Shown in pieces: positions 1 through 64,000 of a stretch of DNA of 64,000 nt. The DNA lies in NCBI RefSeq assembly GCF_030813595.1, contig NZ_JAUSUH010000002.1, positions 186,001 through 250,000 of the forward strand, written 5' to 3'. The notes beneath the pieces are model-generated. The model was not told the DNA's origin. It was given only the letters and a program-made list of their open reading frames with translations, and made no database searches. Position 1 is the stretch's first letter. The number at the start of each line of letters is the position of its first letter. The stretch comes from Ancylobacter vacuolatus. Its GTDB lineage: Bacteria > Pseudomonadota > Alphaproteobacteria > Rhizobiales > Xanthobacteraceae. The position numbers were made by a program, and so were the translations under genes.

Positions 1-594
1 CTGTTCGACGCCGCCGCCGGCGTGAAGATGCCGGAGGAAGCCGGCGCCGCCCTCACCCGCGTGCGTCTCGCCGATGGCCCGGTGCGGGCGCAGATGGTGC
101 GCGACGTGCTGGCCCATGACCTGCCGGTGGAGCGGCTAGCCGAGCATGTCTATGTCGCGGCCGGCCTGCAGGTGCATTTCGCCCGCCGCGCCGCCGCGCT
201 CGACGCAAAAAAACTGGTGCCGGTGGGCGACGGCGTGTGCCCGGCCTGCGGCGGCCCGCCGGTGGCCTCGCTCATCGTCGAATGGCCGAACGCGCATGGC
301 AACCGCTTCTGCGCCTGCTCGCTCTGCTCCACCCTGTGGAACTATGTCCGCATCCGCTGCTGCGCCTGCGGCACCACCAAGGGCATCGGCTATCAGGAAA
401 TCGAGGGCAGCCCCGGCACGGTGAAGGCGGAAACCTGCGACGAGTGCCACACCTATGTGAAGGTGATGTACCAGAACAAGGATGTCACCCTCGAGCCGGT
501 GGCCGACGATATCGGCACGCTCGGGCTCGATCTGATGATGCGGCAGGGGCCCTATCGGCGCGCCGCCTTCAACCCGTTCCTGCTCGGCTATTGA
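1..594 (+). CDS. fdhE: Formate dehydrogenase accessory protein FdhE, 5' end outside window
   Basis: The frame is open from base 1, so the start lies upstream; 197 codons are visible. The protein carries four cysteine pairs typical of the rubredoxin-like FdhE fold: CPACGG, a CACSLC stretch, CCACGTTKG and CDECHTY, spaced over about 85 residues. FdhE is a cytoplasmic iron-binding chaperone needed for maturation and activity of respiratory formate dehydrogenases, whose catalytic subunit normally contains selenocysteine. selA begins 10 bases after the stop, so the gene is probably the last of an fdh operon reading into the selenocysteine genes. The C-terminal FNPFLLGY ending is the usual end of the family. 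Identification is firm; only the N-terminal third is missing. Confidence 0.93.
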
Positions 595-604
595 GGGCGC
601 CGCG

Positions 605-2026
605 ATGGACGCGCCCTCTCGCCCCGCCGCCCCCTCCCCGCGTGACCTGCCCTCGGTCGACCGTGTGCTGGCGACGCCGGCCGGCCAGCAGGCGGTGGAA
701 GCGTTCGGCCGCGCCCCGGCGACGCAGGCCATCCGCGCCGCGCTGGACGAGGTGCGCGCCTGCCTGCTCGCGGGCAAGCTCGCCGCCCTGCCGGCGCCCG
801 ATCATGTGGCACTCGCCGCCGCTGAGGCGCTGGAGCGCAGCGCCCGCTCGCATTTGCGCCCGGTGTTCAACCTCACCGGCACGGTGCTGCACACCAATCT
901 CGGCCGCGCCTTGCTAGCGGAAGAGGCAGTGGAAGCCGCCACCCGGGCCATGCGCGCCGCCGTGGCGCTGGAATATGATCTTGCCACCGGCAAGCGCGGC
1001 GAGCGTGACGACCATGTGCGCGAACTCCTCATCGAGCTGACCGGGGCGGAAGACGCCACGGTCGTCAACAACAACGCCGCCGCCGTGCTGCTGGTGCTGA
1101 ACACGCTCGGCCTCGGGCGCGAGGCCATCGTCTCGCGCGGCGAGCTGATCGAGATCGGCGGCGCCTTCCGCATGCCCGACATCATGGCCCGCGCTGGGGT
1201 GAGGCTGGTTGAGGTCGGCACCACCAACCGCACCCATCCCAGGGACTATGCCGGGGCGCTCAATGACGCGACCGGGCTGGTGCTGAAGGTGCACACCTCC
1301 AATTACCGCATCGAGGGGTTTACCCGCGAGGTGCCGGCGCGCGAACTGGCCGCCATCGCCCATGCGCGCGGCGTGCCTGTGGTCAATGATCTCGGCTCCG
1401 GCACGCTGGTCGACCTCGCCCGGCTCGGCCTCGCCCATGAGCCGACCGTGCGCGAGGCGGTGGCGGAAGGGGCGGATATCGTCACCTTCTCCGGCGACAA
1501 GCTGCTCGGCGGGCCGCAGACCGGCTTCATCGTCGGCAGCAAGGACCTCATCGCCGCGATCAATAAGAACCCGATGAAACGGGCGCTGCGGGTCGACAAG
1601 ATCCGCCTCGCCGCGCTGGAAGCGACACTCAGGCTCTATCGCGACCCGGACCGGCTGGCCGCCCGGCTGCCGACCCTGCGCCTGCTGGCGCGCTCGCGCG
1701 CCGACATCGCCGCCCGCGCCCATGCGCTGGCAGAACCGCTCGCGGCCGCCTTGGGCGAGGATTTCGACATCGAGATCGTCGACTGCGTCAGCCAGATCGG
1801 CTCGGGCGCCCTGCCGCTGGAAACCCTGCCGAGCGCCGGCTTCGCCATCCGCCCGGCGACGGAGGCCTCCGGCGGCCGGCTGAACGCGCTGGCGGCGGCG
1901 CTGCGGGCGCTGCCTGTCCCGGTCATCGGGCGCATCAGCGAGGGCGCGCTGATCCTCGATCTGCGCTGCCTGGAGGACGAGCAGGGCTTTCTGGCAAGCC
2001 TCGCCCATATCGGGGGGCCGGGATGA
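605..2026 (+). CDS. selA: L-seryl-tRNA(Sec) selenium transferase
   Basis: SelA is the PLP-dependent decamer that turns seryl-tRNA(Sec) into selenocysteyl-tRNA(Sec) using selenophosphate. The 473-residue length matches the family. An N-terminal tRNA-binding domain (about residues 1-80) precedes the aminotransferase-type core, with [15 protein letters not shown] near residue 88 and the PLP lysine in [11 protein letters not shown] at Lys299 (Lys295 region in E. coli). The ATG at 605 follows fdhE by 10 bases, and the gene overlaps selB by four bases (ATGA), which indicates translational coupling. The order fdhE-selA-selB-selC is a compact selenocysteine cassette serving formate dehydrogenase. A selenophosphate synthetase gene (selD) is not in the window. 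Confidence 0.97.
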
Positions 2027-4152
2027 TCATCGGCACCGCCGGCCATATCGACCATGGCAAGACCGCGCTGGTCGGCGCGCTCACCGGCGTCGATACCGAC
2101 CGGCTGAAAGAGGAGAAGGCGCGCGGCATCTCCATCGATCTCGGCTTCGCCTATCTGCCCACACAGGCCGGCACGCTCGGCTTCATCGACGTGCCGGGGC
2201 ACGAGAAGTTCATCCACACCATGCTGGCGGGGGCGAGCGGCATCGACTTCGCCCTGCTGGTCATCGCCTGCGATGACGGGGTGATGCCGCAGACGCGCGA
2301 GCATCTCGCCCTGATCGATTTGCTCGGCATTTCGCGCGGCCTAGTGGCGCTGACCAAGGCCGACCTCGCCGATGACGCCCGCCTTGCCGAGGTGACGGGC
2401 GAGATCGCTGCGCTGCTGGAAGGCACGGCGCTGACGGGTGCTCCGGTCCTGCCGGTGTCAGCCCATACCGGCGCGGGGGTGGAGGCGCTGCGGGCGCGCC
2501 TCATTGACGCCGCCCGCGCCTTCGCCGCCCGGCCGGGTGAGGGCCACTTCCGCCTCGCGGTGGATCGCAGCTTCACGATTGCCGGCGCCGGCACGGTGGT
2601 GACAGGCACGGTGCTCTCCGGCCGGGTGCGGGTGGGCGACCCGCTGATGGTGAGCCCCGACGGACGGCCCGCGCGCCTGCGCTCGCTGCACGCGCAGAAC
2701 CGCAAGGCGGAAGAAGGCCGCGCCGGCGACCGCTGCGCGCTGAATCTGGCCGGCGAGGCGATCAGCGCCGAGGCGATACGGCGGGGCGACATGGTGCTCG
2801 ACCCCTCGCTGCACGCCCCCACCGAGCGCATCGACGCCACACTCACCGTGCTGGCGGGCGAACCGAAGCCGCTCGGCGCGTGGTTTCCGGTGCGCTTCCA
2901 CCACGGCGCCAGCGAGGTCGGGGCCCGGCTCGTGCCGCTCTCGGACGAGGCGCTCGCCCCCGGCACCACAGGCCTCGTGCAGATCGTGCTGGAGCGCCCG
3001 ATCGCGGCCGCGGTGGGCGACCGCTACGTGATCCGCGACACCTCGGCCCAGCGCAGCCTCGGCGGCGGACGGCTGATCGACCTGCGCCCCCCCGCCCGCA
3101 AGCGCCGCACGCCCGAACGCCTCGCCCAGCTCGGCGCTCTCGCCGAGAGCGAGCCGGATGCGGCGGTGGCGGGGCTGCTGGCGGTCGCGCCGTGGCATCT
3201 CGACCTCACCGCCTTCGCCCGCGACCGCGCGCTGGCGGCGCAGGCCCCGGCGGAGATCGCGGCCCGGCTCGGCCTTGTCGCCCTCACCGCCGGCGGCAGC
3301 CTCACCGCACTGTCACCGGAGCGCTGGTCGCTCTATGGCGCGGCGCTGCGGGCCGAACTCGGCCGCTTCCACGAGGCCAATCCCGACCTGCCCGGCATGG
3401 GCGCGGAGAAGCTGCGCCTCGCGCTCACCCCTCGCCTGCCCAAGCCCGTCTTCACCGAGGCGTCGCGCCGCCTGGCGGAGGACGGCGCGCTGGTGCTGGA
3501 AGGCGCCTGGGTGCGGCTTCCCTGCCATGAGGTGCGCCTCACCGACAGGGACGAGCGCCTGTGGGAGAGCCTCGCGCCCCACCTCGCCGGAACCGCACGC
3601 TTCCGTCCCCCGCGCGTGCGCGATCTCGCCGCGATGACCGGCGAGGCGGAGAGCGAGATCCGCCGGCTGATGAAGCTGCTCGCCCGCATGGGCCGGGTGG
3701 ACGAGGTGGCGCATGACCATTTCTTCCGGCGCCCCACCCTCGCCGAGATGGTGGCGATGGCGAACGCCCTGTCCGCCGCCGCGCCGGGGCGGGACTTTCC
3801 CGCCGCCACCTTCCGCGACCGCATTGAGGAAGGCGGCCACGCGGTCGGGCGCAAGGTGGCGATCCAGATCCTGGAATTTCTCGACCGCCACGGCGTGACC
3901 CTGCGGCGCGGCGACCTGCGCCGGATCAACCGCCACCGGCTGGACCTGTTCGGCGCGATCGACGACACTGCGGTCGAGCCAGCCAATCCCGCCCCGACAC
4001 CGGGCGCGGATGCGCCTTCTGGAAGAGCGTTACCTCCGGTGAGGTATCCGGACTTCAAATCCGGAAGGGGCCGCGAGCCGGTCCCTGGTGGGTTCGACTC
4101 CCACTCTCTTCCGCCATCTGCCTCGCCGCCCGGCCCCGGTCAGGGCCGTTAG
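2023..4152 (+). CDS. selB: Selenocysteine-specific elongation factor SelB (reading frame extends through selC)
   Basis: SelB carries selenocysteyl-tRNA to UGA codons marked by a SECIS hairpin. The N-terminal GTPase shows G1 AGHIDHGKT, switch [13 protein letters not shown]3 DVPGHEKF and G4 TKADL, followed by the EF-Tu-like beta-barrels (to about residue 350) and winged-helix repeats that end near [12 protein letters not shown] (about residue 645). The open frame is 709 codons, whereas SelB proteins usually have 610-650. No stop codon occurs before the selC gene, and codons 667-698 are exactly the 96 bases of the tRNA gene. The tail after about residue 650 is Pro/Gly-rich and has no domain character, so the functional protein probably ends before it. 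The start overlaps selA by four bases. Confidence 0.95.
4021..4116 (+). tRNA. selC: tRNA-Sec (anticodon TCA)
   Basis: This is a 96-base selenocysteine tRNA. The D stem is 6 bp (4031-4036 with 4041-4046) around a four-base CGGT loop. The anticodon arm TCCGGA-CTTCAAA-TCCGGA (4047-4065) places TCA at 4055-4057. A long variable arm follows, then the T arm GTGGG-TTCGACT-CCCAC (4088-4104), discriminator G and an encoded CCA (4114-4116). The acceptor has seven perfect pairs (GGAAGAG with CTCTTCC); the expected eighth pair is C4028 opposite T4105, a mismatch. The gene sits wholly inside the selB reading frame, and its first base is the first base of a SelB codon. Confidence 0.96.
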
Positions 4153-4189
4153 CCTTCCACCGGCGCGTGCCGCCGTGCCCGGCGGGCGC

Positions 4190-5077
4190 TCACCCCATCG
4201 CCGGCGCCGGTGTGCCGGAAAGCTCGGCCTCCTCCGCCTCCAGCGCCGCGCGCTGGCGCGCCGCCGCCGCCGCGTCGGAGCGGCGCTTGTAGATCTCATA
4301 GGCGATGGCGCCGATCACCGTCACCGCGACGATCACCACCGCCAGCGCCGAGATCGCCGGGGTCGAGCCCTGCCGCACCCGCCCGGCCAGCACCGTGGTC
4401 AGCGTCTTGTCGGACAGGATGGCGAAGGTCGTGGTGTTGTAGTTCTCGAAGGAGGACAGGAAGGCCAGCACCGCCGCCGAGGCCAGCGCCGGCTTGAGGA
4501 AGGGCAGCAGGATGTGGCGGAACACCTGGGGGTAGCTGGCGCCGAGGTCCAGCGCCGCCTCCTCCTGCGAGCGGTCGAAGCGCTGCAGCCGGGCGAGGAT
4601 GATCAGCATGCAATAGGCGGAGATGAAGCTCGCCTGCCCCAGCACGGTCAGCACCACCCCGTCATAAAGAAAGCGCGTGCCGGTCTGGCCGGTGAACTGG
4701 CGCCAGAACACCACGGTGGAAATGCCGATGATGATGCCGGGGGTCAGCACCGGCGAGACCACGACGAGATAATAGAGCGAACGCACGCGCGGCTGGATCT
4801 GCGTCATGATGATGGCGCCGGCCAGCCCGATCGGCACCGAGATGCACACCACTAGCAGCCCGATCCACAGGCTCATCTTCAGGCCCGCCATCATGTCCTG
4901 GTCGGCGAACAGCGCCGAGAACCAGTCCAGCGTCACCCCTTCGATCGGCCAGACCTGCGGGTATTGCGGGGTGTTGAAGGCGGAAACCGCCATCACCGCC
5001 AGCGGCCCGAGCAGATAGAGGAAGAACACCACCGCGTAGAGCGCGAACATCACCCGCTGGAACGGACCCGGATTCAT
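4190..5077 (-). CDS. ABC transporter inner-membrane permease, PotC type
   Basis: A 295-residue permease of the polyamine/iron/opine ABC class (PotC side). It has an N-terminal membrane helix (about residues 12-34), about six helices in all, and the EAA loop, seen here as EEAALDLGASYPQVFRHILLP, which contacts the ATPase. The C-terminal tail is long, hydrophilic and Ala/Glu-rich. The ATG overlaps the stop of the preceding permease gene by four bases (5074-5077). With the upstream ATPase, second permease and binding-protein genes it forms one importer. The substrate cannot be fixed from sequence; putrescine/spermidine or a related cationic amine is the family default. Confidence 0.9.
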   Translation of the reverse strand: MNPGPFQRVMFALYAVVFFLYLLGPLAVMAVSAFNTPQYPQVWPIEGVTLDWFSALFADQDMMAGLKMSLWIGLLVVCISVPIGLAGAIIMTQIQPRVRSLYYLVVVSPVLTPGIIIGISTVVFWRQFTGQTGTRFLYDGVVLTVLGQASFISAYCMLIILARLQRFDRSQEEAALDLGASYPQVFRHILLPFLKPALASAAVLAFLSSFENYNTTTFAILSDKTLTTVLAGRVRQGSTPAISALAVVIVAVTVIGAIAYEIYKRRSDAAAAARQRAALEAEEAELSGTPAPAMG

Positions 5078-6084
5078 CGCGTGATTTCTCCAAGGCTGAG
5101 CCTGAACGCCTTGAGCACCACCAGCACGAAGATGATGCAGCTCACCAGCAGGATGAAGGCATAGGCAGCCCCCTGCGGCCAGTTGAAGGCCTGGTAGAAG
5201 CGGTCATAGACGATGGGGGTGAACCACAGCGTGCGCGGCCCGCCCAGCACCAGCGGCGCCGCCAGCGCGCCGGCGGTCAGCATGAACACCAGCGTGCAGC
5301 CTGAGGCGATGCCCGGCTTGGCATGCGGCAGCACGATGAAAGCGTGGATGTGCCACCACGGCGCGCCAAGGTCCCGCGCCGCCTCCACCTGGTTTTTGTC
5401 GAGGCTCTCAATGGCGTTGTAGAGCGGGAAGATCATCATCAGGAGATAGGCGTAGGACAGGCCCATATAGAGGCCGACATCGGCGCCGAGGAAGTCGATC
5501 GGCTCATCGGTGAGCCCGCTTCCCATCAACATCTGGTTGATGATGCCCCCCGAGGAGAGGAGCACGCGGAAGGCGAAGGCGCGCAAAATCTCGTTCACCC
5601 AATAGGGCAGGATCAACAGCAGCAGCAGCACCCGCAGCCGCGCCGCCGTGGCCGATTGCGCCATGTGGAAGGCGAGCGGGTAGCAGATGGCGAAATTGAT
5701 CAGGGTGATGACGATGCTCACCCCGATGGTGAGGAAGAAGGCCTTGATGTGCAGCCAGTTCCATTCGGCGGTCGAGGTGGTGGAGCCGAACAGGAAGTAG
5801 CGGTAATTCTCCAGCGTGTAGAGGTCCTTCGGCCCGCCCATCTGCGAGGGCGGCAGCTTCGGGCGGAACGACATGTCCACCATGGCGAGCTGCGGCAGCA
5901 GGATGATGAAAAAGGCCCAGAAGCCGACCGCTAGCACCAGATAAAGCCCGATGGCGAGGCCGTTGCGCTGGAAAAAGCCGCCCCCGCTCGCCACGCCGGT
6001 GCGGCGCTCATAGGCGGCAAGGGCGAAGAAGAACACGACCACCGCCAGAGGCAGGCCGAAGACGAAGGCGAGGCTGCCGCTCAT
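5074..6084 (-). CDS. ABC transporter inner-membrane permease, PotB type
   Basis: A 336-residue permease pairing with the PotC-type protein downstream. The start is taken as the ATG at 6084 (MSGSLAFVFGLPLAV), one base after the ATPase stop, because any upstream start would overlap the ATPase gene. Two N-terminal helices precede the canonical six-helix permease core. The EAA loop reads NQVEAARDLGAPWWHIHAFIVLP. The extra N-terminal helix region (residues 1-60) is seen in several proteobacterial homologues. Stop and next start overlap as ATGA. Function: half of the transmembrane channel of the importer encoded at 4190-8505. Confidence 0.9.
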   Translation of the reverse strand: MSGSLAFVFGLPLAVVVFFFALAAYERRTGVASGGGFFQRNGLAIGLYLVLAVGFWAFFIILLPQLAMVDMSFRPKLPPSQMGGPKDLYTLENYRYFLFGSTTSTAEWNWLHIKAFFLTIGVSIVITLINFAICYPLAFHMAQSATAARLRVLLLLLILPYWVNEILRAFAFRVLLSSGGIINQMLMGSGLTDEPIDFLGADVGLYMGLSYAYLLMMIFPLYNAIESLDKNQVEAARDLGAPWWHIHAFIVLPHAKPGIASGCTLVFMLTAGALAAPLVLGGPRTLWFTPIVYDRFYQAFNWPQGAAYAFILLVSCIIFVLVVLKAFRLSLGEITR

Positions 6085-6085
6085 C

Positions 6086-7165
6086 TCAGTGCCTTTCCGG
6101 CCGGGCCAGCAGCAGCGCGTCTTCCGGGCGGAAGCCGATGCGCAGCGTCTCGCCCGGGGTGGGCAGGGCGGCAAGCGCGTTGGCGCCAAGGCTCGCCATC
6201 ACCTTCTGCCCCGTGCGCACCCGCAGCGTCACATGGGTCACGCTGCCCTCATAGGCGACGTCGAGCGCCTCGCCCTCGAAGCCGGCCGTGGTGCCATTGG
6301 CGCGCAGCTGCATCACCTCCGGCCGCACGAACAGCAGCGCTTCCTGCCCGACATCGAGCGCCACCGGGTTGCGGCCGGCAAGCGTGCCGAGCGGCGTCTC
6401 CAGCGTCGCCATGGCGCCGTCGCGGGCGGTGATGCGGCCGCGAATCTGGTTGTTCTCGCCAACAAAGGAGGCGACGAAGGGCGTGCGCGGCTCGGCATAG
6501 ACGGCGCGCCCGTCGCCCACCTGCTCGATCACCCCGGCATTCATCACAGCGATGCGGTCCGACATGGTCAGCGCTTCGCCCTGGTCATGGGTGATGTAGA
6601 TGAAGGTAATGCCGACCCGCTTCTGGATCGCGCGCAGCTCCGAGCGCATATGCTGGCGCAGCTTGAGGTCGAGCGCGGAAAGCGGCTCGTCGAGGAGCAA
6701 CACGGACGGTTCGACGGCAAGGGCCCGGGCAATCGCCACGCGCTGCTTCTGGCCGCCGGACAGCTCGGACACCTTCTTGTGGCCATGCTCGGCGAGCGCC
6801 ACCTGGATCAGGAGGTTCTTCACCTTCTCGTCGCGCTCGTGCCGGGGCACGCCGCGCACCCGCAGGCCGTAGCCGATATTCTCCGCCACCGTCATCATCG
6901 GGAACAGGGCGAGGTTCTGGAAGATCAGCGCGGTGGGGCGCTTGTTGGGGCCGATGCCCTTCATGTCGGCGCCGCCGATCCGCACCTGCCCGCGCGTCGG
7001 CTCGATGAAGCCGGAAATGGTGCGCAGCAGCGTGGTCTTGCCGCAGCCGGACGGCCCGAGAAAGGAGAAGAACTCGCCCGGCTCGATGGTGAGATTGGCC
7101 TCCTTCACGGCGACGAAATCGCCAAAGGTGACATTGACGCCCTCAAGCTCGACGGCAGCGGCCAT
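6086..7165 (-). CDS. ABC transporter ATP-binding protein, PotA type
   Basis: A 359-residue ATPase of the spermidine/putrescine class. It shows Walker A GPSGCGKTT, signature LSGGQKQRVAIARAL, Walker B VLLLDEPLSALD and the switch histidine in ITHDQGEAL. The C-terminal 100 residues form a TOBE-type regulatory domain (FVRPEVMQLRANG and following). It energises import by the two permeases encoded directly downstream on the minus strand. It is separated from the binding-protein gene by about 165 bases that hold a perfect palindrome at 7281-7313. Confidence 0.93.
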   Translation of the reverse strand: MAAAVELEGVNVTFGDFVAVKEANLTIEPGEFFSFLGPSGCGKTTLLRTISGFIEPTRGQVRIGGADMKGIGPNKRPTALIFQNLALFPMMTVAENIGYGLRVRGVPRHERDEKVKNLLIQVALAEHGHKKVSELSGGQKQRVAIARALAVEPSVLLLDEPLSALDLKLRQHMRSELRAIQKRVGITFIYITHDQGEALTMSDRIAVMNAGVIEQVGDGRAVYAEPRTPFVASFVGENNQIRGRITARDGAMATLETPLGTLAGRNPVALDVGQEALLFVRPEVMQLRANGTTAGFEGEALDVAYEGSVTHVTLRVRTGQKVMASLGANALAALPTPGETLRIGFRPEDALLLARPERH

Positions 7166-7280
7166 GCGGATTTCCGTTCAGTTGGGTTGCCGTCACCCGG
7201 ACGCCGCGGCAGCGGCGATCCGGGGGGGGTGGGACGGGCGGGGAGCGTGCAGCGGGCAGCCCACGCGTTGACCAAAAACG

Positions 7281-7313
7281 CCGTCATGCCCGGGCTTGGC
7301 CCGGGCATGACGG
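7281..7313. repeat. Extragenic palindrome, 14-bp perfect arms
   Basis: Arms CCGTCATGCCCGGG (7281-7294) and its exact complement (7300-7313) enclose a five-base loop CTTGG. It lies between the binding-protein gene and the ATPase gene of a co-directional operon. Palindromes around CATGCCCGGGC are a common dispersed element in Bradyrhizobium- and Xanthobacter-type genomes (general knowledge). In this position it could stabilise or partly terminate the binding-protein mRNA, raising binding protein over membrane subunits, as REP elements do in malE-malF. That role is inference. Confidence 0.8.
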
Positions 7314-7332
7314 TATTAAGCCGGCAAACGCC

Positions 7333-8505
7333 TCACGCCGCCTTGAACTTCTCAGCGTACTGGGTGCGCAGCTCGGCGTACCACGACGGCTCCGGCGGGC
7401 GGCTCCACAGATTGTCCAGCGCGTTGCCGGGATAGGCTTCGGCGAAGTTCTTCTTGGCGACCTCGGAGAGGAACTTGTCGGCGCCCTTCACCACGGGGTT
7501 GTAGCCCGAACCATTGGCGACCATGGCCGAGATCTCGGGCGTGTGGATGAAGTTGATGAACTCATAGGCCTGCGCCGTGTTCTTCGCCGCCTTGGTCATC
7601 GACCAGCCGTCGATCCAGGTAATGGCGCCTTCCTGCGGCGCCATATAGGCGACCGGCTTGCCGTCCTTCTTCAGCGACAGCGGCGGGCCGTCCCAGGTCT
7701 GGCCGATGACGCAGCCATTCTCCATGAAGCCGGACTTGGTGTTGTCGGCCGAATCCCAGAACTGCTTCACCTGCGCCTTGTTGGCGACGGCGAATTCGAG
7801 GATCGGGTCGTAGATCTTCTTCATCGTCGCCTCGTCCTTGAAGGCGTCGAGCATGCGGTTGGAGGGCAGCTTGCCGGTCTTGTCCCACCACAGGCCGATG
7901 CCGAGCAGCAGCGAGTGCGGGCGGCCCTGCATCTTGCCCTTGAACTCCGGCGCCCACAGCGTGCCGTAGCTCAGCGTGGGGTATTCCAGCTTGGCGAGGT
8001 CGGTGCGCCAGGCGATGGCTTCCGAACCCCAGCAATGGGGCACATGGTACAGCCCGCCATCCCAGGTCCACACGCTGGTGGAACCTTCCAGCATCGCCGG
8101 CAGCACCTGGTCGAGCTTCAGCTTGGAGGTGTCGTAGGGGGCGAGCACGTCGAGCTCGCGGAACTGGGGCGCGCGGTCGCGGGTGGGGGCGCACAAATCG
8201 AAGCCGTCGCCCTCGGTGGCCTGCAGCTTGTTGATCTGCTCCTCGTTCTGCGAGAACGGGGTGGAGTTGACCTTGATGCCGGTCTTCTTGGTGAATTCCG
8301 GGATCACCGGCTCGGGCAGCTCGTCGGCCCAGTTGAGCAGGTTCAGCTCGCCGGAGGAGGAGAAGGCGTCGCGCACGAGATAGGGGCCGGCGGCAGTCAT
8401 GGCGCCGGCGGCCAGCGCGCCCTTGAACAGCACGCGGCGGGTGAAGCTGCGGGCGGCGAGCAGCGTCTCGATCGACGAATTGGTGGGCTCGGTCTTCTTC
8501 GTCAC
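7333..8505 (-). CDS. ABC transporter periplasmic substrate-binding protein, PotD/PotF type
   Basis: A 390-residue extracytoplasmic binding protein. The start is taken as GTG at 8505 (VTKKTEPTNSS) because a GAGGGGA ribosome site lies just before it; the longer open frame upstream has no binding-protein character. The N-terminus has a twin-arginine-like signal, FTRRVLFKGALAAGAMTAAGP, so export may be by Tat. The mature part starts with the family pattern GELNLLNWADELPEPVIPEFTKKTGIKV. Residues such as WDGGLYHVPHCWGSEAIAWR and WTWDG resemble the ligand cleft of PotD/PotF proteins. It captures the ligand for the permeases and ATPase encoded downstream on the same strand. Confidence 0.9.
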   Translation of the reverse strand: MTKKTEPTNSSIETLLAARSFTRRVLFKGALAAGAMTAAGPYLVRDAFSSSGELNLLNWADELPEPVIPEFTKKTGIKVNSTPFSQNEEQINKLQATEGDGFDLCAPTRDRAPQFRELDVLAPYDTSKLKLDQVLPAMLEGSTSVWTWDGGLYHVPHCWGSEAIAWRTDLAKLEYPTLSYGTLWAPEFKGKMQGRPHSLLLGIGLWWDKTGKLPSNRMLDAFKDEATMKKIYDPILEFAVANKAQVKQFWDSADNTKSGFMENGCVIGQTWDGPPLSLKKDGKPVAYMAPQEGAITWIDGWSMTKAAKNTAQAYEFINFIHTPEISAMVANGSGYNPVVKGADKFLSEVAKKNFAEAYPGNALDNLWSRPPEPSWYAELRTQYAEKFKAA

Positions 8506-8683
8506 GGCGTTCCCCTCGGAATGGCGATGGATCGCCTGACGAGGAGCACGAAGCATGCCAGCGCCGCGCCCGCCGTTGCTGCGTTGCACAATCGCGACGG
8601 ATCGCTTGTCGAAACCCGACATGCAACCGCCACTGGCGCGCAATTCAGCACGCCCGCGCGCCCGCCTGCCTGTGAATCGGGCG

Positions 8684-9703
8684 TTACCGGAGTGTGGCGA
8701 GGATCTCGCCGGCCAGCGCGTGCACATCGTCGCGGTGGCCGGTGCGGCCGGAGGGCGCGTCCGTGGTGGAGGTCATGACCAGCGAGACGCCGCGTTCGGG
8801 CACCACATAGAGCATCTGCCCGCCATAGCCCCAGCCATAATGGGCGCGCGCCCCGTCGATTTGCCGCGTGAACCAGCCATAGCCATAGGCGTCGCCGGTG
8901 AAGCGCGATTGCGTGCGCGCCTGCCAGCATTGCGCGATCCAGTCCGGCGGGATCACCTGCTCCCCCGCCCGGTTGCGCCCGCCGTTGCGGCAGGTTTCCG
9001 TGAAGGCGAGCAGCGAGGTGGGGCGCATCGCCATCTGGTTGCCGCCGAAATAGATGCCCTGCTTGTCGCGCTCCCAGCTGGCGATTTCAAACCCCTCGAT
9101 CGACCCGAGCCAGTCGCGCGCCAGCGCCAGCGTCGAGCGCCCGCTGGCCCGCGTCAGCAGCGCCGAGACGAGGTGCGAGGAGCCGGTGGAATAGAGCATC
9201 TGCCCGCCCGGCTCGTCGACAAAGGGCCGCGCCAGCGCGGTGCGCACCCAGTTGGGGCTGGCGATCCACGCGCCATAATAGGCGCCGGAGGTGCGCTCCA
9301 GCCCCGCCTGCATGGAGAGCAAATTGCCGAGCGTGATCGCATTAAGGCGCGGGTCGGGGTCCTCGGGCAGGTCGGCCTTCAGCAGCGGCGCGATCTTTTG
9401 GCCCGGGCCTTCCAGCACGCCCTTGTCGATGGCGATGCCGGCCAGCACGGCGAGGATGCTTTTCGAGGCCGATTTGATGTTGGTCGGCCGGTCCACCCGC
9501 CCGCCGTCATAGCCGCGCGCGGCCAGCGTTTCGCCGTCCTTGGCGACAATCACGGTGCGCAGCGGCTCCAGCCCGCCGGCGCGGTCAAGCACGGCGGTCA
9601 GCGCGGGCGGCGCGGAGGATTCGGGCGGGGGCTCAGCCTGCGCGCGCGCGAGGCGCGGGGCGAGCAGAAGCAGCGGAGCGGCAAGCAAGGAACGACGGTG
9701 CAT
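8684..9703 (-). CDS. Exported serine hydrolase, class C beta-lactamase fold
   Basis: A 339-residue protein with a cleavable signal peptide (MHRRSLLAAPLLLLAPRLARAQA). The serine-acylating motif SxxK is S78-A-S-K81 in NIKSASKSILAVL, and LYSTGSSHLVSALL probably supplies the tyrosine of the second motif. The third motif is not a clear KTG; the equivalent stretch is HYGWGYGGQMLYVVPERG. This is the general penicillin-binding-protein-like hydrolase/esterase family (COG1680), most members of which are not antibiotic resistance enzymes. It acts in the periplasm on an unknown ester or peptide. It is transcribed towards, but probably separately from, the transporter operon; 178 bases separate them. Confidence 0.85.
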   Translation of the reverse strand: MHRRSLLAAPLLLLAPRLARAQAEPPPESSAPPALTAVLDRAGGLEPLRTVIVAKDGETLAARGYDGGRVDRPTNIKSASKSILAVLAGIAIDKGVLEGPGQKIAPLLKADLPEDPDPRLNAITLGNLLSMQAGLERTSGAYYGAWIASPNWVRTALARPFVDEPGGQMLYSTGSSHLVSALLTRASGRSTLALARDWLGSIEGFEIASWERDKQGIYFGGNQMAMRPTSLLAFTETCRNGGRNRAGEQVIPPDWIAQCWQARTQSRFTGDAYGYGWFTRQIDGARAHYGWGYGGQMLYVVPERGVSLVMTSTTDAPSGRTGHRDDVHALAGEILATLR

Positions 9704-9884
9704 GCCGGATAATATAGGGCGGGCGCGGGGGACGGGAGGTCACGAAGGGGGGAGGATCGGTCATCCGTCTGAGCTGAGAACAATTGTCGTAGCGCTCTCG
9801 ACAAGAGGTATTTCTAGTACGATGTTTACGTCTGTGTGGCGATGGGGAACGCCAGTACAGCTAGCAGTGGGGCAGAGTGATCTG

Positions 9885-10760
9885 ATGTCGAGAGATTCAA
9901 AGATCGAAGTTTCAGCGATCAATTTGAGAATACCGGAGAGTAAAAATCGTGATTATTCCGGACTTATAAAAACACTTAGCGATCTAAAGCGGGGTGTAAA
10001 GGTATATGGAGATAGCTATGTTGCAATCAATTATTATAATGAACTAAGTAAATGGGGAGTAATATCGAAATATACAGAAATTGATATCGATGGCGAGTGG
10101 TTTAATATAGAAGATTTTTCGGTAGCAACTGTTGATCAAGTTGGTAAAATTGTCATTCCGGATAATTTAAAGCCAAATCTTGCCCAATTTTATTTTATGA
10201 TTGATACCGATTTACATATATTTGTATTTTCATCTTATTCTGAATCAAAGGGACTTAGCGCCCGATCAATGGGTCTATATTTTAAGGAGGCACTTGAGTG
10301 GACTGAGATTACAGATCAATTTGGACGAGTGGAATCTGACATTGTTAAGAGCTACGATCAGGTAGACCGACTCCTCTCTCTCCCAAACATTAAGGAAATT
10401 ACCGTCATTATCAATCGCCCGAACCCAGATGATATAGGAGAATCGCTAGCAACTATTATTGAAAATAGACTTTCCGAACAGAATGCAGACCAATATCAAG
10501 AGACATTGAAGGCAAAAGGACCGAACAGCATAGTGCCAAGCGAGAGAACCAAGGATCTTGCGAAGATTGCTGCAGAAAATGGGACTTATAGACAAAAAAG
10601 TGTTGTTAATGGAGTCCTGAAAAGCGAAGACACAGACAACAGCCCATTATTTGAAGTAAAAAAGTATAAATCTCACGAATCTGAACAGAGAATATTCTTC
10701 TCGCTCGCGAAAAAATTAATTGATAGAGTTCGTGTAGCAAGGGAAAGTTTAAATGCCTAG
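9885..10760 (+). CDS. Probable DUF4747-family protein, first gene of foreign two-gene operon
   Basis: The reading frame is 291 residues from ATG 9885 (MSRDSKIEVSAINLRIPES), preceded by a GGGGCAGA stretch as a weak ribosome site; an ATG at 9822 in the same frame is possible. The first half matches my memory of the DUF4747 family: conserved-looking blocks are VSAINLRI, LKRGVKVYGDSYVAINYY, TEIDIDGEWFN and IPDNLKPNLAQFYFMID. No catalytic motif is recognised. The second half (from about residue 170) is polar and rich in Lys, Glu and Asn. It is cytoplasmic, with no signal or membrane segment. It overlaps the membrane-protein gene by eight bases, so the pair is almost certainly co-translated. Function is unknown; defence against phage or plasmids is one hypothesis from context only. 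Confidence 0.75.
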   Translation: MSRDSKIEVSAINLRIPESKNRDYSGLIKTLSDLKRGVKVYGDSYVAINYYNELSKWGVISKYTEIDIDGEWFNIEDFSVATVDQVGKIVIPDNLKPNLAQFYFMIDTDLHIFVFSSYSESKGLSARSMGLYFKEALEWTEITDQFGRVESDIVKSYDQVDRLLSLPNIKEITVIINRPNPDDIGESLATIIENRLSEQNADQYQETLKAKGPNSIVPSERTKDLAKIAAENGTYRQKSVVNGVLKSEDTDNSPLFEVKKYKSHESEQRIFFSLAKKLIDRVRVARESLNA

Positions 10761-11280
10761 CGACAGGACAGGATTTTTATCAACAATAAAGATTTTATAC
10801 AGAAATTACGGGGGCCTACGGGCTTTCGTTAGCTCAGAATACGTTATTATATCAATAATTTTAACAGTTTTATCTTGGAAAATCGCCACGACTGGACAAT
10901 GGATTGACATAGCTAAGTCTACACTTCCGACATTAACCGGATTTTCGATAGCGGCGTACGCAATATTATTCGCGATATTGGATGAAAAAACGCGGGCCGC
11001 ACTCAGAGTGCCTGAAAAAGAGCTGAAAGACAGATCTCCACTGCTCGTTTTGGCGAGCACAATATCACACGCTGTTGTCGTACAGGTTATTGGAATAATA
11101 TTTGCAATAGTGGCGTCTGGAAAATCGATCCCGAATATAACAGGTAATATCTTTCTACCTCAGATAACAAATACAATTTTGTCATTTATAGGTCTATTTA
11201 TAACATACTATGCAATAATACTGATATTGGCATCAATTCTCGTTATATTTCGAGTCTTGTTTATAATTTCGCGAGTATAA
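10753..11280 (+). CDS. Four-helix membrane protein, second gene of foreign operon
   Basis: A 175-residue integral membrane protein with about four hydrophobic segments: roughly residues 30-43, 57-76, 96-121 and 140-172. Between helices 2 and 3 is a charged cytoplasmic-looking loop, DEKTRAALRVPEKELKDRSP. Distinctive stretches are LPTLTGFSIAAYAILFAILDE and STISHAVVVQVIGIIFAIV. I do not recognise a named family. The ATG lies inside the 3' end of the preceding gene (AAATGCCTAG), giving an eight-base overlap. Small membrane proteins coupled to a cytoplasmic partner are a common effector arrangement in defence and toxin modules, but nothing in the sequence proves that here. Codon use is A/T-rich like its partner. 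Confidence 0.8.
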   Translation: MPSDRTGFLSTIKILYRNYGGLRAFVSSEYVIISIILTVLSWKIATTGQWIDIAKSTLPTLTGFSIAAYAILFAILDEKTRAALRVPEKELKDRSPLLVLASTISHAVVVQVIGIIFAIVASGKSIPNITGNIFLPQITNTILSFIGLFITYYAIILILASILVIFRVLFIISRV

Positions 11281-11308
11281 TAAGTTATCTTACACTGAAT
11301 TCTTGCCC

Positions 11309-12493
11309 TCACCCACCCCCCAGCACCAGATCATCCCGGTGCACCATCGCGGCGCGGCCCTCAAAGCCGGTAATCGTGACGATCTCGTCGGATGAGCGGC
11401 CCTTGAGGCGTTCCGCGTGGTCGTGGTCATAGGCCACCAGCCCGCGCCCGACTTCGGCGCCATCCGGCCCGCGCAAGATCACCGCGTCGCCGCGGCTGAA
11501 ATCGCCTTCCACCCGGGCGACGCCGGCGGGCAGCAGCGAGGAGCCGCGACGCAGGGCGGCCACCGCGCCGGCGTCGAGATGCAGCGTGCCGCGCGGCTCC
11601 AGCGCGCCGGCGATCCAGCGCTTGCGGGAAGCCACCGGGTTGGCGGGAGCGAGAAACCAGGTGCAGCGCGCCCCGGTCTCGATCGCCCGCAGCGGGTTCT
11701 TCACCTTGCCTGACGCGATCACCAGATGCGCGCCGGCGGTGGTGGCGATCTTGGCCGCCTCCACCTTGGTCTTCATGCCGCCGCGCGACAGCTCGGTGCC
11801 GGCGCCCCCCGCCATCGCCTCGATCTCGGCGGTGATGCGCGGCACCACCGGAATGAGGGTGGCGTTGGGGTCCTCGTTCGGCGGGGCGGTGTAGAGGCCG
11901 TCAATATCCGAGAGCAGGATCAGCAGATCGGCGCTGGTCATGCCGGCGACGCGGGCGGCCAGCCGGTCATTGTCGCCATAGCGGATTTCCGAGGTCGCCA
12001 CCGTGTCGTTCTCGTTGATGACGGGGACGACCTTCAACTCCAAAAGCTTGGCGATGGTCGAGCGGGCGTTGAGATAGCGCCGCCGCTCCTCGGTGTCGCC
12101 CAGCGTGATCAGGATCTGCCCGGCCGCCACGCCCTCATGGGCCAGCGCCTCCGACCAGGCCCGCGCCAGCGCGATCTGGCCGACAGCGGCGGCGGCCTGG
12201 CTCTCCTCCAGCTTCAGCGGGCGCTTGGGGAGCTTCAGCACATTACGCCCCAGCGCGATGGCGCCTGACGAGACCACCAGCACTTCCTTGCCCTCGCGGT
12301 GCAGCTGCGCCACATCCTCGGCCAGCGCCGCCAGCCAGGCATGGCGCAGGGCGCCGCGCTGCTGGTCGACCAGCAGCGCCGAGCCGACCTTCACCACCAC
12401 GCGGCGAAAGGCGGACAGCTTCGGCGCGGCGGGAGCGGCGGCGGCTTCGGCGAGGTGGGCGGTGTCGGTGGCGGAATCGGCGGGAACGGTCAT
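11309..12493 (-). CDS. proB: Glutamate 5-kinase
   Basis: ProB phosphorylates glutamate, the first step of proline synthesis, in the cytoplasm. At 394 residues it has the amino-acid-kinase domain ([12 protein letters not shown] at about residue 32; [51 protein letters not shown]) and a C-terminal PUA domain from about residue 285. The N-terminus is extended by about 25 Ala-rich residues relative to E. coli. It lies downstream of obgE on the same strand, separated by about 215 bases with a composite repeat. The arrangement rplU-rpmA-(acetyltransferase)-obgE-proB is standard for Hyphomicrobiales. Confidence 0.97.
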
Positions 12494-12572
12494 CGCGGCG
12501 GGCTTCGATCAGAGGAGAGACGGCGCGCTACATACGCCGTTTCCGCCGGGAAGGCGCGGGAATTGTGCCTTC

Positions 12573-12705
12573 ACCTCTCCCCGTGGGGGAGAGGTCGCCG
12601 CGCAGCGGCGGGCAAGGGGCGGGGCGCACATGGCAGGGGCGCACATGGCCGGGGCGCACACGGCCGGGGCGCAGCGCCCCCCTCACCCCCGAGGGGAGAG
12701 GGAGT
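12573..12705. repeat. Composite palindromic repeat with 15-bp tandem array
   Basis: The spacer between obgE and proB holds (a) a perfect 10-bp inverted repeat ACCTCTCCCC/GGGGAGAGGT (12573-12582 and 12586-12595, loop GTG); (b) a small hairpin GCCGC-GCA-GCGGC (12597-12609); (c) three 15-bp direct copies of GGGGCGCACATGGCC with single-base changes (12621-12635, 12636-12650, 12651-12665) and a broken fourth copy; and (d) a C-rich/G-rich reverse pairing at about 12672-12703. The outer parts resemble the dispersed CTCTCCCC extragenic palindromes of Bradyrhizobium-like genomes; the tandem array looks like a later expansion inside such an element. No coding role is seen. Confidence 0.8.
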
Positions 12706-12708
12706 GCC

Positions 12709-13755
<1,047 letters not shown>

Positions 13756-13814
13756 TCAATGTTGCGGGGGCCCCGCAGCGGCGGGAACCCTTAGAGAATA
13801 GCAAAAATGCCGGC

Positions 13815-14486
13815 TCAATGGCGAACGGCGTCGAGCTCGTGCAAACGTGCGGGCTGGGTGGCGCCCCAGGCGCGCAGCGACGTCCAAAGCCGCCGCTCGA
13901 GCCGGAAGCGGTCCACCGGCACCGAGGCCCCCATTGCCCGGACCTTGGCGAGTCCCACGCCGGTCCACTGGAAGCCGCACTTTTCCAACACACCGCGCGA
14001 GGCGGGGTTGACGACGCGGGCGGAGGCGGCGAGCGCGTTGAGCTTGCGGTCGCCGAAGGCGTGGTCGATCAACGCCCGCACAGCCTCGGTGGCAATGCCG
14101 TGGTCCCAATAGGGCTCACCGAGCCAGTAGCCGATCTCCGGCACGTCCTCATCGCGGCGATTGAAACCACACATGCCGACCGGAATGGCCGGCCCGAAAC
14201 CGGCCGAACCGGGAAGGCGCAGGCTCGCCTCGTTCTTGAGGAAGATGGCGAAGGTTGCCGCCTCCGGCCCGCCCGGCAGATTGGCAACGAAGGAGGCCGC
14301 ATCCGCCATGCCATAGGGATGGGGAATGTTCGCCGTCATCTCCGCCACCTTGCGGTTGTCGGCGAGCTCCGCGATCCAGGTCATGTCCTCGATCCGGGGC
14401 ACGCGCAGAAGGAGGCGGCTGGTTTCGAGGACGGCGGTACTGCTCTCGACGAGTGGTGACCCGAGGGTCGCTTCGACTATGGTCAT
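13815..14486 (-). CDS. GNAT-family N-acetyltransferase, RimJ/RimL type
   Basis: A 223-residue GNAT protein. The start is ATG 14486 (MTIVEATLGSPLV), with an AGGAG site eight bases upstream; longer frames run back into rpmA and are not credible. The family core is present: LETSRLLLRVPRIED (beta 1), IGYWLGEPYWDHGIATEAVRALIDHAF (acetyl-CoA-binding region of the Acetyltransf_3 group), and NPASRGVLEKCGFQWTG. Proteins of this class acetylate ribosomal protein N-termini or small amines. Its fixed place between rpmA and obgE is shared by many Hyphomicrobiales, suggesting a translation-linked substrate, but that is inference. Confidence 0.9.
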   Translation of the reverse strand: MTIVEATLGSPLVESSTAVLETSRLLLRVPRIEDMTWIAELADNRKVAEMTANIPHPYGMADAASFVANLPGGPEAATFAIFLKNEASLRLPGSAGFGPAIPVGMCGFNRRDEDVPEIGYWLGEPYWDHGIATEAVRALIDHAFGDRKLNALAASARVVNPASRGVLEKCGFQWTGVGLAKVRAMGASVPVDRFRLERRLWTSLRAWGATQPARLHELDAVRH

Positions 14487-14514
14487 CTGAGGGCTCCTGG
14501 GACCGGAACGACGA

Positions 14515-14541
14515 AGGGGAGGCGGTTCACTCGCCTCCCCT
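14515..14541. terminator. Hairpin between rpmA and acetyltransferase gene
   Basis: Perfect 10-bp arms AGGGGAGGCG (14515-14524) and CGCCTCCCCT (14532-14541) with loop GTTCACT. It lies in the 145-base gap downstream of rpmA. No run of T follows on the minus strand, so it may be an attenuating or mRNA-stabilising hairpin rather than a full terminator. Confidence 0.55.
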
Positions 14542-14576
14542 GTCGGGTACCCCGGGTGTCCTCTCAGGGACGTTCG

Positions 14577-14614
14577 GGAAATCCTTCCGGTCGGGCGAGA
14601 CCGGCGGGATTTCC
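14577..14614. terminator. Interrupted hairpin just after rpmA
   Basis: Outer arms GGAAATCC (14577-14584) and GGATTTCC (14607-14614) and inner arms CCGGTC (14587-14592) and GACCGG (14599-14604) are separated by a 2/2-base internal loop, with hexamer loop GGGCGA. It starts 17 bases past the rpmA stop on the minus strand. It probably protects the 3' end of the rplU-rpmA transcript or reduces read-through. Confidence 0.5.
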
Positions 14615-14631
14615 AAGAACCCTCACCGGCT

Positions 14632-14901
14632 TTATTCGGCGGCCTCGGCGGCCGGAATGACGGATACGTAGGTGCGCGAATTGGCTTTAGCTCGGAATTC
14701 GACGCGGCCTTCGATAAGCGCAAAGAGGGTATGGTCTTTGCCCATGCCGACATTGATGCCGGGATGCCAGGTCGTGCCGCGCTGGCGCACGATGATGTTG
14801 CCGGCGGCGACCTTCTCGCTGCCGAACTTCTTAACGCCAAGGCGACGACCGGCCGAGTCACGACCGTTGCGGGAGGAACCGCCTGCCTTCTTATGAGCCA
14901 T
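14632..14901 (-). CDS. rpmA: 50S ribosomal protein L27
   Basis: 89 residues, with the invariant start [22 protein letters not shown] and the block [14 protein letters not shown]. The flexible N-terminus of L27 reaches into the peptidyl-transferase centre. There is no Firmicutes-type N-terminal extension that needs cleavage. It lies 29 bases downstream of rplU and is co-transcribed from the promoter at 15349-15377. Confidence 0.99.
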
Positions 14902-14930
14902 GTTGCTCTCCTATTTCCTAGCTGGCGGTC

Positions 14931-15239
14931 TCAGGCGCCGAGAATCGAGGTCACGCGGACGACGGTGAAGTCCTGCCGGTGGCCGATCTTGCGACGCGAA
15001 TTCTGACGGCGACGCTTCTTGAACGCAATAACCTTCGCGCCACGGGTGTGCTTGACCACCTCGAGCGTGACGGAAGCGCCGTCGACCAGCGGAGCGCCGA
15101 CCTTCGGGCTGTCGCCGCCGAGCATGAGAACCGGCAGGGTCAGGGAAGAACCTGCCTCGGCCTCGATCTTGCCGACGGTAACGAGCGCATCGGGGGCAAC
15201 GCGGTACTGCTTGCCACCCGTCTTGATGACCGCGAACAT
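14931..15239 (-). CDS. rplU: 50S ribosomal protein L21
   Basis: 102 residues from ATG 15239 (MFAVIKTGGKQYRVAPDALV). Family markers are KTGGKQYRV at the start and FKKRRRQNSRRKIGHRQDFTVVRV at the end (rRNA-binding basic stretch). The reading frame is open far upstream, but the conserved L21 start and the position of the promoter fix the N-terminus. A leader of about 100 bases lies between the promoter and the ATG; I saw no named leader structure in it. Confidence 0.98.
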   Translation of the reverse strand: MFAVIKTGGKQYRVAPDALVTVGKIEAEAGSSLTLPVLMLGGDSPKVGAPLVDGASVTLEVVKHTRGAKVIAFKKRRRQNSRRKIGHRQDFTVVRVTSILGA

Positions 15240-15348
15240 GTTTTGTCCTTTCGTTCGATGCCGGTCTCCGGCGTTGCCGCCTGGACCGGCTTCTTTCGGT
15301 CGGTTGAGATAAGCGCATGGGACACAGGATCCCACGACGCAGGCCGGC

Positions 15349-15377
15349 TCCTTACAAAGCGAGCCTCGTCCTGTCAA
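15349..15377 (-). promoter_or_regulatory. Housekeeping sigma-70 promoter for rplU-rpmA
   Basis: Read on the minus strand: -35 TTGACA (15372-15377), exactly 17 bases of spacer, and -10 TAAGGA (15349-15354). The -35 box is a perfect consensus. Transcription would begin near 15342 and give a leader of about 100 bases before rplU. Strong promoters of this form are expected for ribosomal protein genes. Confidence 0.7.
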
Positions 15378-15519
15378 GGAAAAGCTGGCGCGCCAAGGTT
15401 TCCGGGAGGGGCGAGCGTGGTGCCGACGACACATGGCGCGCCCGTTCCCGACACGCCGATGGCACCCCCGGCGCGGGCCGGCTATCGTGCCCGCCGCATG
15501 CCTGCCCGAGGACCTTTCC

Positions 15520-16758
15520 ATGACCGACAACCCCACGAGCACGCCCACCGCGCAGGCCCTGGCCGGAATCCGGGTGCTCGATCTCTCCCGCGTACTGGCC
15601 GGCCCCTGGGCCACGCAGACGCTGGGCGATCTCGGCGCCGACATCGTCAAGGTCGAAAAGCCGGGCGACGGCGACGACACGCGCGGCTGGGGCCCACCCT
15701 GGCTCTCCGATGGCGAGGGACGCCCGACGCGCGAGAGCGCCTATTTCCTCGCCGCCAATCGCAACAAACGCTCGGTGACGATCGACATGGCGACGGCGCA
15801 GGGGCAGGCGCTAATCCGCCGCCTCGCACAGCAGAGCGACGTCGTGGTGGAGAACTTCAAGGTTGGCGGTCTCAAGCGCTATGGGCTCGATCATGAAAGC
15901 CTCGCCGCGCTGAACCCACGCCTCGTCACGTGCTCCATCACCGGCTTCGGCCAGGACGGGCCGGAAGCCGGCCGCGCCGGCTATGATTTCATGATCCAGG
16001 GCATGTCCGGCCTCATGTCGGTGACGGGCAGCCCGGAAGGGGAACCGCAGAAAGTCGGCGTCGCCCTTGTCGACATCCTCACCGGTCTGAACGCCACCAT
16101 CGGCATATTGGCGGCACTGGAGCAGCGCCACCGCACCGGGCGCGGCCAGCATATCGACATCGCGCTGTTCGATGTCGCAGTGGCAAGCCTCGCCAACCAA
16201 GCGCTGAACTTCCTCGTCGGCGGCAGCGCGCCGCGCCGGCTGGGCAATGCGCACCCGAACATCGTGCCCTACCAGGCCTTCGAAACATCGGACGGCCATC
16301 TCATCCTCGCGGTGGGCAATGACGCGCAATTTGCCCGCTTCTGCCGCCTTGCCGAGATGCCGGAACTGGCGGACGACGCGCGCTATGCCATCAATCGCGA
16401 GCGGGTTGCCCATCGCGAGACACTCGTTCCGCTCATCGCAGCAGCGCTGAAACGCCAGGCGACCGGCGAATGGCTCGCCATGCTCGACGCCGCCGGCATT
16501 CCGGCAGGACCGATCAACACCATCGCCCAGACCTTCGCCGAGCCGCAGACGCTCGCACGGGGGCTAGCGATCCACTTGCCGCATCCGCTCGGCGGCATCG
16601 CACCCGGCGTGCGCAGCCCGCTGCGGCTGAAGGATTCGCCCTTTGACGCCCCCACCGCCCCGCCCTTGCTCGGCCAGCACACAGACGAGGTGCTTGAGAC
16701 CCTGCTCGGCGTGAATGCCGCCGAGCGACAAGCGCTGCGCGAGGCCGGCATCATCTGA
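15520..16758 (+). CDS. Family III (CaiB/BaiF) CoA-transferase
   Basis: A 412-residue protein with the family III pattern: GIRVLDLSRVLAGPWATQTLGDLGADIVKVEKPGDGD at the start, RNKRSVTIDM, and VVVENFKVGGLKRYGLD. The acyl-accepting aspartate is Asp156 in GYDFMIQGMSGLM. The start is ATG 15520 with a GAGGACC ribosome site. It moves CoA between carboxylic acids in the cytoplasm; the acid is not predictable. It diverges from rplU and is followed by decayed DNA, so its former operon partners may have been lost. Confidence 0.88.
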   Translation: MTDNPTSTPTAQALAGIRVLDLSRVLAGPWATQTLGDLGADIVKVEKPGDGDDTRGWGPPWLSDGEGRPTRESAYFLAANRNKRSVTIDMATAQGQALIRRLAQQSDVVVENFKVGGLKRYGLDHESLAALNPRLVTCSITGFGQDGPEAGRAGYDFMIQGMSGLMSVTGSPEGEPQKVGVALVDILTGLNATIGILAALEQRHRTGRGQHIDIALFDVAVASLANQALNFLVGGSAPRRLGNAHPNIVPYQAFETSDGHLILAVGNDAQFARFCRLAEMPELADDARYAINRERVAHRETLVPLIAAALKRQATGEWLAMLDAAGIPAGPINTIAQTFAEPQTLARGLAIHLPHPLGGIAPGVRSPLRLKDSPFDAPTAPPLLGQHTDEVLETLLGVNAAERQALREAGII

Positions 16759-16907
16759 AGCCGGCTGCGTCCGAGCTCGCGCGCTGAGCGATATGCCCGC
16801 GAAATTGGCACTGTCATTTTTTAGGCAAGCAGCACTTTCTGTGCGCGCGCTGCCGGGCCACGCTGCACCTCGCAATGGGCGCAACGATCCTGACTGGAGT
16901 ACATGCG

Positions 16908-17429
16908 ATGACAGAGGCGAAGACCGACTTCTCGAAAGGCGCCGCCCACATCAACGACCAGTTTGTCCCGATCTCGGAGGCCAAGGTCCCTGTCGGCGAC
17001 TGGGGCTTCACCGGCGAGGTGTTGCGCGTCATCGCGCTGCAAGGTCTGCTCGGGCCGCTGGGGCTGATCAATGCTGTGCTGATGGCGCTCGGCACCGCGC
17101 CGCTGCGCTTCATCATGCACACCAATCTCGCCAGCGCCATCGGGCTCGTCTATCTCTGCCTGCCGATCGTGGTGACAGTGATCTACCTGATCGTCACCTT
17201 CATCATGGCGTTCAATAATCTGGAGATTTCATTCTACCTGCTGGGCGCGACGCCCACCCTACCCTCGGTCGCCTGGGGCGCGCTGCGCTATGGGGTGAAG
17301 CCCGAACTCTACGCCCTGGCGACCGCCGTCAACCTTGTTGTCATCCTGGGCCTCGGCGTCATGTTCGTGCTCATGCTCACCGGCAAGGCATCCTTCGGCC
17401 ACCGGCCGGAGCGCGAGCGGGCAGTGTAG
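16908..17429 (+). pseudogene. Mosaic remnant: aminotransferase class IV start fused to two ABC permease pieces
   Basis: The frame is open for 173 codons but the protein is a patchwork. Residues 1-35 (FSKGAAHINDQFVPISEAKVPVGDWGFT at the core) are the N-terminus of a class IV (branched-chain/D-amino-acid type) aminotransferase. About residues 36-92 (GLINAVLMALG, ASAIGLVYLCLPIVV) match the middle of a PotB-type permease. The rest (FIMAFNNLEISFYLLGATPTLPSVAWGALRYG, PELYALATAVNLVVIL) matches the C-terminal end of a PotC-type permease. No piece is complete and no EAA loop remains. The simplest reading is two large deletions in an old aminotransferase/ABC-importer locus that happened to stay in frame. 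It is unlikely to be functional, though a membrane peptide could still be made. Confidence 0.65.
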
Positions 17430-17487
17430 CCGCCCCCGCCGGACGGTGGGGCTCTGGCACGGCGATTGCTTCGAGCGTCGTGGGGGC

Positions 17488-19118
17488 ATGGATCGCGGAG
17501 GACACCACGTGTTGCTCGATGCGCTGGGCCTGAACCTCGAACGCCGACCGGATTCCCCACTCTGCCGGCAGATCTATGAAGGGCTCGCGGCTGAAATCCG
17601 TCGGCGGGGCGATCAAGCATGGCCAGCGGCTGCCCTCGACGCGCGACCTCGCCCAGTCGCTCGGCGCCTCGCGCAACACCATCATGCTGGCTTGGAGCAA
17701 CTGGCCGCCGAGGGCTATCTGGAAGGCCTCTCCTGCTCGGGCACCTATGTCTCGCGCGAACCGCCGGCGGAGGTGATCGCACCGGCGGCGCCGCGCATCA
17801 ACCCGGCGATCTGGGCGGCCGGCAGCCTTGACCGCAGTGCGGAGCTGGGCGTGGCGATCGAGGAACCGGAGGACCTGCCCGCTGCGTTCGGCGGCGCCCT
17901 CGCCCATGCGCCGCAGACGCCGCGTCACATGCGCCGGCCGGCGCCATTCCGCTCCAATTTCCCGGCGCTCGACGCCTTTCCGGTAGCGCTCTGGGCCAAG
18001 CTCGCCGCCGATCTCTACCGTCAGCTCGACGCCGATACTGCCAACCACCTCATGGGCGAGGGCGACCCGCAGGGCTACGCGCCATTGCGCGCGGCCATCG
18101 CCGTCATGTCGCCTCGGGGCGTGGCATCGACTGCTCGGCCGACAACATCGTCATCTTTGACGGCGCCCAGCAGGCGATCGACCTCGCCTGCGGGCTGCTG
18201 CTGATGCCGGAGGACGAGGTGATCTGCGAGGACCCCGGCTATGACGGCATCTACGCGTCCACCATCGCCACCGGCGCCACCCCGGTGCCGGTGGCGATGG
18301 GATGCGGACGGGCTTGATGTCGACCGCGAGCTCGCCAGCGCCCCCATGCACGCATGGTCTATGTCTCGCCCTCCAAGCAATTCCCGCTCGGCATGTCGCT
18401 CTCGCTGGAGCGGCGGCAGGCGCTGGTCGACTGGGTGGAGAGAACCGGCGGCTGGATCATCGAGGACGATTACGACAGCGAGTTCCGCTATGCTGGTCGG
18501 CCGCTACCATCGCTCTATGCGCTCGATCGCGGGCGGCACGTGCTCTATCTCGGGACCTTCAGCAAGACCCTGTTTCCCGCCCTGCGGCTCGGCTTCGCCA
18601 TCGTGCCAGGGCCACTGGTGGAGGCCTTCGTCTCGGCGCGCACCGTGGTCGAGCGCTATTCGCCGATCCTCGAACAGGTACTGGTCGCCGGCTTCATGCA
18701 GGAGGGGCATTTCGCCAGTCATGTCCGCAAGATGCGTAAGCTCTACGCCCAGCGCCAGGCGCATCTGCTGGCGCGCGTCGGCGGCCGGCTCGGCGCCTTC
18801 ATGACCGCGCAGCCGACCGACCCAGGCATGGAGATCGTCGCTCGCCTCGCTCCCGGCCTCAGCGCCCGCACCTTGGCCAAGGCGGCGGCGCGGGCGGGGC
18901 TGGAGATCATGCCGCTCTCGGCATTGGCGCGGCACCCGGACACGGATGTGGACGACTACAGAACCCCCGGCTTCAGCCCGTTCGCGCCCCGGCAGATCGA
19001 TGAGGGGGTTGAGCGCTTGCGCAAGGTGCTGCTGGAGCTCAACGGCGCCAACGCACCGACCAGCGGCCATGAAGGAGACGGCCGGAACAGTCCGACCGTC
19101 TCCGGAGAGCTTACTTAG
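17488..19118 (+). pseudogene. MocR/PdxR-type GntR-aminotransferase regulator, broken by several frameshifts
   Basis: The pieces align end to end with a MocR regulator of about 500 residues, but the frame changes at least five times. Frame 1 carries the N-terminus (LERRPDSPLCRQIYEGLAAEI). Frame 2 carries the winged helix (KHGQRLPSTRDLAQSLGASRNTI, about 17610-17690). Frame 1 resumes with LEQLAAEGYLEGL to about 18110. Frame 3 carries DNIVIFDGAQQAIDLACGLL, frame 1 a short DADGLDVDREL, and frame 3 the last 254 codons. These include the PLP lysine in LYLGTFSKTLFPALRLG. MocR proteins sense PLP-linked amines and regulate transport or catabolic genes. The adjoining aminotransferase and permease relics probably were its targets. 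Its 3' end overlaps the convergent binding-protein gene by eight bases. Confidence 0.85.
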
Positions 19119-20124
19119 CCTTCGCCTTGGCGAGGAAGGAGCCGTCGAAGGTCTTGGAGAGGTCGATCTTCGCCGGGTCGATCTTCGGGTCGGTGGTGGT
19201 GATGAGGTTCAGCGCGCTCTTCATGCTGGCCTCGTCAATGTTGCCATCGGTCGAATAGGATTCACGCGAGGCGTTGAATGCCTTGATGTACAGGCCCTTG
19301 TCGCCGAGCCAGTACTCCTGGGGAACCGTCGCCGCCACCTCTTCGGGCGTCGCCTTCTCCAGCCATTTCAGCGTCCGGTAGAAGGCGTTGGTGAGCGCCT
19401 GCACCGTGTTCGGGTTGGCCTTGATGAAGCTCTCCTTGAAATAGAGCACGGCGGCCGGGTTTTGGCCGCCGAACACCGCCTCGGTGCCGGCCGTGGTGCG
19501 GGTGTCGACAAGCACCGTCAGCTCGCCCATGTCCTGCAGCTTGGAGATGACCGGGTCGAGATGCGAGATGGCGTCGATCTCGCCCTTCTGCATCGCCGCC
19601 ACCGCCGAGGCGCCGCTGCCCACGCCGATGAAGGAGGCGTCGTCGGCGGACATGCCGTTCTTCATCATCAGGTACTGCACGAGGATATAGGTGGAGGAGC
19701 CCGGCGCTGTGACGCCGATCTTGGCGCCCTTGAGGTCGGCCACGGACTTGATCGTGTCCGCGTTGCGCTTGCTCACGCCCACCACGATGCCGGGATAGCG
19801 GCCGAGATCGATAACGGCGCGGATGTCCTGCTTCTTGTCCTGCATGCGGATCGTGTGCTCATAGGCACCGGTGACCGCATCAACCGAGCCGCCGATCAGC
19901 GCCTGCAACGACTTGGAGCCGCCGCCGAAATCGTTGATCTCGACGGTCAGGCCCTCATCCTTGAAGTAGCCGAGCCGCTCCGCCAGCGTCAGCGGTAGAT
20001 AGTAGAGCAGCGGCTTGCCGCCGACCCCCAGCGTCAGGTTCGGCTTCTCGATCTCGCCGGCCTGCACCGCGCCGAAGGCGGGAATGAGCAAGCACGCCGC
20101 CAGCAGCAGGGTACGCATCTTCAT
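19111..20124 (-). CDS. NitT/TauT-type ABC transporter substrate-binding protein
   Basis: 337 residues with a Sec signal peptide (MKMRTLLLAACLLIPAFGAVQAG). The mature region has the SsuA/NMT1-like pattern: YYLPLTLAERLGYFKDEGLTVEINDFGGGSKSLQALIGGSVDAVTGAYEHTI, then LKGAKIGVTAPGSSTYILVQYLM. It delivers a ligand to the permease and ATPase genes that precede it in the same operon. Because the operon also encodes a CoA-transferase and an HMG-CoA-lyase-like enzyme, the ligand is likely an organic acid rather than a sulfonate or nitrate; that is inference. Confidence 0.9.
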   Translation of the reverse strand: MKMRTLLLAACLLIPAFGAVQAGEIEKPNLTLGVGGKPLLYYLPLTLAERLGYFKDEGLTVEINDFGGGSKSLQALIGGSVDAVTGAYEHTIRMQDKKQDIRAVIDLGRYPGIVVGVSKRNADTIKSVADLKGAKIGVTAPGSSTYILVQYLMMKNGMSADDASFIGVGSGASAVAAMQKGEIDAISHLDPVISKLQDMGELTVLVDTRTTAGTEAVFGGQNPAAVLYFKESFIKANPNTVQALTNAFYRTLKWLEKATPEEVAATVPQEYWLGDKGLYIKAFNASRESYSTDGNIDEASMKSALNLITTTDPKIDPAKIDLSKTFDGSFLAKAKAK

Positions 20125-20151
20125 GGCATGTCCTCCCGTTTGTTGTGTTTG

Positions 20152-20946
20152 TCAGTTCTGTTCGCTCGCCGCCTGCGGGCGCCACACCAGCAGGCGCTTC
20201 TCCACCCGCGTCACGAACCAGTCGATGACGAGCACGAAGGCAGCGAGGATGAACATGCCGGCGAACACGCCGGTCACGTCGAACACGCCCTCGGCCTGGT
20301 GGATGAGATAGCCCAGTCCGGCGGACGAGCCGAGATATTCGCCCACCACCGCGCCAACCAGCGCGAAACCCACCGCCGTGTGCAGCGAGGAAAACATCCA
20401 CGACATGGCGGAGGGCCAGTACACGTTGCGGAACAGCTGGCGCTCGTTCATGCCCATCATCCGGGCATTGGCGAGCACCACGGGGCTCACTTCCTTCACG
20501 CCCTGATAGACGTTGAAGAACACGATGAAGAATACCAGCGTCACCCCCAGCGCCACTTTCGACCAGATGCCAAGGCCAAGCCACAGCATGAAGATCGGCG
20601 CCAGCACCACGCGCGGCAGGGCGTTGACCATCTTCACATAGGGGTCGAATACCGCCGCGACCACAGGCTTGCGCGCGAACCAGAAGCCGATGACGACGCC
20701 GCCGATGGCGCCGATGAGAAAGGCCAGCACGGTCTCGGTCAGCGTGATCCAGAGATGCTTCCAGATCGTGCCGGAGACGAACAGCTCGACCACCCGGGAG
20801 AGCACGTCCCCGGGCTTGGAGAAGAAGAATTCGGGCAGCAGATAGTCGCCGCCGATCGGCACCGTCGCCCCGACCTGCCAGACGGCGAGCGCCGCCACAG
20901 CGACGAGGATCTGCAAAAAGAGCAGCTTGGCGGGATGCAGCTTCAT
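20152..20946 (-). CDS. NitT/TauT-type ABC transporter permease
   Basis: 264 residues, about six membrane helices, SsuC/TauC class. The EAA-type loop is seen as SPVVLANARMMGMNERQLFRNVYWPSAM. The C-terminus extends about 15 polar residues beyond the last helix. The ATG overlaps the ATPase stop by four bases (20943-20946). The 27-base gap to the binding-protein gene implies one transcript. Confidence 0.92.
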   Translation of the reverse strand: MKLHPAKLLFLQILVAVAALAVWQVGATVPIGGDYLLPEFFFSKPGDVLSRVVELFVSGTIWKHLWITLTETVLAFLIGAIGGVVIGFWFARKPVVAAVFDPYVKMVNALPRVVLAPIFMLWLGLGIWSKVALGVTLVFFIVFFNVYQGVKEVSPVVLANARMMGMNERQLFRNVYWPSAMSWMFSSLHTAVGFALVGAVVGEYLGSSAGLGYLIHQAEGVFDVTGVFAGMFILAAFVLVIDWFVTRVEKRLLVWRPQAASEQN

Positions 20947-21821
20947 GAGGAGACCTCCACGCCGTCCATGTCGTCGCCATAGGTTTTGGCGACTTCGGTC
21001 TTGAGCTGGTTCCAGATCGTCCGGTGCAGTTCGTGGAAGCGTGGGTCGAGCCGGATTTCGGCCGCGTCGCGCGGGCGGGCGAGGTCGATCGGGTAGTCGC
21101 CGATGATGCGCGCCTCCGGGCCGGCGGACATGATGACCACGCGATCGGACAGCGCGATCGCCTCTTCGAGGTCATGAGTGACGAACATCACCGCCTTGCG
21201 GTCCTGCGCCCAGAGCCGCAGCAGCAGCGTGCCCATGATCTGCCGCGTCTGCGCGTCGAGCGGCCCGAACGGCTCGTCCATAAGCAGGATTTTCGGCTGG
21301 CGGATCAGCATCTGGGCCAGCGCCACGCGCTTTCTCTGGCCGCCGGAAAGCTCATGCGGGTAGCGCTCGGTGAAGCGGGCGAGTCCCACCCGCTTCAGCC
21401 AGTCCTGCGCCTGCGCGTGAGCCTGCGCGCGCGCCATGCCGCCGATCTCCAGCGCAATCGCCACATTGTCGAGCGCCGTTTTCCACGGCATCAGCGCGTC
21501 CTGCTGAAAGAGGTAGCCCGCGCGTGCATTGAGGCCGATCAGCTTCTCGCCGAAGATAGACACCGTGCCGCCCGCCGGCGCCAGCAGGCCCGCCGTGGCG
21601 TTCAGCAGCGTGGACTTGCCGCAGCCGGTCGGGCCGACAATGGCGACGAACTCGCCCTCGCGCATATGCAGCGAGGTCGGCGCCACCGCGTTGAACACCG
21701 GCCGACCCTTGACGGCGAAGCTGATGGCGATGTCGTCCAGCGCCACCGCCAGCGAGGCCCCCGCGTGCGGTGCCTCGGCGGTCGTCGCCCTCGCAGCGGC
21801 GTTCATGGTCTCTCCTGCCAT
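20943..21821 (-). CDS. NitT/TauT-type ABC transporter ATPase
   Basis: 292 residues. Walker A is GPTGCGKST, signature LSGGQRKRVALAQML, Walker B ILLMDEPFGPLDAQTR, switch histidine VTHDLEEAI. There is an N-terminal extension of about 25 Ala-rich residues before VALDDIAISF, and the C-terminal region after the core is long (about 60 residues) as in several NitT/TauT ATPases. It lies nine bases downstream of the lyase gene. Confidence 0.92.
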   Translation of the reverse strand: MAGETMNAAARATTAEAPHAGASLAVALDDIAISFAVKGRPVFNAVAPTSLHMREGEFVAIVGPTGCGKSTLLNATAGLLAPAGGTVSIFGEKLIGLNARAGYLFQQDALMPWKTALDNVAIALEIGGMARAQAHAQAQDWLKRVGLARFTERYPHELSGGQRKRVALAQMLIRQPKILLMDEPFGPLDAQTRQIMGTLLLRLWAQDRKAVMFVTHDLEEAIALSDRVVIMSAGPEARIIGDYPIDLARPRDAAEIRLDPRFHELHRTIWNQLKTEVAKTYGDDMDGVEVSS

Positions 21822-21830
21822 CCTGTGGTC

Positions 21831-22793
21831 CTACTGTGCGGCGCGCAGATGCGCCGGCACGGGGTGAAGGTCGCCGCTGCGCCCGGCCTTGGCGACTTGT
21901 CCGGGAATGTCGTGGCCGAGCAGCGCCGGCAGGCTGCGCGCCAGCGCGAGCAGGGCGGAAAGGTCGACCCCGGTTTCGACGCCCATCGCCTCCAGCATGT
22001 GGACGAGGTCCTCGGTAGAGATATTGCCGGTCGCGCCGGGTGCGAAGGGACAGCCGCCAATGCCGCCGAGCGAGGCGTCGAAGCGGTCGGCCCCGGCCTC
22101 CAGCGCGGCGAGCACATTGGCGAGGCCCATGCCGCGCGTATTGTGGAAATGCAGCGTCAGGGGTACGCCGCCGCCGAAACGAGCGCGAAATGCGCTGACC
22201 AGCGCGAAGACCTGGCGCGGATTTGCCATCCCCGTTGTATCGGCGAGCGTCACCGACTGCAGCCCGGCCGCCAGATAGGCTTCCGCGAGATCAAGCACCC
22301 GCTCCACCGGCTGCACGCCCTCGAACGGACAGCCGAAGGCCGTGGCGATGGAGCCATTGAGCGTCGCCGCCGTGCCGGCCGCCGCCACAATGGCGCGGAA
22401 ACCTTCCAGCGACTGCGCGGGTGTCATCCGCATATTGGCGAGGTTATGCGTCTCGCTCACCGAAAGGACGAGGTTCAGCTCATCCATCCCGGCCTCCAGC
22501 GCCGCCTCGGCGCCGCGCAGATTCGGCACCAGCGCTACATAGGTCACCTCAGGCCGGCGCTGGATGGCGCGCGCCACCTCCCCCGCATCGGCGAGGTTCG
22601 GCACGGCCCGCGGCGAGACGAAAGAAGTGACCTCGATCTTGGCCACGCCGGTTTGCGACAGCGCATCGATGAGCGCCACCTTATCCTCGGCCGGCAGGAA
22701 GCGCGGCTCGATCTGCAGCCCGTCGCGTGTCACCACCTCCTGGATGAACACATGCGAGGGCAGGTCTGCGCCACGGATGGCTGGGACGATCAC
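21831..22793 (-). CDS. Hydroxymethylglutaryl-CoA lyase-family enzyme
   Basis: 320 residues, TIM-barrel of the DRE/HMGL group. Markers are EVVTRDGLQIEP (metal and substrate Arg-Asp), VTSFVSPRAVPNLAD, LHFHNTRGMGLANVLAAL (metal histidines) and the catalytic-cysteine signature GGIGGCPFAPGATGNISTEDLVHML. The family cleaves 3-hydroxy-3-methylglutaryl-CoA or related acyl-CoAs such as citramalyl-CoA to acetyl-CoA plus a keto acid. The start overlaps the upstream CoA-transferase stop by four bases, suggesting the two act in sequence: activation of a branched hydroxy acid, then cleavage. Confidence 0.9.
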   Translation of the reverse strand: MIVPAIRGADLPSHVFIQEVVTRDGLQIEPRFLPAEDKVALIDALSQTGVAKIEVTSFVSPRAVPNLADAGEVARAIQRRPEVTYVALVPNLRGAEAALEAGMDELNLVLSVSETHNLANMRMTPAQSLEGFRAIVAAAGTAATLNGSIATAFGCPFEGVQPVERVLDLAEAYLAAGLQSVTLADTTGMANPRQVFALVSAFRARFGGGVPLTLHFHNTRGMGLANVLAALEAGADRFDASLGGIGGCPFAPGATGNISTEDLVHMLEAMGVETGVDLSALLALARSLPALLGHDIPGQVAKAGRSGDLHPVPAHLRAAQ

Positions 22794-24049
22794 GGCATCC
22801 CTCCCGCGCCGGGTTCGCTCACCACCGTACCTTTGGCGACAGCCCCGTTGGCCACCAGCGCCTCGATCTCCGCCTCGTCATAGCCAAGCGTGGCAAGCAC
22901 CGTGGCCGTGTGCTCGCCGAGCGCCGGCCCGAGCCAGTTCACCGCGCCGGGCGTCTCGGAAAGCTTCGGCACGATGCCGGGCATCTTCACGCTCAGCCCG
23001 TCCGGCAAAGTGGAGGGCAGGATCATGTCGCGGGCGAGATATTGCGGGTCGTCCACAATGTCGGCCACCGAATAGATGCGGCCATTCGGCACCTCGGCAC
23101 GGTCCAGCGCTGCCGTCACCTCGTCGAGCGAGTGCCGGCTGGTCCAGGCGGTAATCGCCGCGTCGATCTCCTCGACATGGCGGACCCGCCCGTCATTGGA
23201 GGCCAGGCGCGGGTCGCCGCCGAGATCCTCGCGTCCGATCGTGCCCATGAGCCGGCGGAAGATGCCGTCGCCATTGCCGGCGACGATGACATAGGTCCCC
23301 TCGGCGGTAGGATAGGAGTTCGAGGGCGCGATGCCCGGTAGCGCTCCCCCCGAACGGGTACGCACGAAGTCGAAGGCGTCGAACTCCGGGACCAGGCTTT
23401 CCATCATGTTGAAGACGCTCTCGAACAGCGAGACGTCGACCACCTGGCCGGTGCCGCGCCCGGACTTGATGTGAATGAGCGCCATCAGCGCCCCCATCAC
23501 CGCGTGCAGGGCGGCGAGCGAATCGCCGATGCTGATGCCGGTGCGCGCCGGCGGCCGGTCCGGCTCGCCCGTGGTGAAGCGCATGCCGCCCATTGCCTCG
23601 CCCACGGCGCCGAAGCCGGGCCGCTCGCGATAGGGCCCGTCCTGGCCGAATCCGGAAATGCGGACCATGACGAGGGTGGGATTGATCGCCTTCAGCGCGT
23701 CCCAGCCCAGTCCCCAGCGCTCCAGTGTGCCCGGACGGAAATTCTCGATCAGCACATCGGCGTCGCGCACAAGGCGGCGCACCACCTCCTGCCCCTCTTG
23801 CAGGCGCATGTTGATGGCGACGGACTTCTTGTTGCGCGACTGCAGGTACCACCAGAGCGAGGTGCCCTCGTGCAGCTTGCGCCATTTGCGCAAGGGATCG
23901 CCTTCGCCCGGCGCCTCGACCTTGATGACCTCGGCGCCGAACTCCGCCATCAGCCGCGCGGCGAAAGGCGCGGCGATGAGGTTGCCGAGCTCGATCACAC
24001 GGATGCCGCTCAGCGGCCCCTCAGCGGGACCCTGCCGGGAAGCTTCCAT
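22790..24049 (-). CDS. Family III (CaiB/BaiF) CoA-transferase, first gene of importer operon
   Basis: 419 residues with the usual N-terminal pattern GIRVIELGNLIAAPFAARLMAEFGAEVIKVEAPGEGDPLRKW and RNKKSVAINM. At the position of the catalytic aspartate (GxDxxxQ in most members) it has G145-F-G147-AVG-E151, so Asp is replaced by Gly and a Glu occurs four residues on. This variant is, from memory, typical of a subgroup containing the GDSLAALH block seen here. It starts the operon with the HMGL-type lyase and NitT/TauT importer. The acid substrate is unknown. Confidence 0.88.
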   Translation of the reverse strand: MEASRQGPAEGPLSGIRVIELGNLIAAPFAARLMAEFGAEVIKVEAPGEGDPLRKWRKLHEGTSLWWYLQSRNKKSVAINMRLQEGQEVVRRLVRDADVLIENFRPGTLERWGLGWDALKAINPTLVMVRISGFGQDGPYRERPGFGAVGEAMGGMRFTTGEPDRPPARTGISIGDSLAALHAVMGALMALIHIKSGRGTGQVVDVSLFESVFNMMESLVPEFDAFDFVRTRSGGALPGIAPSNSYPTAEGTYVIVAGNGDGIFRRLMGTIGREDLGGDPRLASNDGRVRHVEEIDAAITAWTSRHSLDEVTAALDRAEVPNGRIYSVADIVDDPQYLARDMILPSTLPDGLSVKMPGIVPKLSETPGAVNWLGPALGEHTATVLATLGYDEAEIEALVANGAVAKGTVVSEPGAGGMP

Positions 24050-24199
24050 CGCAGGCGCTCCTCACACGTCGTTTTCTCGTTCTATCGGCCGAAAGAGACC
24101 GAGGGTCCACCCCTCTTTAGGCAAAGATCGGCAGTGAGACCAGTGTGGGAGGCTGCCGGAAGGCCCCGCGCGCCGTGGCGCGCAGGGCTGCGAAGCAGC

Positions 24200-26482
24200 T
24201 CAGAACGAGACGGTCAGCCGGGCATTGAAGGAGCGGCCCGGCCCGGCCACGCCATAGCCCCAGGCCGGCGAGGTGCCCATCATCGAGGAGACCTGGTAGT
24301 TCACCAGATTGGCGCCGCCGAGCGGCAGGTCGTACTCGGTGTCGAACAGGTTCTCGATGCCGAGGTCCAGCTTGAACGGGCCCCGCTGGTAGCTGGTGCG
24401 CAGGTTGAACAGCGCATAGGCATCTGTCTCCAGCTCGTTATGCACCTCGCTGACCTCGGTCTTGGCCCCGACCAGTTGCACCTCGGCGGTGGTCGTCCAG
24501 TTGCCGAGGATGTGGTCGAGTGCCAGCGTCGCGTTAACAGGCATGATGTGGTACAGATTTACCCCGTCAACCCGCTGCCCGCGCACGAAGTTCAGGTTGC
24601 CACGGAACACGCCTTTGCCATAGGTCGGGTTCTCCCAGAGGTCGAGCCGCCCGTCGATGTTCACGCCATAGAGATAGGCGTTGTAATTGGCGAATTGCAG
24701 ATACACGAAACCTTCGGTGGCGGTGAGGTTGTCCGGCAGGTTGGCCAGGCACCCCGGCAGGGCGCAGCGGCGCACGTCGATGTAATCCTCCACATAGCTG
24801 GCATAGGGCGACACCCGCACCTCCCACGCCTTGCGCACCGGGTCGCGCCAGGTGGCAGTGAGGCTCGCCGTATGGGCTTTCTCCGGCTCAAGGTCGATGT
24901 TGCCGACATAGCCGTTGCCGTCGCCGAACCAGCCAATCATGTTCATCGCCATGGCGTTGGTCGACCAGGAATAGCGCTCGTAGAGATTGGGCGAGCGGGT
25001 CTTGCGGGCGAGCCCGATATCGAGCTGTCGCGCCTCGTCCGGCTGGTAGCGCAGGATCGCCGAGCCATCGATGTTGATATCGGTGCGGGCATGGTCCAGC
25101 GCGTTGAAGGCGGCGGCATTGGCGCCGTACATCATCTCGTTGTAGCCCTGCACGTCGCCGGTGTTCATCCACACCACGTCGCTGCGCGCGCCGAGAATGG
25201 CGGTCCACTGCTGCGAGAGCGCGCGCTCCCACTCGGCAAACACGCCGACGCGCAGACGCTGGCCGTCATTGATGTTCCAGAACGTGTCCGGTCCCATCAT
25301 CATCGAGCCCTCGACCGGCGGCCACCAGTCGTCGAGCTGGTTGTAGTAGAGCTCGTTGCCGATCCGCACGATGTCCCGGTCCGTCGGCTCAAGCGTGCCG
25401 GCGACGCGGTAGCCCATGTCACTGGCCTGTGTGTCCATCGGCATGTCGCCGGTCTTGTCAAACGCGATGAAGCCCATGGTGTGGCGCACATTGTTGTAGA
25501 AGGCGTTCGCTTCCAGCTGGCCCCACTCGAAGTTCTTCTCAAGAGCACCGTTGACGAAGAGGCTCTTATTATCAACCATATCCATGTATTGATTGACATA
25601 GCCTTGGTAAGGAATGAACTGCCCGCCGAGCTGGAAGGTCACGAGGCCGTCGTCCAGCTTGCGCGATAGGCTCAGGGCGTGGTTCTGCGTCTCGTACATC
25701 GTCGATTTGATGGTCGTGCCATTGCCAGACTTGTAGTCGTCGGCCTGCACCCATCCGCCGGTATAGTTGACGCTGCCGACGTCATTGGCCGCGTTCAGGT
25801 TCACGTCGACGCCGACGACATTGCCATTGCTGCGATAGTACCCGGACACGCTGCCGGAGAAGACCACTTCCGGCGTTTCGGCGAAGGTCGGGGGCGCGAC
25901 GGTCACGTCAATGCGCGCCCCGGTATAGTCGCCGCCAAGGCTGACCGGCGCGGTGCCGGAATAGACCTTCAACTGCCCGATCATCGCCGGGTTCACATAG
26001 GAGAGCGGCGGATTCATCATGTTCGGGCAGGCCGGGCCGAATAGCATGCCGTCGATGGACACCTGCACTTGGTCGGCGCTCATGCCGTTGACCGCCGGTA
26101 GGCTCGACACCCCGCCCGCGCCCCAGAAGGCGCCGCCGGGCACAGCATCGATGAGCGAGCCGGAATCACTGGTCCACAGCGTGGCGTTATTGGCCTCGAT
26201 GGCGGAAATGGTGCCGGTATCGGCGGGAACGAACCCCTCATAGCTGATATCCAGCGGGCCGGTCGCAGCAACGCCGTCCGCCGGACGGACCACGGTAACA
26301 GTGGGCAGCTGCTCGCCGGCCATCATGTCGGGGACGGCATCCTGCGCGTGAGCGGGCGCGATCAGCGCGGGAATGCACAGCAGGGCAGCGACCGGGCCAG
26401 CCAACGCCGTCGACCGACGCAGCAGGGAGCGGCAGGGTGGACGCCATGACGGCGTGCGCGAAGACAGAATCGGGGACTGCAT
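24200..26482 (-). CDS. TonB-dependent outer-membrane metal receptor, OprC/NosA copper type
   Basis: A 760-residue outer-membrane barrel with a long signal region (to about residue 46, AHAQD), plug domain (about 55-200) and a C-terminal FNARLTVSF ending in Phe, typical of porin-type barrels. The plug has QVSIDGMLFGPACPNMMNPPLSYVNP: Cys152-x3-Met156. The barrel has H334-T-M336 in NNVRHTMGFIAF. These match the CxxxM and HxM copper ligands reported for Pseudomonas OprC (Cys143/Met147, His323/Met325). It lies third behind a cobalamin riboswitch, after a CbiM-like permease and a DUF2946-like protein, so cobalt as well as copper must be considered as the cargo. The identity of the fold is firm and the metal uncertain. 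Confidence 0.88.
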   Translation of the reverse strand: MQSPILSSRTPSWRPPCRSLLRRSTALAGPVAALLCIPALIAPAHAQDAVPDMMAGEQLPTVTVVRPADGVAATGPLDISYEGFVPADTGTISAIEANNATLWTSDSGSLIDAVPGGAFWGAGGVSSLPAVNGMSADQVQVSIDGMLFGPACPNMMNPPLSYVNPAMIGQLKVYSGTAPVSLGGDYTGARIDVTVAPPTFAETPEVVFSGSVSGYYRSNGNVVGVDVNLNAANDVGSVNYTGGWVQADDYKSGNGTTIKSTMYETQNHALSLSRKLDDGLVTFQLGGQFIPYQGYVNQYMDMVDNKSLFVNGALEKNFEWGQLEANAFYNNVRHTMGFIAFDKTGDMPMDTQASDMGYRVAGTLEPTDRDIVRIGNELYYNQLDDWWPPVEGSMMMGPDTFWNINDGQRLRVGVFAEWERALSQQWTAILGARSDVVWMNTGDVQGYNEMMYGANAAAFNALDHARTDINIDGSAILRYQPDEARQLDIGLARKTRSPNLYERYSWSTNAMAMNMIGWFGDGNGYVGNIDLEPEKAHTASLTATWRDPVRKAWEVRVSPYASYVEDYIDVRRCALPGCLANLPDNLTATEGFVYLQFANYNAYLYGVNIDGRLDLWENPTYGKGVFRGNLNFVRGQRVDGVNLYHIMPVNATLALDHILGNWTTTAEVQLVGAKTEVSEVHNELETDAYALFNLRTSYQRGPFKLDLGIENLFDTEYDLPLGGANLVNYQVSSMMGTSPAWGYGVAGPGRSFNARLTVSF

Positions 26483-26591
26483 GGCGTTTCCATCGGTCTG
26501 CGGAACACACCTGCCGATAGGCGCGCCGAACGGCGGGACCCTGGGCGGTTCCGGTTTTCAGAAGAAGGCGCTGCGCGAGGCGGCGCCGTTG

Positions 26592-26987
26592 TCAGACGAG
26601 GGAAAGCGCGAGCGGCGGCCCGCGCGGATGATGCGCGCCGCGAGCGGGCAAGATGGGGCGTCGCCAGGGCGCTGACATCGGCCATTCGATGGGCGAGACA
26701 AAACGCTGGGCAGCCTGCTCAATGCCAAACACCGGTTGCAGGGCAAGATCGACGCGCAATGTGCAGAGCGGGCAATGGGCAACGGCGCGACGCTCCCCAC
26801 CCTCATCCGAAGGTGCGGTCGACGAGGACCCATTGAGGCAGATGAAGGCACCGTGGGACCCTAGTGGATCAGCGGCGGCACGGGCGGCAAAGACACTGGC
26901 CAGCAGCAGCTGCAGGACGAGCGCATACGCCACCGTCAGCGCGACGGCGCGCACTCCCAGCCAGCTGCTTCCTGAACGCCCAGACAT
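26592..26987 (-). CDS. DUF2946-like membrane-anchored protein with CPLC motif
   Basis: 131 residues from ATG 26987 (MSGRSGSSWLGVRAVALTVAYALVLQLLL), with GGGGAATC-type purine-rich sequence just upstream; the open frame runs further 5' but without hydrophobic start character. One N-terminal membrane helix or uncleaved signal (about residues 11-33) is followed by a periplasmic part with a single C-P-L-C pair (AVAHCPLCTLRVDL). DUF2946-like proteins accompany TonB copper receptors in many proteobacteria, and their Cys pair suggests metal handling. The context of permease upstream and receptor downstream supports a metal role. Function is not proven. Confidence 0.7.
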   Translation of the reverse strand: MSGRSGSSWLGVRAVALTVAYALVLQLLLASVFAARAAADPLGSHGAFICLNGSSSTAPSDEGGERRAVAHCPLCTLRVDLALQPVFGIEQAAQRFVSPIEWPMSAPWRRPILPARGAHHPRGPPLALSLV

Positions 26988-27153
26988 CCCCGATTCCCCG
27001 AGGCGATCATGGCATCGGCAGCGGCTTTCGCACAGGGTTGACAGGCCCTTGAGCGGCCACTTGGACAATTTGTCCACGTGGGCGAGCAGCCTCAATACAG
27101 GCGATGTTCAGCAGGGAAACGGGAGGCGCAAGGCGCCTCCCGGCCCGCAGATG

Positions 27154-27831
27154 TCACGCCGCGTCGTAGAGCCGTCGCTCGAACAGCGGCGTGCCGCGCA
27201 GCCCGCTCAATGCCTTGGCGGCGGCCAGTACGGCTAGGTCGACGAGCGGTTCGATGAGGATGACGAGCATGTAGGCGGCGCCGAAGGAGACGATCGAAGA
27301 GGCGTTTTCCACCGTGAAACCGTGGCCGTAGAAGGCCCAGAACGCCACCCAGACAACGATTCCGGCCTGGTAGGTGGTCGAAAGCGCCAGCGCCTGCCGG
27401 TACTTGATCTCCACATAAGGCGTGTTCGGTGCGATCAGTCGGGTGGACAGTGAGGCCAGTGCGAACAGCGGCACCAGCAGGGTGGTGACGTTCATGCCAT
27501 ATTGCGGCAGGTCGAACGGCGCGAAGAAGATGCCCTGTATGGCGAGGCCGGCGGCAAGGCCGATGGCCGCCGGGGCCACGCCGAAAATGAGGAACAGCGT
27601 CGAGCCGAGGATGAGATGCACCTCCGACACGCCGACCGGATGGTGCGGCAGCACCTCGAAGAAGCAGAAGACGAGCGCGGTGGTGGCGAGGCTGCGGAGG
27701 ATGAGCGAGACGACGCCGCGCTCGGCCACGGCGTCGGCCGCAAGCTTGAGCGTGTAGGCGCCGGCGCCGGCCGCCGTCACATAGCTGAGCCAGATCTTTC
27801 CTTCGGCCACAAGGCCGGGTTCGATATGCAT
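27154..27831 (-). CDS. CbiM-like energy-coupling cobalt permease
   Basis: 225 residues from ATG 27831 (MHIEPGLVAEGKIWLSYV), with GGAGA six bases upstream. The N-terminal Met-His is the hallmark of CbiM/NikM S-components, where the amino terminus and His2 bind the metal. There are about six or seven hydrophobic helices, and HHPVGVSEVHLILGSTLFLIFG (residues about 65-86) carries further conserved histidines. CbiQ, CbiO and CbiN genes are not adjacent, so it either uses energising subunits encoded elsewhere or works alone. The cobalamin riboswitch upstream makes cobalt the likely substrate. Confidence 0.85.
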   Translation of the reverse strand: MHIEPGLVAEGKIWLSYVTAAGAGAYTLKLAADAVAERGVVSLILRSLATTALVFCFFEVLPHHPVGVSEVHLILGSTLFLIFGVAPAAIGLAAGLAIQGIFFAPFDLPQYGMNVTTLLVPLFALASLSTRLIAPNTPYVEIKYRQALALSTTYQAGIVVWVAFWAFYGHGFTVENASSIVSFGAAYMLVILIEPLVDLAVLAAAKALSGLRGTPLFERRLYDAA

Positions 27832-27844
27832 GATGTTCTCCTGC

Positions 27845-27862
27845 GCCGTCTCACCCGACGGC
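27845..27862 (-). promoter_or_regulatory. Small hairpin beside the ribosome site of the CbiM-like gene
   Basis: On the minus-strand transcript GCCGTC and GACGGC (with a six-base loop) form a stem that ends immediately before the AGGAGA ribosome site. It may be part of the riboswitch expression platform, masking translation when cobalamin is bound. The pairing is seen; the role is inferred. Confidence 0.45.
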
Positions 27863-27883
27863 ACCTGTTGGATTTTTCATCCA

Positions 27884-28090
27884 TGGCCGGTCTCCTGACT
27901 TGCGGGTCACGGCATGCCTTCCGCCTTCCCGGTCCTTGCCCGAAGGGGCTTGGTCCAGTGGCACGATGGAAGGCCGCTCGCCGCTTACAGTCGCGGGGGC
28001 GGTCGGGGCTTCGGGCGATGGACCTCGCGGGTCCCTGCGCCTTACCCCGTTCCCGTTTCATCCGGAAAGGTCTCCCCATCCGGACACCAT
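27884..28090 (-). ncRNA. Cobalamin (B12) riboswitch
   Basis: Read on the minus strand, the leader has the full set of cobalamin-riboswitch blocks in order: GAAACGGGAA, GGTAAGGCGCAGGGACC, GAAGCCCCGACCGC, the core CGCGACTGTAAGCGG, a GCCACTG element, GGGAAGGCGG, and the B12 box AGTCAGGAGACCGGCC at 27885-27900. The class normally lowers expression when adenosylcobalamin is plentiful. It controls the CbiM-like permease 53 bases downstream and probably the DUF2946-like and TonB receptor genes after it, which form one minus-strand run. Confidence 0.95.
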
Positions 28091-28120
28091 GGTGAATCGA
28101 TGGGTGCATCGACACCGCGC

Positions 28121-28149
28121 ATAAAACAGCGCGCTGTCACGTCGCGCAA
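28121..28149 (-). promoter_or_regulatory. Possible promoter for the riboswitch operon
   Basis: On the minus strand TTGCGC (28144-28149), 17 bases, then TTTTAT (28121-28126). It overlaps the 3' end of the Crp/Fnr gene and would start RNA near 28114, just before the riboswitch. Neither box is a perfect consensus. Confidence 0.35.
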
Positions 28150-28913
28150 GCGGCGCTGTTCGTCGTCGCCCCGCGTCGCGCTGGCCGGCCGGCCCGTGCC
28201 GTGCGCCCCTTGGCGGCGTAGAGGGCCTCCACCTTGCATTCGCCCACGGCAATGCGGCGCAACGTGGCGAGGTCCTGCAGGATCAATCGCCCTTCCTTGC
28301 CGAACGCGATCAAGCCATCCTCGCGCAGGCGGCTCATGCAGCGGCTGACCGTCTCCAGCGTCAGGCCCAGCCAATCGGCAAGGTCGCCGCGGCTGAGATG
28401 AAGCGGGAAGCTCAGGCTTTCCGCCTCCTCGTCCCACGCCTCGGCGAACTGCGCGGCGAGGTCGAGCAGCACTGCCGCCACCCGCTCGCCGGCGCTCTGC
28501 CGTCCCAGTCGGGTGACGTGGCCGAGCGCCCGGATGAGCAGCACATCCTGACTTTGCGCCGCCAGGCTGGCGCGCGCGCCGGAGGCCTCGTCGACCGGCT
28601 CCAGCTGTGTCGGCGCCAGTGCCACCGCCGCGCCGTGCAGGCGGGCGAGGAGCGCGCCGTCGCAGAACCGGCCGGGACCCAGAATGTCGAGGATCTGCCG
28701 ACGCTCGGCATCCAGCTGGCGGGTCAGCGCCAGGCAGCCGGCGCGCACCCGGTACAGCCGGGCCGCGTCGGCGTCGTGGCCGGGAAAGGCCAGCCGCGTG
28801 CCGGGCGCCAGCGCCAATGCGCGGACGGCTCGGGAAGCTCTTTCGAGCCCGGGCATCAGCGCGTCGAGAGGGACCATCGCCGGCTGGCCGACGGGAAGAG
28901 GGCTGACAAACAT
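28137..28913 (-). CDS. Crp/Fnr-family transcriptional regulator, FixK-like
   Basis: 258 residues. The cyclic-nucleotide-type sensor domain occupies about residues 20-140, and the C-terminal Crp helix-turn-helix is HLSRGDLADWLGLTLETVSRCMSRLREDGLIAF, with the E-x2-SR recognition residues of Fnr/FixK proteins that read TTGAT-N4-ATCAA. The N-terminal cysteine cluster of a true Fnr oxygen sensor is missing, so it is more like FixK or another ligand-responsive member. A C-terminal tail of about 35 residues (ARAGRPARRGATT) is basic. It sits downstream of the cbb3 cluster and accessory genes and is a candidate regulator of them. The metal operon follows on the same strand. Confidence 0.85.
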   Translation of the reverse strand: MFVSPLPVGQPAMVPLDALMPGLERASRAVRALALAPGTRLAFPGHDADAARLYRVRAGCLALTRQLDAERRQILDILGPGRFCDGALLARLHGAAVALAPTQLEPVDEASGARASLAAQSQDVLLIRALGHVTRLGRQSAGERVAAVLLDLAAQFAEAWDEEAESLSFPLHLSRGDLADWLGLTLETVSRCMSRLREDGLIAFGKEGRLILQDLATLRRIAVGECKVEALYAAKGRTARAGRPARRGATTNSAACAT

Positions 28914-28967
28914 CGGGACGATCCGGCACAGGCGCCGGGAGCCCTCAAGCGGGCCGCGCCGGCTGCA

Positions 28968-29450
28968 TCACACCACAGGCAGGCGCAGGCCTGCCGCGAA
29001 CAGGGCAGCAAAGGCGGGTGCCGGCGGCGCGCGCGAGGAGATGCGGTAGAGCGGAGGGGGCATCGCCACCCGGCGCTCGGGCGGCGGCAGGCGAACCGCA
29101 CGGCGGTACTCGGCGCGACGATACAGATCGCCCGACGGCTCGGGCAGGCCCATGACCGCGTTGAGACGGCAGGCGTCGCAGCCGGGAAGATGCGCAACCG
29201 GGTGCGGGTTGCCGTCCTCATCCGCGCCGGTGAGGCAGAGATCGGGCACCGTGCCGTCCGGCAGCGTGTATTGCGAGAGATCGATCGCGGCCTCGCTTGG
29301 ACTTGCCACCGGCGAATGATGCGCGGCGAGGGCGAACAACAAGGCGAGAGCGCACAGAATCCGCAGCCACACCGCCCTGCGCCGGCCGACCGGCGATCGG
29401 AGCGACCCGCTTGCGCTCAAGCGGTCAATGCGGGAGATCGGCTGTCCCAT
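28968..29450 (-). CDS. DUF2946-like small exported protein
   Basis: About 160 residues if started at ATG 29450 (MGQPISRIDRLSAS); no strong ribosome site, so the start is uncertain. A hydrophobic helix (AVWLRILCALALLFALAA, about residues 25-45) precedes a periplasmic segment with AHLPGCDACRL, a His followed by a Cys-x2-Cys pair, as in DUF2946-type proteins. The tail is Pro/Arg-rich. It is the second such protein in this metal/oxidase region. Its position between the SafE-like transporter and the Crp/Fnr gene suggests a role in copper or cobalt handling for the oxidase. Confidence 0.6.
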   Translation of the reverse strand: MGQPISRIDRLSASGSLRSPVGRRRAVWLRILCALALLFALAAHHSPVASPSEAAIDLSQYTLPDGTVPDLCLTGADEDGNPHPVAHLPGCDACRLNAVMGLPEPSGDLYRRAEYRRAVRLPPPERRVAMPPPLYRISSRAPPAPAFAALFAAGLRLPVV

Positions 29451-29571
29451 GAAGGCCCACGCAAGAGCAGTTCCGCGCGAGTGAGTGGTTGAAGCGCGCA
29501 GGCAGAACCCTAGCATGCGGCCAATCAAGCGACAGTGGACAAGACGTCCAATCGCCGGCGCCCCCGTCCCG

Positions 29572-30315
29572 TCAGCTCAGGCACAGCGCTTCCCACGCCG
29601 CCTCCGGCAGAAGGGCGCTGGCGGTGGCGACGAGAAGCAACGCCACGCCCGCCATGACCCGCAGGCGCGGCGCCCGTGCCGCCTGCCGCAGGCTGGTGAC
29701 GCCAAAGGCGGTGGCGGTGACGGAGGGCAGCGTGCCCAGCCCGAAGCCGGCCATCACAAGAGCCCCGCCGACACCGCTGCCGGCCAGCATGGCGTAGAAC
29801 AGCGCGCCATAGACCATGCCGCAGGGCAGCAGGCCCCAGGCCGCGCCAGCGAGGAAAGGTCTTATCGCGCCAGTGAGGAAGGGCCTTGCTGCGCCAGCGA
29901 TAAAGGGTCCTGCCGCGCCATCTGCCAGAACGGGACGGCCGGGGGGGCGCATCAGCCGGGCGAACGGCGCGGCAAGCCGATCGATCACCGTCAGGGCCGG
30001 GGCCAGCCCGATCATCGACAAGCCGATCCAGCCCAGCGCCACCGCCGCCGCCCAGCGCAGCACCAGATGGGCAGCGCCCTGGTCGAACGCGCCATAAAAG
30101 ACCGAGCCAAAGAAGCCGAGAAAGCCGCCGGCCGCCACATAGGAGGCGATGCGCCCCGCCTGCGCCACCAGCAGCACCCGGAGGCGGGCGCCGGGGCCCC
30201 GGCCGGGCTCGAAGGCGAGCAGCACCCCCGAGGCGATGCCGCCGCACATGCCTGCACAATGCAGGCTGGAGGCGAAGCCGAGGATCAGGCCGCCAATGAA
30301 GCTGAGATCGACCAT
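29572..30315 (-). CDS. TauE/SafE-like (COG2836) metal transporter
   Basis: 247 residues from ATG 30315 (MVDLSFIGGLILGFASSLHCAGMCGG), with a GAGGGC ribosome site; an ATG six codons earlier is possible. The N-terminal HCAGMCGG motif marks the SafE-like subgroup often found beside ccoS or cytochrome maturation genes. About six membrane helices, with a hydrophilic insert near residues 118-145. The homologues are thought to move metal, copper in particular, or thiol compounds for oxidase assembly. It directly follows the unknown 205-residue membrane protein and the ccoNOQPGHIS genes. Confidence 0.82.
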   Translation of the reverse strand: MVDLSFIGGLILGFASSLHCAGMCGGIASGVLLAFEPGRGPGARLRVLLVAQAGRIASYVAAGGFLGFFGSVFYGAFDQGAAHLVLRWAAAVALGWIGLSMIGLAPALTVIDRLAAPFARLMRPPGRPVLADGAAGPFIAGAARPFLTGAIRPFLAGAAWGLLPCGMVYGALFYAMLAGSGVGGALVMAGFGLGTLPSVTATAFGVTSLRQAARAPRLRVMAGVALLLVATASALLPEAAWEALCLS

Positions 30316-30322
30316 GGCGCCC

Positions 30323-30940
30323 TCAGCCCTCACTGGGGCCGTCTTCCGGTTCGCGGCTGGAGTCCACCGCCAGCATCATCAGCACGCAGATCAGCACCGG
30401 CACGGCGGCAAGCGCGGCGTAGAACGCCACCTGAATGCCGATCGCGATGCAGCCGAGCACCAGCAGCAGGAGCGCGTTGACCGCCGTCATCGGCAGGTTT
30501 TCCGCCGCCATCAGCCCCAGCAGCAGATCCCGCAGGGCGATGAGCCGCCGCCGTGGCGACGGCGGGGCGGGAAATCCCGAAAGCTTCAGCCGGCCCAGTG
30601 TGCGCTCCCAGGCGAAGAGCAGCAGGCTGGCCGTGATCGCCAGCAGCGCGGCGGGCGGCAGCAGCACCAGGCCGACCAGCGGGCGGAGGAGCGCCCACAG
30701 GCTTGAGCCCGCGCGCAGGAGGGCAAGGCGCGCCCGTGCGATGCGGGGCGCCAGGAAGAAGAAGCCCAGCAGGGCGAACATCGTCCCCGCCCCGGCCAAT
30801 GCACCGGCCAGGCCGGCGAGAGAGCCGCCGAGCGCCGAGGCGAGCAGCACGTTCAGGAGGAAGGGCAGCGCGCGCGGCATCTCGACGGGGCGCGAAGGAA
30901 GGGGGGAATTGGCGACCTTGAGGGGTGTCATCGCGTTCAT
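30323..30940 (-). CDS. Membrane protein of unknown function within the cco cluster
   Basis: 205 residues, with about four to five hydrophobic segments (roughly 28-50, 53-68, 85-112, 150-190) and a basic loop RIARARLALLRAG. The ATG overlaps the ccoS stop by four bases (30937-30940), and its own stop lies close to the SafE-like gene, so it belongs to the operon. I recognise no named domain. Its fixed position between ccoS and the SafE-like transporter suggests a role in cbb3 assembly, but this is only context. Confidence 0.75.
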   Translation of the reverse strand: MNAMTPLKVANSPLPSRPVEMPRALPFLLNVLLASALGGSLAGLAGALAGAGTMFALLGFFFLAPRIARARLALLRAGSSLWALLRPLVGLVLLPPAALLAITASLLLFAWERTLGRLKLSGFPAPPSPRRRLIALRDLLLGLMAAENLPMTAVNALLLLVLGCIAIGIQVAFYAALAAVPVLICVLMMLAVDSSREPEDGPSEG

Positions 30941-31095
30941 GGGGCGGCCTCCGGGGAATCATCGTCGAGCAGGACACGGGCGGCGGCGCCGTCGAGATCG
31001 TCGTACTGGCCGGCGCGCAGCGTCCAGAAAAACGCGGCGAGGCCGAGCGTGCCGAGCGCGAGGGCGATGGGGACGAGAAACAGCAGCACATCCAT
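30937..31095 (-). CDS. ccoS: cbb3 oxidase maturation protein CcoS
   Basis: 52 residues (MDVLLFLVPIALALGTLGL). One membrane helix precedes the family motif AFFWTLRAGQYDDLDGAAARVLLDD, in which the W/AGQYDDL block is diagnostic. CcoS is needed for insertion of heme b and the Cu-B centre into CcoN. The start overlaps the ccoI stop by one base of the TGA (ATGA). Confidence 0.95.
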   Translation of the reverse strand: MDVLLFLVPIALALGTLGLAAFFWTLRAGQYDDLDGAAARVLLDDDSPEAAP

Positions 31096-33305
31096 CAGAG
31101 GCGCCCCTCGGCGGGGGCGCCGGCGCGCAGGGCGTTGAGCGTGACGGTGAGCGAGGACGCCGCCATGGCGATGGCCGCGCCGAGCGGCGTCACCAGCCCC
31201 AGCACCGCCACCGGGATGAGCGCGATGTTGTAGAGCGCGGCCAGCACCAGATTCTGCACGATGATGGCCCGCGCCCGCCGCGCCGCTCGCCAGGCCTGCG
31301 GGAGAGCGGCGAGGTCGCCGGAAGGCAGCACGATGTCGGCGGCGCTCTGGCTCGCCGGCGCGCCATGGGTGAAGCTGGCGGACACATGGGCGGCGGCCAG
31401 CGCCGGGGCATCGTTCAGCCCGTCGCCGACCATCAGCACGCGCCGCTCCTGCCGCCGCCACGCTTCCAGCCGCGCCAGCTTGTCGCGCGGGCGAAGATCG
31501 CCCTGCCACTCACCGATGCCGACCGCCTCGGCAAGGCGGGCCACCGCTTCGGGCCGGTCGCCGGAGAGGATCGCCATCGGCAGGCCGGCATCGGCGAAGG
31601 CGGCGGCGACACGCGCGGCCTCGGGGCGCGGCGTGTCCTCGAAGACGAAGCGCGCCGGGGGATGGCCGGGCCGGGCGAGCCAGACCTCGCTCTCCGGCGC
31701 ATTCGCCGGCGCGAGCCCGCAGAAAGCCGCGCGGCCGAGGCGGATCTCGCCGCCAGCAAAGGGCGCGCGCAGCCCTTCGCCGGGCACTTCCTCGCAATCG
31801 TGCAGCGGCTTGGCGTCGGGATGGGCGGCATGCAGCGCCCGCGCCACCGGGTGAGAGCTCGCGGCGGCGAGCGCGGCGGCGAGGTGGATCGCCTCCGTAT
31901 CCTCGGGCCAGAGCGTGATGCGCGGCGCGCCTGAGGTCAGCGTGCCGGTCTTGTCGAAGGCGACGAGATCGATCCGCGCCAGCCGCTCCAGCGCATCGCC
32001 GGCGCGCAGCAGGATTCCCCGCTTGAGCAGCGCGCCGGTCGCCACCACCTGCACCGCCGGAACGGCAAGCCCGATGGCGCAGGGGCAGGCGATGATGAGC
32101 ACGCTCACCGCATGGAGCAGCGCCACGGCGAGGCCGGACTCAGTGAAAAGCCACCAGCCGCAGAGGGTTGCCAGCGCCACGCCATGGATGACAGGCGTCC
32201 AGACCCGCGCCACCCGGTCGGCCAGCACGACACCGGGCCCGCGCGTGCGCTCCGCCCGCTCGACCAGCCGGGCGATGTCGGCGAGGTGGCTGTCCTCGAC
32301 GCCGGCGCTGGCGCGCAGGCGCAGCGGGCCGGTCAGGGCGACGCTGCCAGCCAGCACCCGCGCGCCCGGGGCCACCGCCTGCGGCAGGCTTTCGCCGGTG
32401 ACGATGGCCACGTCGAGTTCGGTTTTTCCTTCAATGACAGTGCCATCGACCGGCACGCGCTCGCCGGCGCGCACCAGCACCACCATGCCGGCACGGATCG
32501 CCTCTGCCGGCAGCACCTCGACCGTGCCGTCCTGCCGGCACACCGCCGCGCCATGCGCCTTCAGCATCAAAAGCCGCTCGACCGCACTGCGGGAACGGGC
32601 GCGGACGCGGAAATCGAGCGTGCGCCCCACAAGCAGCACGAAGAGCAGCGCGGTGGCGCTGTCGAAATACACATCGCGCCCCTGGCGGGCGAGTTCGATC
32701 AGGCTGATGAGGACGGTGAGAAGGAGGCTGAGGGCGATCGGAACATCGATGTTGCTGTGCCCGGCCCGCACCGCCCGCAGCGCCGAGCGGAAGAAGGGCC
32801 GCCCGGCGAGCGCCACCGCCGGCACGGTGACGAGCGCGGCCAGCCACTGGAACAGCGCCTGCGTACCCGGCGCCATATCCTGCGCCTGCCCGGCCCAGAC
32901 GGCGAGCGAGAGCATCATGACATTCGAGGAGGCGAAGGCTGAGATGGCCAGCGCCCGCAGCCATTCGCGCCCGGTGTCGGCGTCGAGCTGGGCGAGATGG
33001 GCGGGGTCGAACGGCGCCACCTTGTAGCCGAGCGCTTCCACCGCCCCGGCCAGCGCATCGGCATGGCGCGCCTCGCCCTGCCATTCGACGCTGAGGCGGC
33101 GCAGAGCGAGGTTGAGCCGCGCCCCGGTCACGCAGGGGTCGGCGGTCAGCCGGCCCTCAATGGCGCCGATGCAGGCGGCGCAATGGGCGCCCTCCACCAG
33201 CAGGTGCAGCCGCCGCGTTGCCCCCTCGCTCTCGACGAAGCCGCAGACCGAGCGCGGGCCGGGCGCGTCGTCGAAGCTCGCGCCGGGGAGATAGGCGAGG
33301 CTCAC
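31095..33305 (-). CDS. ccoI: Copper-translocating P1B-type ATPase CcoI
   Basis: 736 residues. An N-terminal heavy-metal domain has HCAAC (Cys42/Cys45). Further motifs are TGES (phosphatase), IIACPCAIGLAVP (CPC metal site in the sixth helix), FDKTGTLTSG (phosphorylated Asp) and VGDGLNDAPALAAAHVS (hinge). It belongs to the FixI/CcoI/CopA2 class, which exports copper to the periplasm for cbb3 assembly rather than for detoxification. It is encoded between ccoH and ccoS with four-base overlaps on both sides. Confidence 0.96.
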   Translation of the reverse strand: MSLAYLPGASFDDAPGPRSVCGFVESEGATRRLHLLVEGAHCAACIGAIEGRLTADPCVTGARLNLALRRLSVEWQGEARHADALAGAVEALGYKVAPFDPAHLAQLDADTGREWLRALAISAFASSNVMMLSLAVWAGQAQDMAPGTQALFQWLAALVTVPAVALAGRPFFRSALRAVRAGHSNIDVPIALSLLLTVLISLIELARQGRDVYFDSATALLFVLLVGRTLDFRVRARSRSAVERLLMLKAHGAAVCRQDGTVEVLPAEAIRAGMVVLVRAGERVPVDGTVIEGKTELDVAIVTGESLPQAVAPGARVLAGSVALTGPLRLRASAGVEDSHLADIARLVERAERTRGPGVVLADRVARVWTPVIHGVALATLCGWWLFTESGLAVALLHAVSVLIIACPCAIGLAVPAVQVVATGALLKRGILLRAGDALERLARIDLVAFDKTGTLTSGAPRITLWPEDTEAIHLAAALAAASSHPVARALHAAHPDAKPLHDCEEVPGEGLRAPFAGGEIRLGRAAFCGLAPANAPESEVWLARPGHPPARFVFEDTPRPEAARVAAAFADAGLPMAILSGDRPEAVARLAEAVGIGEWQGDLRPRDKLARLEAWRRQERRVLMVGDGLNDAPALAAAHVSASFTHGAPASQSAADIVLPSGDLAALPQAWRAARRARAIIVQNLVLAALYNIALIPVAVLGLVTPLGAAIAMAASSLTVTLNALRAGAPAEGRL

Positions 33306-33778
33306 GGCGCCACCTCCAGCGTCTCGATGCGCTCGGACGTGGCGCCGGCCTGCGTCAGGGTGAGCCGCACCGCCCAGTCGCCGGCCAGCGGCAGGCGCAG
33401 CGGCGCCTCGAACCGGCCGGGGCCGACCGCATGGAAAGCGATCGGCAGAAGCTGGGGAAAGCGGGTGGCGCGCTCGGCCGTGGCGATGAGCCGATCGGGG
33501 GTCAGCGGCGCGCCGTCCGCCCCCTTCAATTCAACGGAAAGCCTGCCGGCGAGCGGGGTGTCGGGCGCGAAGGCGAGCCGCGCCGACCAGTCCGGCGCAT
33601 GCGCCGCCGCGTGCACGCCGGAGGCCGGTTTCGGATCGGTGACGAGGCCGGAAAAGCTGCGGTTGGCCAGCAGCACGAACCAGAGCTGGAGCCCGGCCAG
33701 CGCAATGAAGAACAGCACGAAGCCGGCCGGAATCCACAGGTCGCGGCGCGAGTCTGGCGGGATGCGGGCGCGGCTCAC
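33302..33778 (-). CDS. ccoH: cbb3 assembly protein CcoH (FixH)
   Basis: 158 residues: one N-terminal membrane helix (WIPAGFVLFFIALAGLQLWFVLLA) and a periplasmic beta-domain with RPFSG-like and PLRLPLAGDWAVRLTL stretches typical of FixH. It interacts with CcoN and is needed for stable oxidase. It overlaps ccoG and ccoI by four bases each. Confidence 0.93.
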   Translation of the reverse strand: MSRARIPPDSRRDLWIPAGFVLFFIALAGLQLWFVLLANRSFSGLVTDPKPASGVHAAAHAPDWSARLAFAPDTPLAGRLSVELKGADGAPLTPDRLIATAERATRFPQLLPIAFHAVGPGRFEAPLRLPLAGDWAVRLTLTQAGATSERIETLEVAP

Positions 33779-35301
33779 CGTTCCGGCCCCCAGAAATAGG
33801 TGGGGATCCGCGCCAGTTCCTCGCCAGTTTCAGCCTCGCGCACCACGACGGTGAAATCCTGCCGGCCGGACGGCGCCGCCCGTGCCGGCAGCACCACCAG
33901 CAGCCGCTCGTCGAGGGTGCGGTCCGAACCGATGGCGACGCGCACCACCTCGGCGGCCGGCAGGTCCTGCGTGCCAAGGCGCAGAAGGGCCCCATTCAGC
34001 CCCTCGGCATGGAGCGCCACCCGCGCCAGCCCGGCGCGGCGATGGGCGAGGCGCAGGGCGTAGTCATTGCGCACGCTGCCGTCTGAGAGCTGGACGAAAG
34101 GCGGGTTGCGCTGCGGTTCGGCGTGCACGCTCACCTGCGCCAGCGTCGCCATGCCATAGCCGGAAAAGCCGAGCGCCAGCAGCGCGGCAAGGCCGAAGGC
34201 CAGCGCCTTGGGCCGCAGCCAGTCGACACGCGGCGGCGCGAGGAAGGAGCGGCGCGGCGCGCTTTCCACATCGAAGCGGATCAGCCCTTCCGGCCGGTCG
34301 AGCCTCGCCATCACCTCGTTACAGGCGTCGATGCACAGGCCGCAGCCGATGCAGCCCATCTGCAGGCCGCGCCGGATGTCGACCCCGGTCGGGCAGACGG
34401 TGACGCAGCGCGTGCAGTCGATGCAGTCGCCGCGCAGCGAGGGGGAGGGTGCCAGCGCGGAGAAGGCCACCGCCTCTGCCACCAGCCCCATCAGGCGCGG
34501 CGCGGCGGGCGCCGGCCCAATCGCAGGCCCTGTCGATTGCAGCTCACCGAAGCCATGCAAGGCGAGATCGGGGCGCAGCGGGGTGCGCCGGCGCCCGCGC
34601 GGCTCGCCGCGCCCGTGCTGATAGGTGACGACGAGGCTCTGCCGGTCGAGCAGCGCCGCCTGGAAGCGCGGCCACGGGCACATGTGCAGGCACACGCGCT
34701 CGCGGGCATAGGCGGCGAGCAGCCAGGTGGTGCCGGTGAGAACAAGCACCGTGGCATAGGCGATGGCGGGCGCTCGCCCCGTGAGCAGAAGGCCGGGCAG
34801 GGTCGGCGCGTCGATGAAATAGCCGGTGAAGCCGACCCCGGTGGCCAGCGCGATCAGCAGCCACGCCACGGTGCGCAGGCGCCGCTCGCTTGCCCCCTTG
34901 CCGACAAGGCGGACGATCAGCCGGTCGACAGCGAAGAACAGGTCCGACCACACGGTCTGCGGGCAGGCAAAGCCGCACCAGACCCGCCCGGCCAAAGTGG
35001 TGGCGAAGAACAGCGCCATGGCGCCGAAGATCATCATGCCCACCGCGATCGGCAAATCCTGCGGCCAGAATTCCAGCCCGAACACCATGAGCCGCCGGCC
35101 CGGCAGATCGAACAGCACCGCCTGCCCCGGCAGCCCTTCGCCGCGCTCCCAGCGCAGCCACGGCGTGAGGAAGTAGATGCCGAGCATCAGGCAGGTGAGC
35201 GACGTCTTGATGCGGCGGAAGCGGCCGCGCGTCGCATGGGGAATGTCCGGCCGGGCGATGGCACGGGACGGGGCGAGACCTTGCAGCGTGGTCGCCGGCA
35301 T
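33775..35301 (-). CDS. ccoG: cbb3 assembly ferredoxin-like protein CcoG (FixG/RdxA)
   Basis: 508 residues with about five membrane helices and a double [4Fe-4S] segment, CIDCTRCVTVCPTGVDIR and CIGCGLCIDACNEVM (around residues 290-340). The upstream block WCGFACPQTVWSDLFF is also conserved. The C-terminal 150 residues form an Ig-like periplasmic domain. CcoG acts as a cupric reductase during copper delivery to the oxidase. There is a one-base junction with ccoP at 35301. Confidence 0.96.
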   Translation of the reverse strand: MPATTLQGLAPSRAIARPDIPHATRGRFRRIKTSLTCLMLGIYFLTPWLRWERGEGLPGQAVLFDLPGRRLMVFGLEFWPQDLPIAVGMMIFGAMALFFATTLAGRVWCGFACPQTVWSDLFFAVDRLIVRLVGKGASERRLRTVAWLLIALATGVGFTGYFIDAPTLPGLLLTGRAPAIAYATVLVLTGTTWLLAAYARERVCLHMCPWPRFQAALLDRQSLVVTYQHGRGEPRGRRRTPLRPDLALHGFGELQSTGPAIGPAPAAPRLMGLVAEAVAFSALAPSPSLRGDCIDCTRCVTVCPTGVDIRRGLQMGCIGCGLCIDACNEVMARLDRPEGLIRFDVESAPRRSFLAPPRVDWLRPKALAFGLAALLALGFSGYGMATLAQVSVHAEPQRNPPFVQLSDGSVRNDYALRLAHRRAGLARVALHAEGLNGALLRLGTQDLPAAEVVRVAIGSDRTLDERLLVVLPARAAPSGRQDFTVVVREAETGEELARIPTYFWGPER

Positions 35302-36170
35302 CAGCGTTCTCCTCCGCCCAGCGAATGGACATAGAGCGCCAGCATGCGGATGGTGTCGTCATCCAGCTTGCCGGCAAAGGCCGGCATCATCCCCATGCGC
35401 GGCGTGGCGATCTGGTGCCGGATGGCGTCCCTGGTGCCGCCATAGAGCCAGATGGCATCGTCGAGACGCGGCGCGCCGAAATCGCGACTGCCCTCGCCCG
35501 TCGCGCCGTGGCAGGCGGCGCAGTTGGCCGCGAACAGTTCCGCCCCCGGCAGGCTGGCGCGGGTGACCACCGCAGCCGGGTCGGAAAGCGTCAGTACGTA
35601 GTCGGCAATGGAATCGATCTCGGCGGCGGACAGCATCTCGCCAAAGGCCGGCATCATGCTGTCGCGCGTTTCCTCATGGCCCGAGCGTATGCCGAAGCGC
35701 ACGGTCTGCTGGATCGCGGCAAGCGAGCCACCCCACAGCCAGTCATCGTCGACCAGCGCCGGAAACTGGCCGATCTGGCCGCCGGCGCCGACACCGTGGC
35801 AGGGCGCGCAGTTCTCGTTGAAGGCGGCGCGCCCGCCGGCAATGGCGAAGCGGCGCAGGTCCGGATGGCTCTCCACCTGGTCCAGCGGCGTCTGGGCGAG
35901 CTGGTGCCGCCAGTCCGCCTGCGCGGCGCGCCCGGCCGCCATCTCCTCGGCGAACTGGCCCTCGCTGGTCCAGCCCAGCGTGCCCTTGAACACGCCTGAT
36001 GTCGTCGCGAAGGAGGGAAACAGCCACATGTAGAGAAGGGCCACAAGGCACGAGCCGAGGAACACCGTGACCCACCAGTGCGGGATGGGGGTGGTGAGCT
36101 CCTTGATGCCGTCCCATTCATGGCCGGTGGTGGCGTAGCCGGTGAGGGGATCACGTTCAGGCGCGGCCAT
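35301..36170 (-). CDS. ccoP: cbb3 oxidase diheme cytochrome c subunit CcoP
   Basis: 289 residues. A membrane helix (about 31-52) is followed by two c-type heme sites: CAPCH (121-125) and CAACH (217-221), with axial-methionine regions SMMPAFGEML and GMMPAFAGKL. CcoP passes electrons from the bc1 complex/cytochrome c to CcoO. N-terminal TGHEWDGIKELTTPIPHWW is the family signature. It overlaps ccoQ by 14 bases. Confidence 0.97.
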   Translation of the reverse strand: MAAPERDPLTGYATTGHEWDGIKELTTPIPHWWVTVFLGSCLVALLYMWLFPSFATTSGVFKGTLGWTSEGQFAEEMAAGRAAQADWRHQLAQTPLDQVESHPDLRRFAIAGGRAAFNENCAPCHGVGAGGQIGQFPALVDDDWLWGGSLAAIQQTVRFGIRSGHEETRDSMMPAFGEMLSAAEIDSIADYVLTLSDPAAVVTRASLPGAELFAANCAACHGATGEGSRDFGAPRLDDAIWLYGGTRDAIRHQIATPRMGMMPAFAGKLDDDTIRMLALYVHSLGGGER

Positions 36171-36324
36171 CGCGGTCCTCCTCCAACGCGAACGGAATGC
36201 GGGCGTGGCGGTCCATCTGCGCGCGGGTGCCGGGCCGGAACACCTGCGCGAGAATGGCCAGGAACAGCAGCACGGCGGCGACCAGCCAATATTTCAGCGC
36301 GAAGACGAGAAGGGCTTCGGGCAT
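36157..36324 (-). CDS. ccoQ: cbb3 oxidase small subunit CcoQ
   Basis: 55 residues (MPEALLVFALKYWLVAAVLL), one membrane helix (about 9-28) and a polar tail ending EEDRDGRA. The start is ATG 36324 with GGAG just upstream. The stop lies inside the ccoP gene, in another frame (14-base overlap). CcoQ stabilises the CcoNOP core complex. Confidence 0.9.
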   Translation of the reverse strand: MPEALLVFALKYWLVAAVLLFLAILAQVFRPGTRAQMDRHARIPFALEEDRDGRA

Positions 36325-36326
36325 GG

Positions 36327-37064
36327 TCAGGAGCCCTCCCCGGGGGTGGCCTGCGAAAAATCCGCCAGCGTGCCCAGCACCTGCAGATAGGCGATCAGCG
36401 CGTCCATCTCGGTGACGCGGCCGGGCTGGCCGTCGAAATCGCCGAGCCGCGCCTTGGGGTAGCGGGCGAGCAGCCCCTCCGTCTCCTCGCCGCTCGCCTG
36501 GGCGCGGATATCGGCGGGCGCCTGCGCGATCATCGTATCGGAATAGGGCACGCCGACATCGCGCAGCGCCCGCATATGCGCGCCGAAGCCGTCCACGTCG
36601 ATGTCGCGGTCCTTCAGGAAGGCATAGGCCGGCATGATCGACACCGGCACCACGCTGCGCGGGTCGATCATGTGGGCGAGGTGCCAGGCGTTGGAATATT
36701 TCGAGCCGACGCGGGCGAGGTCCGGCCCGGTGCGCTTGGAGCCCCAGAGGAAGGGGTGGTCATACATGCTCTCGGCGGCGACCGAGTAGGGACCGTAACG
36801 CTCCACCTCGTCGCGGAACGGACGGATCTGCTGGCTGTGGCAGGTGTAGCAGCCCTCGCGCGTGTAGACGTTGCGGCCGATCTGCTCCAGCGGTGAATAG
36901 GGCCGCATGCCGGGGACCGGCTGCACCGTGGTCTCCAGCTTGAACAGCGGCACGATCTCCACCAGCCCGCCGATCAGCACGACGAGCAGCGTCAGCACGA
37001 AGAGCAGCGTGGTGGAACGCTCGATGAGGGCGTGGCCGGTGGGGTGCTCAGCGTTCGATGCCAT
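36327..37064 (-). CDS. ccoO: cbb3 oxidase monoheme cytochrome c subunit CcoO
   Basis: 245 residues from ATG 37064 ([21 protein letters not shown]), chosen because GGAGGCGGAG lies immediately upstream. One membrane helix, a heme site CYTCH in [23 protein letters not shown] and the axial-ligand region SIMPAYAFL follow the usual FixO layout. There are 11 bases between the ccoN stop and this ATG. Confidence 0.97.
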
Positions 37065-37075
37065 CTCCGCCTCCC

Positions 37076-38551
37076 TCACGACGCCGTCGCCGGCGCCGCC
37101 TGCGGCGCACGGGCGGGAACCGGCTGGCGGATGGGCTGGCGCAGCGTCATGGCGAAATTGACCGCCATCAGCACCCCGCCGGTGAGGTAGAGCACCCCGC
37201 CGATCAGGCGGATCACGTAGTAGGGGTGCAGCATGGCGACGCTGTCGGCGAAGGAATATTGCAGAAAGCCGAAGGCGTCATAGGCGCGCCACATCAGCCC
37301 CTGGGCGATGCCGGCGACCCACATGGCGGTGATGTAGAGAACGATGGCGATGGAGGCGATCCAGAAGTGCCATTCCACCAGCCGGTGCGACCAGAGCGGC
37401 CGCCGCCACAGCCGCGGCACCATGTAGTAGAGCGCGCCGAAGCAGATGAAGGCGACCCAGCCCAGCGCGCCGGAATGGACATGGCCGACCGTCCAGTCGG
37501 TGTAATGGCTGAGCGAATTGACCGACTTCAGCGCCATTAGCGGCCCCTCGAAGGTCGCCATGCCGTAGAACGCCACCGCCACCACGAGGAAGCGCAGGAT
37601 CGGATCGGTGCGCAGTTTCCCCCACGCGCCCGAGAGCGTCATGATGCCGTTGATCATGCCGCCCCAGCTCGGCATCCACAGCATGATCGAGAACGCCATG
37701 CCGAGCGTCTGGGTCCAGTCCGGCAGCGAGGTGTAGTGCAGGTGGTGCGGGCCGGCCCAGATATAGAGGAAGATCAGCGCCCAGAAATGCACGATGGAGA
37801 GCCGGTAGGAATAGATCGGCCGCTCCGCCTGCTTGGGCACGAAATAATACATGATGCCGATGAAGCCGGCGGTGAGGAAGAAGCCGACAATGTTGTGGCC
37901 GTACCACCACTGCACCATCGCGTCCTGCACGCCTGAGAAGGCCGAATAGCTCTTGGCGCCGACGAAGGAGACCGGCATCGCCAAATTGTTGACGACGTGC
38001 AGCACGGTGACGGTGATGATGAAGGCGAGGAAGAACCAGTTGGCGACATAGATGTGCGGCTCGCGCCGGCGCACCAGCGTGCCGACGAAGATGGCGAGAT
38101 AGGTGAGCCACACCACCGCCAGCCACAGGTCGGCATACCATTCCGGCTCGGCATATTCGCGGCTCTGGGTGATGCCCATGACATAGCCGGACAGCGCGAT
38201 GACGAGGAATGCCTGGTAGCCCCAGAACAGGAAATTGGCGAGGCGCGACCCGCCCCAGAGCCCGACCTGGCAGGTGCGCTGCACCACATAGAGCGAGGTG
38301 GCGATCAGCGCATTGCCGCCAAAAGCGAAGACGACACCCGAGGTGTGCACCGGCCGCAGCCGGCCGAAGGTGAAGTATTCCCCGACATTGAGCTGCGGAT
38401 AGGCCAGCTGCGCCGCGACAATGACCCCGGCGGAAAAGCCGAACAGCGCCCAGATCACCGTCGCCACGGTAAAGCGGCGGATGATGGCCTCGTTATAGCC
38501 CGGAATGGCGTGCGAACGGGCGGCGTGCGCCCAGGTGACGGCCGCATCCAT
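37076..38551 (-). CDS. ccoN: cbb3 oxidase catalytic subunit CcoN
   Basis: 491 residues from ATG 38551 ([24 protein letters not shown]), with GGGAGTGG upstream; a TTG six codons earlier is less likely. About 12 helices. Conserved: [27 protein letters not shown] (low-spin heme histidine), [25 protein letters not shown] (Cu-B His and Tyr), [25 protein letters not shown] (Cu-B His pair) and [16 protein letters not shown] (heme histidines). It is the high-affinity terminal oxidase used at low oxygen. It is the first gene of the cco operon and is divergent from the small membrane gene at 38688. Confidence 0.98.
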
Positions 38552-38569
38552 GTCAGCAACCACTCCCAA

Positions 38570-38687
38570 ATGCGTTACTACGTATACTTGCGAGCATTTT
38601 ATTCATTTTATACATTAGGATGAATTGACTATTGTTTTCACTATTGCAATTTATGAACTTTACACTCAACCTTTCAGGAGACTCTAC
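38570..38687. promoter_or_regulatory. A+T-rich divergent control region of ccoN
   Basis: This stretch of about 118 bases is strongly A+T-rich against a G+C-rich background and must hold the promoters for ccoN (minus) and the small membrane gene (plus). TTGACT (38625-38630) and the palindromic TTGCAA (38645-38650) are present. I could not find a perfect TTGAT-N4-ATCAA Fnr/FixK box. A RegA site is likely given the regBA genes nearby, but its loose consensus cannot be called by eye. Confidence 0.5.
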
Positions 38688-38945
38688 ATGACCGCGACCC
38701 ATTTCATCCTGATCGCCCTCGCGGTCATAACCGGCGCCTATCTCGCCATGGGCCCACGCGGCGAGCCGGTGGGCTGGGCGATCGGGCTCAGTCATGGCGC
38801 CCTCGCCCTGCTCGCGCTGGCGGGCTTCGCGGCGGCGGGAGACATTGGCTTCGCCGTTTTCACCGCGCTGCTCGCGGTCTATGCTGGCGCCATGTGCGCG
38901 GCCGAGGCGATCCAGCTGATGCGCCGGCCGCCGGCCCGCTCCTGA
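38688..38945 (+). CDS. Small membrane protein of unknown function
   Basis: 85 residues from ATG 38688 (MTATHFILIALAVITGAYLAMG), with AGGAG eight bases upstream. Three hydrophobic segments (about 5-20, 31-50, 53-75). No named family is recognised. It diverges from ccoN, shares its control region and is followed 15 bases later by another small membrane gene, so both may respond to oxygen or redox state. Confidence 0.72.
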   Translation: MTATHFILIALAVITGAYLAMGPRGEPVGWAIGLSHGALALLALAGFAAAGDIGFAVFTALLAVYAGAMCAAEAIQLMRRPPARS

Positions 38946-38960
38946 AAGGGGAAAGCCGCC

Positions 38961-39308
38961 ATGCCCCACCTCGTTCGCTTCCTGATGCGTCACGCGCTGA
39001 TCGGCGTCGGCCTCGGCGCCCTGTTCGTGGGCACGCTGGTGCTGCTGGACGTGGCGCGGCTCGGCACGCTGATGACGCAGTCCTCGTCCGGCCTGATCGC
39101 GCTGATCGTGCTGACCGGCGCGGTGGGCATCACCTTCGGCAGCGTGCAGATGGGCTTCGCCATCATGCTGCTGGGCGAGGACGAGCAGACCCCCGGCAAG
39201 GGCCGCCGGGCCCGGGCGCGCACCGCCCAGATGATTCCGGCACTGGCGCGGGCCCAGCCCCGCAGCGACGTCGCCGAACACAGACAAAGCCGCGTTCTGC
39301 GTCTGTAA
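38961..39308 (+). CDS. Small membrane protein of unknown function
   Basis: 115 residues (MPHLVRFLMRHALIGVGLGALFVGTLVLLD), with GAAAGGGGA as ribosome site. Two membrane helices (about 12-32 and 41-66, the latter GLIALIVLTGAVGITFGSVQMGFAIMLLG) and a basic, polar C-terminal tail of about 45 residues. Proteins of this general form occur beside cbb3 and quinol oxidase genes in Hyphomicrobiales, but I cannot assign a function. It is co-directional with the preceding small gene. Confidence 0.7.
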   Translation: MPHLVRFLMRHALIGVGLGALFVGTLVLLDVARLGTLMTQSSSGLIALIVLTGAVGITFGSVQMGFAIMLLGEDEQTPGKGRRARARTAQMIPALARAQPRSDVAEHRQSRVLRL

Positions 39309-39625
39309 CGGAGGGTAGTAGCGCGCGCCCGAAAGCGTATTCAGGGCGCCTGTGGAAAGGCAATACATCAGCGTTCCTCAGACTTGCGCCTTGGCGGCAC
39401 ACGAGGTCTCTGCCACGCCGCCCGCAGGACAAGCGCGCCGGTTGGTTTCGTAGAACTACTTAACAGTGGGTGGCGGGGGGCGCCCTTGGACAGAATGCCC
39501 AATCGGCCTCAAGGCGCGCTCGCCCTAGAAGCGGCAGACGGGTAAGTCTGTGCCGCGCGCCGCGTGTTGCGGACTATCGGGGAGGGCTGCGGGCAGCCCG
39601 TCGGCGCGGCGGGAGGCGTCAGGGA
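39309..39625. other. Intergenic region before regB
   Basis: About 317 bases with no convincing gene. The reading frame of RegB is open back to 39470 but codes for an Arg-rich sequence without homology. It presumably holds the regB promoter; no clear -35/-10 pair or RNA gene was seen. Confidence 0.5.
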
Positions 39626-40906
39626 TTGGTTTCGGATTCCACCGGCGACACAAGCGACAGGAAAAACCTACTGCTGCTCATCCAGCTGCGCTGGATCGCG
39701 GCGATCGGCCAGCTTGTCACCATCTGGTTCGTGCATGCCGAGCTGGCGATAGCCCTGCCGCTGTTCGAGATGCTGGCGGTGATCGCCTTCCTGGTCGGGC
39801 TCAATCTGGTCAGCCTGCTGCGCTACCGCCACCGTGAGCGGGTGACGAACACCGAGCTGTTCCTCGAATTGCTGCTGGATGTCGGCGCGCTCACCGCGCA
39901 GCTCTATCTCAGCGGCGGGGCGCTGAACCCGTTCATCACGCTGTTCCTGCTGCAGGTCATCCTCGGCGCCATCCTGCTGGAGGCGTGGTCGGTGTGGACG
40001 CTGGTGGCGATCACCAGCGCCTGCTTCGTCGGCCTCACCGCCTTCCACCGCGACATTCTGATGCCGCACAGCCATATGGGCGGGTTCTGGAACCTGCACA
40101 TACAGGGCATGTTCATCTGCTTCCTGCTGTCGGCCTGCCTGCTGGTGGCGTTCATCACCCGCATCAACGCCAATCTGCGCCAGCGCGACGCCCGGCTGGC
40201 CGAACTGCGCCAGCAATCGGCGGAGGAGGAGCATGTGGTCCGCATGGGGCTGCTGGCCTCCGGCGCGGCGCATGAGCTGGGCACGCCGCTCTCCACCCTC
40301 TCGGTCATCCTCAATGACTGGGAGAAGATGCCGACGCTCACCCGCAACCGCGAGCTGGCGCAGGACCTCTCGGACATGCAGGCGCAGCTCGCCCGCTGCA
40401 AATCCATCGTCACCGGCATCCTGCTCTCCTCCGGCGAGGCGCGCGGCGAGGGCACGATCCGCACCAGCGTGCGCGCCTTTCTCGACGAGGCGGTGGCGGA
40501 CTGGCGGGCGCTGCGCGCGCCCCCCGCCTTCGACTATGACAACGCCTTCGCCCCGGACGAGCCCGTCATCTCCGATCTCGCGCTCAAGCAGGTGATTGTC
40601 AACGTGCTGGACAATGCGCTGGAAGCCTCGCCCGCCTGGGTCGGGCTGGTGGCGCGGCGCGAAGGCGACACGCTGTGCCTGGAAGTGGCGGATCGCGGCC
40701 CCGGCTTTCCGCCCGACATCGCGGCGGCGCCGGGCAAGCCCTACCGCTCCACCAAGGCGCGCGCCGGGGCCGGGCTCGGCCTGTTCCTGGTCGTCAACGT
40801 GCTGCGCCGGCTGGGCGGCGCGCTGGAGGCGGGAAGCCGGGCCGAGGGCGGCGCCCGGGTGCGGCTGACCCTGCCGCTGGCCGGGCTTTCGGGAGGCACG
40901 CCATGA
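39626..40906 (+). CDS. regB: Redox sensor histidine kinase RegB/PrrB/ActS
   Basis: 426 residues from TTG 39626 (VSDSTGDTSDRKNLLLLIQLRW), preceded by GGGAGGCGTCAGGGA; no ATG is available near the conserved start. Six membrane helices (about residues 15-180) include the quinone-sensing heptapeptide GGALNPF (97-103). The H-box is ASGAAHELGTPLS with His216, and the redox-active cysteine follows as ARCKS (Cys258). The ATP-binding domain has NVLDNALEASP, GPGFPPDI and GLGLFLVVNVL. RegB autophosphorylates under low oxygen and activates RegA, controlling respiratory, hydrogen, nitrogen and carbon fixation genes. Its position beside cbb3 fits that role. Confidence 0.93.
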   Translation: MVSDSTGDTSDRKNLLLLIQLRWIAAIGQLVTIWFVHAELAIALPLFEMLAVIAFLVGLNLVSLLRYRHRERVTNTELFLELLLDVGALTAQLYLSGGALNPFITLFLLQVILGAILLEAWSVWTLVAITSACFVGLTAFHRDILMPHSHMGGFWNLHIQGMFICFLLSACLLVAFITRINANLRQRDARLAELRQQSAEEEHVVRMGLLASGAAHELGTPLSTLSVILNDWEKMPTLTRNRELAQDLSDMQAQLARCKSIVTGILLSSGEARGEGTIRTSVRAFLDEAVADWRALRAPPAFDYDNAFAPDEPVISDLALKQVIVNVLDNALEASPAWVGLVARREGDTLCLEVADRGPGFPPDIAAAPGKPYRSTKARAGAGLGLFLVVNVLRRLGGALEAGSRAEGGARVRLTLPLAGLSGGTP

Positions 40907-41466
40907 ACGAGGCCGCGCCCGCCGCGAACGGAGCCTGGCCCGCCGGCCCGCTGCTCATCGTCGAGGATGACGCCACCTTCGCCCGCACGCTCAAGCGCTC
41001 CTTCGAGCGGCGCGGCTATCAGGTGACAAGCTGCGCCGGGCTGGACGAGGTGGCGGCGCTGCTGGCGCATGTCCGCCCGGCCTATGCGGTGGTCGACCTC
41101 AAGCTCGCCGGGCAATCCGGGCTCGACTGCGTCAAGGCGCTGCACGCCCATGACCCCGGCATGCGGATCGTCGTGCTCACCGGCTTTGCCAGCATCGCCA
41201 CGGCGGTGGAGGCGATCAAGCTCGGCGCCTGCCACTATCTGCCCAAGCCCGCCAATGCCGACGACATCGAGAAGGCGTTCGAGCGGGTGGAGGGCGATGT
41301 CTCGGTGCCGCTGGACGGGCGCCCCACCTCGCTGAAGAACCTCGAATGGGAGCGCATCCACGAGACGCTGGTGGAGACCGAGTTCAACATTTCCGAGACC
41401 GCGCGGCGGCTCGGCATGCACCGCCGCACGCTGGCGCGCAAGCTGGAGAAGCGGCAGGTGAAGTGA
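40903..41466 (+). CDS. regA: Redox response regulator RegA/PrrA/ActR
   Basis: 187 residues (ATG 40903, overlapping regB by four bases). The receiver domain has acidic pocket VEDD, phosphorylated Asp65 in VVDLKLAGQSGLD and LTGFASIATAVEAIKLGACHYLPKPA. The C-terminal Fis-type helix-turn-helix, FNISETARRLGMHRRTLARKLEKR, is the almost invariant RegA recognition element. It is the global activator/repressor of redox-controlled genes in alphaproteobacteria. Confidence 0.97.
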   Translation: MNEAAPAANGAWPAGPLLIVEDDATFARTLKRSFERRGYQVTSCAGLDEVAALLAHVRPAYAVVDLKLAGQSGLDCVKALHAHDPGMRIVVLTGFASIATAVEAIKLGACHYLPKPANADDIEKAFERVEGDVSVPLDGRPTSLKNLEWERIHETLVETEFNISETARRLGMHRRTLARKLEKRQVK

Positions 41467-41476
41467 GGCCGCCCGC

Positions 41477-42745
41477 TCACCCCTTCAGGCGATAGAGCCC
41501 GACATCGATGGCGCCGGCGCGGAAGCCGCCTTCGCAATAGGCGAGGTAATACTCCCACAGGCGCCGGAAGTCGGCATCGAAGCCGAGCGTCTCGATCTGC
41601 GGCCAGGCGCCCAGGAAGCGGGCGCGCCACGCGCTGAGCGTCTGCGCATAGCCCTCGCCGAAGCACTGGGTCTCCACCAGTTCGAGCCCCGCCGCCCGCG
41701 CCTGATCGGCAATATGCGTCTTGGTCGGCAGCATGCCGCCGGGGAAGATGTGGCGCTGGATGAAATCGGTGTTGCGCCGGTAGGACTCGAAACGGTCCTC
41801 GGCGATGGTGATGACCTGCAGCACCGCCGTGCCGCCCTCGTTCAGGCAGGCGCGCAGCTTGGCGAAATAGGTCGGCCAGTAAGCCTCGCCCACCGCCTCC
41901 ATCATCTCGATGGAGACGACGCGGTCATAGCGCTCGGCAACGTCGCGATAATCCTGCAGCCGCAGTTCGGTGCGCGCCTCAAGGACGGGATCGGCGGCGA
42001 GCATCGCCTGGCCATAGGCGAGCTGCTCGCGCGAGAGGGTGATGCCGGTGACATCCGCCCCCGACCGCGCGATCGCGGCGGCGAGTGCGCCCCAGCCGCA
42101 GCCGATCTCCAGCACGCTCTGGCCGGGCCGGACCCCCAGCATGTCGACGATGCGGGCGAGGCGGACCTGCTGCGCCGCCTCCAGCGTCTGGCCGGCCGGC
42201 ACGCTCAGCGCGGAGGAATAGAGCATGCTGGAATCGAGCCACGCCCGGTAGAACTCATTGCCGAGATCGTAGTGGAACGCGATGTTGCGGCGGCTGCCGG
42301 TGCGGGAATTGCGGCGCAGCCCGTGGCGCAGCCGGTTCCACAGCCGCACCGGCCCCAGCGCATCGATGCGGCCGGCGAGAACGGGCAGGTTGTGGGCGGC
42401 AAGCTCGATCAGGCACGGCAGGTCCGGGCTCGACCAGTCGCCGGCGATGAAGGCATCGGAAAAGGCGATGTCGCCGCCGGTAATCAGCCGGCGCAGCGCG
42501 CGCCAGCGGTGCAGCACCAGCGTCGCCTCCGGCCCCGGATGGCCCCCGCGCCCGGTGAGGCGCCGCCCTTCCGGCGTCACCACGATGAGGCTGCCCACCG
42601 CCAGCTGGCGCAGCAGCCGCGCCAGCACGGCCTCGCGCCAGCCATGGCGCACGCTCGTGCCGCGCCGCGCGCGCGCGGCCGGCGCGTCGAGCGTGCCGGG
42701 CACATCGGTGGGGAGATGGGCGAGGGTATCGGCGTCACGCGGCAT
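41477..42745 (-). CDS. cfa: Cyclopropane-fatty-acyl-phospholipid synthase family protein
   Basis: 422 residues. The SAM-binding motif is VLEIGCGWGALAAAIARSGADVTGITLSREQ. Family blocks include NIAFHYDLGNEFYRAWLDSSMLYSSA, VVSIEMMEAVGEAYWPTYFAKL and HIFPGGMLP. The enzyme methylates double bonds of membrane phospholipids or makes related modified (e.g. furan or branched) acyl chains. It is last in a three-gene run with DUF1365 and an FAD oxidoreductase behind an RpoE-type promoter; in Rhodobacter sphaeroides the equivalent cfaA is in the singlet-oxygen RpoE regulon. Confidence 0.93.
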   Translation of the reverse strand: MPRDADTLAHLPTDVPGTLDAPAARARRGTSVRHGWREAVLARLLRQLAVGSLIVVTPEGRRLTGRGGHPGPEATLVLHRWRALRRLITGGDIAFSDAFIAGDWSSPDLPCLIELAAHNLPVLAGRIDALGPVRLWNRLRHGLRRNSRTGSRRNIAFHYDLGNEFYRAWLDSSMLYSSALSVPAGQTLEAAQQVRLARIVDMLGVRPGQSVLEIGCGWGALAAAIARSGADVTGITLSREQLAYGQAMLAADPVLEARTELRLQDYRDVAERYDRVVSIEMMEAVGEAYWPTYFAKLRACLNEGGTAVLQVITIAEDRFESYRRNTDFIQRHIFPGGMLPTKTHIADQARAAGLELVETQCFGEGYAQTLSAWRARFLGAWPQIETLGFDADFRRLWEYYLAYCEGGFRAGAIDVGLYRLKG

Positions 42746-42757
42746 ACGGCTCTTTCC

Positions 42758-43540
42758 TCAGGGTCGGTGCGCGGGCGAAATGCTGACAGGGGAGTCCGGC
42801 GCCTGCGGACGCGGGCGCAGGCCGATGCCCTTGGCCCATATCCACAACGCTTCCCAATGGATTCCGGCGATCACTTTCAGCGTCAACAGCGGATAACTCA
42901 GCATCACCCGCAAAAGCTGGCGATCATTCAGGGGCAGGCGCCGGGCGGTCTGCACCGCGCTCAGCACCGGCCCTTCCGCGTCGCTGGCGAGAATGGCGAT
43001 GCGCAGGCCCTCGCCGGGCGGGGTGATGCGGAAGGAATAGGTCAGGCCCATATCCATGAAGGGCGAGACATAGAACCGCTTCTCCGCCTTCTGGCGCAGC
43101 GGGGCGACCTCGCCCGCGCCCACCGGGATCAGGTAGGAATGGCGCTGGCCGAAGGTGTTGTTCACTTCATAGAGCAGCGCGATGAGCGAACCGTCGCGGC
43201 GATGGCAGAAATACACGCTCAGCGGATTGAAGGCGTAGCCGAACAGGCGCGGCAGGGTGAGCAGCCGGATCGCCCCGCCATCGGGGGCCAGCCCGGCGGC
43301 GGCGAGCAGGCGCTCGACCTGCGCCTTGAGCGGCCCGGCATCGGGATCTGCGTAGTCGCGGTCGCGGAAGCTGAACACGTTGAAGCGGTTGCGCGAGAAA
43401 AGGCGCAGCCTTGCATCCAAGCCGGCGATCTCGTCGAGGTCGAGCAGCAGCGAGAACAGGCGATAGGCCAGCCGGTGGCGGCGCGGCTTCAGCCGTACAT
43501 GCATCACCTCGCCGGCATAGAGCGCCGAGGCCTCGCTCAT
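42758..43540 (-). CDS. DUF1365 family protein
   Basis: 260 residues from ATG 43540 (MSEASALYAGEVMHVRLKPRRHRLAYRLFSLLLDLDEI), which overlaps the oxidoreductase stop by four bases; the longer open frame upstream is not homologous. Family markers are HRLAYRLFSLLLDLDE, LFGYAFNPLSVYFCHR and KRFYVSPFMDMGLTYSFRITPP. DUF1365 proteins always occur with Cfa-like synthases and FAD oxidoreductases and are implicated in modified fatty acid (including furan fatty acid) synthesis. Catalytic role is unproven. Confidence 0.93.
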   Translation of the reverse strand: MSEASALYAGEVMHVRLKPRRHRLAYRLFSLLLDLDEIAGLDARLRLFSRNRFNVFSFRDRDYADPDAGPLKAQVERLLAAAGLAPDGGAIRLLTLPRLFGYAFNPLSVYFCHRRDGSLIALLYEVNNTFGQRHSYLIPVGAGEVAPLRQKAEKRFYVSPFMDMGLTYSFRITPPGEGLRIAILASDAEGPVLSAVQTARRLPLNDRQLLRVMLSYPLLTLKVIAGIHWEALWIWAKGIGLRPRPQAPDSPVSISPAHRP

Positions 43541-44913
43541 GCCACCAGCTCCGGCCCGGCCGGCCCCGCAGGGTGGCGTATCCGCGCGGCCGCCGGGTGG
43601 TGGGGCGGCAATGCGATGCGGCCGGATTCGTTCGCCACCGTCCATGGACGCCTGACCCCTCCCAGCGCCTCGGCCACCGCGAGCCCGGCCTGCAGCCCGT
43701 CCTCGTGGAAGCCGGCGCCGAAATAGGCGCCACAATACCACAGCCCGCCCTCGCCCTGCAGCGACCACAGGCGATCCTGGGCCGCCATCGCCCCGCTGTC
43801 GAACAGCGGGTGCTCATAGGAGGCGCGGTAGAACACCTTGTCGTCGGCGGGCGGCTCCACCGGGTTCAGCGTGACAAAGAGCGGGTTGCTCTCGGGGATC
43901 GCCTGCAGGCGGTTCATCCAATAGGTGACGCACAGCTTTTCGCCGGCGCGGCGGTCGGCCAAATAGTTCCACGCTGCCCAGGCCGTGCGGCGTCGCGGCA
44001 TCAGCCTGTTATCGGCATGCAGCACCGCCTCGTTGCGGCTGTAGCGGAACGCGCCGAGCAGGTCCCGCTCGCGGGCAGTGGGCCGCTCCAGAAGCGCGAG
44101 GGCCTGATCGGCATGGGTGGCGAGGACCACATGGTCGAAACGCCGCGCATCGCCGGACGCATCGGTGACGCTGACGCCGCTGGCCCCCCGGCGCACCGCA
44201 CGCACCGGCCCGCCGGCGACAACGCGGCCGCCAAAAGCCTTGCGCAGGCGGGCGACATAGCAGCGGCTGCCGCCGGTCACGGTGCGCCAGACCGGGCGGT
44301 CGGTCAGCTGGAGCAGGCCGTGATTGGCGCAGAAGCGCACAAAGGCCGCGACCGGATAGCGCCCGACATCGGCGGCCGGCGTCGACCAGATCGCGGCCGC
44401 CATCGGGTAGAGGTGATCGTGCCGGAACGCCGCGCCATAGCGATGGGCGTCGAGATAGGCGTCGAGGCTCTGGTCGCCCATGGTGGCGAGATCGCGCGGC
44501 GCGTTGCGGTAGAAGCGCAGCAGATCGGCCAGCATCGAGCCGAAGCGGGGCGAGACCAGGTTGCGGGGCTGGGCGAACAGGCCGCGCAACCCCGAGCCGG
44601 AATATTCCAGCCGGCCGCCATCCAGCGACACCGCGAACGACATTTCCGAGGGGCTCGTTCCCACATCGAGATGGGCGAACAGCGCGGTGAGGTTGGGATA
44701 GGTCTTCTCGTTATAGACGATGAAGCCGGTATCGACCGCGACGCCCTGCGCCTCCACCGTGTTGGAATGACCGCCGAGCCGTGCCTCGGCCTCGAACAGC
44801 GTCACATCGTGGCGCTTGGACAGCAGCCAGGCGGCGGACAGGCCGGAAATGCCGGCGCCGATGACGGCGATGGACAGCGCCGGGCCGGGCACGAAGTCCT
44901 GACGAATGTTCAT
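43537..44913 (-). CDS. FAD-dependent amine-oxidase-type oxidoreductase of the cfa cluster
   Basis: 458 residues from ATG 44913 (MNIRQDFVPGPALSIAVIGAGISGLSAAWLLSKRHDVTLFEAE). The N-terminal Rossmann GxGxxG is GAGISG and the second FAD block is VAVDTGFIVYNEKTYPNL. The C-terminal ends with WYCGAYFGAGFHEDGLQAG. The family (COG2907) resembles protoporphyrinogen oxidase/phytoene desaturase flavoproteins and is thought to oxidise fatty-acyl groups in concert with Cfa and DUF1365. First gene of the operon, 39-base leader behind the TGATCC promoter. Confidence 0.9.
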   Translation of the reverse strand: MNIRQDFVPGPALSIAVIGAGISGLSAAWLLSKRHDVTLFEAEARLGGHSNTVEAQGVAVDTGFIVYNEKTYPNLTALFAHLDVGTSPSEMSFAVSLDGGRLEYSGSGLRGLFAQPRNLVSPRFGSMLADLLRFYRNAPRDLATMGDQSLDAYLDAHRYGAAFRHDHLYPMAAAIWSTPAADVGRYPVAAFVRFCANHGLLQLTDRPVWRTVTGGSRCYVARLRKAFGGRVVAGGPVRAVRRGASGVSVTDASGDARRFDHVVLATHADQALALLERPTARERDLLGAFRYSRNEAVLHADNRLMPRRRTAWAAWNYLADRRAGEKLCVTYWMNRLQAIPESNPLFVTLNPVEPPADDKVFYRASYEHPLFDSGAMAAQDRLWSLQGEGGLWYCGAYFGAGFHEDGLQAGLAVAEALGGVRRPWTVANESGRIALPPHHPAAARIRHPAGPAGPELVA

Positions 44914-44958
44914 GGCGCGTGAATCCGGACGGTGGAGCGGGGAGCGAAGGTTGTCTAC

Positions 44959-44987
44959 TGTGTACGCACGGGCACGGCGCTGGATCA
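44959..44987 (-). promoter_or_regulatory. RpoE (ECF11-type) promoter for FAD oxidoreductase-DUF1365-cfa operon
   Basis: Minus strand: TGATCC (44982-44987), 17 bases, TACACA (44959-44964). The -35 is identical to the divergent rpoE promoter and to the one at 48465-48494. TGATCC with an A/T-rich -10 at 17-18 bases is the known Rhodobacter RpoE consensus. Confidence 0.75.
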
Positions 44988-45000
44988 CTCGCGAGCGGAA

Positions 45001-45030
45001 TGATCCAGCGGCAGAGCCGGCGCGTAGAAG
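45001..45030 (+). promoter_or_regulatory. Autoregulatory RpoE promoter for rpoE-chrR operon
   Basis: TGATCC (45001-45006), 18 bases, TAGAAG (45025-45030). RNA would start near 45037, so the in-frame ATG at 45036 is almost on the start site and the downstream ATG 45120 is the better translation start. The two -35 boxes of the divergent pair are 13 bases apart. Confidence 0.75.
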
Positions 45031-45119
45031 GGTTCATGAATGCCTCGCTCGAAGATGTCCGAACCGCAGAGCCTCGCGCTTGCCTGCCCCTGCGGCGGAG
45101 GCCGGAGGTGACGCGGCTT

Positions 45120-45683
45120 ATGAAAGATGATGGCGTGCCGGACGGCGCGGAGCTCGCGCGGCTGATCGGGATGGTCGCCACCGAGCGCGACCGCCAAGCC
45201 TATGCGCGTCTCTACAGCTATTTCGCCCCGCGCCTGAATGCCTTTCTGCGCAAATCCGGCCTGCCGCCCAATACGGCGGAGGAGATCGCCCAGGAGGTGA
45301 TGCTCTCGGTCTGGCGCAAGGCATCCTATTTCGACGCCACGCGGGCCGGCGCGGCGACGTGGATCTTCACTATCGCCCGCAATTTGCGGATCGACCATCT
45401 CAGGCGGATCCGGACCGCCGCCGCCAGTGAGGACGAGCAGGGCGAGGTCGAGACCGCGCCCTCGGGAGAGACGCTGCTGTTGACGGCGGAGCGCGAGGCC
45501 CGGGTGCGCGAGGCGCTGAAGACCCTCTCCGCCGAACAGGCCACCGTGCTGCGCCTCTCCTTCTTTAGCGAGAAGGCGCATTCGGAAATCGCCCGCGAGC
45601 TCGGCCTGCCGCTGGGCACCGTCAAATCCCGCGTGCGCCTTGCCCTTGGGCGGCTGCGCGTTCTGCTGGAAGGCCAATCATGA
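45120..45683 (+). CDS. rpoE: ECF sigma factor RpoE, ChrR-controlled (ECF11) type
   Basis: 187 residues from ATG 45120 (MKDDGVPDGAELARLIGMVATERD), chosen for the GGAGGTG ribosome site and because the promoter lies at 45001-45030. Region 2: FAPRLNAFLRKSGLPPNTAEEIAQEVMLSVWRKASYFDATRAGAATWIFTIARNLRIDHLRR. Region 4: LSAEQATVLRLSFFSEKAHSEIARELGLPLGTVKSRVRLALGRLR. It directs transcription of membrane-protection genes under singlet oxygen or organic peroxides and is held inactive by ChrR, whose gene overlaps by four bases. Confidence 0.93.
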   Translation: MKDDGVPDGAELARLIGMVATERDRQAYARLYSYFAPRLNAFLRKSGLPPNTAEEIAQEVMLSVWRKASYFDATRAGAATWIFTIARNLRIDHLRRIRTAAASEDEQGEVETAPSGETLLLTAEREARVREALKTLSAEQATVLRLSFFSEKAHSEIARELGLPLGTVKSRVRLALGRLRVLLEGQS

Positions 45684-46354
45684 CGATCCGCCATCACGCG
45701 ACCGACGAAACGCTGATGCGCTATGCCGCCGGGCAGCTGCCGGCCGGGCCGGCGCGGGTGCTCGCGGTCCATCTCGCCACATGCCCGTGCTGCCGGTCCC
45801 GCCTCGGGGAGTTCGAGGCGGTGGGCGGGGCGCTGCTGGAGGCGATGCCGCTTGCGCCGATGGCGCCGGACGCCTTTGCCGCCGCGCTGCGCGCCATCGA
45901 CGCAGAACCGCAGTATGCGGCCGTGTCGCCGCTCTCGCGCGCTCGCGCGATGCCGAGCGCCCCAGTGACGCTGCCCGGCGGTATACCCCTGCCCGCCGCG
46001 CTGCGCGACTGCGAGATCGGGCCCTGGCGCTGGATCGGGCTCGGCGTGCGGGCGAGCACGGTGAGGCTGCCGGAAGATCGGCAGGCGCGGCTGACGCTGC
46101 TGCGCGTCGGGCCGGGACGCAAGCTGCCCGATCACGGCCATGTCGGCACCGAGTTCACCCAGGTGATTTCCGGCTCCTTCTCCGACGGCTATGGCCGCTA
46201 CGGACCCGGCGACCTCAGCGAGATGGACCAGGAGATCGAGCACCAGCCGATCGTCGACCCCGAGGGCGAGTGCATCTGCCTCGCCGCGCTGGAGGGCAGC
46301 ATGCGGCTGAATGGCTTCTTCGGCCGGCTGGTGCAGCCCTTCGTCCGGATCTAG
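45680..46354 (+). CDS. chrR: Anti-sigma factor ChrR, zinc-binding cupin type
   Basis: 224 residues. The N-terminal anti-sigma zinc site is His6, His31, Cys35 and Cys38 (VHLATCPCCRS), the same positions as in Rhodobacter sphaeroides ChrR. The C-terminal cupin has metal ligands His152, His154, Glu158 and His188 in DHGHVGTEFTQVISGSF and EIEHQP, the domain required for the singlet oxygen response. It binds RpoE in the cytoplasm and releases it on stress. The ATGA overlap with rpoE keeps the pair stoichiometric. Confidence 0.95.
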   Translation: MTIRHHATDETLMRYAAGQLPAGPARVLAVHLATCPCCRSRLGEFEAVGGALLEAMPLAPMAPDAFAAALRAIDAEPQYAAVSPLSRARAMPSAPVTLPGGIPLPAALRDCEIGPWRWIGLGVRASTVRLPEDRQARLTLLRVGPGRKLPDHGHVGTEFTQVISGSFSDGYGRYGPGDLSEMDQEIEHQPIVDPEGECICLAALEGSMRLNGFFGRLVQPFVRI

Positions 46355-46357
46355 GCG

Positions 46358-47239
46358 ATGCGCGCGGCGCTGCTCATCGCCCTCGCTTTGCTGAGCACGG
46401 GCGCCGCCCGCGCCGCCGAGGGACCCACCGCCGTGCTGAACGCGCTCTCGCGGCTGGAGCCGGTGCGCGTGACCGAAAACCTCGCTTATGCCGACGGGTC
46501 CCGGCACCGGCTTGATGTCTATGCCCCGACCACAGGCGCCGCGCAGGGCCGGCCGGTGGTGGTGTTCTTCTATGGCGGCAGCTGGGATTCCGGCGAGCGG
46601 GCCATGTACCGCTTCGTCGGCGCGGCGCTGGCCGGCCGGGGCATGGTCGTCATCATCGCCGACTACCGGCTCTACCCGCAGGTGCGCTTTCCGGCCTTTG
46701 TGCAGGATGGCGCGCGGGCGGTGCGCTGGGCGCACGACAATGCGAGCGCCTATGGCGGCGACCCTTCCCGCCTCGTGCTCATGGGCCATTCCGCCGGCGC
46801 GCAGATCGCCGCCCTGCTGGCCTTCGACCGGCAGTGGCTGGGCGCGGTGCGGCTCGACCCCAGGCGCGACGTCGCCGGGCTGGTGGGGCTCGCCGGTCCT
46901 TATGATTTCCTGCCGCTGAAAAGCGCCAAGCTGAAAGAGATCTTCGGCCCAGAGGCCGGGCGCGGGCGCAGCCAGCCGATCCATTTCGTCACCGGCGAGG
47001 CGCCGCCCGCCTTCCTCGCCACCGGCGCCCGCGACACCACGGTCGAGCCCGGCAACAGCGTGCGGCTGGCCGAGCGCATCCAAGCGGAGGGCGGCGAGGT
47101 AAGCCTCAAGCTCTATGACCGGGCCGACCACCGACTGATCCTCGGGGCGCTCTCCCCGCCGCTGCGCCTCATCGCCCCCGTGCTGGACGATGTGACCGGC
47201 TTCATCGGGCGCGTGACCACGCCGGAGGCCGGCCGATGA
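46358..47239 (+). CDS. Exported alpha/beta hydrolase, carboxylesterase/lipase type
   Basis: 293 residues with a signal peptide (MRAALLIALALLSTGAARAAEG). The fold shows the oxyanion block VVVFFYGGSWDSGERAMYRF, the nucleophile elbow MGHSAGAQIAALL, the acid in GARDTTVEPGNSV and the histidine in ADHRLI. BD-FAE-type esterase/lipase. It starts three bases after chrR and overlaps DUF1295 by four bases, so it is in the rpoE operon and may release or remodel oxidised acyl groups. Confidence 0.88.
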   Translation: MRAALLIALALLSTGAARAAEGPTAVLNALSRLEPVRVTENLAYADGSRHRLDVYAPTTGAAQGRPVVVFFYGGSWDSGERAMYRFVGAALAGRGMVVIIADYRLYPQVRFPAFVQDGARAVRWAHDNASAYGGDPSRLVLMGHSAGAQIAALLAFDRQWLGAVRLDPRRDVAGLVGLAGPYDFLPLKSAKLKEIFGPEAGRGRSQPIHFVTGEAPPAFLATGARDTTVEPGNSVRLAERIQAEGGEVSLKLYDRADHRLILGALSPPLRLIAPVLDDVTGFIGRVTTPEAGR

Positions 47240-48039
47240 CGCTGCTCGTCTCCCTTGCCGTGCTCACGCTGGGCCTCTGCCTCGCCATGGCGGCGGCGTG
47301 GTGGGCGGCCGAGCGCAGCGGCAATCATGGCTGGGTGGACACGGTGTGGTCCTATGCCACCGGGGCCGCCGGGGTGGTGGCGGCGCTGCTGCCGCTGGGC
47401 GGCGAGCCCTGGGCGCCGCGCCAGTGGCTGGTCGCCGCGCTGGTCGCGCTGTGGTCGCTGCGGCTGGGCACGCATATCCTGCAGCGCACGCTGAAGGGCC
47501 ATGACGATCCGCGCTATGCCGATCTGCGCCGGCAATGGGGATCGGCGGCCTCGCAAAGGCTGTTCCTTTTCCTGCAGGTGCAGGCGCTGGCCGGGCTGGT
47601 GCTGGTCGTCGCCGTGGCGGCGGCGGCGCATAACCCGCTGCCGTTCTGGCGGGTGGGCGACGGGCTGGGCGCCGCGCTGTTCCTCGCCGCGGTGGCCGGC
47701 GCCGCCCTCGCCGACCGCCAGCTGGCGCGTTTTCGCGCCGACCCCGACAATCGCGGGCGGGTGTGCGATGCCGGGCTATGGGGCCTGACCCGCCACCCCA
47801 ATTACTTCTTCGAATGGCTCGGCTGGACCGCCTATCCCGCCATCGCGCTCTCGCTCGCCTATCTGCCGGGATTGGCGGCGCTGCTCGCCCCCGCGCTGAT
47901 GTATGTGCTGCTGGTGCACGCGTCAGGCATTCCGCCGACGGAAGCGCATATGCTGCGCTCACGGGGCGAGGCGTTCCGCGCCTATCAGCGCCGCGTCAAC
48001 GCCTTCTGGCCCGGCTGGGGCCGTTCCCCTACTCGGTGA
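47236..48039 (+). CDS. DUF1295 (steroid 5-alpha-reductase-like) membrane protein
   Basis: 267 residues, six to seven helices. The C-terminal signature LTRHPNYFFEWLGWTAYPAIAL and RSRGEAFRAYQRRVNAFWPG is the 3-oxo-5-alpha-steroid dehydrogenase/ICMT-like motif. Common partner of Cfa, DUF1365 and COG2907 oxidoreductases, so a reductase or methyl/lipid-modifying role in the same acyl pathway is likely. It ends in an 11-base convergent overlap with the DUF2177 gene. Confidence 0.9.
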   Translation: MTLLVSLAVLTLGLCLAMAAAWWAAERSGNHGWVDTVWSYATGAAGVVAALLPLGGEPWAPRQWLVAALVALWSLRLGTHILQRTLKGHDDPRYADLRRQWGSAASQRLFLFLQVQALAGLVLVVAVAAAAHNPLPFWRVGDGLGAALFLAAVAGAALADRQLARFRADPDNRGRVCDAGLWGLTRHPNYFFEWLGWTAYPAIALSLAYLPGLAALLAPALMYVLLVHASGIPPTEAHMLRSRGEAFRAYQRRVNAFWPGWGRSPTR

Positions 48040-48430
48040 CGGCGCGGGTGATGAGCATGCCGGCCGTCGTGGCCATGGCGGTTGCAAAGGTGCCCCAGGC
48101 GAGATCGATCGCCGTCATCGCCGCCGGCCAGTTGCGCAGCGTCGCATGGTTGGTGAGGTCGTAGGTGCCGTAGGCGATGAGGCCGAGAAAGGCACCGAGC
48201 ATCAGCGCCGTGGTCCAGCGACCCGAGGCCAGCGCCGGCTGCACGGCGAACACCACCACGCCAGTGACATAGAGCAGATAGAACAGCACCGCCGGCGGCC
48301 AGTTCGGCTGCTCGGCCATCAGATCGCCGATCAGCGGGCGATAGACGCGGTTGGCCATGAAGCCGAGCCAGAGCGCGTCGAGCGCGAGAAAGACAAGCCC
48401 GGTCGATAGGTAAGCGACGAAGAACTGCAT
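48029..48430 (-). CDS. DUF2177 membrane protein
   Basis: 133 residues, four helices (MQFFVAYLSTGLVFLALDALWLGFMANRVYRP, then LLYVTGVVVFAVQPAL, GAFLGLIAYGTYDLTNHATL, WPAAMTAIDLAWGTFA). The DALWLGF and YGTYDLTN blocks mark DUF2177. It often travels with ECF11 regulons. It has its own TGATCC promoter (48465-48494) on the minus strand. Confidence 0.9.
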   Translation of the reverse strand: MQFFVAYLSTGLVFLALDALWLGFMANRVYRPLIGDLMAEQPNWPPAVLFYLLYVTGVVVFAVQPALASGRWTTALMLGAFLGLIAYGTYDLTNHATLRNWPAAMTAIDLAWGTFATAMATTAGMLITRAVTE

Positions 48431-48464
48431 AAGCGCGCCTCTGGAGCGGTGAAGGGTGTTCAGG

Positions 48465-48494
48465 AGGGTACGGCGCGCCGCATCGCCCGGATCA
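48465..48494 (-). promoter_or_regulatory. RpoE (ECF11-type) promoter for DUF2177 gene
   Basis: Minus strand: TGATCC (48489-48494), 18 bases, TACCCT (48465-48470). Same -35 as the two promoters at 44959-45030. Leader to the ATG is about 30 bases. Confidence 0.7.
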
Positions 48495-48532
48495 GTTCCC
48501 GCTATCGGCGGAAAAAGCGCGCTCCGCACGCG

Positions 48533-48557
48533 GGAACGAAGCGTCACAGCCTTTGTT
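48533..48557 (+). promoter_or_regulatory. EcfG (general stress) promoter candidate for DUF892 gene
   Basis: GGAAC (48533-48537), 17 bases, GTT (48555-48557). This matches the alphaproteobacterial EcfG consensus GGAAC-N16-CGTT except for T in place of the first C. RNA would start about 30 bases before ATG 48598. Confidence 0.6.
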
Positions 48558-48597
48558 GTCGGCCCGAGGCTTGGGACATCACGCGACGGAGACCGAC

Positions 48598-49095
48598 ATG
48601 GCTGAAAAGAACCTTGAAACCCTGTTTCACGAGACCCTGAAGGACATCTATTACGCCGAGCGCAAGATCCTGAAGGCGCTGCCGAAAATGGCGCGCGGCG
48701 CGCAGTCGCCGGAACTCAAGGCGGCGTTCGAGAAGCACCGCGACGAGACCGAAGGCCAGATCGAGCGCCTGCAGCAGGTGTTCGAGCTGATCGGCAAGCG
48801 CCCGCAGGGCAAGACCTGCGCCGCCATCGAGGGCATTCTTGAAGAAGGTGAGGAAATCCTCGAGGAATTCAAGGGTCAGCCCGCGCTCGACGCCGGCCTC
48901 GCCGCCGCCGCGCAGGCGGTGGAGCACTATGAGATCGCCCGCTACGGCACGCTGAAGCGCTGGGCGCAGGTGCTCGGCATGAAGGAAGCCGTCAAGCTGC
49001 TCGACGCCACGCTGAAGGAAGAGTCGATGACCGACGAGGCCCTCACCAAGCTGGCCGACCAGGTCGCCAACCAGAAGGCGCTCAAGGCAGCGTAA
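48598..49095 (+). CDS. Ferritin-like DUF892 (YciE/YciF) stress protein
   Basis: 165 residues from ATG 48598 (MAEKNLETLFHETLKDIYYAERKILKALPKMARGAQSPELKAAFEKH), with CGGAG upstream. Four-helix ferritin-like fold with repeated Glu/His iron-type ligands (YYAERK, EKHRDETEGQ, AVEHYEIARYGTLK). These small proteins are induced by general stress and osmotic shock in many bacteria; an iron- or rubrerythrin-like role is proposed but not proven. Followed by a hairpin at 49104-49128. Confidence 0.92.
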   Translation: MAEKNLETLFHETLKDIYYAERKILKALPKMARGAQSPELKAAFEKHRDETEGQIERLQQVFELIGKRPQGKTCAAIEGILEEGEEILEEFKGQPALDAGLAAAAQAVEHYEIARYGTLKRWAQVLGMKEAVKLLDATLKEESMTDEALTKLADQVANQKALKAA

Positions 49096-49103
49096 GGCGG
49101 CAA

Positions 49104-49128
49104 GGGGCGCCGGCGGTGCCGGCGCCTC
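49104..49128. terminator. G+C-rich hairpin after DUF892 gene
   Basis: Arms GGCGCCGGC (49106-49114) and GCCGGCGCC (49118-49126) with a three-base GGT loop, nine bases after the stop codon. No T-tract follows, so termination would need help or be partial. Confidence 0.55.
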
Positions 49129-49182
49129 CTGCGCGTTGCTGACAACGCCGGGCCCGACGCGCCGTCTTCCCGCCCCTACCGG

Positions 49183-49210
49183 GGAACGCATGGCGCGCTC
49201 GCCCGTTACC
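49183..49210 (+). promoter_or_regulatory. EcfG (general stress) promoter candidate for glucose dehydrogenase gene
   Basis: GGAAC (49183-49187) followed after 16 bases by CGTT (49204-49207), a full match to the EcfG consensus. A leader of about 110 bases precedes ATG 49328. Confidence 0.6.
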
Positions 49211-49327
49211 CCAACGCACGCGCTGGGCTCTCCGGTGCGGTTCCGTCGCGTCAGCGGCGGCTCCGGCCGCTCCTTTCCGTTCCGGGTCGGCGCCACGCGC
49301 CGCACCTCTGGACCGAAAGGCTGGCTC

Positions 49328-51667
49328 ATGCGCTTCCCCCTCTCCACCTTGGCCACGGCGATCCTGATCGCCCTCGTCGCGCTTTTTCTTGCCGGCGGCG
49401 GCCTCTGGCTCGTGAGCCTTGGCGGCAGCTGGTTCTATGCGGCGCTCGGCCTCGGCCTGCTGGTCTGCGCGGCGCTGGTGGGACGGGCGCATCCGGCGGC
49501 GCGGCTGGTGTTCGCGGCGGTGCTGGCGGCGACGCTGGGCTGGGCGCTGTGGGAGGTGGGCTTCGACTGGTGGCCGCTCGCCACGCGTGGCGGGCTGGTG
49601 GTGCTGCTCGGCCTGTGGCTGCTGACGCCCTGGGCGCTGGGCGGCCTGCGCCGCTGGGACGGCGCGCGGATCGCCCTCGCCGCCACGGTGCTGGTCTGCA
49701 TCGGCGTTGCCGGCGCGGCGATGCTGCGCGATCCGCATGTCATTGAGGGCCGGCTGCAGGCGCAGGCCGGCGGCGCGACGGCTCCCGACAGCAACGTGCC
49801 CGATGGCGAGTGGCATCATTATGGGCGCACCCTCGCCGGCCAGCGCTACACCCCGCTGGCGCAGGTGACGCCGGCCAATGTCAGCGAGATGGAAGTGGCG
49901 TGGACCTACCGCACCGGCGATGTGCGCGGTCCCGAGGACGTGGCGGAGACCACCTATCAGGTGACGCCGCTCAAGATCGGCAATCTGCTCTATCTCTGCA
50001 CCCCGCATCACATCGCCATCGCCCTCGATGCCGAGACCGGCGCGGAGCGGTGGCGCTTCGAGGCCAATGACGGCCTCGACCCCAACCGCCAGCACCAGAC
50101 CTGCCGCGGCCTTTCCTATTATCGCGATGCAAGCGTGGTCGAGACCGACCTCGCGGCGGCCCCGACCTGCACGGCGCGGGTCTATCTGCCGACCTCCGAC
50201 GCAAGGCTGATCGCGCTCGACGCCCTGACCGGCGCCAAATGCGCGGGCTTCGGCGACAATGGCACGGTGAATCTGTGGGCGAACATGCCTCACCAGCAGA
50301 GCGGCTTCTATTACTCCACCTCGCCGCCGACGATCGTGAATGACCGCCTGATCATCGGCGGCTCCGTGAACGACAATTACGATGTGGAATCGCCCTCCGG
50401 CGTCATCCGCGCCTATGACGCGATGACCGGGGACCTGCTGTGGGCCTGGGATTCCGGCAATCCCGACCGAACCACCCCGCTGGGGCCGGACGAAACCTAC
50501 ACCGCCAACTCGCCCAATAGCTGGTCGGTGTTCAGCGCCGACCCCGCTCTCGGGCTGGTCTATATCCCGCTCGGCAATGCGACGCCGGACCAGTTCGGCG
50601 CGGATCGCAGCCCGGCGGTGGAGCGCTACTCGTCCTCGGTGGTCGCGCTCGACATCGCCAGCGGCGCCGTGCGCTGGGTGTTCCAGACCGTGCATCACGA
50701 CCTCTGGGACATGGACGTGCCGGCGCAGCCGGTGCTGATCGACCTGGCCACGGCGGCAGGCACCACGCCGGCGCTGGTGCAGGCGACCAAGCAGGGCGAC
50801 ATCTATGTGCTCGACCGTCGCAGCGGCCAGCCGATTCTTCCGGTGAGCGAGGTGCCCGCGCCAAGCGGCGCCGTCGAGGGCGACTGGACCGCCCCGACCC
50901 AGCCGGTGTCGGCGCTGAGCTTCGCGCCCGAACCGCTGCGCGAAAAGGACATGTGGGGCGCCAGCCTGCTGGACCAGCTCGCCTGCCGCATCAAATTCCG
51001 CCAGCTGCGCTATGAGGGACGCTACACACCGCCTTCGCTGCAGGGCACGCTGGTCTATCCCGGCAATTTCGGCACCTTCAACTGGGGCTCGGTCGCGGTC
51101 GATCCGGTGCGGCAGGTGATGTTCGCGATGCCGACCTATCTCGCCTTCACCTCACAGCTGGTGCCTTCCGACGAGATTTCCGCCGACGAGCAGGTGAATG
51201 CCGGCGAGGCGGGGCTGAACGTCAATGCCGGCGGCAAGTATGGCGTGCGGATGGGCCCGTTCGTCTCCCCGCTCGGCCTGCCCTGCCAGGCGCCGCCCTG
51301 GGGCTATGTCGCCGGGGTCGACCTGCGGACAGGCACGAAGGCCTGGATGCACAAGAACGGCACCATCCGCGATGCCGGGCCGTTGCCGCTGCCGCCGATC
51401 CCGATGGGCGTGCCCGGCATTGGCGGGCCGCTGCTCACCGCCTCGGGCGTCGCCTTCCTCGCCGCCAGCATCGACGATTATCTGCGTGCCTATGACGTCG
51501 CCACCGGCGCCCAGCTCTGGCAGCAGCGCCTGCCGGCCGGCGGGCAGGCGACGCCGATGAGCTATGAGGCGGGAGGACGCCAGTTCATCGTGCAGGTGGC
51601 GGGCGGGCACGGCTCCATCGGCACCAAGGCAGGCGACTATGTGATCGCCTACACGCTGCCGCGCTAG
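49328..51667 (+). CDS. gcd: Membrane-bound PQQ-dependent glucose dehydrogenase type
   Basis: 779 residues from ATG 49328 (MRFPLSTLATAILIALVALFLAGGGLWLVSLGGSWFY). Five membrane helices (about 1-145) anchor a periplasmic eight-bladed beta-propeller. Propeller motifs include WHHYGRTLAGQRYTPLAQVTPANVSEMEVAWTYRTGD, WRFEANDGLDP, VFQTVHHDLWDMDVPAQPVL, GDIYVLDRRSGQP and FGTFNWGSVAVDP. Length agrees with Gcd (about 796). The enzyme oxidises glucose or another aldose in the periplasm and gives electrons to ubiquinone. PQQ synthesis genes are not in the window. Exact sugar is inferred. Confidence 0.9.
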   Translation: MRFPLSTLATAILIALVALFLAGGGLWLVSLGGSWFYAALGLGLLVCAALVGRAHPAARLVFAAVLAATLGWALWEVGFDWWPLATRGGLVVLLGLWLLTPWALGGLRRWDGARIALAATVLVCIGVAGAAMLRDPHVIEGRLQAQAGGATAPDSNVPDGEWHHYGRTLAGQRYTPLAQVTPANVSEMEVAWTYRTGDVRGPEDVAETTYQVTPLKIGNLLYLCTPHHIAIALDAETGAERWRFEANDGLDPNRQHQTCRGLSYYRDASVVETDLAAAPTCTARVYLPTSDARLIALDALTGAKCAGFGDNGTVNLWANMPHQQSGFYYSTSPPTIVNDRLIIGGSVNDNYDVESPSGVIRAYDAMTGDLLWAWDSGNPDRTTPLGPDETYTANSPNSWSVFSADPALGLVYIPLGNATPDQFGADRSPAVERYSSSVVALDIASGAVRWVFQTVHHDLWDMDVPAQPVLIDLATAAGTTPALVQATKQGDIYVLDRRSGQPILPVSEVPAPSGAVEGDWTAPTQPVSALSFAPEPLREKDMWGASLLDQLACRIKFRQLRYEGRYTPPSLQGTLVYPGNFGTFNWGSVAVDPVRQVMFAMPTYLAFTSQLVPSDEISADEQVNAGEAGLNVNAGGKYGVRMGPFVSPLGLPCQAPPWGYVAGVDLRTGTKAWMHKNGTIRDAGPLPLPPIPMGVPGIGGPLLTASGVAFLAASIDDYLRAYDVATGAQLWQQRLPAGGQATPMSYEAGGRQFIVQVAGGHGSIGTKAGDYVIAYTLPR

Positions 51668-51794
51668 CGGACCCGGCGGGCGTTGACAGGGTTGCGCCCG
51701 GCCCGTCGCGAATGCTTGGATGAGCCTCTTGGCAGGCCGATCCCGACGGGACCTGCGGAGGGGGCGGGGGCGCCATCAACGGGATGAGGATGCC

Positions 51795-53177
51795 ATGCCC
51801 GCAGAGGATTCACGCGACGAACCCCACGCGCTCGACCGGAGCGGCACCGGAGGGGAGCCCGGCGCGCCCGCGCCCGCCACCCGACCCCATGTCGTCATCG
51901 TCGGCGCCGGCTTTGGCGGGCTGCAGGTGGCGCGGGGGCTGGCCAGGGCGCCGGTGAATGTGACGCTGATCGACCGGCACAATTATCACTGCTTCCAGCC
52001 GCTGCTCTACCAGGTGGCGACCGCCACGCTCTCTCCGGCCGATATCGCCTGGCCGATCCGCCACGTCCTGTCACGCCAGACCAACATCACCATGCTGATG
52101 GCACGGGCCGAGGGGGTGGACCGCGACCGCCGCGAACTGCTCACCAGCGAGGGTCCGCTGCGCTACGACTACCTCGTCCTGGCCACGGGAGCGACGCACT
52201 CCTATTTCGGCCATGAGGAATGGGCGCGCTATGCCCCGGGGCTCAAGGATATCGAGGACGCCACCCAGCTGCGCCGGCGCATCCTTTTGGCCTTCGAGCG
52301 GGCGGAGGTCGCCTCCGCGCCGGAAACCCGCCGGCGGCTGCTGAGCTTCGCCATCGTTGGCGGCGGGCCGACCGGGGTGGAACTCGCGGGGTCGATCGCC
52401 GAGATTTCCCGCCACGCGCTGGCGCCCGACTTCAAGCGCGTCGATCCGCGCACCGCGCGCATTCTATTGATCGAAGCGGGCGAGCGGCTGCTGCCCGCTT
52501 TGCCGGAACGGCTTTCCGCTCATGCGCGCGAGCGGCTGGAGGCGATGGGCGTCGAGGTGCTGACCGGCCGGCCGGTCATCGACATCGGCCCCGACCATGT
52601 AACGCTCGAAGGCGGCGAGCACCTGCCGGCCTCGACCAAGATCTGGGCGGCCGGGGTGCGCGCCTCACCGGCGGCGCAATGGCTGGGAGCCGAGACCGAC
52701 CGCGCCGGGCGGTGCCGCGTCGAGCCCGATCTCAGCGTGCCGGGCGAACCGGACATTTTCGTCATCGGCGACGCGGCCGCGATCAGCGACCGTGCGGGCA
52801 AGCCTGTGCCCGGCATCGCCCCCGCCGCCAAGCAGATGGGCAGCCATGTCGCCCGGGTGATCGCGGCGCGGCTTGCCGGCACCCCGGCGCCCGGCTTCCG
52901 CTACCGGCACGCCGGCGACCTCGCCACCATCGGCCGCAACGCCGCGGTGGTGAAGCTGGGGCGGTTCGAACTGACCGGCTTCCTCGGCTGGATGTTCTGG
53001 GGGATCGTGCACGTCTATTTTCTGGTCGGCGCGCGCAACCGCATCACAGTCGCGATGTCCTGGCTGTGGAACTACCTCACCTATCAGCGCGCGGCGCGGC
53101 TGATCACCGGTGATGTCGAACCCGCCCCGGTGCGCGAATTGCCGCCGGATCCTGCGAGCCTGCACCCACCGGCCTGA
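51795..53177 (+). CDS. ndh: Type II NADH:quinone oxidoreductase (NDH-2)
   Basis: 460 residues from ATG 51795 (MPAEDSRDEPHALDRSGTGGEP), with GAGGATG upstream. FAD site VIVGAGFGGLQVARGLA, NAD site FAIVGGGPTGVELAGSIAEI, and FVIGDAAAISDRAGKPVPGIAPAAKQMG near residue 350. The C-terminal part (FELTGFLGWMFWGIVHVYFLVGARNRI) is the membrane-attachment region. It oxidises NADH and reduces ubiquinone without pumping protons. The N-terminus is extended by about 30 residues. Confidence 0.92.
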   Translation: MPAEDSRDEPHALDRSGTGGEPGAPAPATRPHVVIVGAGFGGLQVARGLARAPVNVTLIDRHNYHCFQPLLYQVATATLSPADIAWPIRHVLSRQTNITMLMARAEGVDRDRRELLTSEGPLRYDYLVLATGATHSYFGHEEWARYAPGLKDIEDATQLRRRILLAFERAEVASAPETRRRLLSFAIVGGGPTGVELAGSIAEISRHALAPDFKRVDPRTARILLIEAGERLLPALPERLSAHARERLEAMGVEVLTGRPVIDIGPDHVTLEGGEHLPASTKIWAAGVRASPAAQWLGAETDRAGRCRVEPDLSVPGEPDIFVIGDAAAISDRAGKPVPGIAPAAKQMGSHVARVIAARLAGTPAPGFRYRHAGDLATIGRNAAVVKLGRFELTGFLGWMFWGIVHVYFLVGARNRITVAMSWLWNYLTYQRAARLITGDVEPAPVRELPPDPASLHPPA

Positions 53178-53190
53178 GCGCGGCGGGCAC

Positions 53191-53463
53191 TCAGGAGAAG
53201 CAGCGGGCCAGCGTCGCCTCGTCGTCGAGCACCTCGAACCGCAGGACGTTTCCGGCCATATCCGTGGGGCGGATGGAAATCCACCGGCCGGCCTCCGTCA
53301 CCAGCAAGGCCCGGCCGGCGCTCTTGGCCTCCGCAATTATCGCCAGTTCGGAGCGCACCTCGCCCACCGCGCCGTCGCTTTCGAAGCGGATTTCGAAGCG
53401 GGCCGTGGCGGAACCGAAGCCGCTGGTGCGCAGCCATCCCTTGGCTTGGATCGTCCTGACCAT
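53191..53463 (-). CDS. Hypothetical protein
   Basis: 90 residues (MVRTIQAKGWLRTSGFGSATARFEIRFESDGAVGEVRSEL). No signal peptide or membrane segment; predicted small beta-rich cytoplasmic protein. No family is recognised. Convergent with the NDH-2 gene, 13 bases apart. Base composition is native. Confidence 0.55.
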   Translation of the reverse strand: MVRTIQAKGWLRTSGFGSATARFEIRFESDGAVGEVRSELAIIAEAKSAGRALLVTEAGRWISIRPTDMAGNVLRFEVLDDEATLARCFS

Positions 53464-53860
53464 GTGCCTCGCTCACGCTGATGAGTCTGTGCAATCTCCA
53501 CCAGAAGGCCTTCTACGACCTGGGGGCCATCGCGGATCAATTTCGCGGCAGAAAGCCGGAGCCCGCAGCGCGGACCCTTGCGACGCGCGTCACGTCACCT
53601 CAGGCAATGCCGCCGACGCCGCCGGGTTCCCCAGCGCGTTAAATGGGATAGGCAGGCGGGCCGGGGAGCGGCGCCTAAGCGCCGAGCGAAGGGGTGCGAC
53701 AATCGTGGCGCTGAGGCGCGAAGGTATCTCCACCCCACCGAGTTGCGACGCGCCATGTTACACTTCGTCATCGTCGGTGAAGACAAGCAGGCTGGCGACT
53801 GAGAGACCACGGGGCCGTTCTCGTCGCGCTTTCGCAATACTCCATGGGAGGTGCCGGCGC
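53464..53860. other. Intergenic region without a clear gene
   Basis: About 397 bases. Short open frames of 60-80 codons exist on both strands but have Arg-rich, low-complexity sequences and no ribosome sites worth noting. It probably holds promoters for the divergent small genes on each side. Confidence 0.5.
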
Positions 53861-54139
53861 ATGTCTTTCGAGATTTCGGAGATCACAAGCCCTTTCGCGA
53901 TCGACGAGGCGCTCGCGGGCGCCGCCTATGAGCCCGAGGACGTGGAACTGCTCGACACCGTGTTCGCCCGGGCGTGCAATCAGGTGTCCGAACGGCTTGT
54001 CATCGGCGAGGGCATTCGCAGCCTTCTGGCCTTCGCGATTCTCGAAGGCGCGAAGTCCGGCCTGCGCGATCCCGAGCACCTGACCGCCTTCGCCCTGCGC
54101 GCGCTGCCCAGCTTCCGCTCGCAGGAGGAGATTCGCTAA
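53861..54139 (+). CDS. Small conserved-looking hypothetical protein
   Basis: 92 residues from ATG 53861 (MSFEISEITSPFAIDEALAGAAYEPEDVELLDTVFARACNQV), with a strong GGGAGGTG ribosome site. All-helical and acidic, it resembles the short uncharacterised Hyphomicrobiales proteins with LLDTVFARACNQVSERL-type sequence (memory, uncertain). Convergent with the regulator-amidase fusion, 16 bases apart. Confidence 0.7.
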   Translation: MSFEISEITSPFAIDEALAGAAYEPEDVELLDTVFARACNQVSERLVIGEGIRSLLAFAILEGAKSGLRDPEHLTAFALRALPSFRSQEEIR

Positions 54140-54155
54140 GGCCCGGCCGCGCGGG

Positions 54156-56516
54156 TCACGCGCCCGGGCGCTCGAAGATCGCCTTCGCCACCCGGGCATG
54201 AATGCCCCAATTGCCGTCGGCGACCTGGGTGACGCCGAAATCGACCGCCACCGACATCAGCGAAATCGCCTCGTCTTCATCGAGGCCATAGCGTTCCATC
54301 AGGAAGTTGCGGGTGGCGCGCGAGGCACTGCGCAGCGCCCGGCTGAGCGAGGAGCGCTTGAACACTTCGGACTGGGCGTTGCGGCCCAGCTCCCGGAGAT
54401 AGTTGGTGTAGCTGAAGCCGTGCAGCAGCCAGGCGTCCGGCGTCTCGATCAGCGGCGCCGCCAGCCCGTTCAGAAACACCTTCTCCGTCTCGCCGCGCTT
54501 GTGCAGAACGAGGCGCACCTGCCCGGTGAGCGAGCATTCCAGCGCCGTGCCGCTGATCTCGCCATCGCCCTGCGCCAGATGCGGGTCGCCGAGCGAGAGC
54601 AGCGCCCCCGGCACCGCCACCGGCAGATAGACCCGCGCGCCCTTCCCCGCGCGCCAATTGTCGATATTGCCGCCGAAATAGCCGGGCGGCACGGAATCGA
54701 CGATGTCGGTCTCGCGCGGGGCCACCGCGATGAAGCCGAAATGCGGGCGCACCGGGATGCGGGCGCCCTTCAGCACCCCCTCGCGCTTCTCGATGCGGGC
54801 ATGGTCCACCGGCACGCCGGGATAGTCGATCGTCTCATGGACCACGCCGAACGGGTCGGTCTGCGGCACCCAGCGGAAGGAATAGACCGCCTCGGCAAAG
54901 CCGCTCTCGCCGGCCGCATCGGTGCGATAGATGGTGATGACCTCGCGCTTGCGCGGCTCGTCGAGAATGTCGTCATGGTGGAAGCCCCAGGCCGCCGCCG
55001 CATTGGAGCCGAAGGCCTGCCCCGCATGGGCCGGGTTGGCGCAGGGGCGCGGGCGCAGATCGAGAATCTCCACCTCCAGCACATCGCCCGGCTCGGCGCC
55101 GTGCACGAAGATCGGCCCGGTGCAGATGTGCACGCCGAAGCCCTCGCCCGCTCCGCGCCCGAAGATGGAGGCGTTCACCGGCCCGGCGCCGCGCCGGTCC
55201 ACCGCCTTGAAGTCCCGCGTCCAGCGAAAGACGCTTTCGGCGCCGGCATCGCCCTTGATCATCCGCTCGGCATCGTCCGAGGCGTGCTGGGTCAGGGTCT
55301 CGACCGTGACCCGCGCCCCCGAGCGCACCCGCAGCACCGGGGGAATGGTGCGCGAGAGATAACCCCAATGCACGGTGTCGCGCGACACCGGCAGATGATG
55401 CTCGCCGGGCGATCCCGGCTCCGGCGACGTCCGGCCGGCCACGGCGTTCTCGGGGGCGGCGACCTCCGTCCCATCCGCGTCCGGCGCGGTGGGGGCGGCG
55501 GCGAGCGGACCCGGCCGCACCGGGCGCGAGCCTGAGTGCATCGGGCGCCCCCGCGTCCAGCGGGTCGCGACGGTCGAGCCGGCGGACTTGCGGTAGTCGC
55601 GCGGCGAGATGGCATAGGCGGCGCTGAACACCCGGCTGAAATGCGCCTGGTCGGCAAAGCCCCAGCGAAAGCCGATCTCGGCGATCGAGCGGTCGGCATG
55701 CTGGGGGTTGACGAGGTCGAGCCGGCACTGCTCCAGCCGGCGGTGACGGACATAGTCGGAGAAGGAGCGGTCCTGCCCCTCGAACAGGCGCTGGATGTAA
55801 CGCGCCGACAGCCCCTCCGCCTTGGCGATATCCGCCACTGAGAGGTCCGGCTCGCGCAGCCGCGCCTCGATCTGCCCGCAGACGCGGGCGAAATGGGCGG
55901 CCTGCACCTGCGTCGCCGTGTCCTCCTCCGGCCGCGCCTCGGCCAGCAGGGCCGAGAGCACCAGCTCGGTGATGGCCGGCTCGGCCGCCATCACGTCGCC
56001 ATCCTCCATCATGGCGAAGTTTGCCGCCAGCGCCCGCATCATCGGCCGGGCGGCAAGCGCGGAAATCGATTCGCCCAGCACCAGCGTCGGCACGGTGGCG
56101 GCGCGGCCGAGGCGCCCTACCAGCCTCTCGCGCGGCAGGCGCAGCAGCAGCAGCTCGAAATCATTGCGGAACTGCACCGAGACGCGCGTCGCCGGATCGC
56201 ACACCCACAGATCGCCATCGGCGAATTCCGCCGCGCGGCGGCCGGAATCGGTGAGGTGGCCGCGGCCATAATTGACGAAGCCGATCAGGATCTGCGGCTC
56301 GGCCTCGGCCAGAGGGACGAGGTCCTGCGCCCGCGAGCGCAGCAGGGCGAAGGTGGCCTGGGTCGGCGACCGCTTGATCGATACCTCGCCGAAATGGAAC
56401 ACCGCCTCCTTCGGCATCCGCGCCGAAAGAGCGAGGCCGGCCAGCGTCTCGCGCCAGGCGGCTTCCTGCTTGCTGGCGGGAAAGGCGTTGATCGAAATCG
56501 GGGCGGCTCGGTTCAT
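54156..56516 (-). CDS. Fusion of AraC-type regulator and acetamidase/formamidase
   Basis: One 786-codon reading frame joins two whole proteins. Residues about 30-190 are an AraC-binding-like sensor domain. Residues 212-310 are a complete AraC helix-turn-helix pair (LSVADIAKAEGLSARYIQRLFEGQDRSFSDYVRHRRLEQCR, and RSIAEIGFRWGFADQAHFSRVFSAAYAISPRDYR). After a disordered Pro/Ala/Gly linker (about 311-370), residues about 373-780 are a full FmdA/AmdA amidase (HWGYLSRTIPPVLRVRSGARVTVETLT, FGVHICTGPIFVHGAEPGDVLEVEILDLRP, AWGFHHDD). The amidase hydrolyses short amides to ammonia and acid. No frameshift or internal stop is seen. It diverges from a TRAP transporter operon it may control. Confidence 0.88.
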   Translation of the reverse strand: MNRAAPISINAFPASKQEAAWRETLAGLALSARMPKEAVFHFGEVSIKRSPTQATFALLRSRAQDLVPLAEAEPQILIGFVNYGRGHLTDSGRRAAEFADGDLWVCDPATRVSVQFRNDFELLLLRLPRERLVGRLGRAATVPTLVLGESISALAARPMMRALAANFAMMEDGDVMAAEPAITELVLSALLAEARPEEDTATQVQAAHFARVCGQIEARLREPDLSVADIAKAEGLSARYIQRLFEGQDRSFSDYVRHRRLEQCRLDLVNPQHADRSIAEIGFRWGFADQAHFSRVFSAAYAISPRDYRKSAGSTVATRWTRGRPMHSGSRPVRPGPLAAAPTAPDADGTEVAAPENAVAGRTSPEPGSPGEHHLPVSRDTVHWGYLSRTIPPVLRVRSGARVTVETLTQHASDDAERMIKGDAGAESVFRWTRDFKAVDRRGAGPVNASIFGRGAGEGFGVHICTGPIFVHGAEPGDVLEVEILDLRPRPCANPAHAGQAFGSNAAAAWGFHHDDILDEPRKREVITIYRTDAAGESGFAEAVYSFRWVPQTDPFGVVHETIDYPGVPVDHARIEKREGVLKGARIPVRPHFGFIAVAPRETDIVDSVPPGYFGGNIDNWRAGKGARVYLPVAVPGALLSLGDPHLAQGDGEISGTALECSLTGQVRLVLHKRGETEKVFLNGLAAPLIETPDAWLLHGFSYTNYLRELGRNAQSEVFKRSSLSRALRSASRATRNFLMERYGLDEDEAISLMSVAVDFGVTQVADGNWGIHARVAKAIFERPGA

Positions 56517-56632
56517 GTGGGCGGTCTACACGGTGCGAGGCGGTTTCCGCAGTGAAGCACTTTGACGAACGGCGCACAAAAACTTGTCGCGCCAATGCGG
56601 AAGGCCGCCGCACAAAATCGCGTCATTTCTGT

Positions 56633-56644
56633 ACAACATGTTGT
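56633..56644. promoter_or_regulatory. Perfect 12-bp palindrome, operator candidate
   Basis: ACAACATGTTGT reads the same on both strands. It lies in an A+T-rich patch (about 56615-56670) of the 289-base gap between the AraC-amidase fusion (minus) and the TRAP binding-protein gene (plus), 162 bases before ATG 56806. A regulator dimer could bind here and act on both directions. No other feature was seen in the gap. Confidence 0.4.
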
Positions 56645-56805
56645 TTTTAATATCACATTTTACCTTGGCCACGACCGTCCCAGGACCCGCTTGCGCGGCC
56701 TCTGCCTCCAATGGGGCATTGCCCTGGCGCCGTTTCGCCGGGTTATCTCCTCCCGATCAGGACGCGCCGCAAGCTAACGGCGCCCATCGAGACAAGGGGA
56801 ACAAC

Positions 56806-57900
56806 ATGGATCGCCGTGGATTTCTGGGGGCCGGCCTTGCCGGCACCGCCGCTGCCGTCACGCTCGCCGCGCCGCACGTCGCCCGCGCCCAGGAGACGTT
56901 CAGCTGGAAGATGACCAACGCCTATGGCCCCGGCGCGCCCTTCTATGTCACCGGCCCGGGCAGCCCGACCTATTTCTGCGATCTGGTCGGCAAGATGTCG
57001 GGCGGGCGTCTCACCATCCAGCATTTCGCGGCGGGCGAACTGATCCCGGCTCTGGAGGGCTTCGACGCGGTCTCCTCCGGCACGGTCGAGATGAACGCCG
57101 CCAATTCCTATTTCTGGGCCGGCAAGGTGCCGGCGGCGCAGTTCTTCACCTGCGTGCCCTTCGGCCTCAATTTCCAGGGCCAGAATGCCTGGATCTACCA
57201 TGGCGGCGGCCTGCAGCTGTGGGAAGAGCTCTACGACCCCTTCAACCTCGTGCCGATGCCGCTGGGCAATACCGGCGTGCAGATGTCCGGCTGGTTCCGC
57301 AAGCCGATCGAGAAGGTCGAGGACTTCAAGGGCCTGAAGATGCGCATCCCGGGCCTGGCCGGAAAGGTCTATGCCCAGCTCGGCGTCGACGTGAAGCTGC
57401 TGCCCGGCGGCGAAATCTTCCCGGCGCTGGAGCGCGGCGTGATCGACGCGGCCGAATTCGTCGGCCCCTATCAGGACCGGCGGCTCGGCCTGCAGAAGGC
57501 CGCCAAATACTACTACACCACCGGCTGGCACGAGCCGAACAACGTCACCGAGCTGATCGTCAACAAGACCGCCTGGAACTCGCTGCCGGACGATCTCAAG
57601 GAAATCGTCCGCGCCGCCGCCATGGCCTGCAACGTGCTCAGCCACACCTGGTGCGAGGCGACCAATGGCGAGGCGATGGCCGATCTGGTGCAGAACCAGG
57701 GCGTGATCGCCGGCCCCTACCCGGCGCCTGTGGTCGACAAGCTGCGCGAGGTCTCCGCCACCACGCTGCAGCAGCTCGCCGACTCCGATCCCAAGATCAA
57801 GAAGGTCTATGACAGCTTCACCGCCTTTGCGGCCAAGCACAGCCAGTGGGCCGGCCTCTCCGAGGCGGTGTACCAGACCCAGATCCGCAGGGGCTCATGA
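56806..57900 (+). CDS. TRAP transporter substrate-binding protein, DctP type
   Basis: 364 residues from ATG 56806, with AAGGGGA upstream. Twin-arginine signal MDRRGFLGAGLAGTAAAVTLAAPHVARA. Family markers: WKMTNAYGPGAPFYVTGP, FQGQNAWIYHGGG, GWFRKPIEKVEDFKGLKMRIPGLAGKVYAQLGV and LERGVIDAAEFVGPYQDRRLGLQKAAKYYYTTGWHEP. This last part is typical of the subgroup for monocarboxylate/keto-acid type ligands (e.g. TakP-like). It captures the ligand for DctQM encoded directly downstream. Confidence 0.92.
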   Translation: MDRRGFLGAGLAGTAAAVTLAAPHVARAQETFSWKMTNAYGPGAPFYVTGPGSPTYFCDLVGKMSGGRLTIQHFAAGELIPALEGFDAVSSGTVEMNAANSYFWAGKVPAAQFFTCVPFGLNFQGQNAWIYHGGGLQLWEELYDPFNLVPMPLGNTGVQMSGWFRKPIEKVEDFKGLKMRIPGLAGKVYAQLGVDVKLLPGGEIFPALERGVIDAAEFVGPYQDRRLGLQKAAKYYYTTGWHEPNNVTELIVNKTAWNSLPDDLKEIVRAAAMACNVLSHTWCEATNGEAMADLVQNQGVIAGPYPAPVVDKLREVSATTLQQLADSDPKIKKVYDSFTAFAAKHSQWAGLSEAVYQTQIRRGS

Positions 57901-58445
57901 GCGGCACGCTTGAAAAGATCGCCCGCGGCCTCGACGTGATCGTCGAGGCCTGTGGCTGGGTCGCGGCGTGGACGGGCTTCGCGCTCGTCCTCGTCATGGC
58001 CGGCAATGTGCTGATGCGCTACGTCTTCAGCACCGGCTCGGTGGCGATGCAGGAGCTGGAATGGCACCTGATGGCGCCGCTGACGCTGCTGTGCATCGCC
58101 TACACCATCAAGCATGAAGGCCATGTGCGGGTGGACATCCTCTATGCCCGCCTGCCCCTGCGCGTGCGGCAGGCGATCGACCTGTTCTCGGCGCTGAGCG
58201 TGGTGGCGCTGTCGGTCATCATCATCATCCTGTCCTGGCGCTATGTGATGCAGTCCTACCGCATCGGCGAAGGCTCGCCCGACCCCGGCGGGCTGCCCTA
58301 CCGCTTCATCATCAAGGCGATGATTCCGGCCGGCTTCGTGCTGCTTCTCCTCCAGAGCCTTGCCGCCAGCCTGCGCGCGCTCATCCCCTTCCTCGGCGGC
58401 GAGGCCTCTCCTCCCGCGCAGGTGCCTGCCAATGCCCGTCAATGA
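57897..58445 (+). CDS. TRAP transporter small permease, DctQ type
   Basis: 182 residues (MSGTLEKIARGLDVIVEACGWVAAWTGFALVLVMAGNVLMRYVF), four helices with the conserved amphipathic QELEWHLMAPLTLLCIAYTIKHEGHVRVDILYARLP. The start overlaps the binding-protein stop (ATGA) and the end overlaps DctM by 14 bases. Confidence 0.92.
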   Translation: MSGTLEKIARGLDVIVEACGWVAAWTGFALVLVMAGNVLMRYVFSTGSVAMQELEWHLMAPLTLLCIAYTIKHEGHVRVDILYARLPLRVRQAIDLFSALSVVALSVIIIILSWRYVMQSYRIGEGSPDPGGLPYRFIIKAMIPAGFVLLLLQSLAASLRALIPFLGGEASPPAQVPANARQ

Positions 58446-59757
58446 AATCCTGGCGATCGCCTGCATCGCCTCCTTCTTCGTCATGCTGCTCATCGGCGTG
58501 CCGGTGGCGCTCACGCTCGCGATCAGCGGCTTCTTCTTCGGCTGGCTCGGCTTCGGCTCCAGCCTGTTCGGCCTGCTGCCGGCGCGCATCTATGGCGTTA
58601 CCGCCAATTACACGCTGATCGCCATCCCGCTCTTCGTGTTCATGGGCGTGATGCTGGAGAAGTCGCGGCTCGCCGACGAGCTGATGGAGGTGATCGGCCA
58701 TCTCTCGGGCGGCCTGCGTGGCGGCATGGGGCTGGGCATCGTGCTGGTCGGCATGCTGATGGGTGCGACAACAGGCATTGTCGGCGCCACCATCGTCACG
58801 CTCGGCCTGCTCACTTTGCCGACCCTGCTGCGGCGCGGCTATGACCGCAGCCTGTCCTGCGGCGCCATCTGCGCCTCCGGCACGCTCGGCCAGCTCATCC
58901 CGCCCTCCACCATCCTTATCCTGCTCGCCGACATTCTCGGCGAATCCGTCGGCACGCTGTTCGCCGCCGCCCTGATGCCGGGGCTGCTGCTCACCGGCAT
59001 CTTCTGCGTCTACATGCTGCTCGTCGGCGTGATCTGGCCGGAAAAAGTGCCGGCCATTCCGCTCGCCGAGCGCCAGGCGATGCCGCGCCGGCAACTTTGG
59101 CTGAGCGCGCTGAAGGTCGGCCTGCCGCCGATCGGCCTCGTGCTCGCCGTGCTCGGCTCGATCATCGGCGGCATTGCCGCGCCGACGGAAGCGGCGAGCA
59201 TGGGCGCGCTCGGCTCCATCCTCGTCGCCGCCTTCGCCGGGCGGTTCACCCTGCGAACGCTTATCGACACGGTGCAGACCACGGCCCGCATCACCGCGAT
59301 GATGTTCTTCGTGCTGATCTGCTCGCAGGTGTTCGCGCTGGCCTTCCGTGGCCTCGGCGGCGAGCGGCTGGTGCATGACGCCTTCGCGCTGGTGCCCGGC
59401 GGCACCGACGGCATCCTCATCTTCATGCTGCTGATCATCTTCGTGCTCGGCTTCTTCATCGAGTGGATCGAGATCAGCTACATCGTGGTGCCGATGTTCC
59501 TGCCGCTGATGCAGAACGCCGGGGTGGATCTCGTCTGGGCGGCGGCGCTGATCGCCACCGTGCTGCAGACCTCGTTCCTCACCCCGCCCTTTGGCTGGGC
59601 GCTGTTCTACCTGCGCGGCGTGGCGCCGCCTGAAGTGACGACCGGCGACATCTATCGCGGCGTCATCCCCTTCATCGGGCTGCAGATCTGTGCCGTGGCG
59701 CTGGTCTTCACCTTCCCTGCGGTAGCGACCTGGCTGCCGAAGGCGATCGGCTGGTAG
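58432..59757 (+). CDS. TRAP transporter large permease, DctM type
   Basis: 441 residues from ATG 58432 (MPVNEILAIACIASFFVMLLIGVPVALTLAISG), with AGGTG upstream. About 12 helices. Conserved: IPLFVFMGVMLEKSRLADELMEVIGHLSGGLRGGMGLGIVLVGMLMGATTGIVGATIVTLGLLTLPTLLRRGYDRSLSCGAICASGTLGQLIPPSTILILLADI. It uses the sodium or proton gradient to drive uptake of the ligand held by DctP. Confidence 0.94.
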   Translation: MPVNEILAIACIASFFVMLLIGVPVALTLAISGFFFGWLGFGSSLFGLLPARIYGVTANYTLIAIPLFVFMGVMLEKSRLADELMEVIGHLSGGLRGGMGLGIVLVGMLMGATTGIVGATIVTLGLLTLPTLLRRGYDRSLSCGAICASGTLGQLIPPSTILILLADILGESVGTLFAAALMPGLLLTGIFCVYMLLVGVIWPEKVPAIPLAERQAMPRRQLWLSALKVGLPPIGLVLAVLGSIIGGIAAPTEAASMGALGSILVAAFAGRFTLRTLIDTVQTTARITAMMFFVLICSQVFALAFRGLGGERLVHDAFALVPGGTDGILIFMLLIIFVLGFFIEWIEISYIVVPMFLPLMQNAGVDLVWAAALIATVLQTSFLTPPFGWALFYLRGVAPPEVTTGDIYRGVIPFIGLQICAVALVFTFPAVATWLPKAIGW

Positions 59758-59773
59758 CCGGAGTTTACGTGAC

Positions 59774-61363
59774 ATGCTGAATACCGTTCGTGCCCGCCGT
59801 GGCATGGTGACATCGCCGCATCATCTCGCCAGCGAGGCGGGGCTGCGGGTGCTGCGCGAAGGCGGCAATGCGGTGGAAGCCACCATCGCCATGGCGGCGG
59901 CGCTGGCCGTCGTCTACCCGCACATGACCGCGATCGGCGGCGACGGCTTCTGGCTGGTCGGCGCGCCGGGCGAGGAACCGGTGGCGATCGACGCCTGCAG
60001 CCGTGCGGCGGCAGCGGTGACGCCGGAGCTGTATTTCCGCGCCGGGCTGAAGGCGATCCCGCAGCGCGGGCCTCTCGCCGCCAACACCACCGCCGGCACC
60101 ATTGCCGGCTGGGGCGAGGCGCTGGCGCTGAGCGCGGAGCGCGGCGGCACGCTGCCGCTGGCGCGTCTCGTCGAGGACGCGGTCTGGCACGCCCGCAACG
60201 GCTTCGCCGTCACTGCCAGCCAGAGCGAACTGACCGCGCAGAAGCAGCCCGAACTCGGCCATGTCTCCGGCTTCGCCGACGCCTTCCTGGTGGACGGCGC
60301 CGCGCCGGCGACGGGTGCCACGATGAAGCTGCCGGCGCTGGGCGAGACCCTGCACCGGCTCGGCATCGAGGGCACGGAGAGCTTCTATCGCGGAGCCCTG
60401 GCGCGCGAGATTGCCCACGATCTCGCCACTGCGGGCTCGCCGGTGACGCAGGACGACCTCGCCGCCTGCCGCGCGAGCCGGGTGGCGCCGCTCTCGGTGA
60501 AGCTGCCGGGCATCCAGCTCTACAATTTCCCCCCGCCGACGCAGGGGCTGGCCTCGCTGATGATCCTTGCCCTGTTCAGCCGGCTCGGCGTGAGCGAGGC
60601 TGAGGGCTTCGCCCATCTGCACGGGCTGGTGGAGGCGACCAAGCAGGCCTTCCTCGTCCGCGACCGGCTTGTCGGCGATCCCGACGCCATGGAAGGCGAC
60701 CCGCGCTACTGGCTGACCGACGGGGCGCTCGACCGGCTGGCCGCCCGCATCGACCCGGCGCGCGCCCTGCCCTGGCCGGCGCCGCCCTCGGCCGGCGACA
60801 CGGTCTGGCTCGGCGCTATTGATGGCAACGGGCTGGCGGCCAGCTTCATCCAGAGCATCTATTTCGAGTTCGGCTCCGGTGTCGTGCTGCCGCAGACCGG
60901 CATCGTCTGGCAGAATCGCGGCTCCAGCTTCGCCCTTGCCGGCGCCGGGCCGCGCCTTCTGGCGCCCGGCCGCAAGCCGTTCCACACCCTCAATCCGGCC
61001 ATGGCGCAGTTCGCGGATGGCCGCCACATGGTCTATGGCACCATGGGCGGAGAGGGCCAGCCGCAGACGCAAGGAGCGCTGTTCTCGCGCTACGCGCTGT
61101 TCGGGCAGGAATTGCAGGCCGCCATCACCGCCCCGCGCTGGCTGCTGGGCCGCACCTGGGGCGCGGAGACGGTAACGCTGAAGCTGGAGGACCGCTTCCC
61201 GCCGGAACTCGTTGCCGCTCTGCGGTCGGCCGGGCACGAGGTGGAGACCGTGGCGCCCTTCGACGCGATGATGGGCCATGCCGGCGCCATCGTCCGCCAG
61301 GCCGATGGCCGGCTGGAGGGAGCGAGCGACCCGCGCAGCGACGGCGCGGCGATGGGATTCTGA
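59774..61363 (+). CDS. Gamma-glutamyltransferase-family protein
   Basis: 529 residues, no obvious signal peptide, so probably cytoplasmic. The self-cleavage/catalytic threonine is Thr343 in SAGDTVWLGAIDGNG, the place where GGT precursors split into two subunits. The N-terminal region has HHLASEAGLRVLREGGNAVEATIAMAAALAVVYPH. The subgroup (with NFPPPTQGLASLMIL and NPAMAQFADGRHMVYGTMGGEGQPQ) includes many ABC/TRAP-linked amidohydrolase-like members of unknown substrate. It follows dctM by 16 bases. It would hydrolyse a gamma-glutamyl or similar amide bond. Confidence 0.88.
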   Translation: MLNTVRARRGMVTSPHHLASEAGLRVLREGGNAVEATIAMAAALAVVYPHMTAIGGDGFWLVGAPGEEPVAIDACSRAAAAVTPELYFRAGLKAIPQRGPLAANTTAGTIAGWGEALALSAERGGTLPLARLVEDAVWHARNGFAVTASQSELTAQKQPELGHVSGFADAFLVDGAAPATGATMKLPALGETLHRLGIEGTESFYRGALAREIAHDLATAGSPVTQDDLAACRASRVAPLSVKLPGIQLYNFPPPTQGLASLMILALFSRLGVSEAEGFAHLHGLVEATKQAFLVRDRLVGDPDAMEGDPRYWLTDGALDRLAARIDPARALPWPAPPSAGDTVWLGAIDGNGLAASFIQSIYFEFGSGVVLPQTGIVWQNRGSSFALAGAGPRLLAPGRKPFHTLNPAMAQFADGRHMVYGTMGGEGQPQTQGALFSRYALFGQELQAAITAPRWLLGRTWGAETVTLKLEDRFPPELVAALRSAGHEVETVAPFDAMMGHAGAIVRQADGRLEGASDPRSDGAAMGF

Positions 61364-61484
61364 CGCCCGACGGCGCTACTTCGGCACCTCTTGTGGACGA
61401 GGCGAGAAAGAGCGATCGCCGCTGACATCGCTTTTGCTAGCTTCGGCGTCCGGCCACGCGCATGAAGGGCCGCACGCCACTTCC

Positions 61485-62831
61485 ATGCTCGAACAGGCCA
61501 TCATGGGACCCCAAGTCGTACCCGTCGCTTCCGACCCCACCTGCCCGCCCGACGCCGATGTCGTCATCGTCGGCGGCGGCATCATCGGCACAACAAGCGC
61601 ACTCTATCTCGCCGAGCGCGGCCTCAAAGTGGTGCTCTGCGAGAAGGGCCACATCGCCGGCGAGCAATCCAGCCGCAACTGGGGCTGGTGTCGGCAGGCC
61701 AAGCGCGACCCGCGCGAATTCGAGTTGATCCGCGAGGCCCTGCGCCTGTGGCGCGGCATGGACGCCCATATCGGCGCCTCCACCGGCTTCGCCACAACGG
61801 GCATTCTGTTCGCCGCCAATGACGCCAAGAAGGAAGCCTCCTTCGCCGATTGGGTACGGGACGCCGCCGGCGCCGGCATTGCAGCCGAGATGCTCTCGGG
61901 CGCCGCGCTGGCCCGGCATATGCCCGGCGACACCAAGCCCCCGCCGGCCGCGCTCTGGTGCGCGTCCGACGGGCGGGCCGAACCGCAGAAGGCGGCGCCG
62001 GCGATCGCCGAGGCGGCGCGCAAGCGCGGCGCCATCATCCTCACCGATTGCGCGGTGCGCGGCGTGGAGACCGGCGGCGGAAGGGTGATCGCCGCCGTCA
62101 CCGAGCGCGGCCGCATCGCCACCTCGACCGTCGTGGTCGCCGGCGGGGCGTGGACGCGGCGCATCCTCGCCGATGTCGGCATCGACCTGCCGCAATTGAA
62201 AGTGCGGGCCAGCGTGCTGCGCACCTCGCCGGTTCCAAATGGCCCGGCGCCGGCGCTGTGGGACCATGATTTCGCCTTCCGGCGCCGGGAGGATGGCGGC
62301 TACACCCTCGCCAATGGGCATGTGAATGTGGTGCCGATCGTACCGGACAGCTTCCGCTTCGCCCTCCCCTTTCTCCCCGCGCTGCAGATGGAATTCGCCT
62401 CGCTGCGGCTGCGGCTCGGACCGCGCTTCGTTACCGAATGGCGGGAGAGCGCGCGGCGCGCCTTCGACGAACCCTCGGTCTATGAGGCGGCACGGGTGCT
62501 CGATCCCGCGCCGGACCTTGGCTATCTCCGGCAGGCCTTCGCCGCGCTCCAGCGGCGCTTCCCGGCCTTTGCCGGGGCGCGCATCGTGCAGAGCTGGGCC
62601 GGCTTCATCGACGCCACGCCCGACGCGGTGCCGGTCATTTCGCCTGTAGACACGGTGTCCGGCCTGATCGTGGCGACCGGATTTTCCGGCCATGGCTTCG
62701 GCATCGGGCCCGGCGCCGGCCATCTGGTCGCCGATCTCGTCACCGGCGCCAGCCCGATCGCCGACCCGCAGCCCTATCGTCTGTCGCGCTTCTTCGACGG
62801 CTCGCGCCCGCGCCCGATGGCGGGTCTCTGA
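61485..62831 (+). CDS. FAD-dependent amino-acid/amine oxidoreductase, DAO family
   Basis: 448 residues from ATG 61485 (MLEQAIMGPQVVPVAS); a start six codons later (61503) is equally possible, as neither has a strong ribosome site. FAD-binding VVIVGGGIIGTTSALYLAERGLKVVLCEKG, then QSSRNWGWCRQAKRDPREFELIREAL (the NWG motif common to this subgroup). The C-terminus has WAGFIDATPDAVPVISPVDTVSGLIVATGFSGHGFGIGPGAG. It deaminates a secondary or primary amine/amino acid to keto acid plus ammonia and peroxide. Gene neighbours suggest that the transported compound, after gamma-glutamyl cleavage, is its substrate. Confidence 0.88.
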   Translation: MLEQAIMGPQVVPVASDPTCPPDADVVIVGGGIIGTTSALYLAERGLKVVLCEKGHIAGEQSSRNWGWCRQAKRDPREFELIREALRLWRGMDAHIGASTGFATTGILFAANDAKKEASFADWVRDAAGAGIAAEMLSGAALARHMPGDTKPPPAALWCASDGRAEPQKAAPAIAEAARKRGAIILTDCAVRGVETGGGRVIAAVTERGRIATSTVVVAGGAWTRRILADVGIDLPQLKVRASVLRTSPVPNGPAPALWDHDFAFRRREDGGYTLANGHVNVVPIVPDSFRFALPFLPALQMEFASLRLRLGPRFVTEWRESARRAFDEPSVYEAARVLDPAPDLGYLRQAFAALQRRFPAFAGARIVQSWAGFIDATPDAVPVISPVDTVSGLIVATGFSGHGFGIGPGAGHLVADLVTGASPIADPQPYRLSRFFDGSRPRPMAGL

Positions 62832-62876
62832 CCCGCCCGCGCCCTCGATCCGTCACCCCCCGAGCGGAACACGCCC

Positions 62877-64000
62877 ATGGTCCAGACCCTCGCCCGCCGC
62901 CCCCTGCCGCGCTCGCTCTACCGGGAGACCGCGCCGCCGGCGCCGGAGACCGGGCCGCTTGCCGGCGACACCACCACGCGGGTGGCGATCGTCGGCGCCG
63001 GCTTCACCGGCCTCTCCGCCGCGCTGCACCTCGCGGAGGCCGGCGTCGACACGCTGGTGCTGGAGGCGAGCCAGATCGGCTGGGGCGCTTCCGGCCGCAA
63101 TGGCGGGCAGGTCAATCCCGGGCTGAAATGGGAGCCGGAGCAGTTGGAGCAGGTCTTCGGCGCTGATCTCGGCGGGCGGATGGTGCGGCTCGGCGATGAG
63201 GCGCCCAGCCTCGTCTTCGACCTCATCGCCCGTCACGGCATCGACTGCGCCCCCCGGCGCGGCGGCACGCTGCGCGCCGCCATTTCCGAGCGCGCCGCCA
63301 AGGGGGTGCGGGATTTCCAGCGCCAATGGGCAGAGCGCGGCGCCGATGTGGTGATGGCCGAGGGCAAGGAGATGGCCCGCCTCACCGGCACCGGCGCCTA
63401 CCCGCTTGGCGCGCATGACCGGCGCGGCGGCCAGGTGAATCCGCTCGCCTATTGCCGGGGCCTCGCCGGCGCGGCGATGGCGGCCGGCGCCCGCCTGTTC
63501 ACCGACACGCCGGCGCTGCGGCTGGCGCGCCTTGCCGGCGGCTGGGAGATCACCACACCGGGCGGCCGGGTGACGGCGGAGCGGGTGATCCTCGCCACCA
63601 ATGGCTATAGCGACGATCTCTGGCCGGGACTGCGGCGCAGCGTGGTCCCGGTCTATTCCTCGATCACCGCCACCGAACCGCTGCCGCCGGAACTCGCGGC
63701 GCCGATCATGCCGAACGGCGTCGTGCTGTACGAGATGTCCGCCTCCTATGCCTATTACCGGCTGGACGACGCCGGCCGCTTCGTCATGGGCGGGCGCAGC
63801 GTGCTGCGGCCGGCCAGCGCGCCTGAAGATTTTCGCGCGCTCGTCGATCACGCCACCCGGCTGTTCCCGGTGCTCAGGTCCGTGGAATGGACGCATCGCT
63901 GGAACGGGCAGGTCGCCGTCACCTGGGATCACCTGCCGCATCTGCACGAGCCGGAGGCGGGGCTGACGATCGGGCTCGGCTATAATGGCCGGGGCGTCGC
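62877..64000 (+). CDS. FAD-dependent oxidoreductase, PuuB (gamma-glutamylputrescine oxidase) type, 3' end outside window
   Basis: 374 codons are visible from ATG 62877 (MVQTLARRPLPRSLYRETAPP). FAD site RVAIVGAGFTGLSAALHLAEAGVDTLVLEA, then WGASGRNGGQVNPGLKWEPEQLEQ (the SGRNGGQ motif of PuuB/OrdL oxidases). Later blocks ILATNGYSDDLWPGLRRSVVPVYSSITATEP and WNGQVAVTWDHLPHL also fit. The frame is still open at base 64000, just after GLGYNGRGVA, the final FAD-binding turn, so only about 40-60 residues are missing. Its presence beside a GGT-type gene is consistent with gamma-glutamylated amine breakdown. Confidence 0.9.
   Translation, partial: MVQTLARRPLPRSLYRETAPPAPETGPLAGDTTTRVAIVGAGFTGLSAALHLAEAGVDTLVLEASQIGWGASGRNGGQVNPGLKWEPEQLEQVFGADLGGRMVRLGDEAPSLVFDLIARHGIDCAPRRGGTLRAAISERAAKGVRDFQRQWAERGADVVMAEGKEMARLTGTGAYPLGAHDRRGGQVNPLAYCRGLAGAAMAAGARLFTDTPALRLARLAGGWEITTPGGRVTAERVILATNGYSDDLWPGLRRSVVPVYSSITATEPLPPELAAPIMPNGVVLYEMSASYAYYRLDDAGRFVMGGRSVLRPASAPEDFRALVDHATRLFPVLRSVEWTHRWNGQVAVTWDHLPHLHEPEAGLTIGLGYNGRGV

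Follow-up and report, generated by a model that had tools for sequence, protein, structure and literature searches.

A DUF4747 protein encoded upstream of a four-pass membrane protein has been published as a RexAB-like prophage defence for CarolAnn, Sbash and Butters (PMC6426596, PMC6426606, PMC7542560). In CarolAnn (gp44/gp43) and Sbash (gp30/gp31), which are phage-borne systems, overlapping genes encode first a cytosolic protein and then a small membrane protein with four passes. The three papers rely on weak HHpred matches to tie DUF4747 to their cytosolic proteins and to lambda RexA; in the case of Butters, the match has a probability of 69% and an E-value of 140 (PMC7542560). CarolAnn gp44, Sbash gp30 and Toast gp42 are reported to dimerise and to bind DNA non-specifically, and orphan RexA homologues exist elsewhere (PMC11077077). 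RexAB of P. putida (PP_5643/PP_5644), a proteobacterial pair of a RexA-fold protein and a four-helix membrane protein, has been tested experimentally, and its RexB damages membranes upon overexpression of RexA (PMC12894663). Moreover, a "DUF4747/CarolAnn" immune operon has been listed and lies behind CapK/CapS in 17 of 443 cases (PMC13373217), and the strain-specific loci listed in a Salmonella genome paper include a DUF4747 gene with a hypothetical gene after it (PMC11181664).

Here, we describe such a pair in a stretch of 64,000 nucleotides from Ancylobacter vacuolatus (contig NZ_JAUSUH010000002.1, positions 186,001 to 250,000), hereafter the window. An earlier note on this DNA knew of no function for the pairing and put it forward as the strongest candidate for an undescribed system. 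Because DUF4747 together with a four-pass protein is already published as RexAB-like defence and listed as an immune operon, both statements have to be given up. The new part of the finding is the slot in which the pair resides, not the pair.

Anatomy of the gene pair

Gene A, 9885-10760, + strand: DUF4747 protein of 291 aa with a predicted RexA/RdgC-like fold; proposed DNA-binding sensor
Gene B, 10753-11280, + strand: small membrane protein of 175 aa, modelled as a helical bundle; proposed membrane effector

The two genes overlap by 8 bp and have a G+C content of 0.36-0.41 (500-base windows), compared to 0.63-0.74 over ~4 kb on each side and 0.58-0.77 across the remainder of the first 30 kb of the window. 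Thus, the earlier description of two overlapping genes on an A+T-rich island is correct. The island is present in a single copy in its genome.

In line with the resemblance noticed from the sequence, protein A belongs to DUF4747 (PF15931; E 8.3e-44; 150.4 bits against a cut-off of 27; positions 2-257 of the 257-position profile), and it also matches the prokaryotic-virus family phrog_10040 (E 4e-48). In a Foldseek search with the best AlphaFold2 model of A (pLDDT 78.9, pTM 0.73), lambda RexA was the top PDB hit (8twq, E 4.7e-9) followed by RdgC (2owl, 5.2e-5), and A is predicted to have the split two-domain fold of these proteins. In this way, predicted structure links the Pfam family DUF4747 to the RexA/RdgC fold, where the earlier links were weak HHpred matches. 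A has no match in PADLOC, and neither A nor B matches the Pfam families RexA (PF15969) and RexB (PF15968) at E≤1. The latter test covers the lambda subfamily only, because the CarolAnn and Butters proteins are likewise without a match to PF15969, PF15968 and DUF4747 at E≤1 (hmmscan; Sbash left out), whereas the window's A matches PF15931 strongly. Comparisons by hhalign of DUF4747 with RexA, CarolAnn and Butters, and of RexA with CarolAnn, gave no signal; because some of the 35 other proteins used as controls scored as high, these comparisons are without power and weigh neither way.

Protein B has no Pfam match at E≤1, and its sole hit in PADLOC is at E 0.018. The view that B is of no recognised family therefore holds for Pfam, but B matches the known prokaryotic-virus family phrog_20580 (E 2.2e-18), which had been missed. 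The AlphaFold2 model of B is a helical bundle (pLDDT 76.4). In its third helix, residues T103, H106 and Q111 are the same in all of the five aligned relatives. By a simple hydropathy scan of 11 members of the B family, seven have four hydrophobic segments, two have three and two, including the window's B, have five; in the window's B, the last two segments share one long helix of the model. Accordingly, B fits a four-pass membrane protein with the caveat of its five segments, and the label "four-helix" agrees with the bundle model and the majority of the family but not with the segment count of the window's B. The pairing of a cytosolic protein with a membrane protein stands. A comparison of B with RexB, gp31 and gp43 by hhalign, again without power, gave no signal; a 165-aa model of Sbash took rank 6 (probability 0.54, E 0.66). 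Kiwa (KwaA/KwaB) is defined by the PADLOC Kiwa models and Pfam DUF4868; the pair has no match to either at E≤1.

Overall, the pair resembles lambda RexA/RexB in the order of A before B and in having a membrane partner; its B is 175 aa long compared to 144 aa for RexB. The corresponding proteins of CarolAnn and Sbash are longer (370-372 aa) than the 291 aa of A, and the module in the window, unlike these phage-borne systems, is chromosomal cargo of an alphaproteobacterium. In contrast to the experimentally tested P. putida pair, the window's pair is known from sequence and models.

Co-occurrence and contexts of related pairs

The earlier note had proposed a search for genomes carrying both genes. 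Among 398 genomes of the phylum, PF15931 and phrog_20580 are each present in seven, and these are the same seven, with the genes adjacent and A first (the weakest B, in G515, has E 4.9e-4). Gene A is present in 2 of 61 relatives (the window's genome and G020) and in 2 of 385 genomes of the class (the window's and G235). A further set of 274 genomes, drawn from the class to which G756 belongs, contains A once and B once, both in G756 itself, and brings no new positive because G756 is already in the 398-genome set. After merging of judged duplicates (the G756 locus is identical in viral contig L099, and the A. lwoffii protein is by eye the same as that of L008), 12 distinct A loci were obtained (the window, G020, G235/Niveispirillum plasmid, A. 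lwoffii plasmid, A. pittii plasmid, G756, G634, G739, G504, G520, G515 and viral contig L100), and a B-family gene lies directly downstream of A at all 12. In a jackknife analysis, from which L100 (aligned only) was left out, each of 11 B proteins was recognised by the profile of the other ten with E-values from 9.6e-6 to 7.4e-52 (9.2e-37 for the window's B); the same was true for the 11 A proteins (9e-10 to 2.2e-82). The proposed sensor gene is always found directly upstream of the gene for the small membrane protein, and A/B is a real unit.

The related pairs lie in prophage, viral-contig and plasmid settings rather than in fixed housekeeping contexts, which supports the earlier description of a foreign two-gene module. 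In G020 (Xanthobacteraceae bacterium 501b; L006), the pair is beside a terminase gene and a sub-cut-off match to a tape-measure family. Two other pairs have Mu-type neighbours, in one case a portal gene together with a sub-cut-off integrase core (L017) and in the other transposase domains (L020), while a phage integrase is ~9 kb from the pair in L021 and an SNF2-type helicase is directly upstream of it in L022. On small Acinetobacter plasmids, the pair adjoins genes annotated as RelE/NadS or BrnT/BrnA, and in L019 it is a lone A+T-rich insert. In L018 (285-2602), A and B come after a Phage_CI_repr/S24 repressor, all on one strand, and in viral contig L100 (701-3571) an S24/HTH repressor is followed by one 160-aa ORF and then A and B. 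This order is the same as that of cI-rexA-rexB in lambda; the window's copy has no repressor beside it. A transposase-like ORF of L018 has no Pfam match. Thus, RexAB-type modules are seen in alphaproteobacteria, Mu-like prophages, plasmids and one chromosomal slot.

A hypervariable slot next to proB

8684-9703, - strand: left flank, serine-hydrolase/beta-lactamase-like gene (named by eye), 339 aa
9738-9754, - strand: motif GGTCACGAAGGGGGGAG at the left junction, by eye kept in most of the 24 relatives shown
9756-11306, no strand: A+T-rich insert that carries the A/B pair and fills the hypervariable slot
11309-12493, - strand: right flank, proB (glutamate 5-kinase; named by eye), 82-95% identical at the nucleotide level in all 29 other genomes of the genus

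proB and its surroundings were found in 30 of 30 genomes of the genus, and regions of 4-7 kb beyond proB were taken for all 29 other genomes. On the right side, homology to the window starts at 11302-11324 in 29 of 29 other loci, and by eye in the junction listing the cargo starts ~0-20 bp past the proB stop codon. On the left side, homology ends at 9704-9757 in those 13 short loci that extend as far as this flank and at 9704-9760 in 24 of the longer regions. The motif at 9738-9754 is probably the outer edge of the promoter of the serine hydrolase gene.

Across the slot from proB, 25 of the 29 other genomes have the serine hydrolase. In G021 and G023, an apparent ABC transporter of native G+C takes its place; G018 has a solute-binding protein gene ~0.3 kb from proB and no insert, and G029 has no flank gene within 7 kb of proB. 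In all 25 genomes that keep both flanks the slot is filled, with inserts of 949-1969 bp (measured between tblastn hits, such that some include the start of the hydrolase) and a G+C content of 0.38-0.56. None of the 29 other genomes has the A/B pair at this place. DUF4747 was detected by HMM in one of them, G020, elsewhere in the chromosome; this diverged pair (L006, 9670-11153), with an A that is ~30% identical to that of the window, is the one beside phage genes, while the proB of G020 is 95% identical to the window's and its slot contains a DUF2971 gene.

At the level of the family, proB was matched in 78 of 80 genomes, 75 of these outside the genus. The 27 best-matching of these 75 loci all have native G+C (0.63-0.73) over the 1.5 kb that follow proB, and the serine hydrolase is absent from this position in each of them. 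Within these loci, the slot is therefore confined to this genus.

Cargo of the slot

Together with the window, the 25 slots give 26 slots with 22 cargo types. Of the ORFs in the 25 loci, the 36 that are 110 aa or longer were grouped by blastp (E 1e-3); the window's pair, which was left out of this comparison, is counted as a type of its own, and by HMM DUF4747 is not in the other slots. The recurring groups are L067/L069, L068/L081 and L076/L083/L084 only. A Pfam domain is common to each of two further pairs, namely DUF2971 to L063 and L073 and DUF5343 to L086 and, below the cut-off, L088, and the number of cargo families is therefore nearer 20 than 22. Thus, the same two core genes enclose different cargo in many genomes: in all 25 relatives the cargo differs from that of the window, and a common cargo is found in 5 of 325 genome pairs and in none of the 11 whose proB genes are at least 94% identical.

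Pfam was searched with 30 of the 36 cargo ORFs and PADLOC with 20 (from 19 loci). The kinds of cargo include GmrSD/HEPN, PD-Lambda-5, TIR, OLD-like ATPase, PIN, Panacea and unknowns, with the following assignments (E-values where noted):

L082: PD-Lambda-5, 8.6e-74
L071: NsnA/PD-T4-2 with a HEPN partner, 2.5e-52
L067: NsnB/AriA/OLD-like ATPase, best 9.8e-29
L075: CAP12-type TIR, 1.2e-17
L063: PDC-S31/DUF2971 (DUF2971 also in L073)
L088: PDC-M34A with Hypoth_Ymh
L068 and L081: PIN_8
L083: Panacea
L074: DUF433/MerR with DUF5615
L086: DUF5343
L065: weak SIR2 hit, 4.1e-4

The scanned ORFs of L064, L066, L072, L077, L078, L079, L080 and L085 have no credible Pfam or PADLOC family (the second ORFs of L064, L066 and L077 were only partly scanned), and L070, which was left out of the PADLOC scan, has only a sub-threshold coiled-coil hit in Pfam. 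As to the proposed test for clustering with known defence islands, the slot's other occupants include several known defence families. By number, PADLOC-positive cargos (7 of 20) show no clear excess over native window proteins (at most 10 of 43 at 1e-3; mad2, mad3, mad8, AriA, ATPase-Toprim model and C3a186), and a defence character of the slot is therefore supported by what the full-length hits are, not by the count.

Among the native proteins, two match mad3 (best 1.3e-32), two mad8 and one mad2. These matches probably reflect generic resemblance; a MADS-like gene is possible.

A model for the function of the pair

A role of the pair in defence, as proposed earlier, is likely and is supported by association and by the predicted fold of A. 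We consider it probable that the pair is a RexAB-type two-gene abortive-infection module that serves as replaceable cargo in a genus-specific slot. In this model, A would be a cytosolic protein of RexA/RdgC fold, probably a DNA-clamping dimer, that detects the DNA of a phage or its replication/recombination complex. Upon infection, A would be activated and switch on B, the putative membrane effector that is translationally coupled to A. B would then permeabilise the inner membrane, and growth of the cell would stop before progeny are made. The model takes from this analysis the gene anatomy, the co-occurrence, the RexA-like predicted fold of A, the membrane bundle of B, the prophage and plasmid contexts of the relatives, and a slot with several defence-type cargos; DNA binding, the trigger, the action of A on B, membrane leakage and phage exclusion are what we infer by analogy to lambda RexAB, CarolAnn/Sbash and P. 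putida RexAB.

The chief caution against a division of labour in which A senses and B executes comes from Butters, whose cytosolic protein alone protects: gp30 by itself blocks PurpleHaze and Alma, and gp31 attenuates the block (PMC7542560). If the window's pair worked in this manner, A alone would be antiviral by binding phage DNA or replication complexes, and B would be an anchor or restrainer that keeps A inactive and makes no pore. The jackknife analysis, in which A is recognised more strongly than B (9e-10 to 2e-82 compared to 1e-5 to 7e-52) but is the longer of the two proteins, would fit such an arrangement. However, CarolAnn and Sbash require both genes, the membrane damage in P. putida is caused by RexB, and Butters gp30 itself is among the proteins without a Pfam match to DUF4747 at E≤1; we regard this mode as improbable.

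The pair might also be left over from lysogeny control, i.e. a prophage gene set that tuned the lysis-lysogeny switch and is now stranded in the chromosome without a present function. RexA is reported to bias the lambda switch independently of RexB (PMC11077077), and two relatives sit behind CI-type repressors. Against such an origin, which we find highly unlikely, the A and B frames are intact, the native neighbours are by eye not phage genes, the other slot cargos are unlike lysogeny genes, and related pairs are also found on small plasmids beside toxin-antitoxin genes. Least likely of all is a toxin-antitoxin module of the addiction type, which would maintain itself through the death of cells in which it is lost and for which defence would be a side effect at most. 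Two coupled genes with a membrane partner, and the toxin-antitoxin-like cargos of other slots (Panacea, DUF433 with DUF5615), would suit such a module, but addiction should slow turnover, whereas turnover of the slot is fast, with no common cargo in the 11 close pairs. In addition, neither A nor B credibly matches a toxin-antitoxin family (B against TIGR02293: E 0.025, 14 bits, cut-off 57).

Proposed exchange of cargo in the slot

Of the 36 cargo ORFs with a length of 110 aa or more, 30 were searched, and no integrase or transposase was recognised among them; because 15 of these 30 have no Pfam match at all, an unknown recombinase is possible. No repeats were found between the slot junctions. 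Hotspots without mobile elements are reported to exchange genes by homologous recombination in flanking core genes, and defence functions are over-represented in hotspots (PMC5635113). The slot fits this pattern, with high turnover between fixed core genes and no recognised integrase, and small foreign modules probably replace one another by homologous recombination in the flanks. It differs from these hotspots in that it is small, usually with one or two genes, and filled in 26 of 26 genomes with both flanks.

The interval between proB and the serine hydrolase could, somewhat speculatively, be a dedicated and always filled defence-cassette slot of the genus, with the proB stop codon and the hydrolase promoter as its limits. 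It would hold a single small immune module at any time, and these modules would be swapped between species by recombination in the flanks, the slot having no mobility gene of its own. If this is true, the cargos without a family (L064, L066, L070, L072, L077, L078, L079, L080 and L085) amount to a ready-made list of new anti-phage systems. The slot also gives a simple means of searching for defence genes: a fixed address, readable in most species of the genus, offers 22 alternative cargo types in 26 genomes, among them several known defence families and about nine types without a family.

In pairs of genomes with a common cargo family, the cargo is no more alike than the flanks (L067/L069: 69% compared to 91%), and no recent exchange was therefore caught. 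The PIN_8 proteins of L068 and L081, both ~410 aa and from two species, share only 45% identity while the corresponding proB genes are 86% identical, which suggests separate arrivals of the same family.
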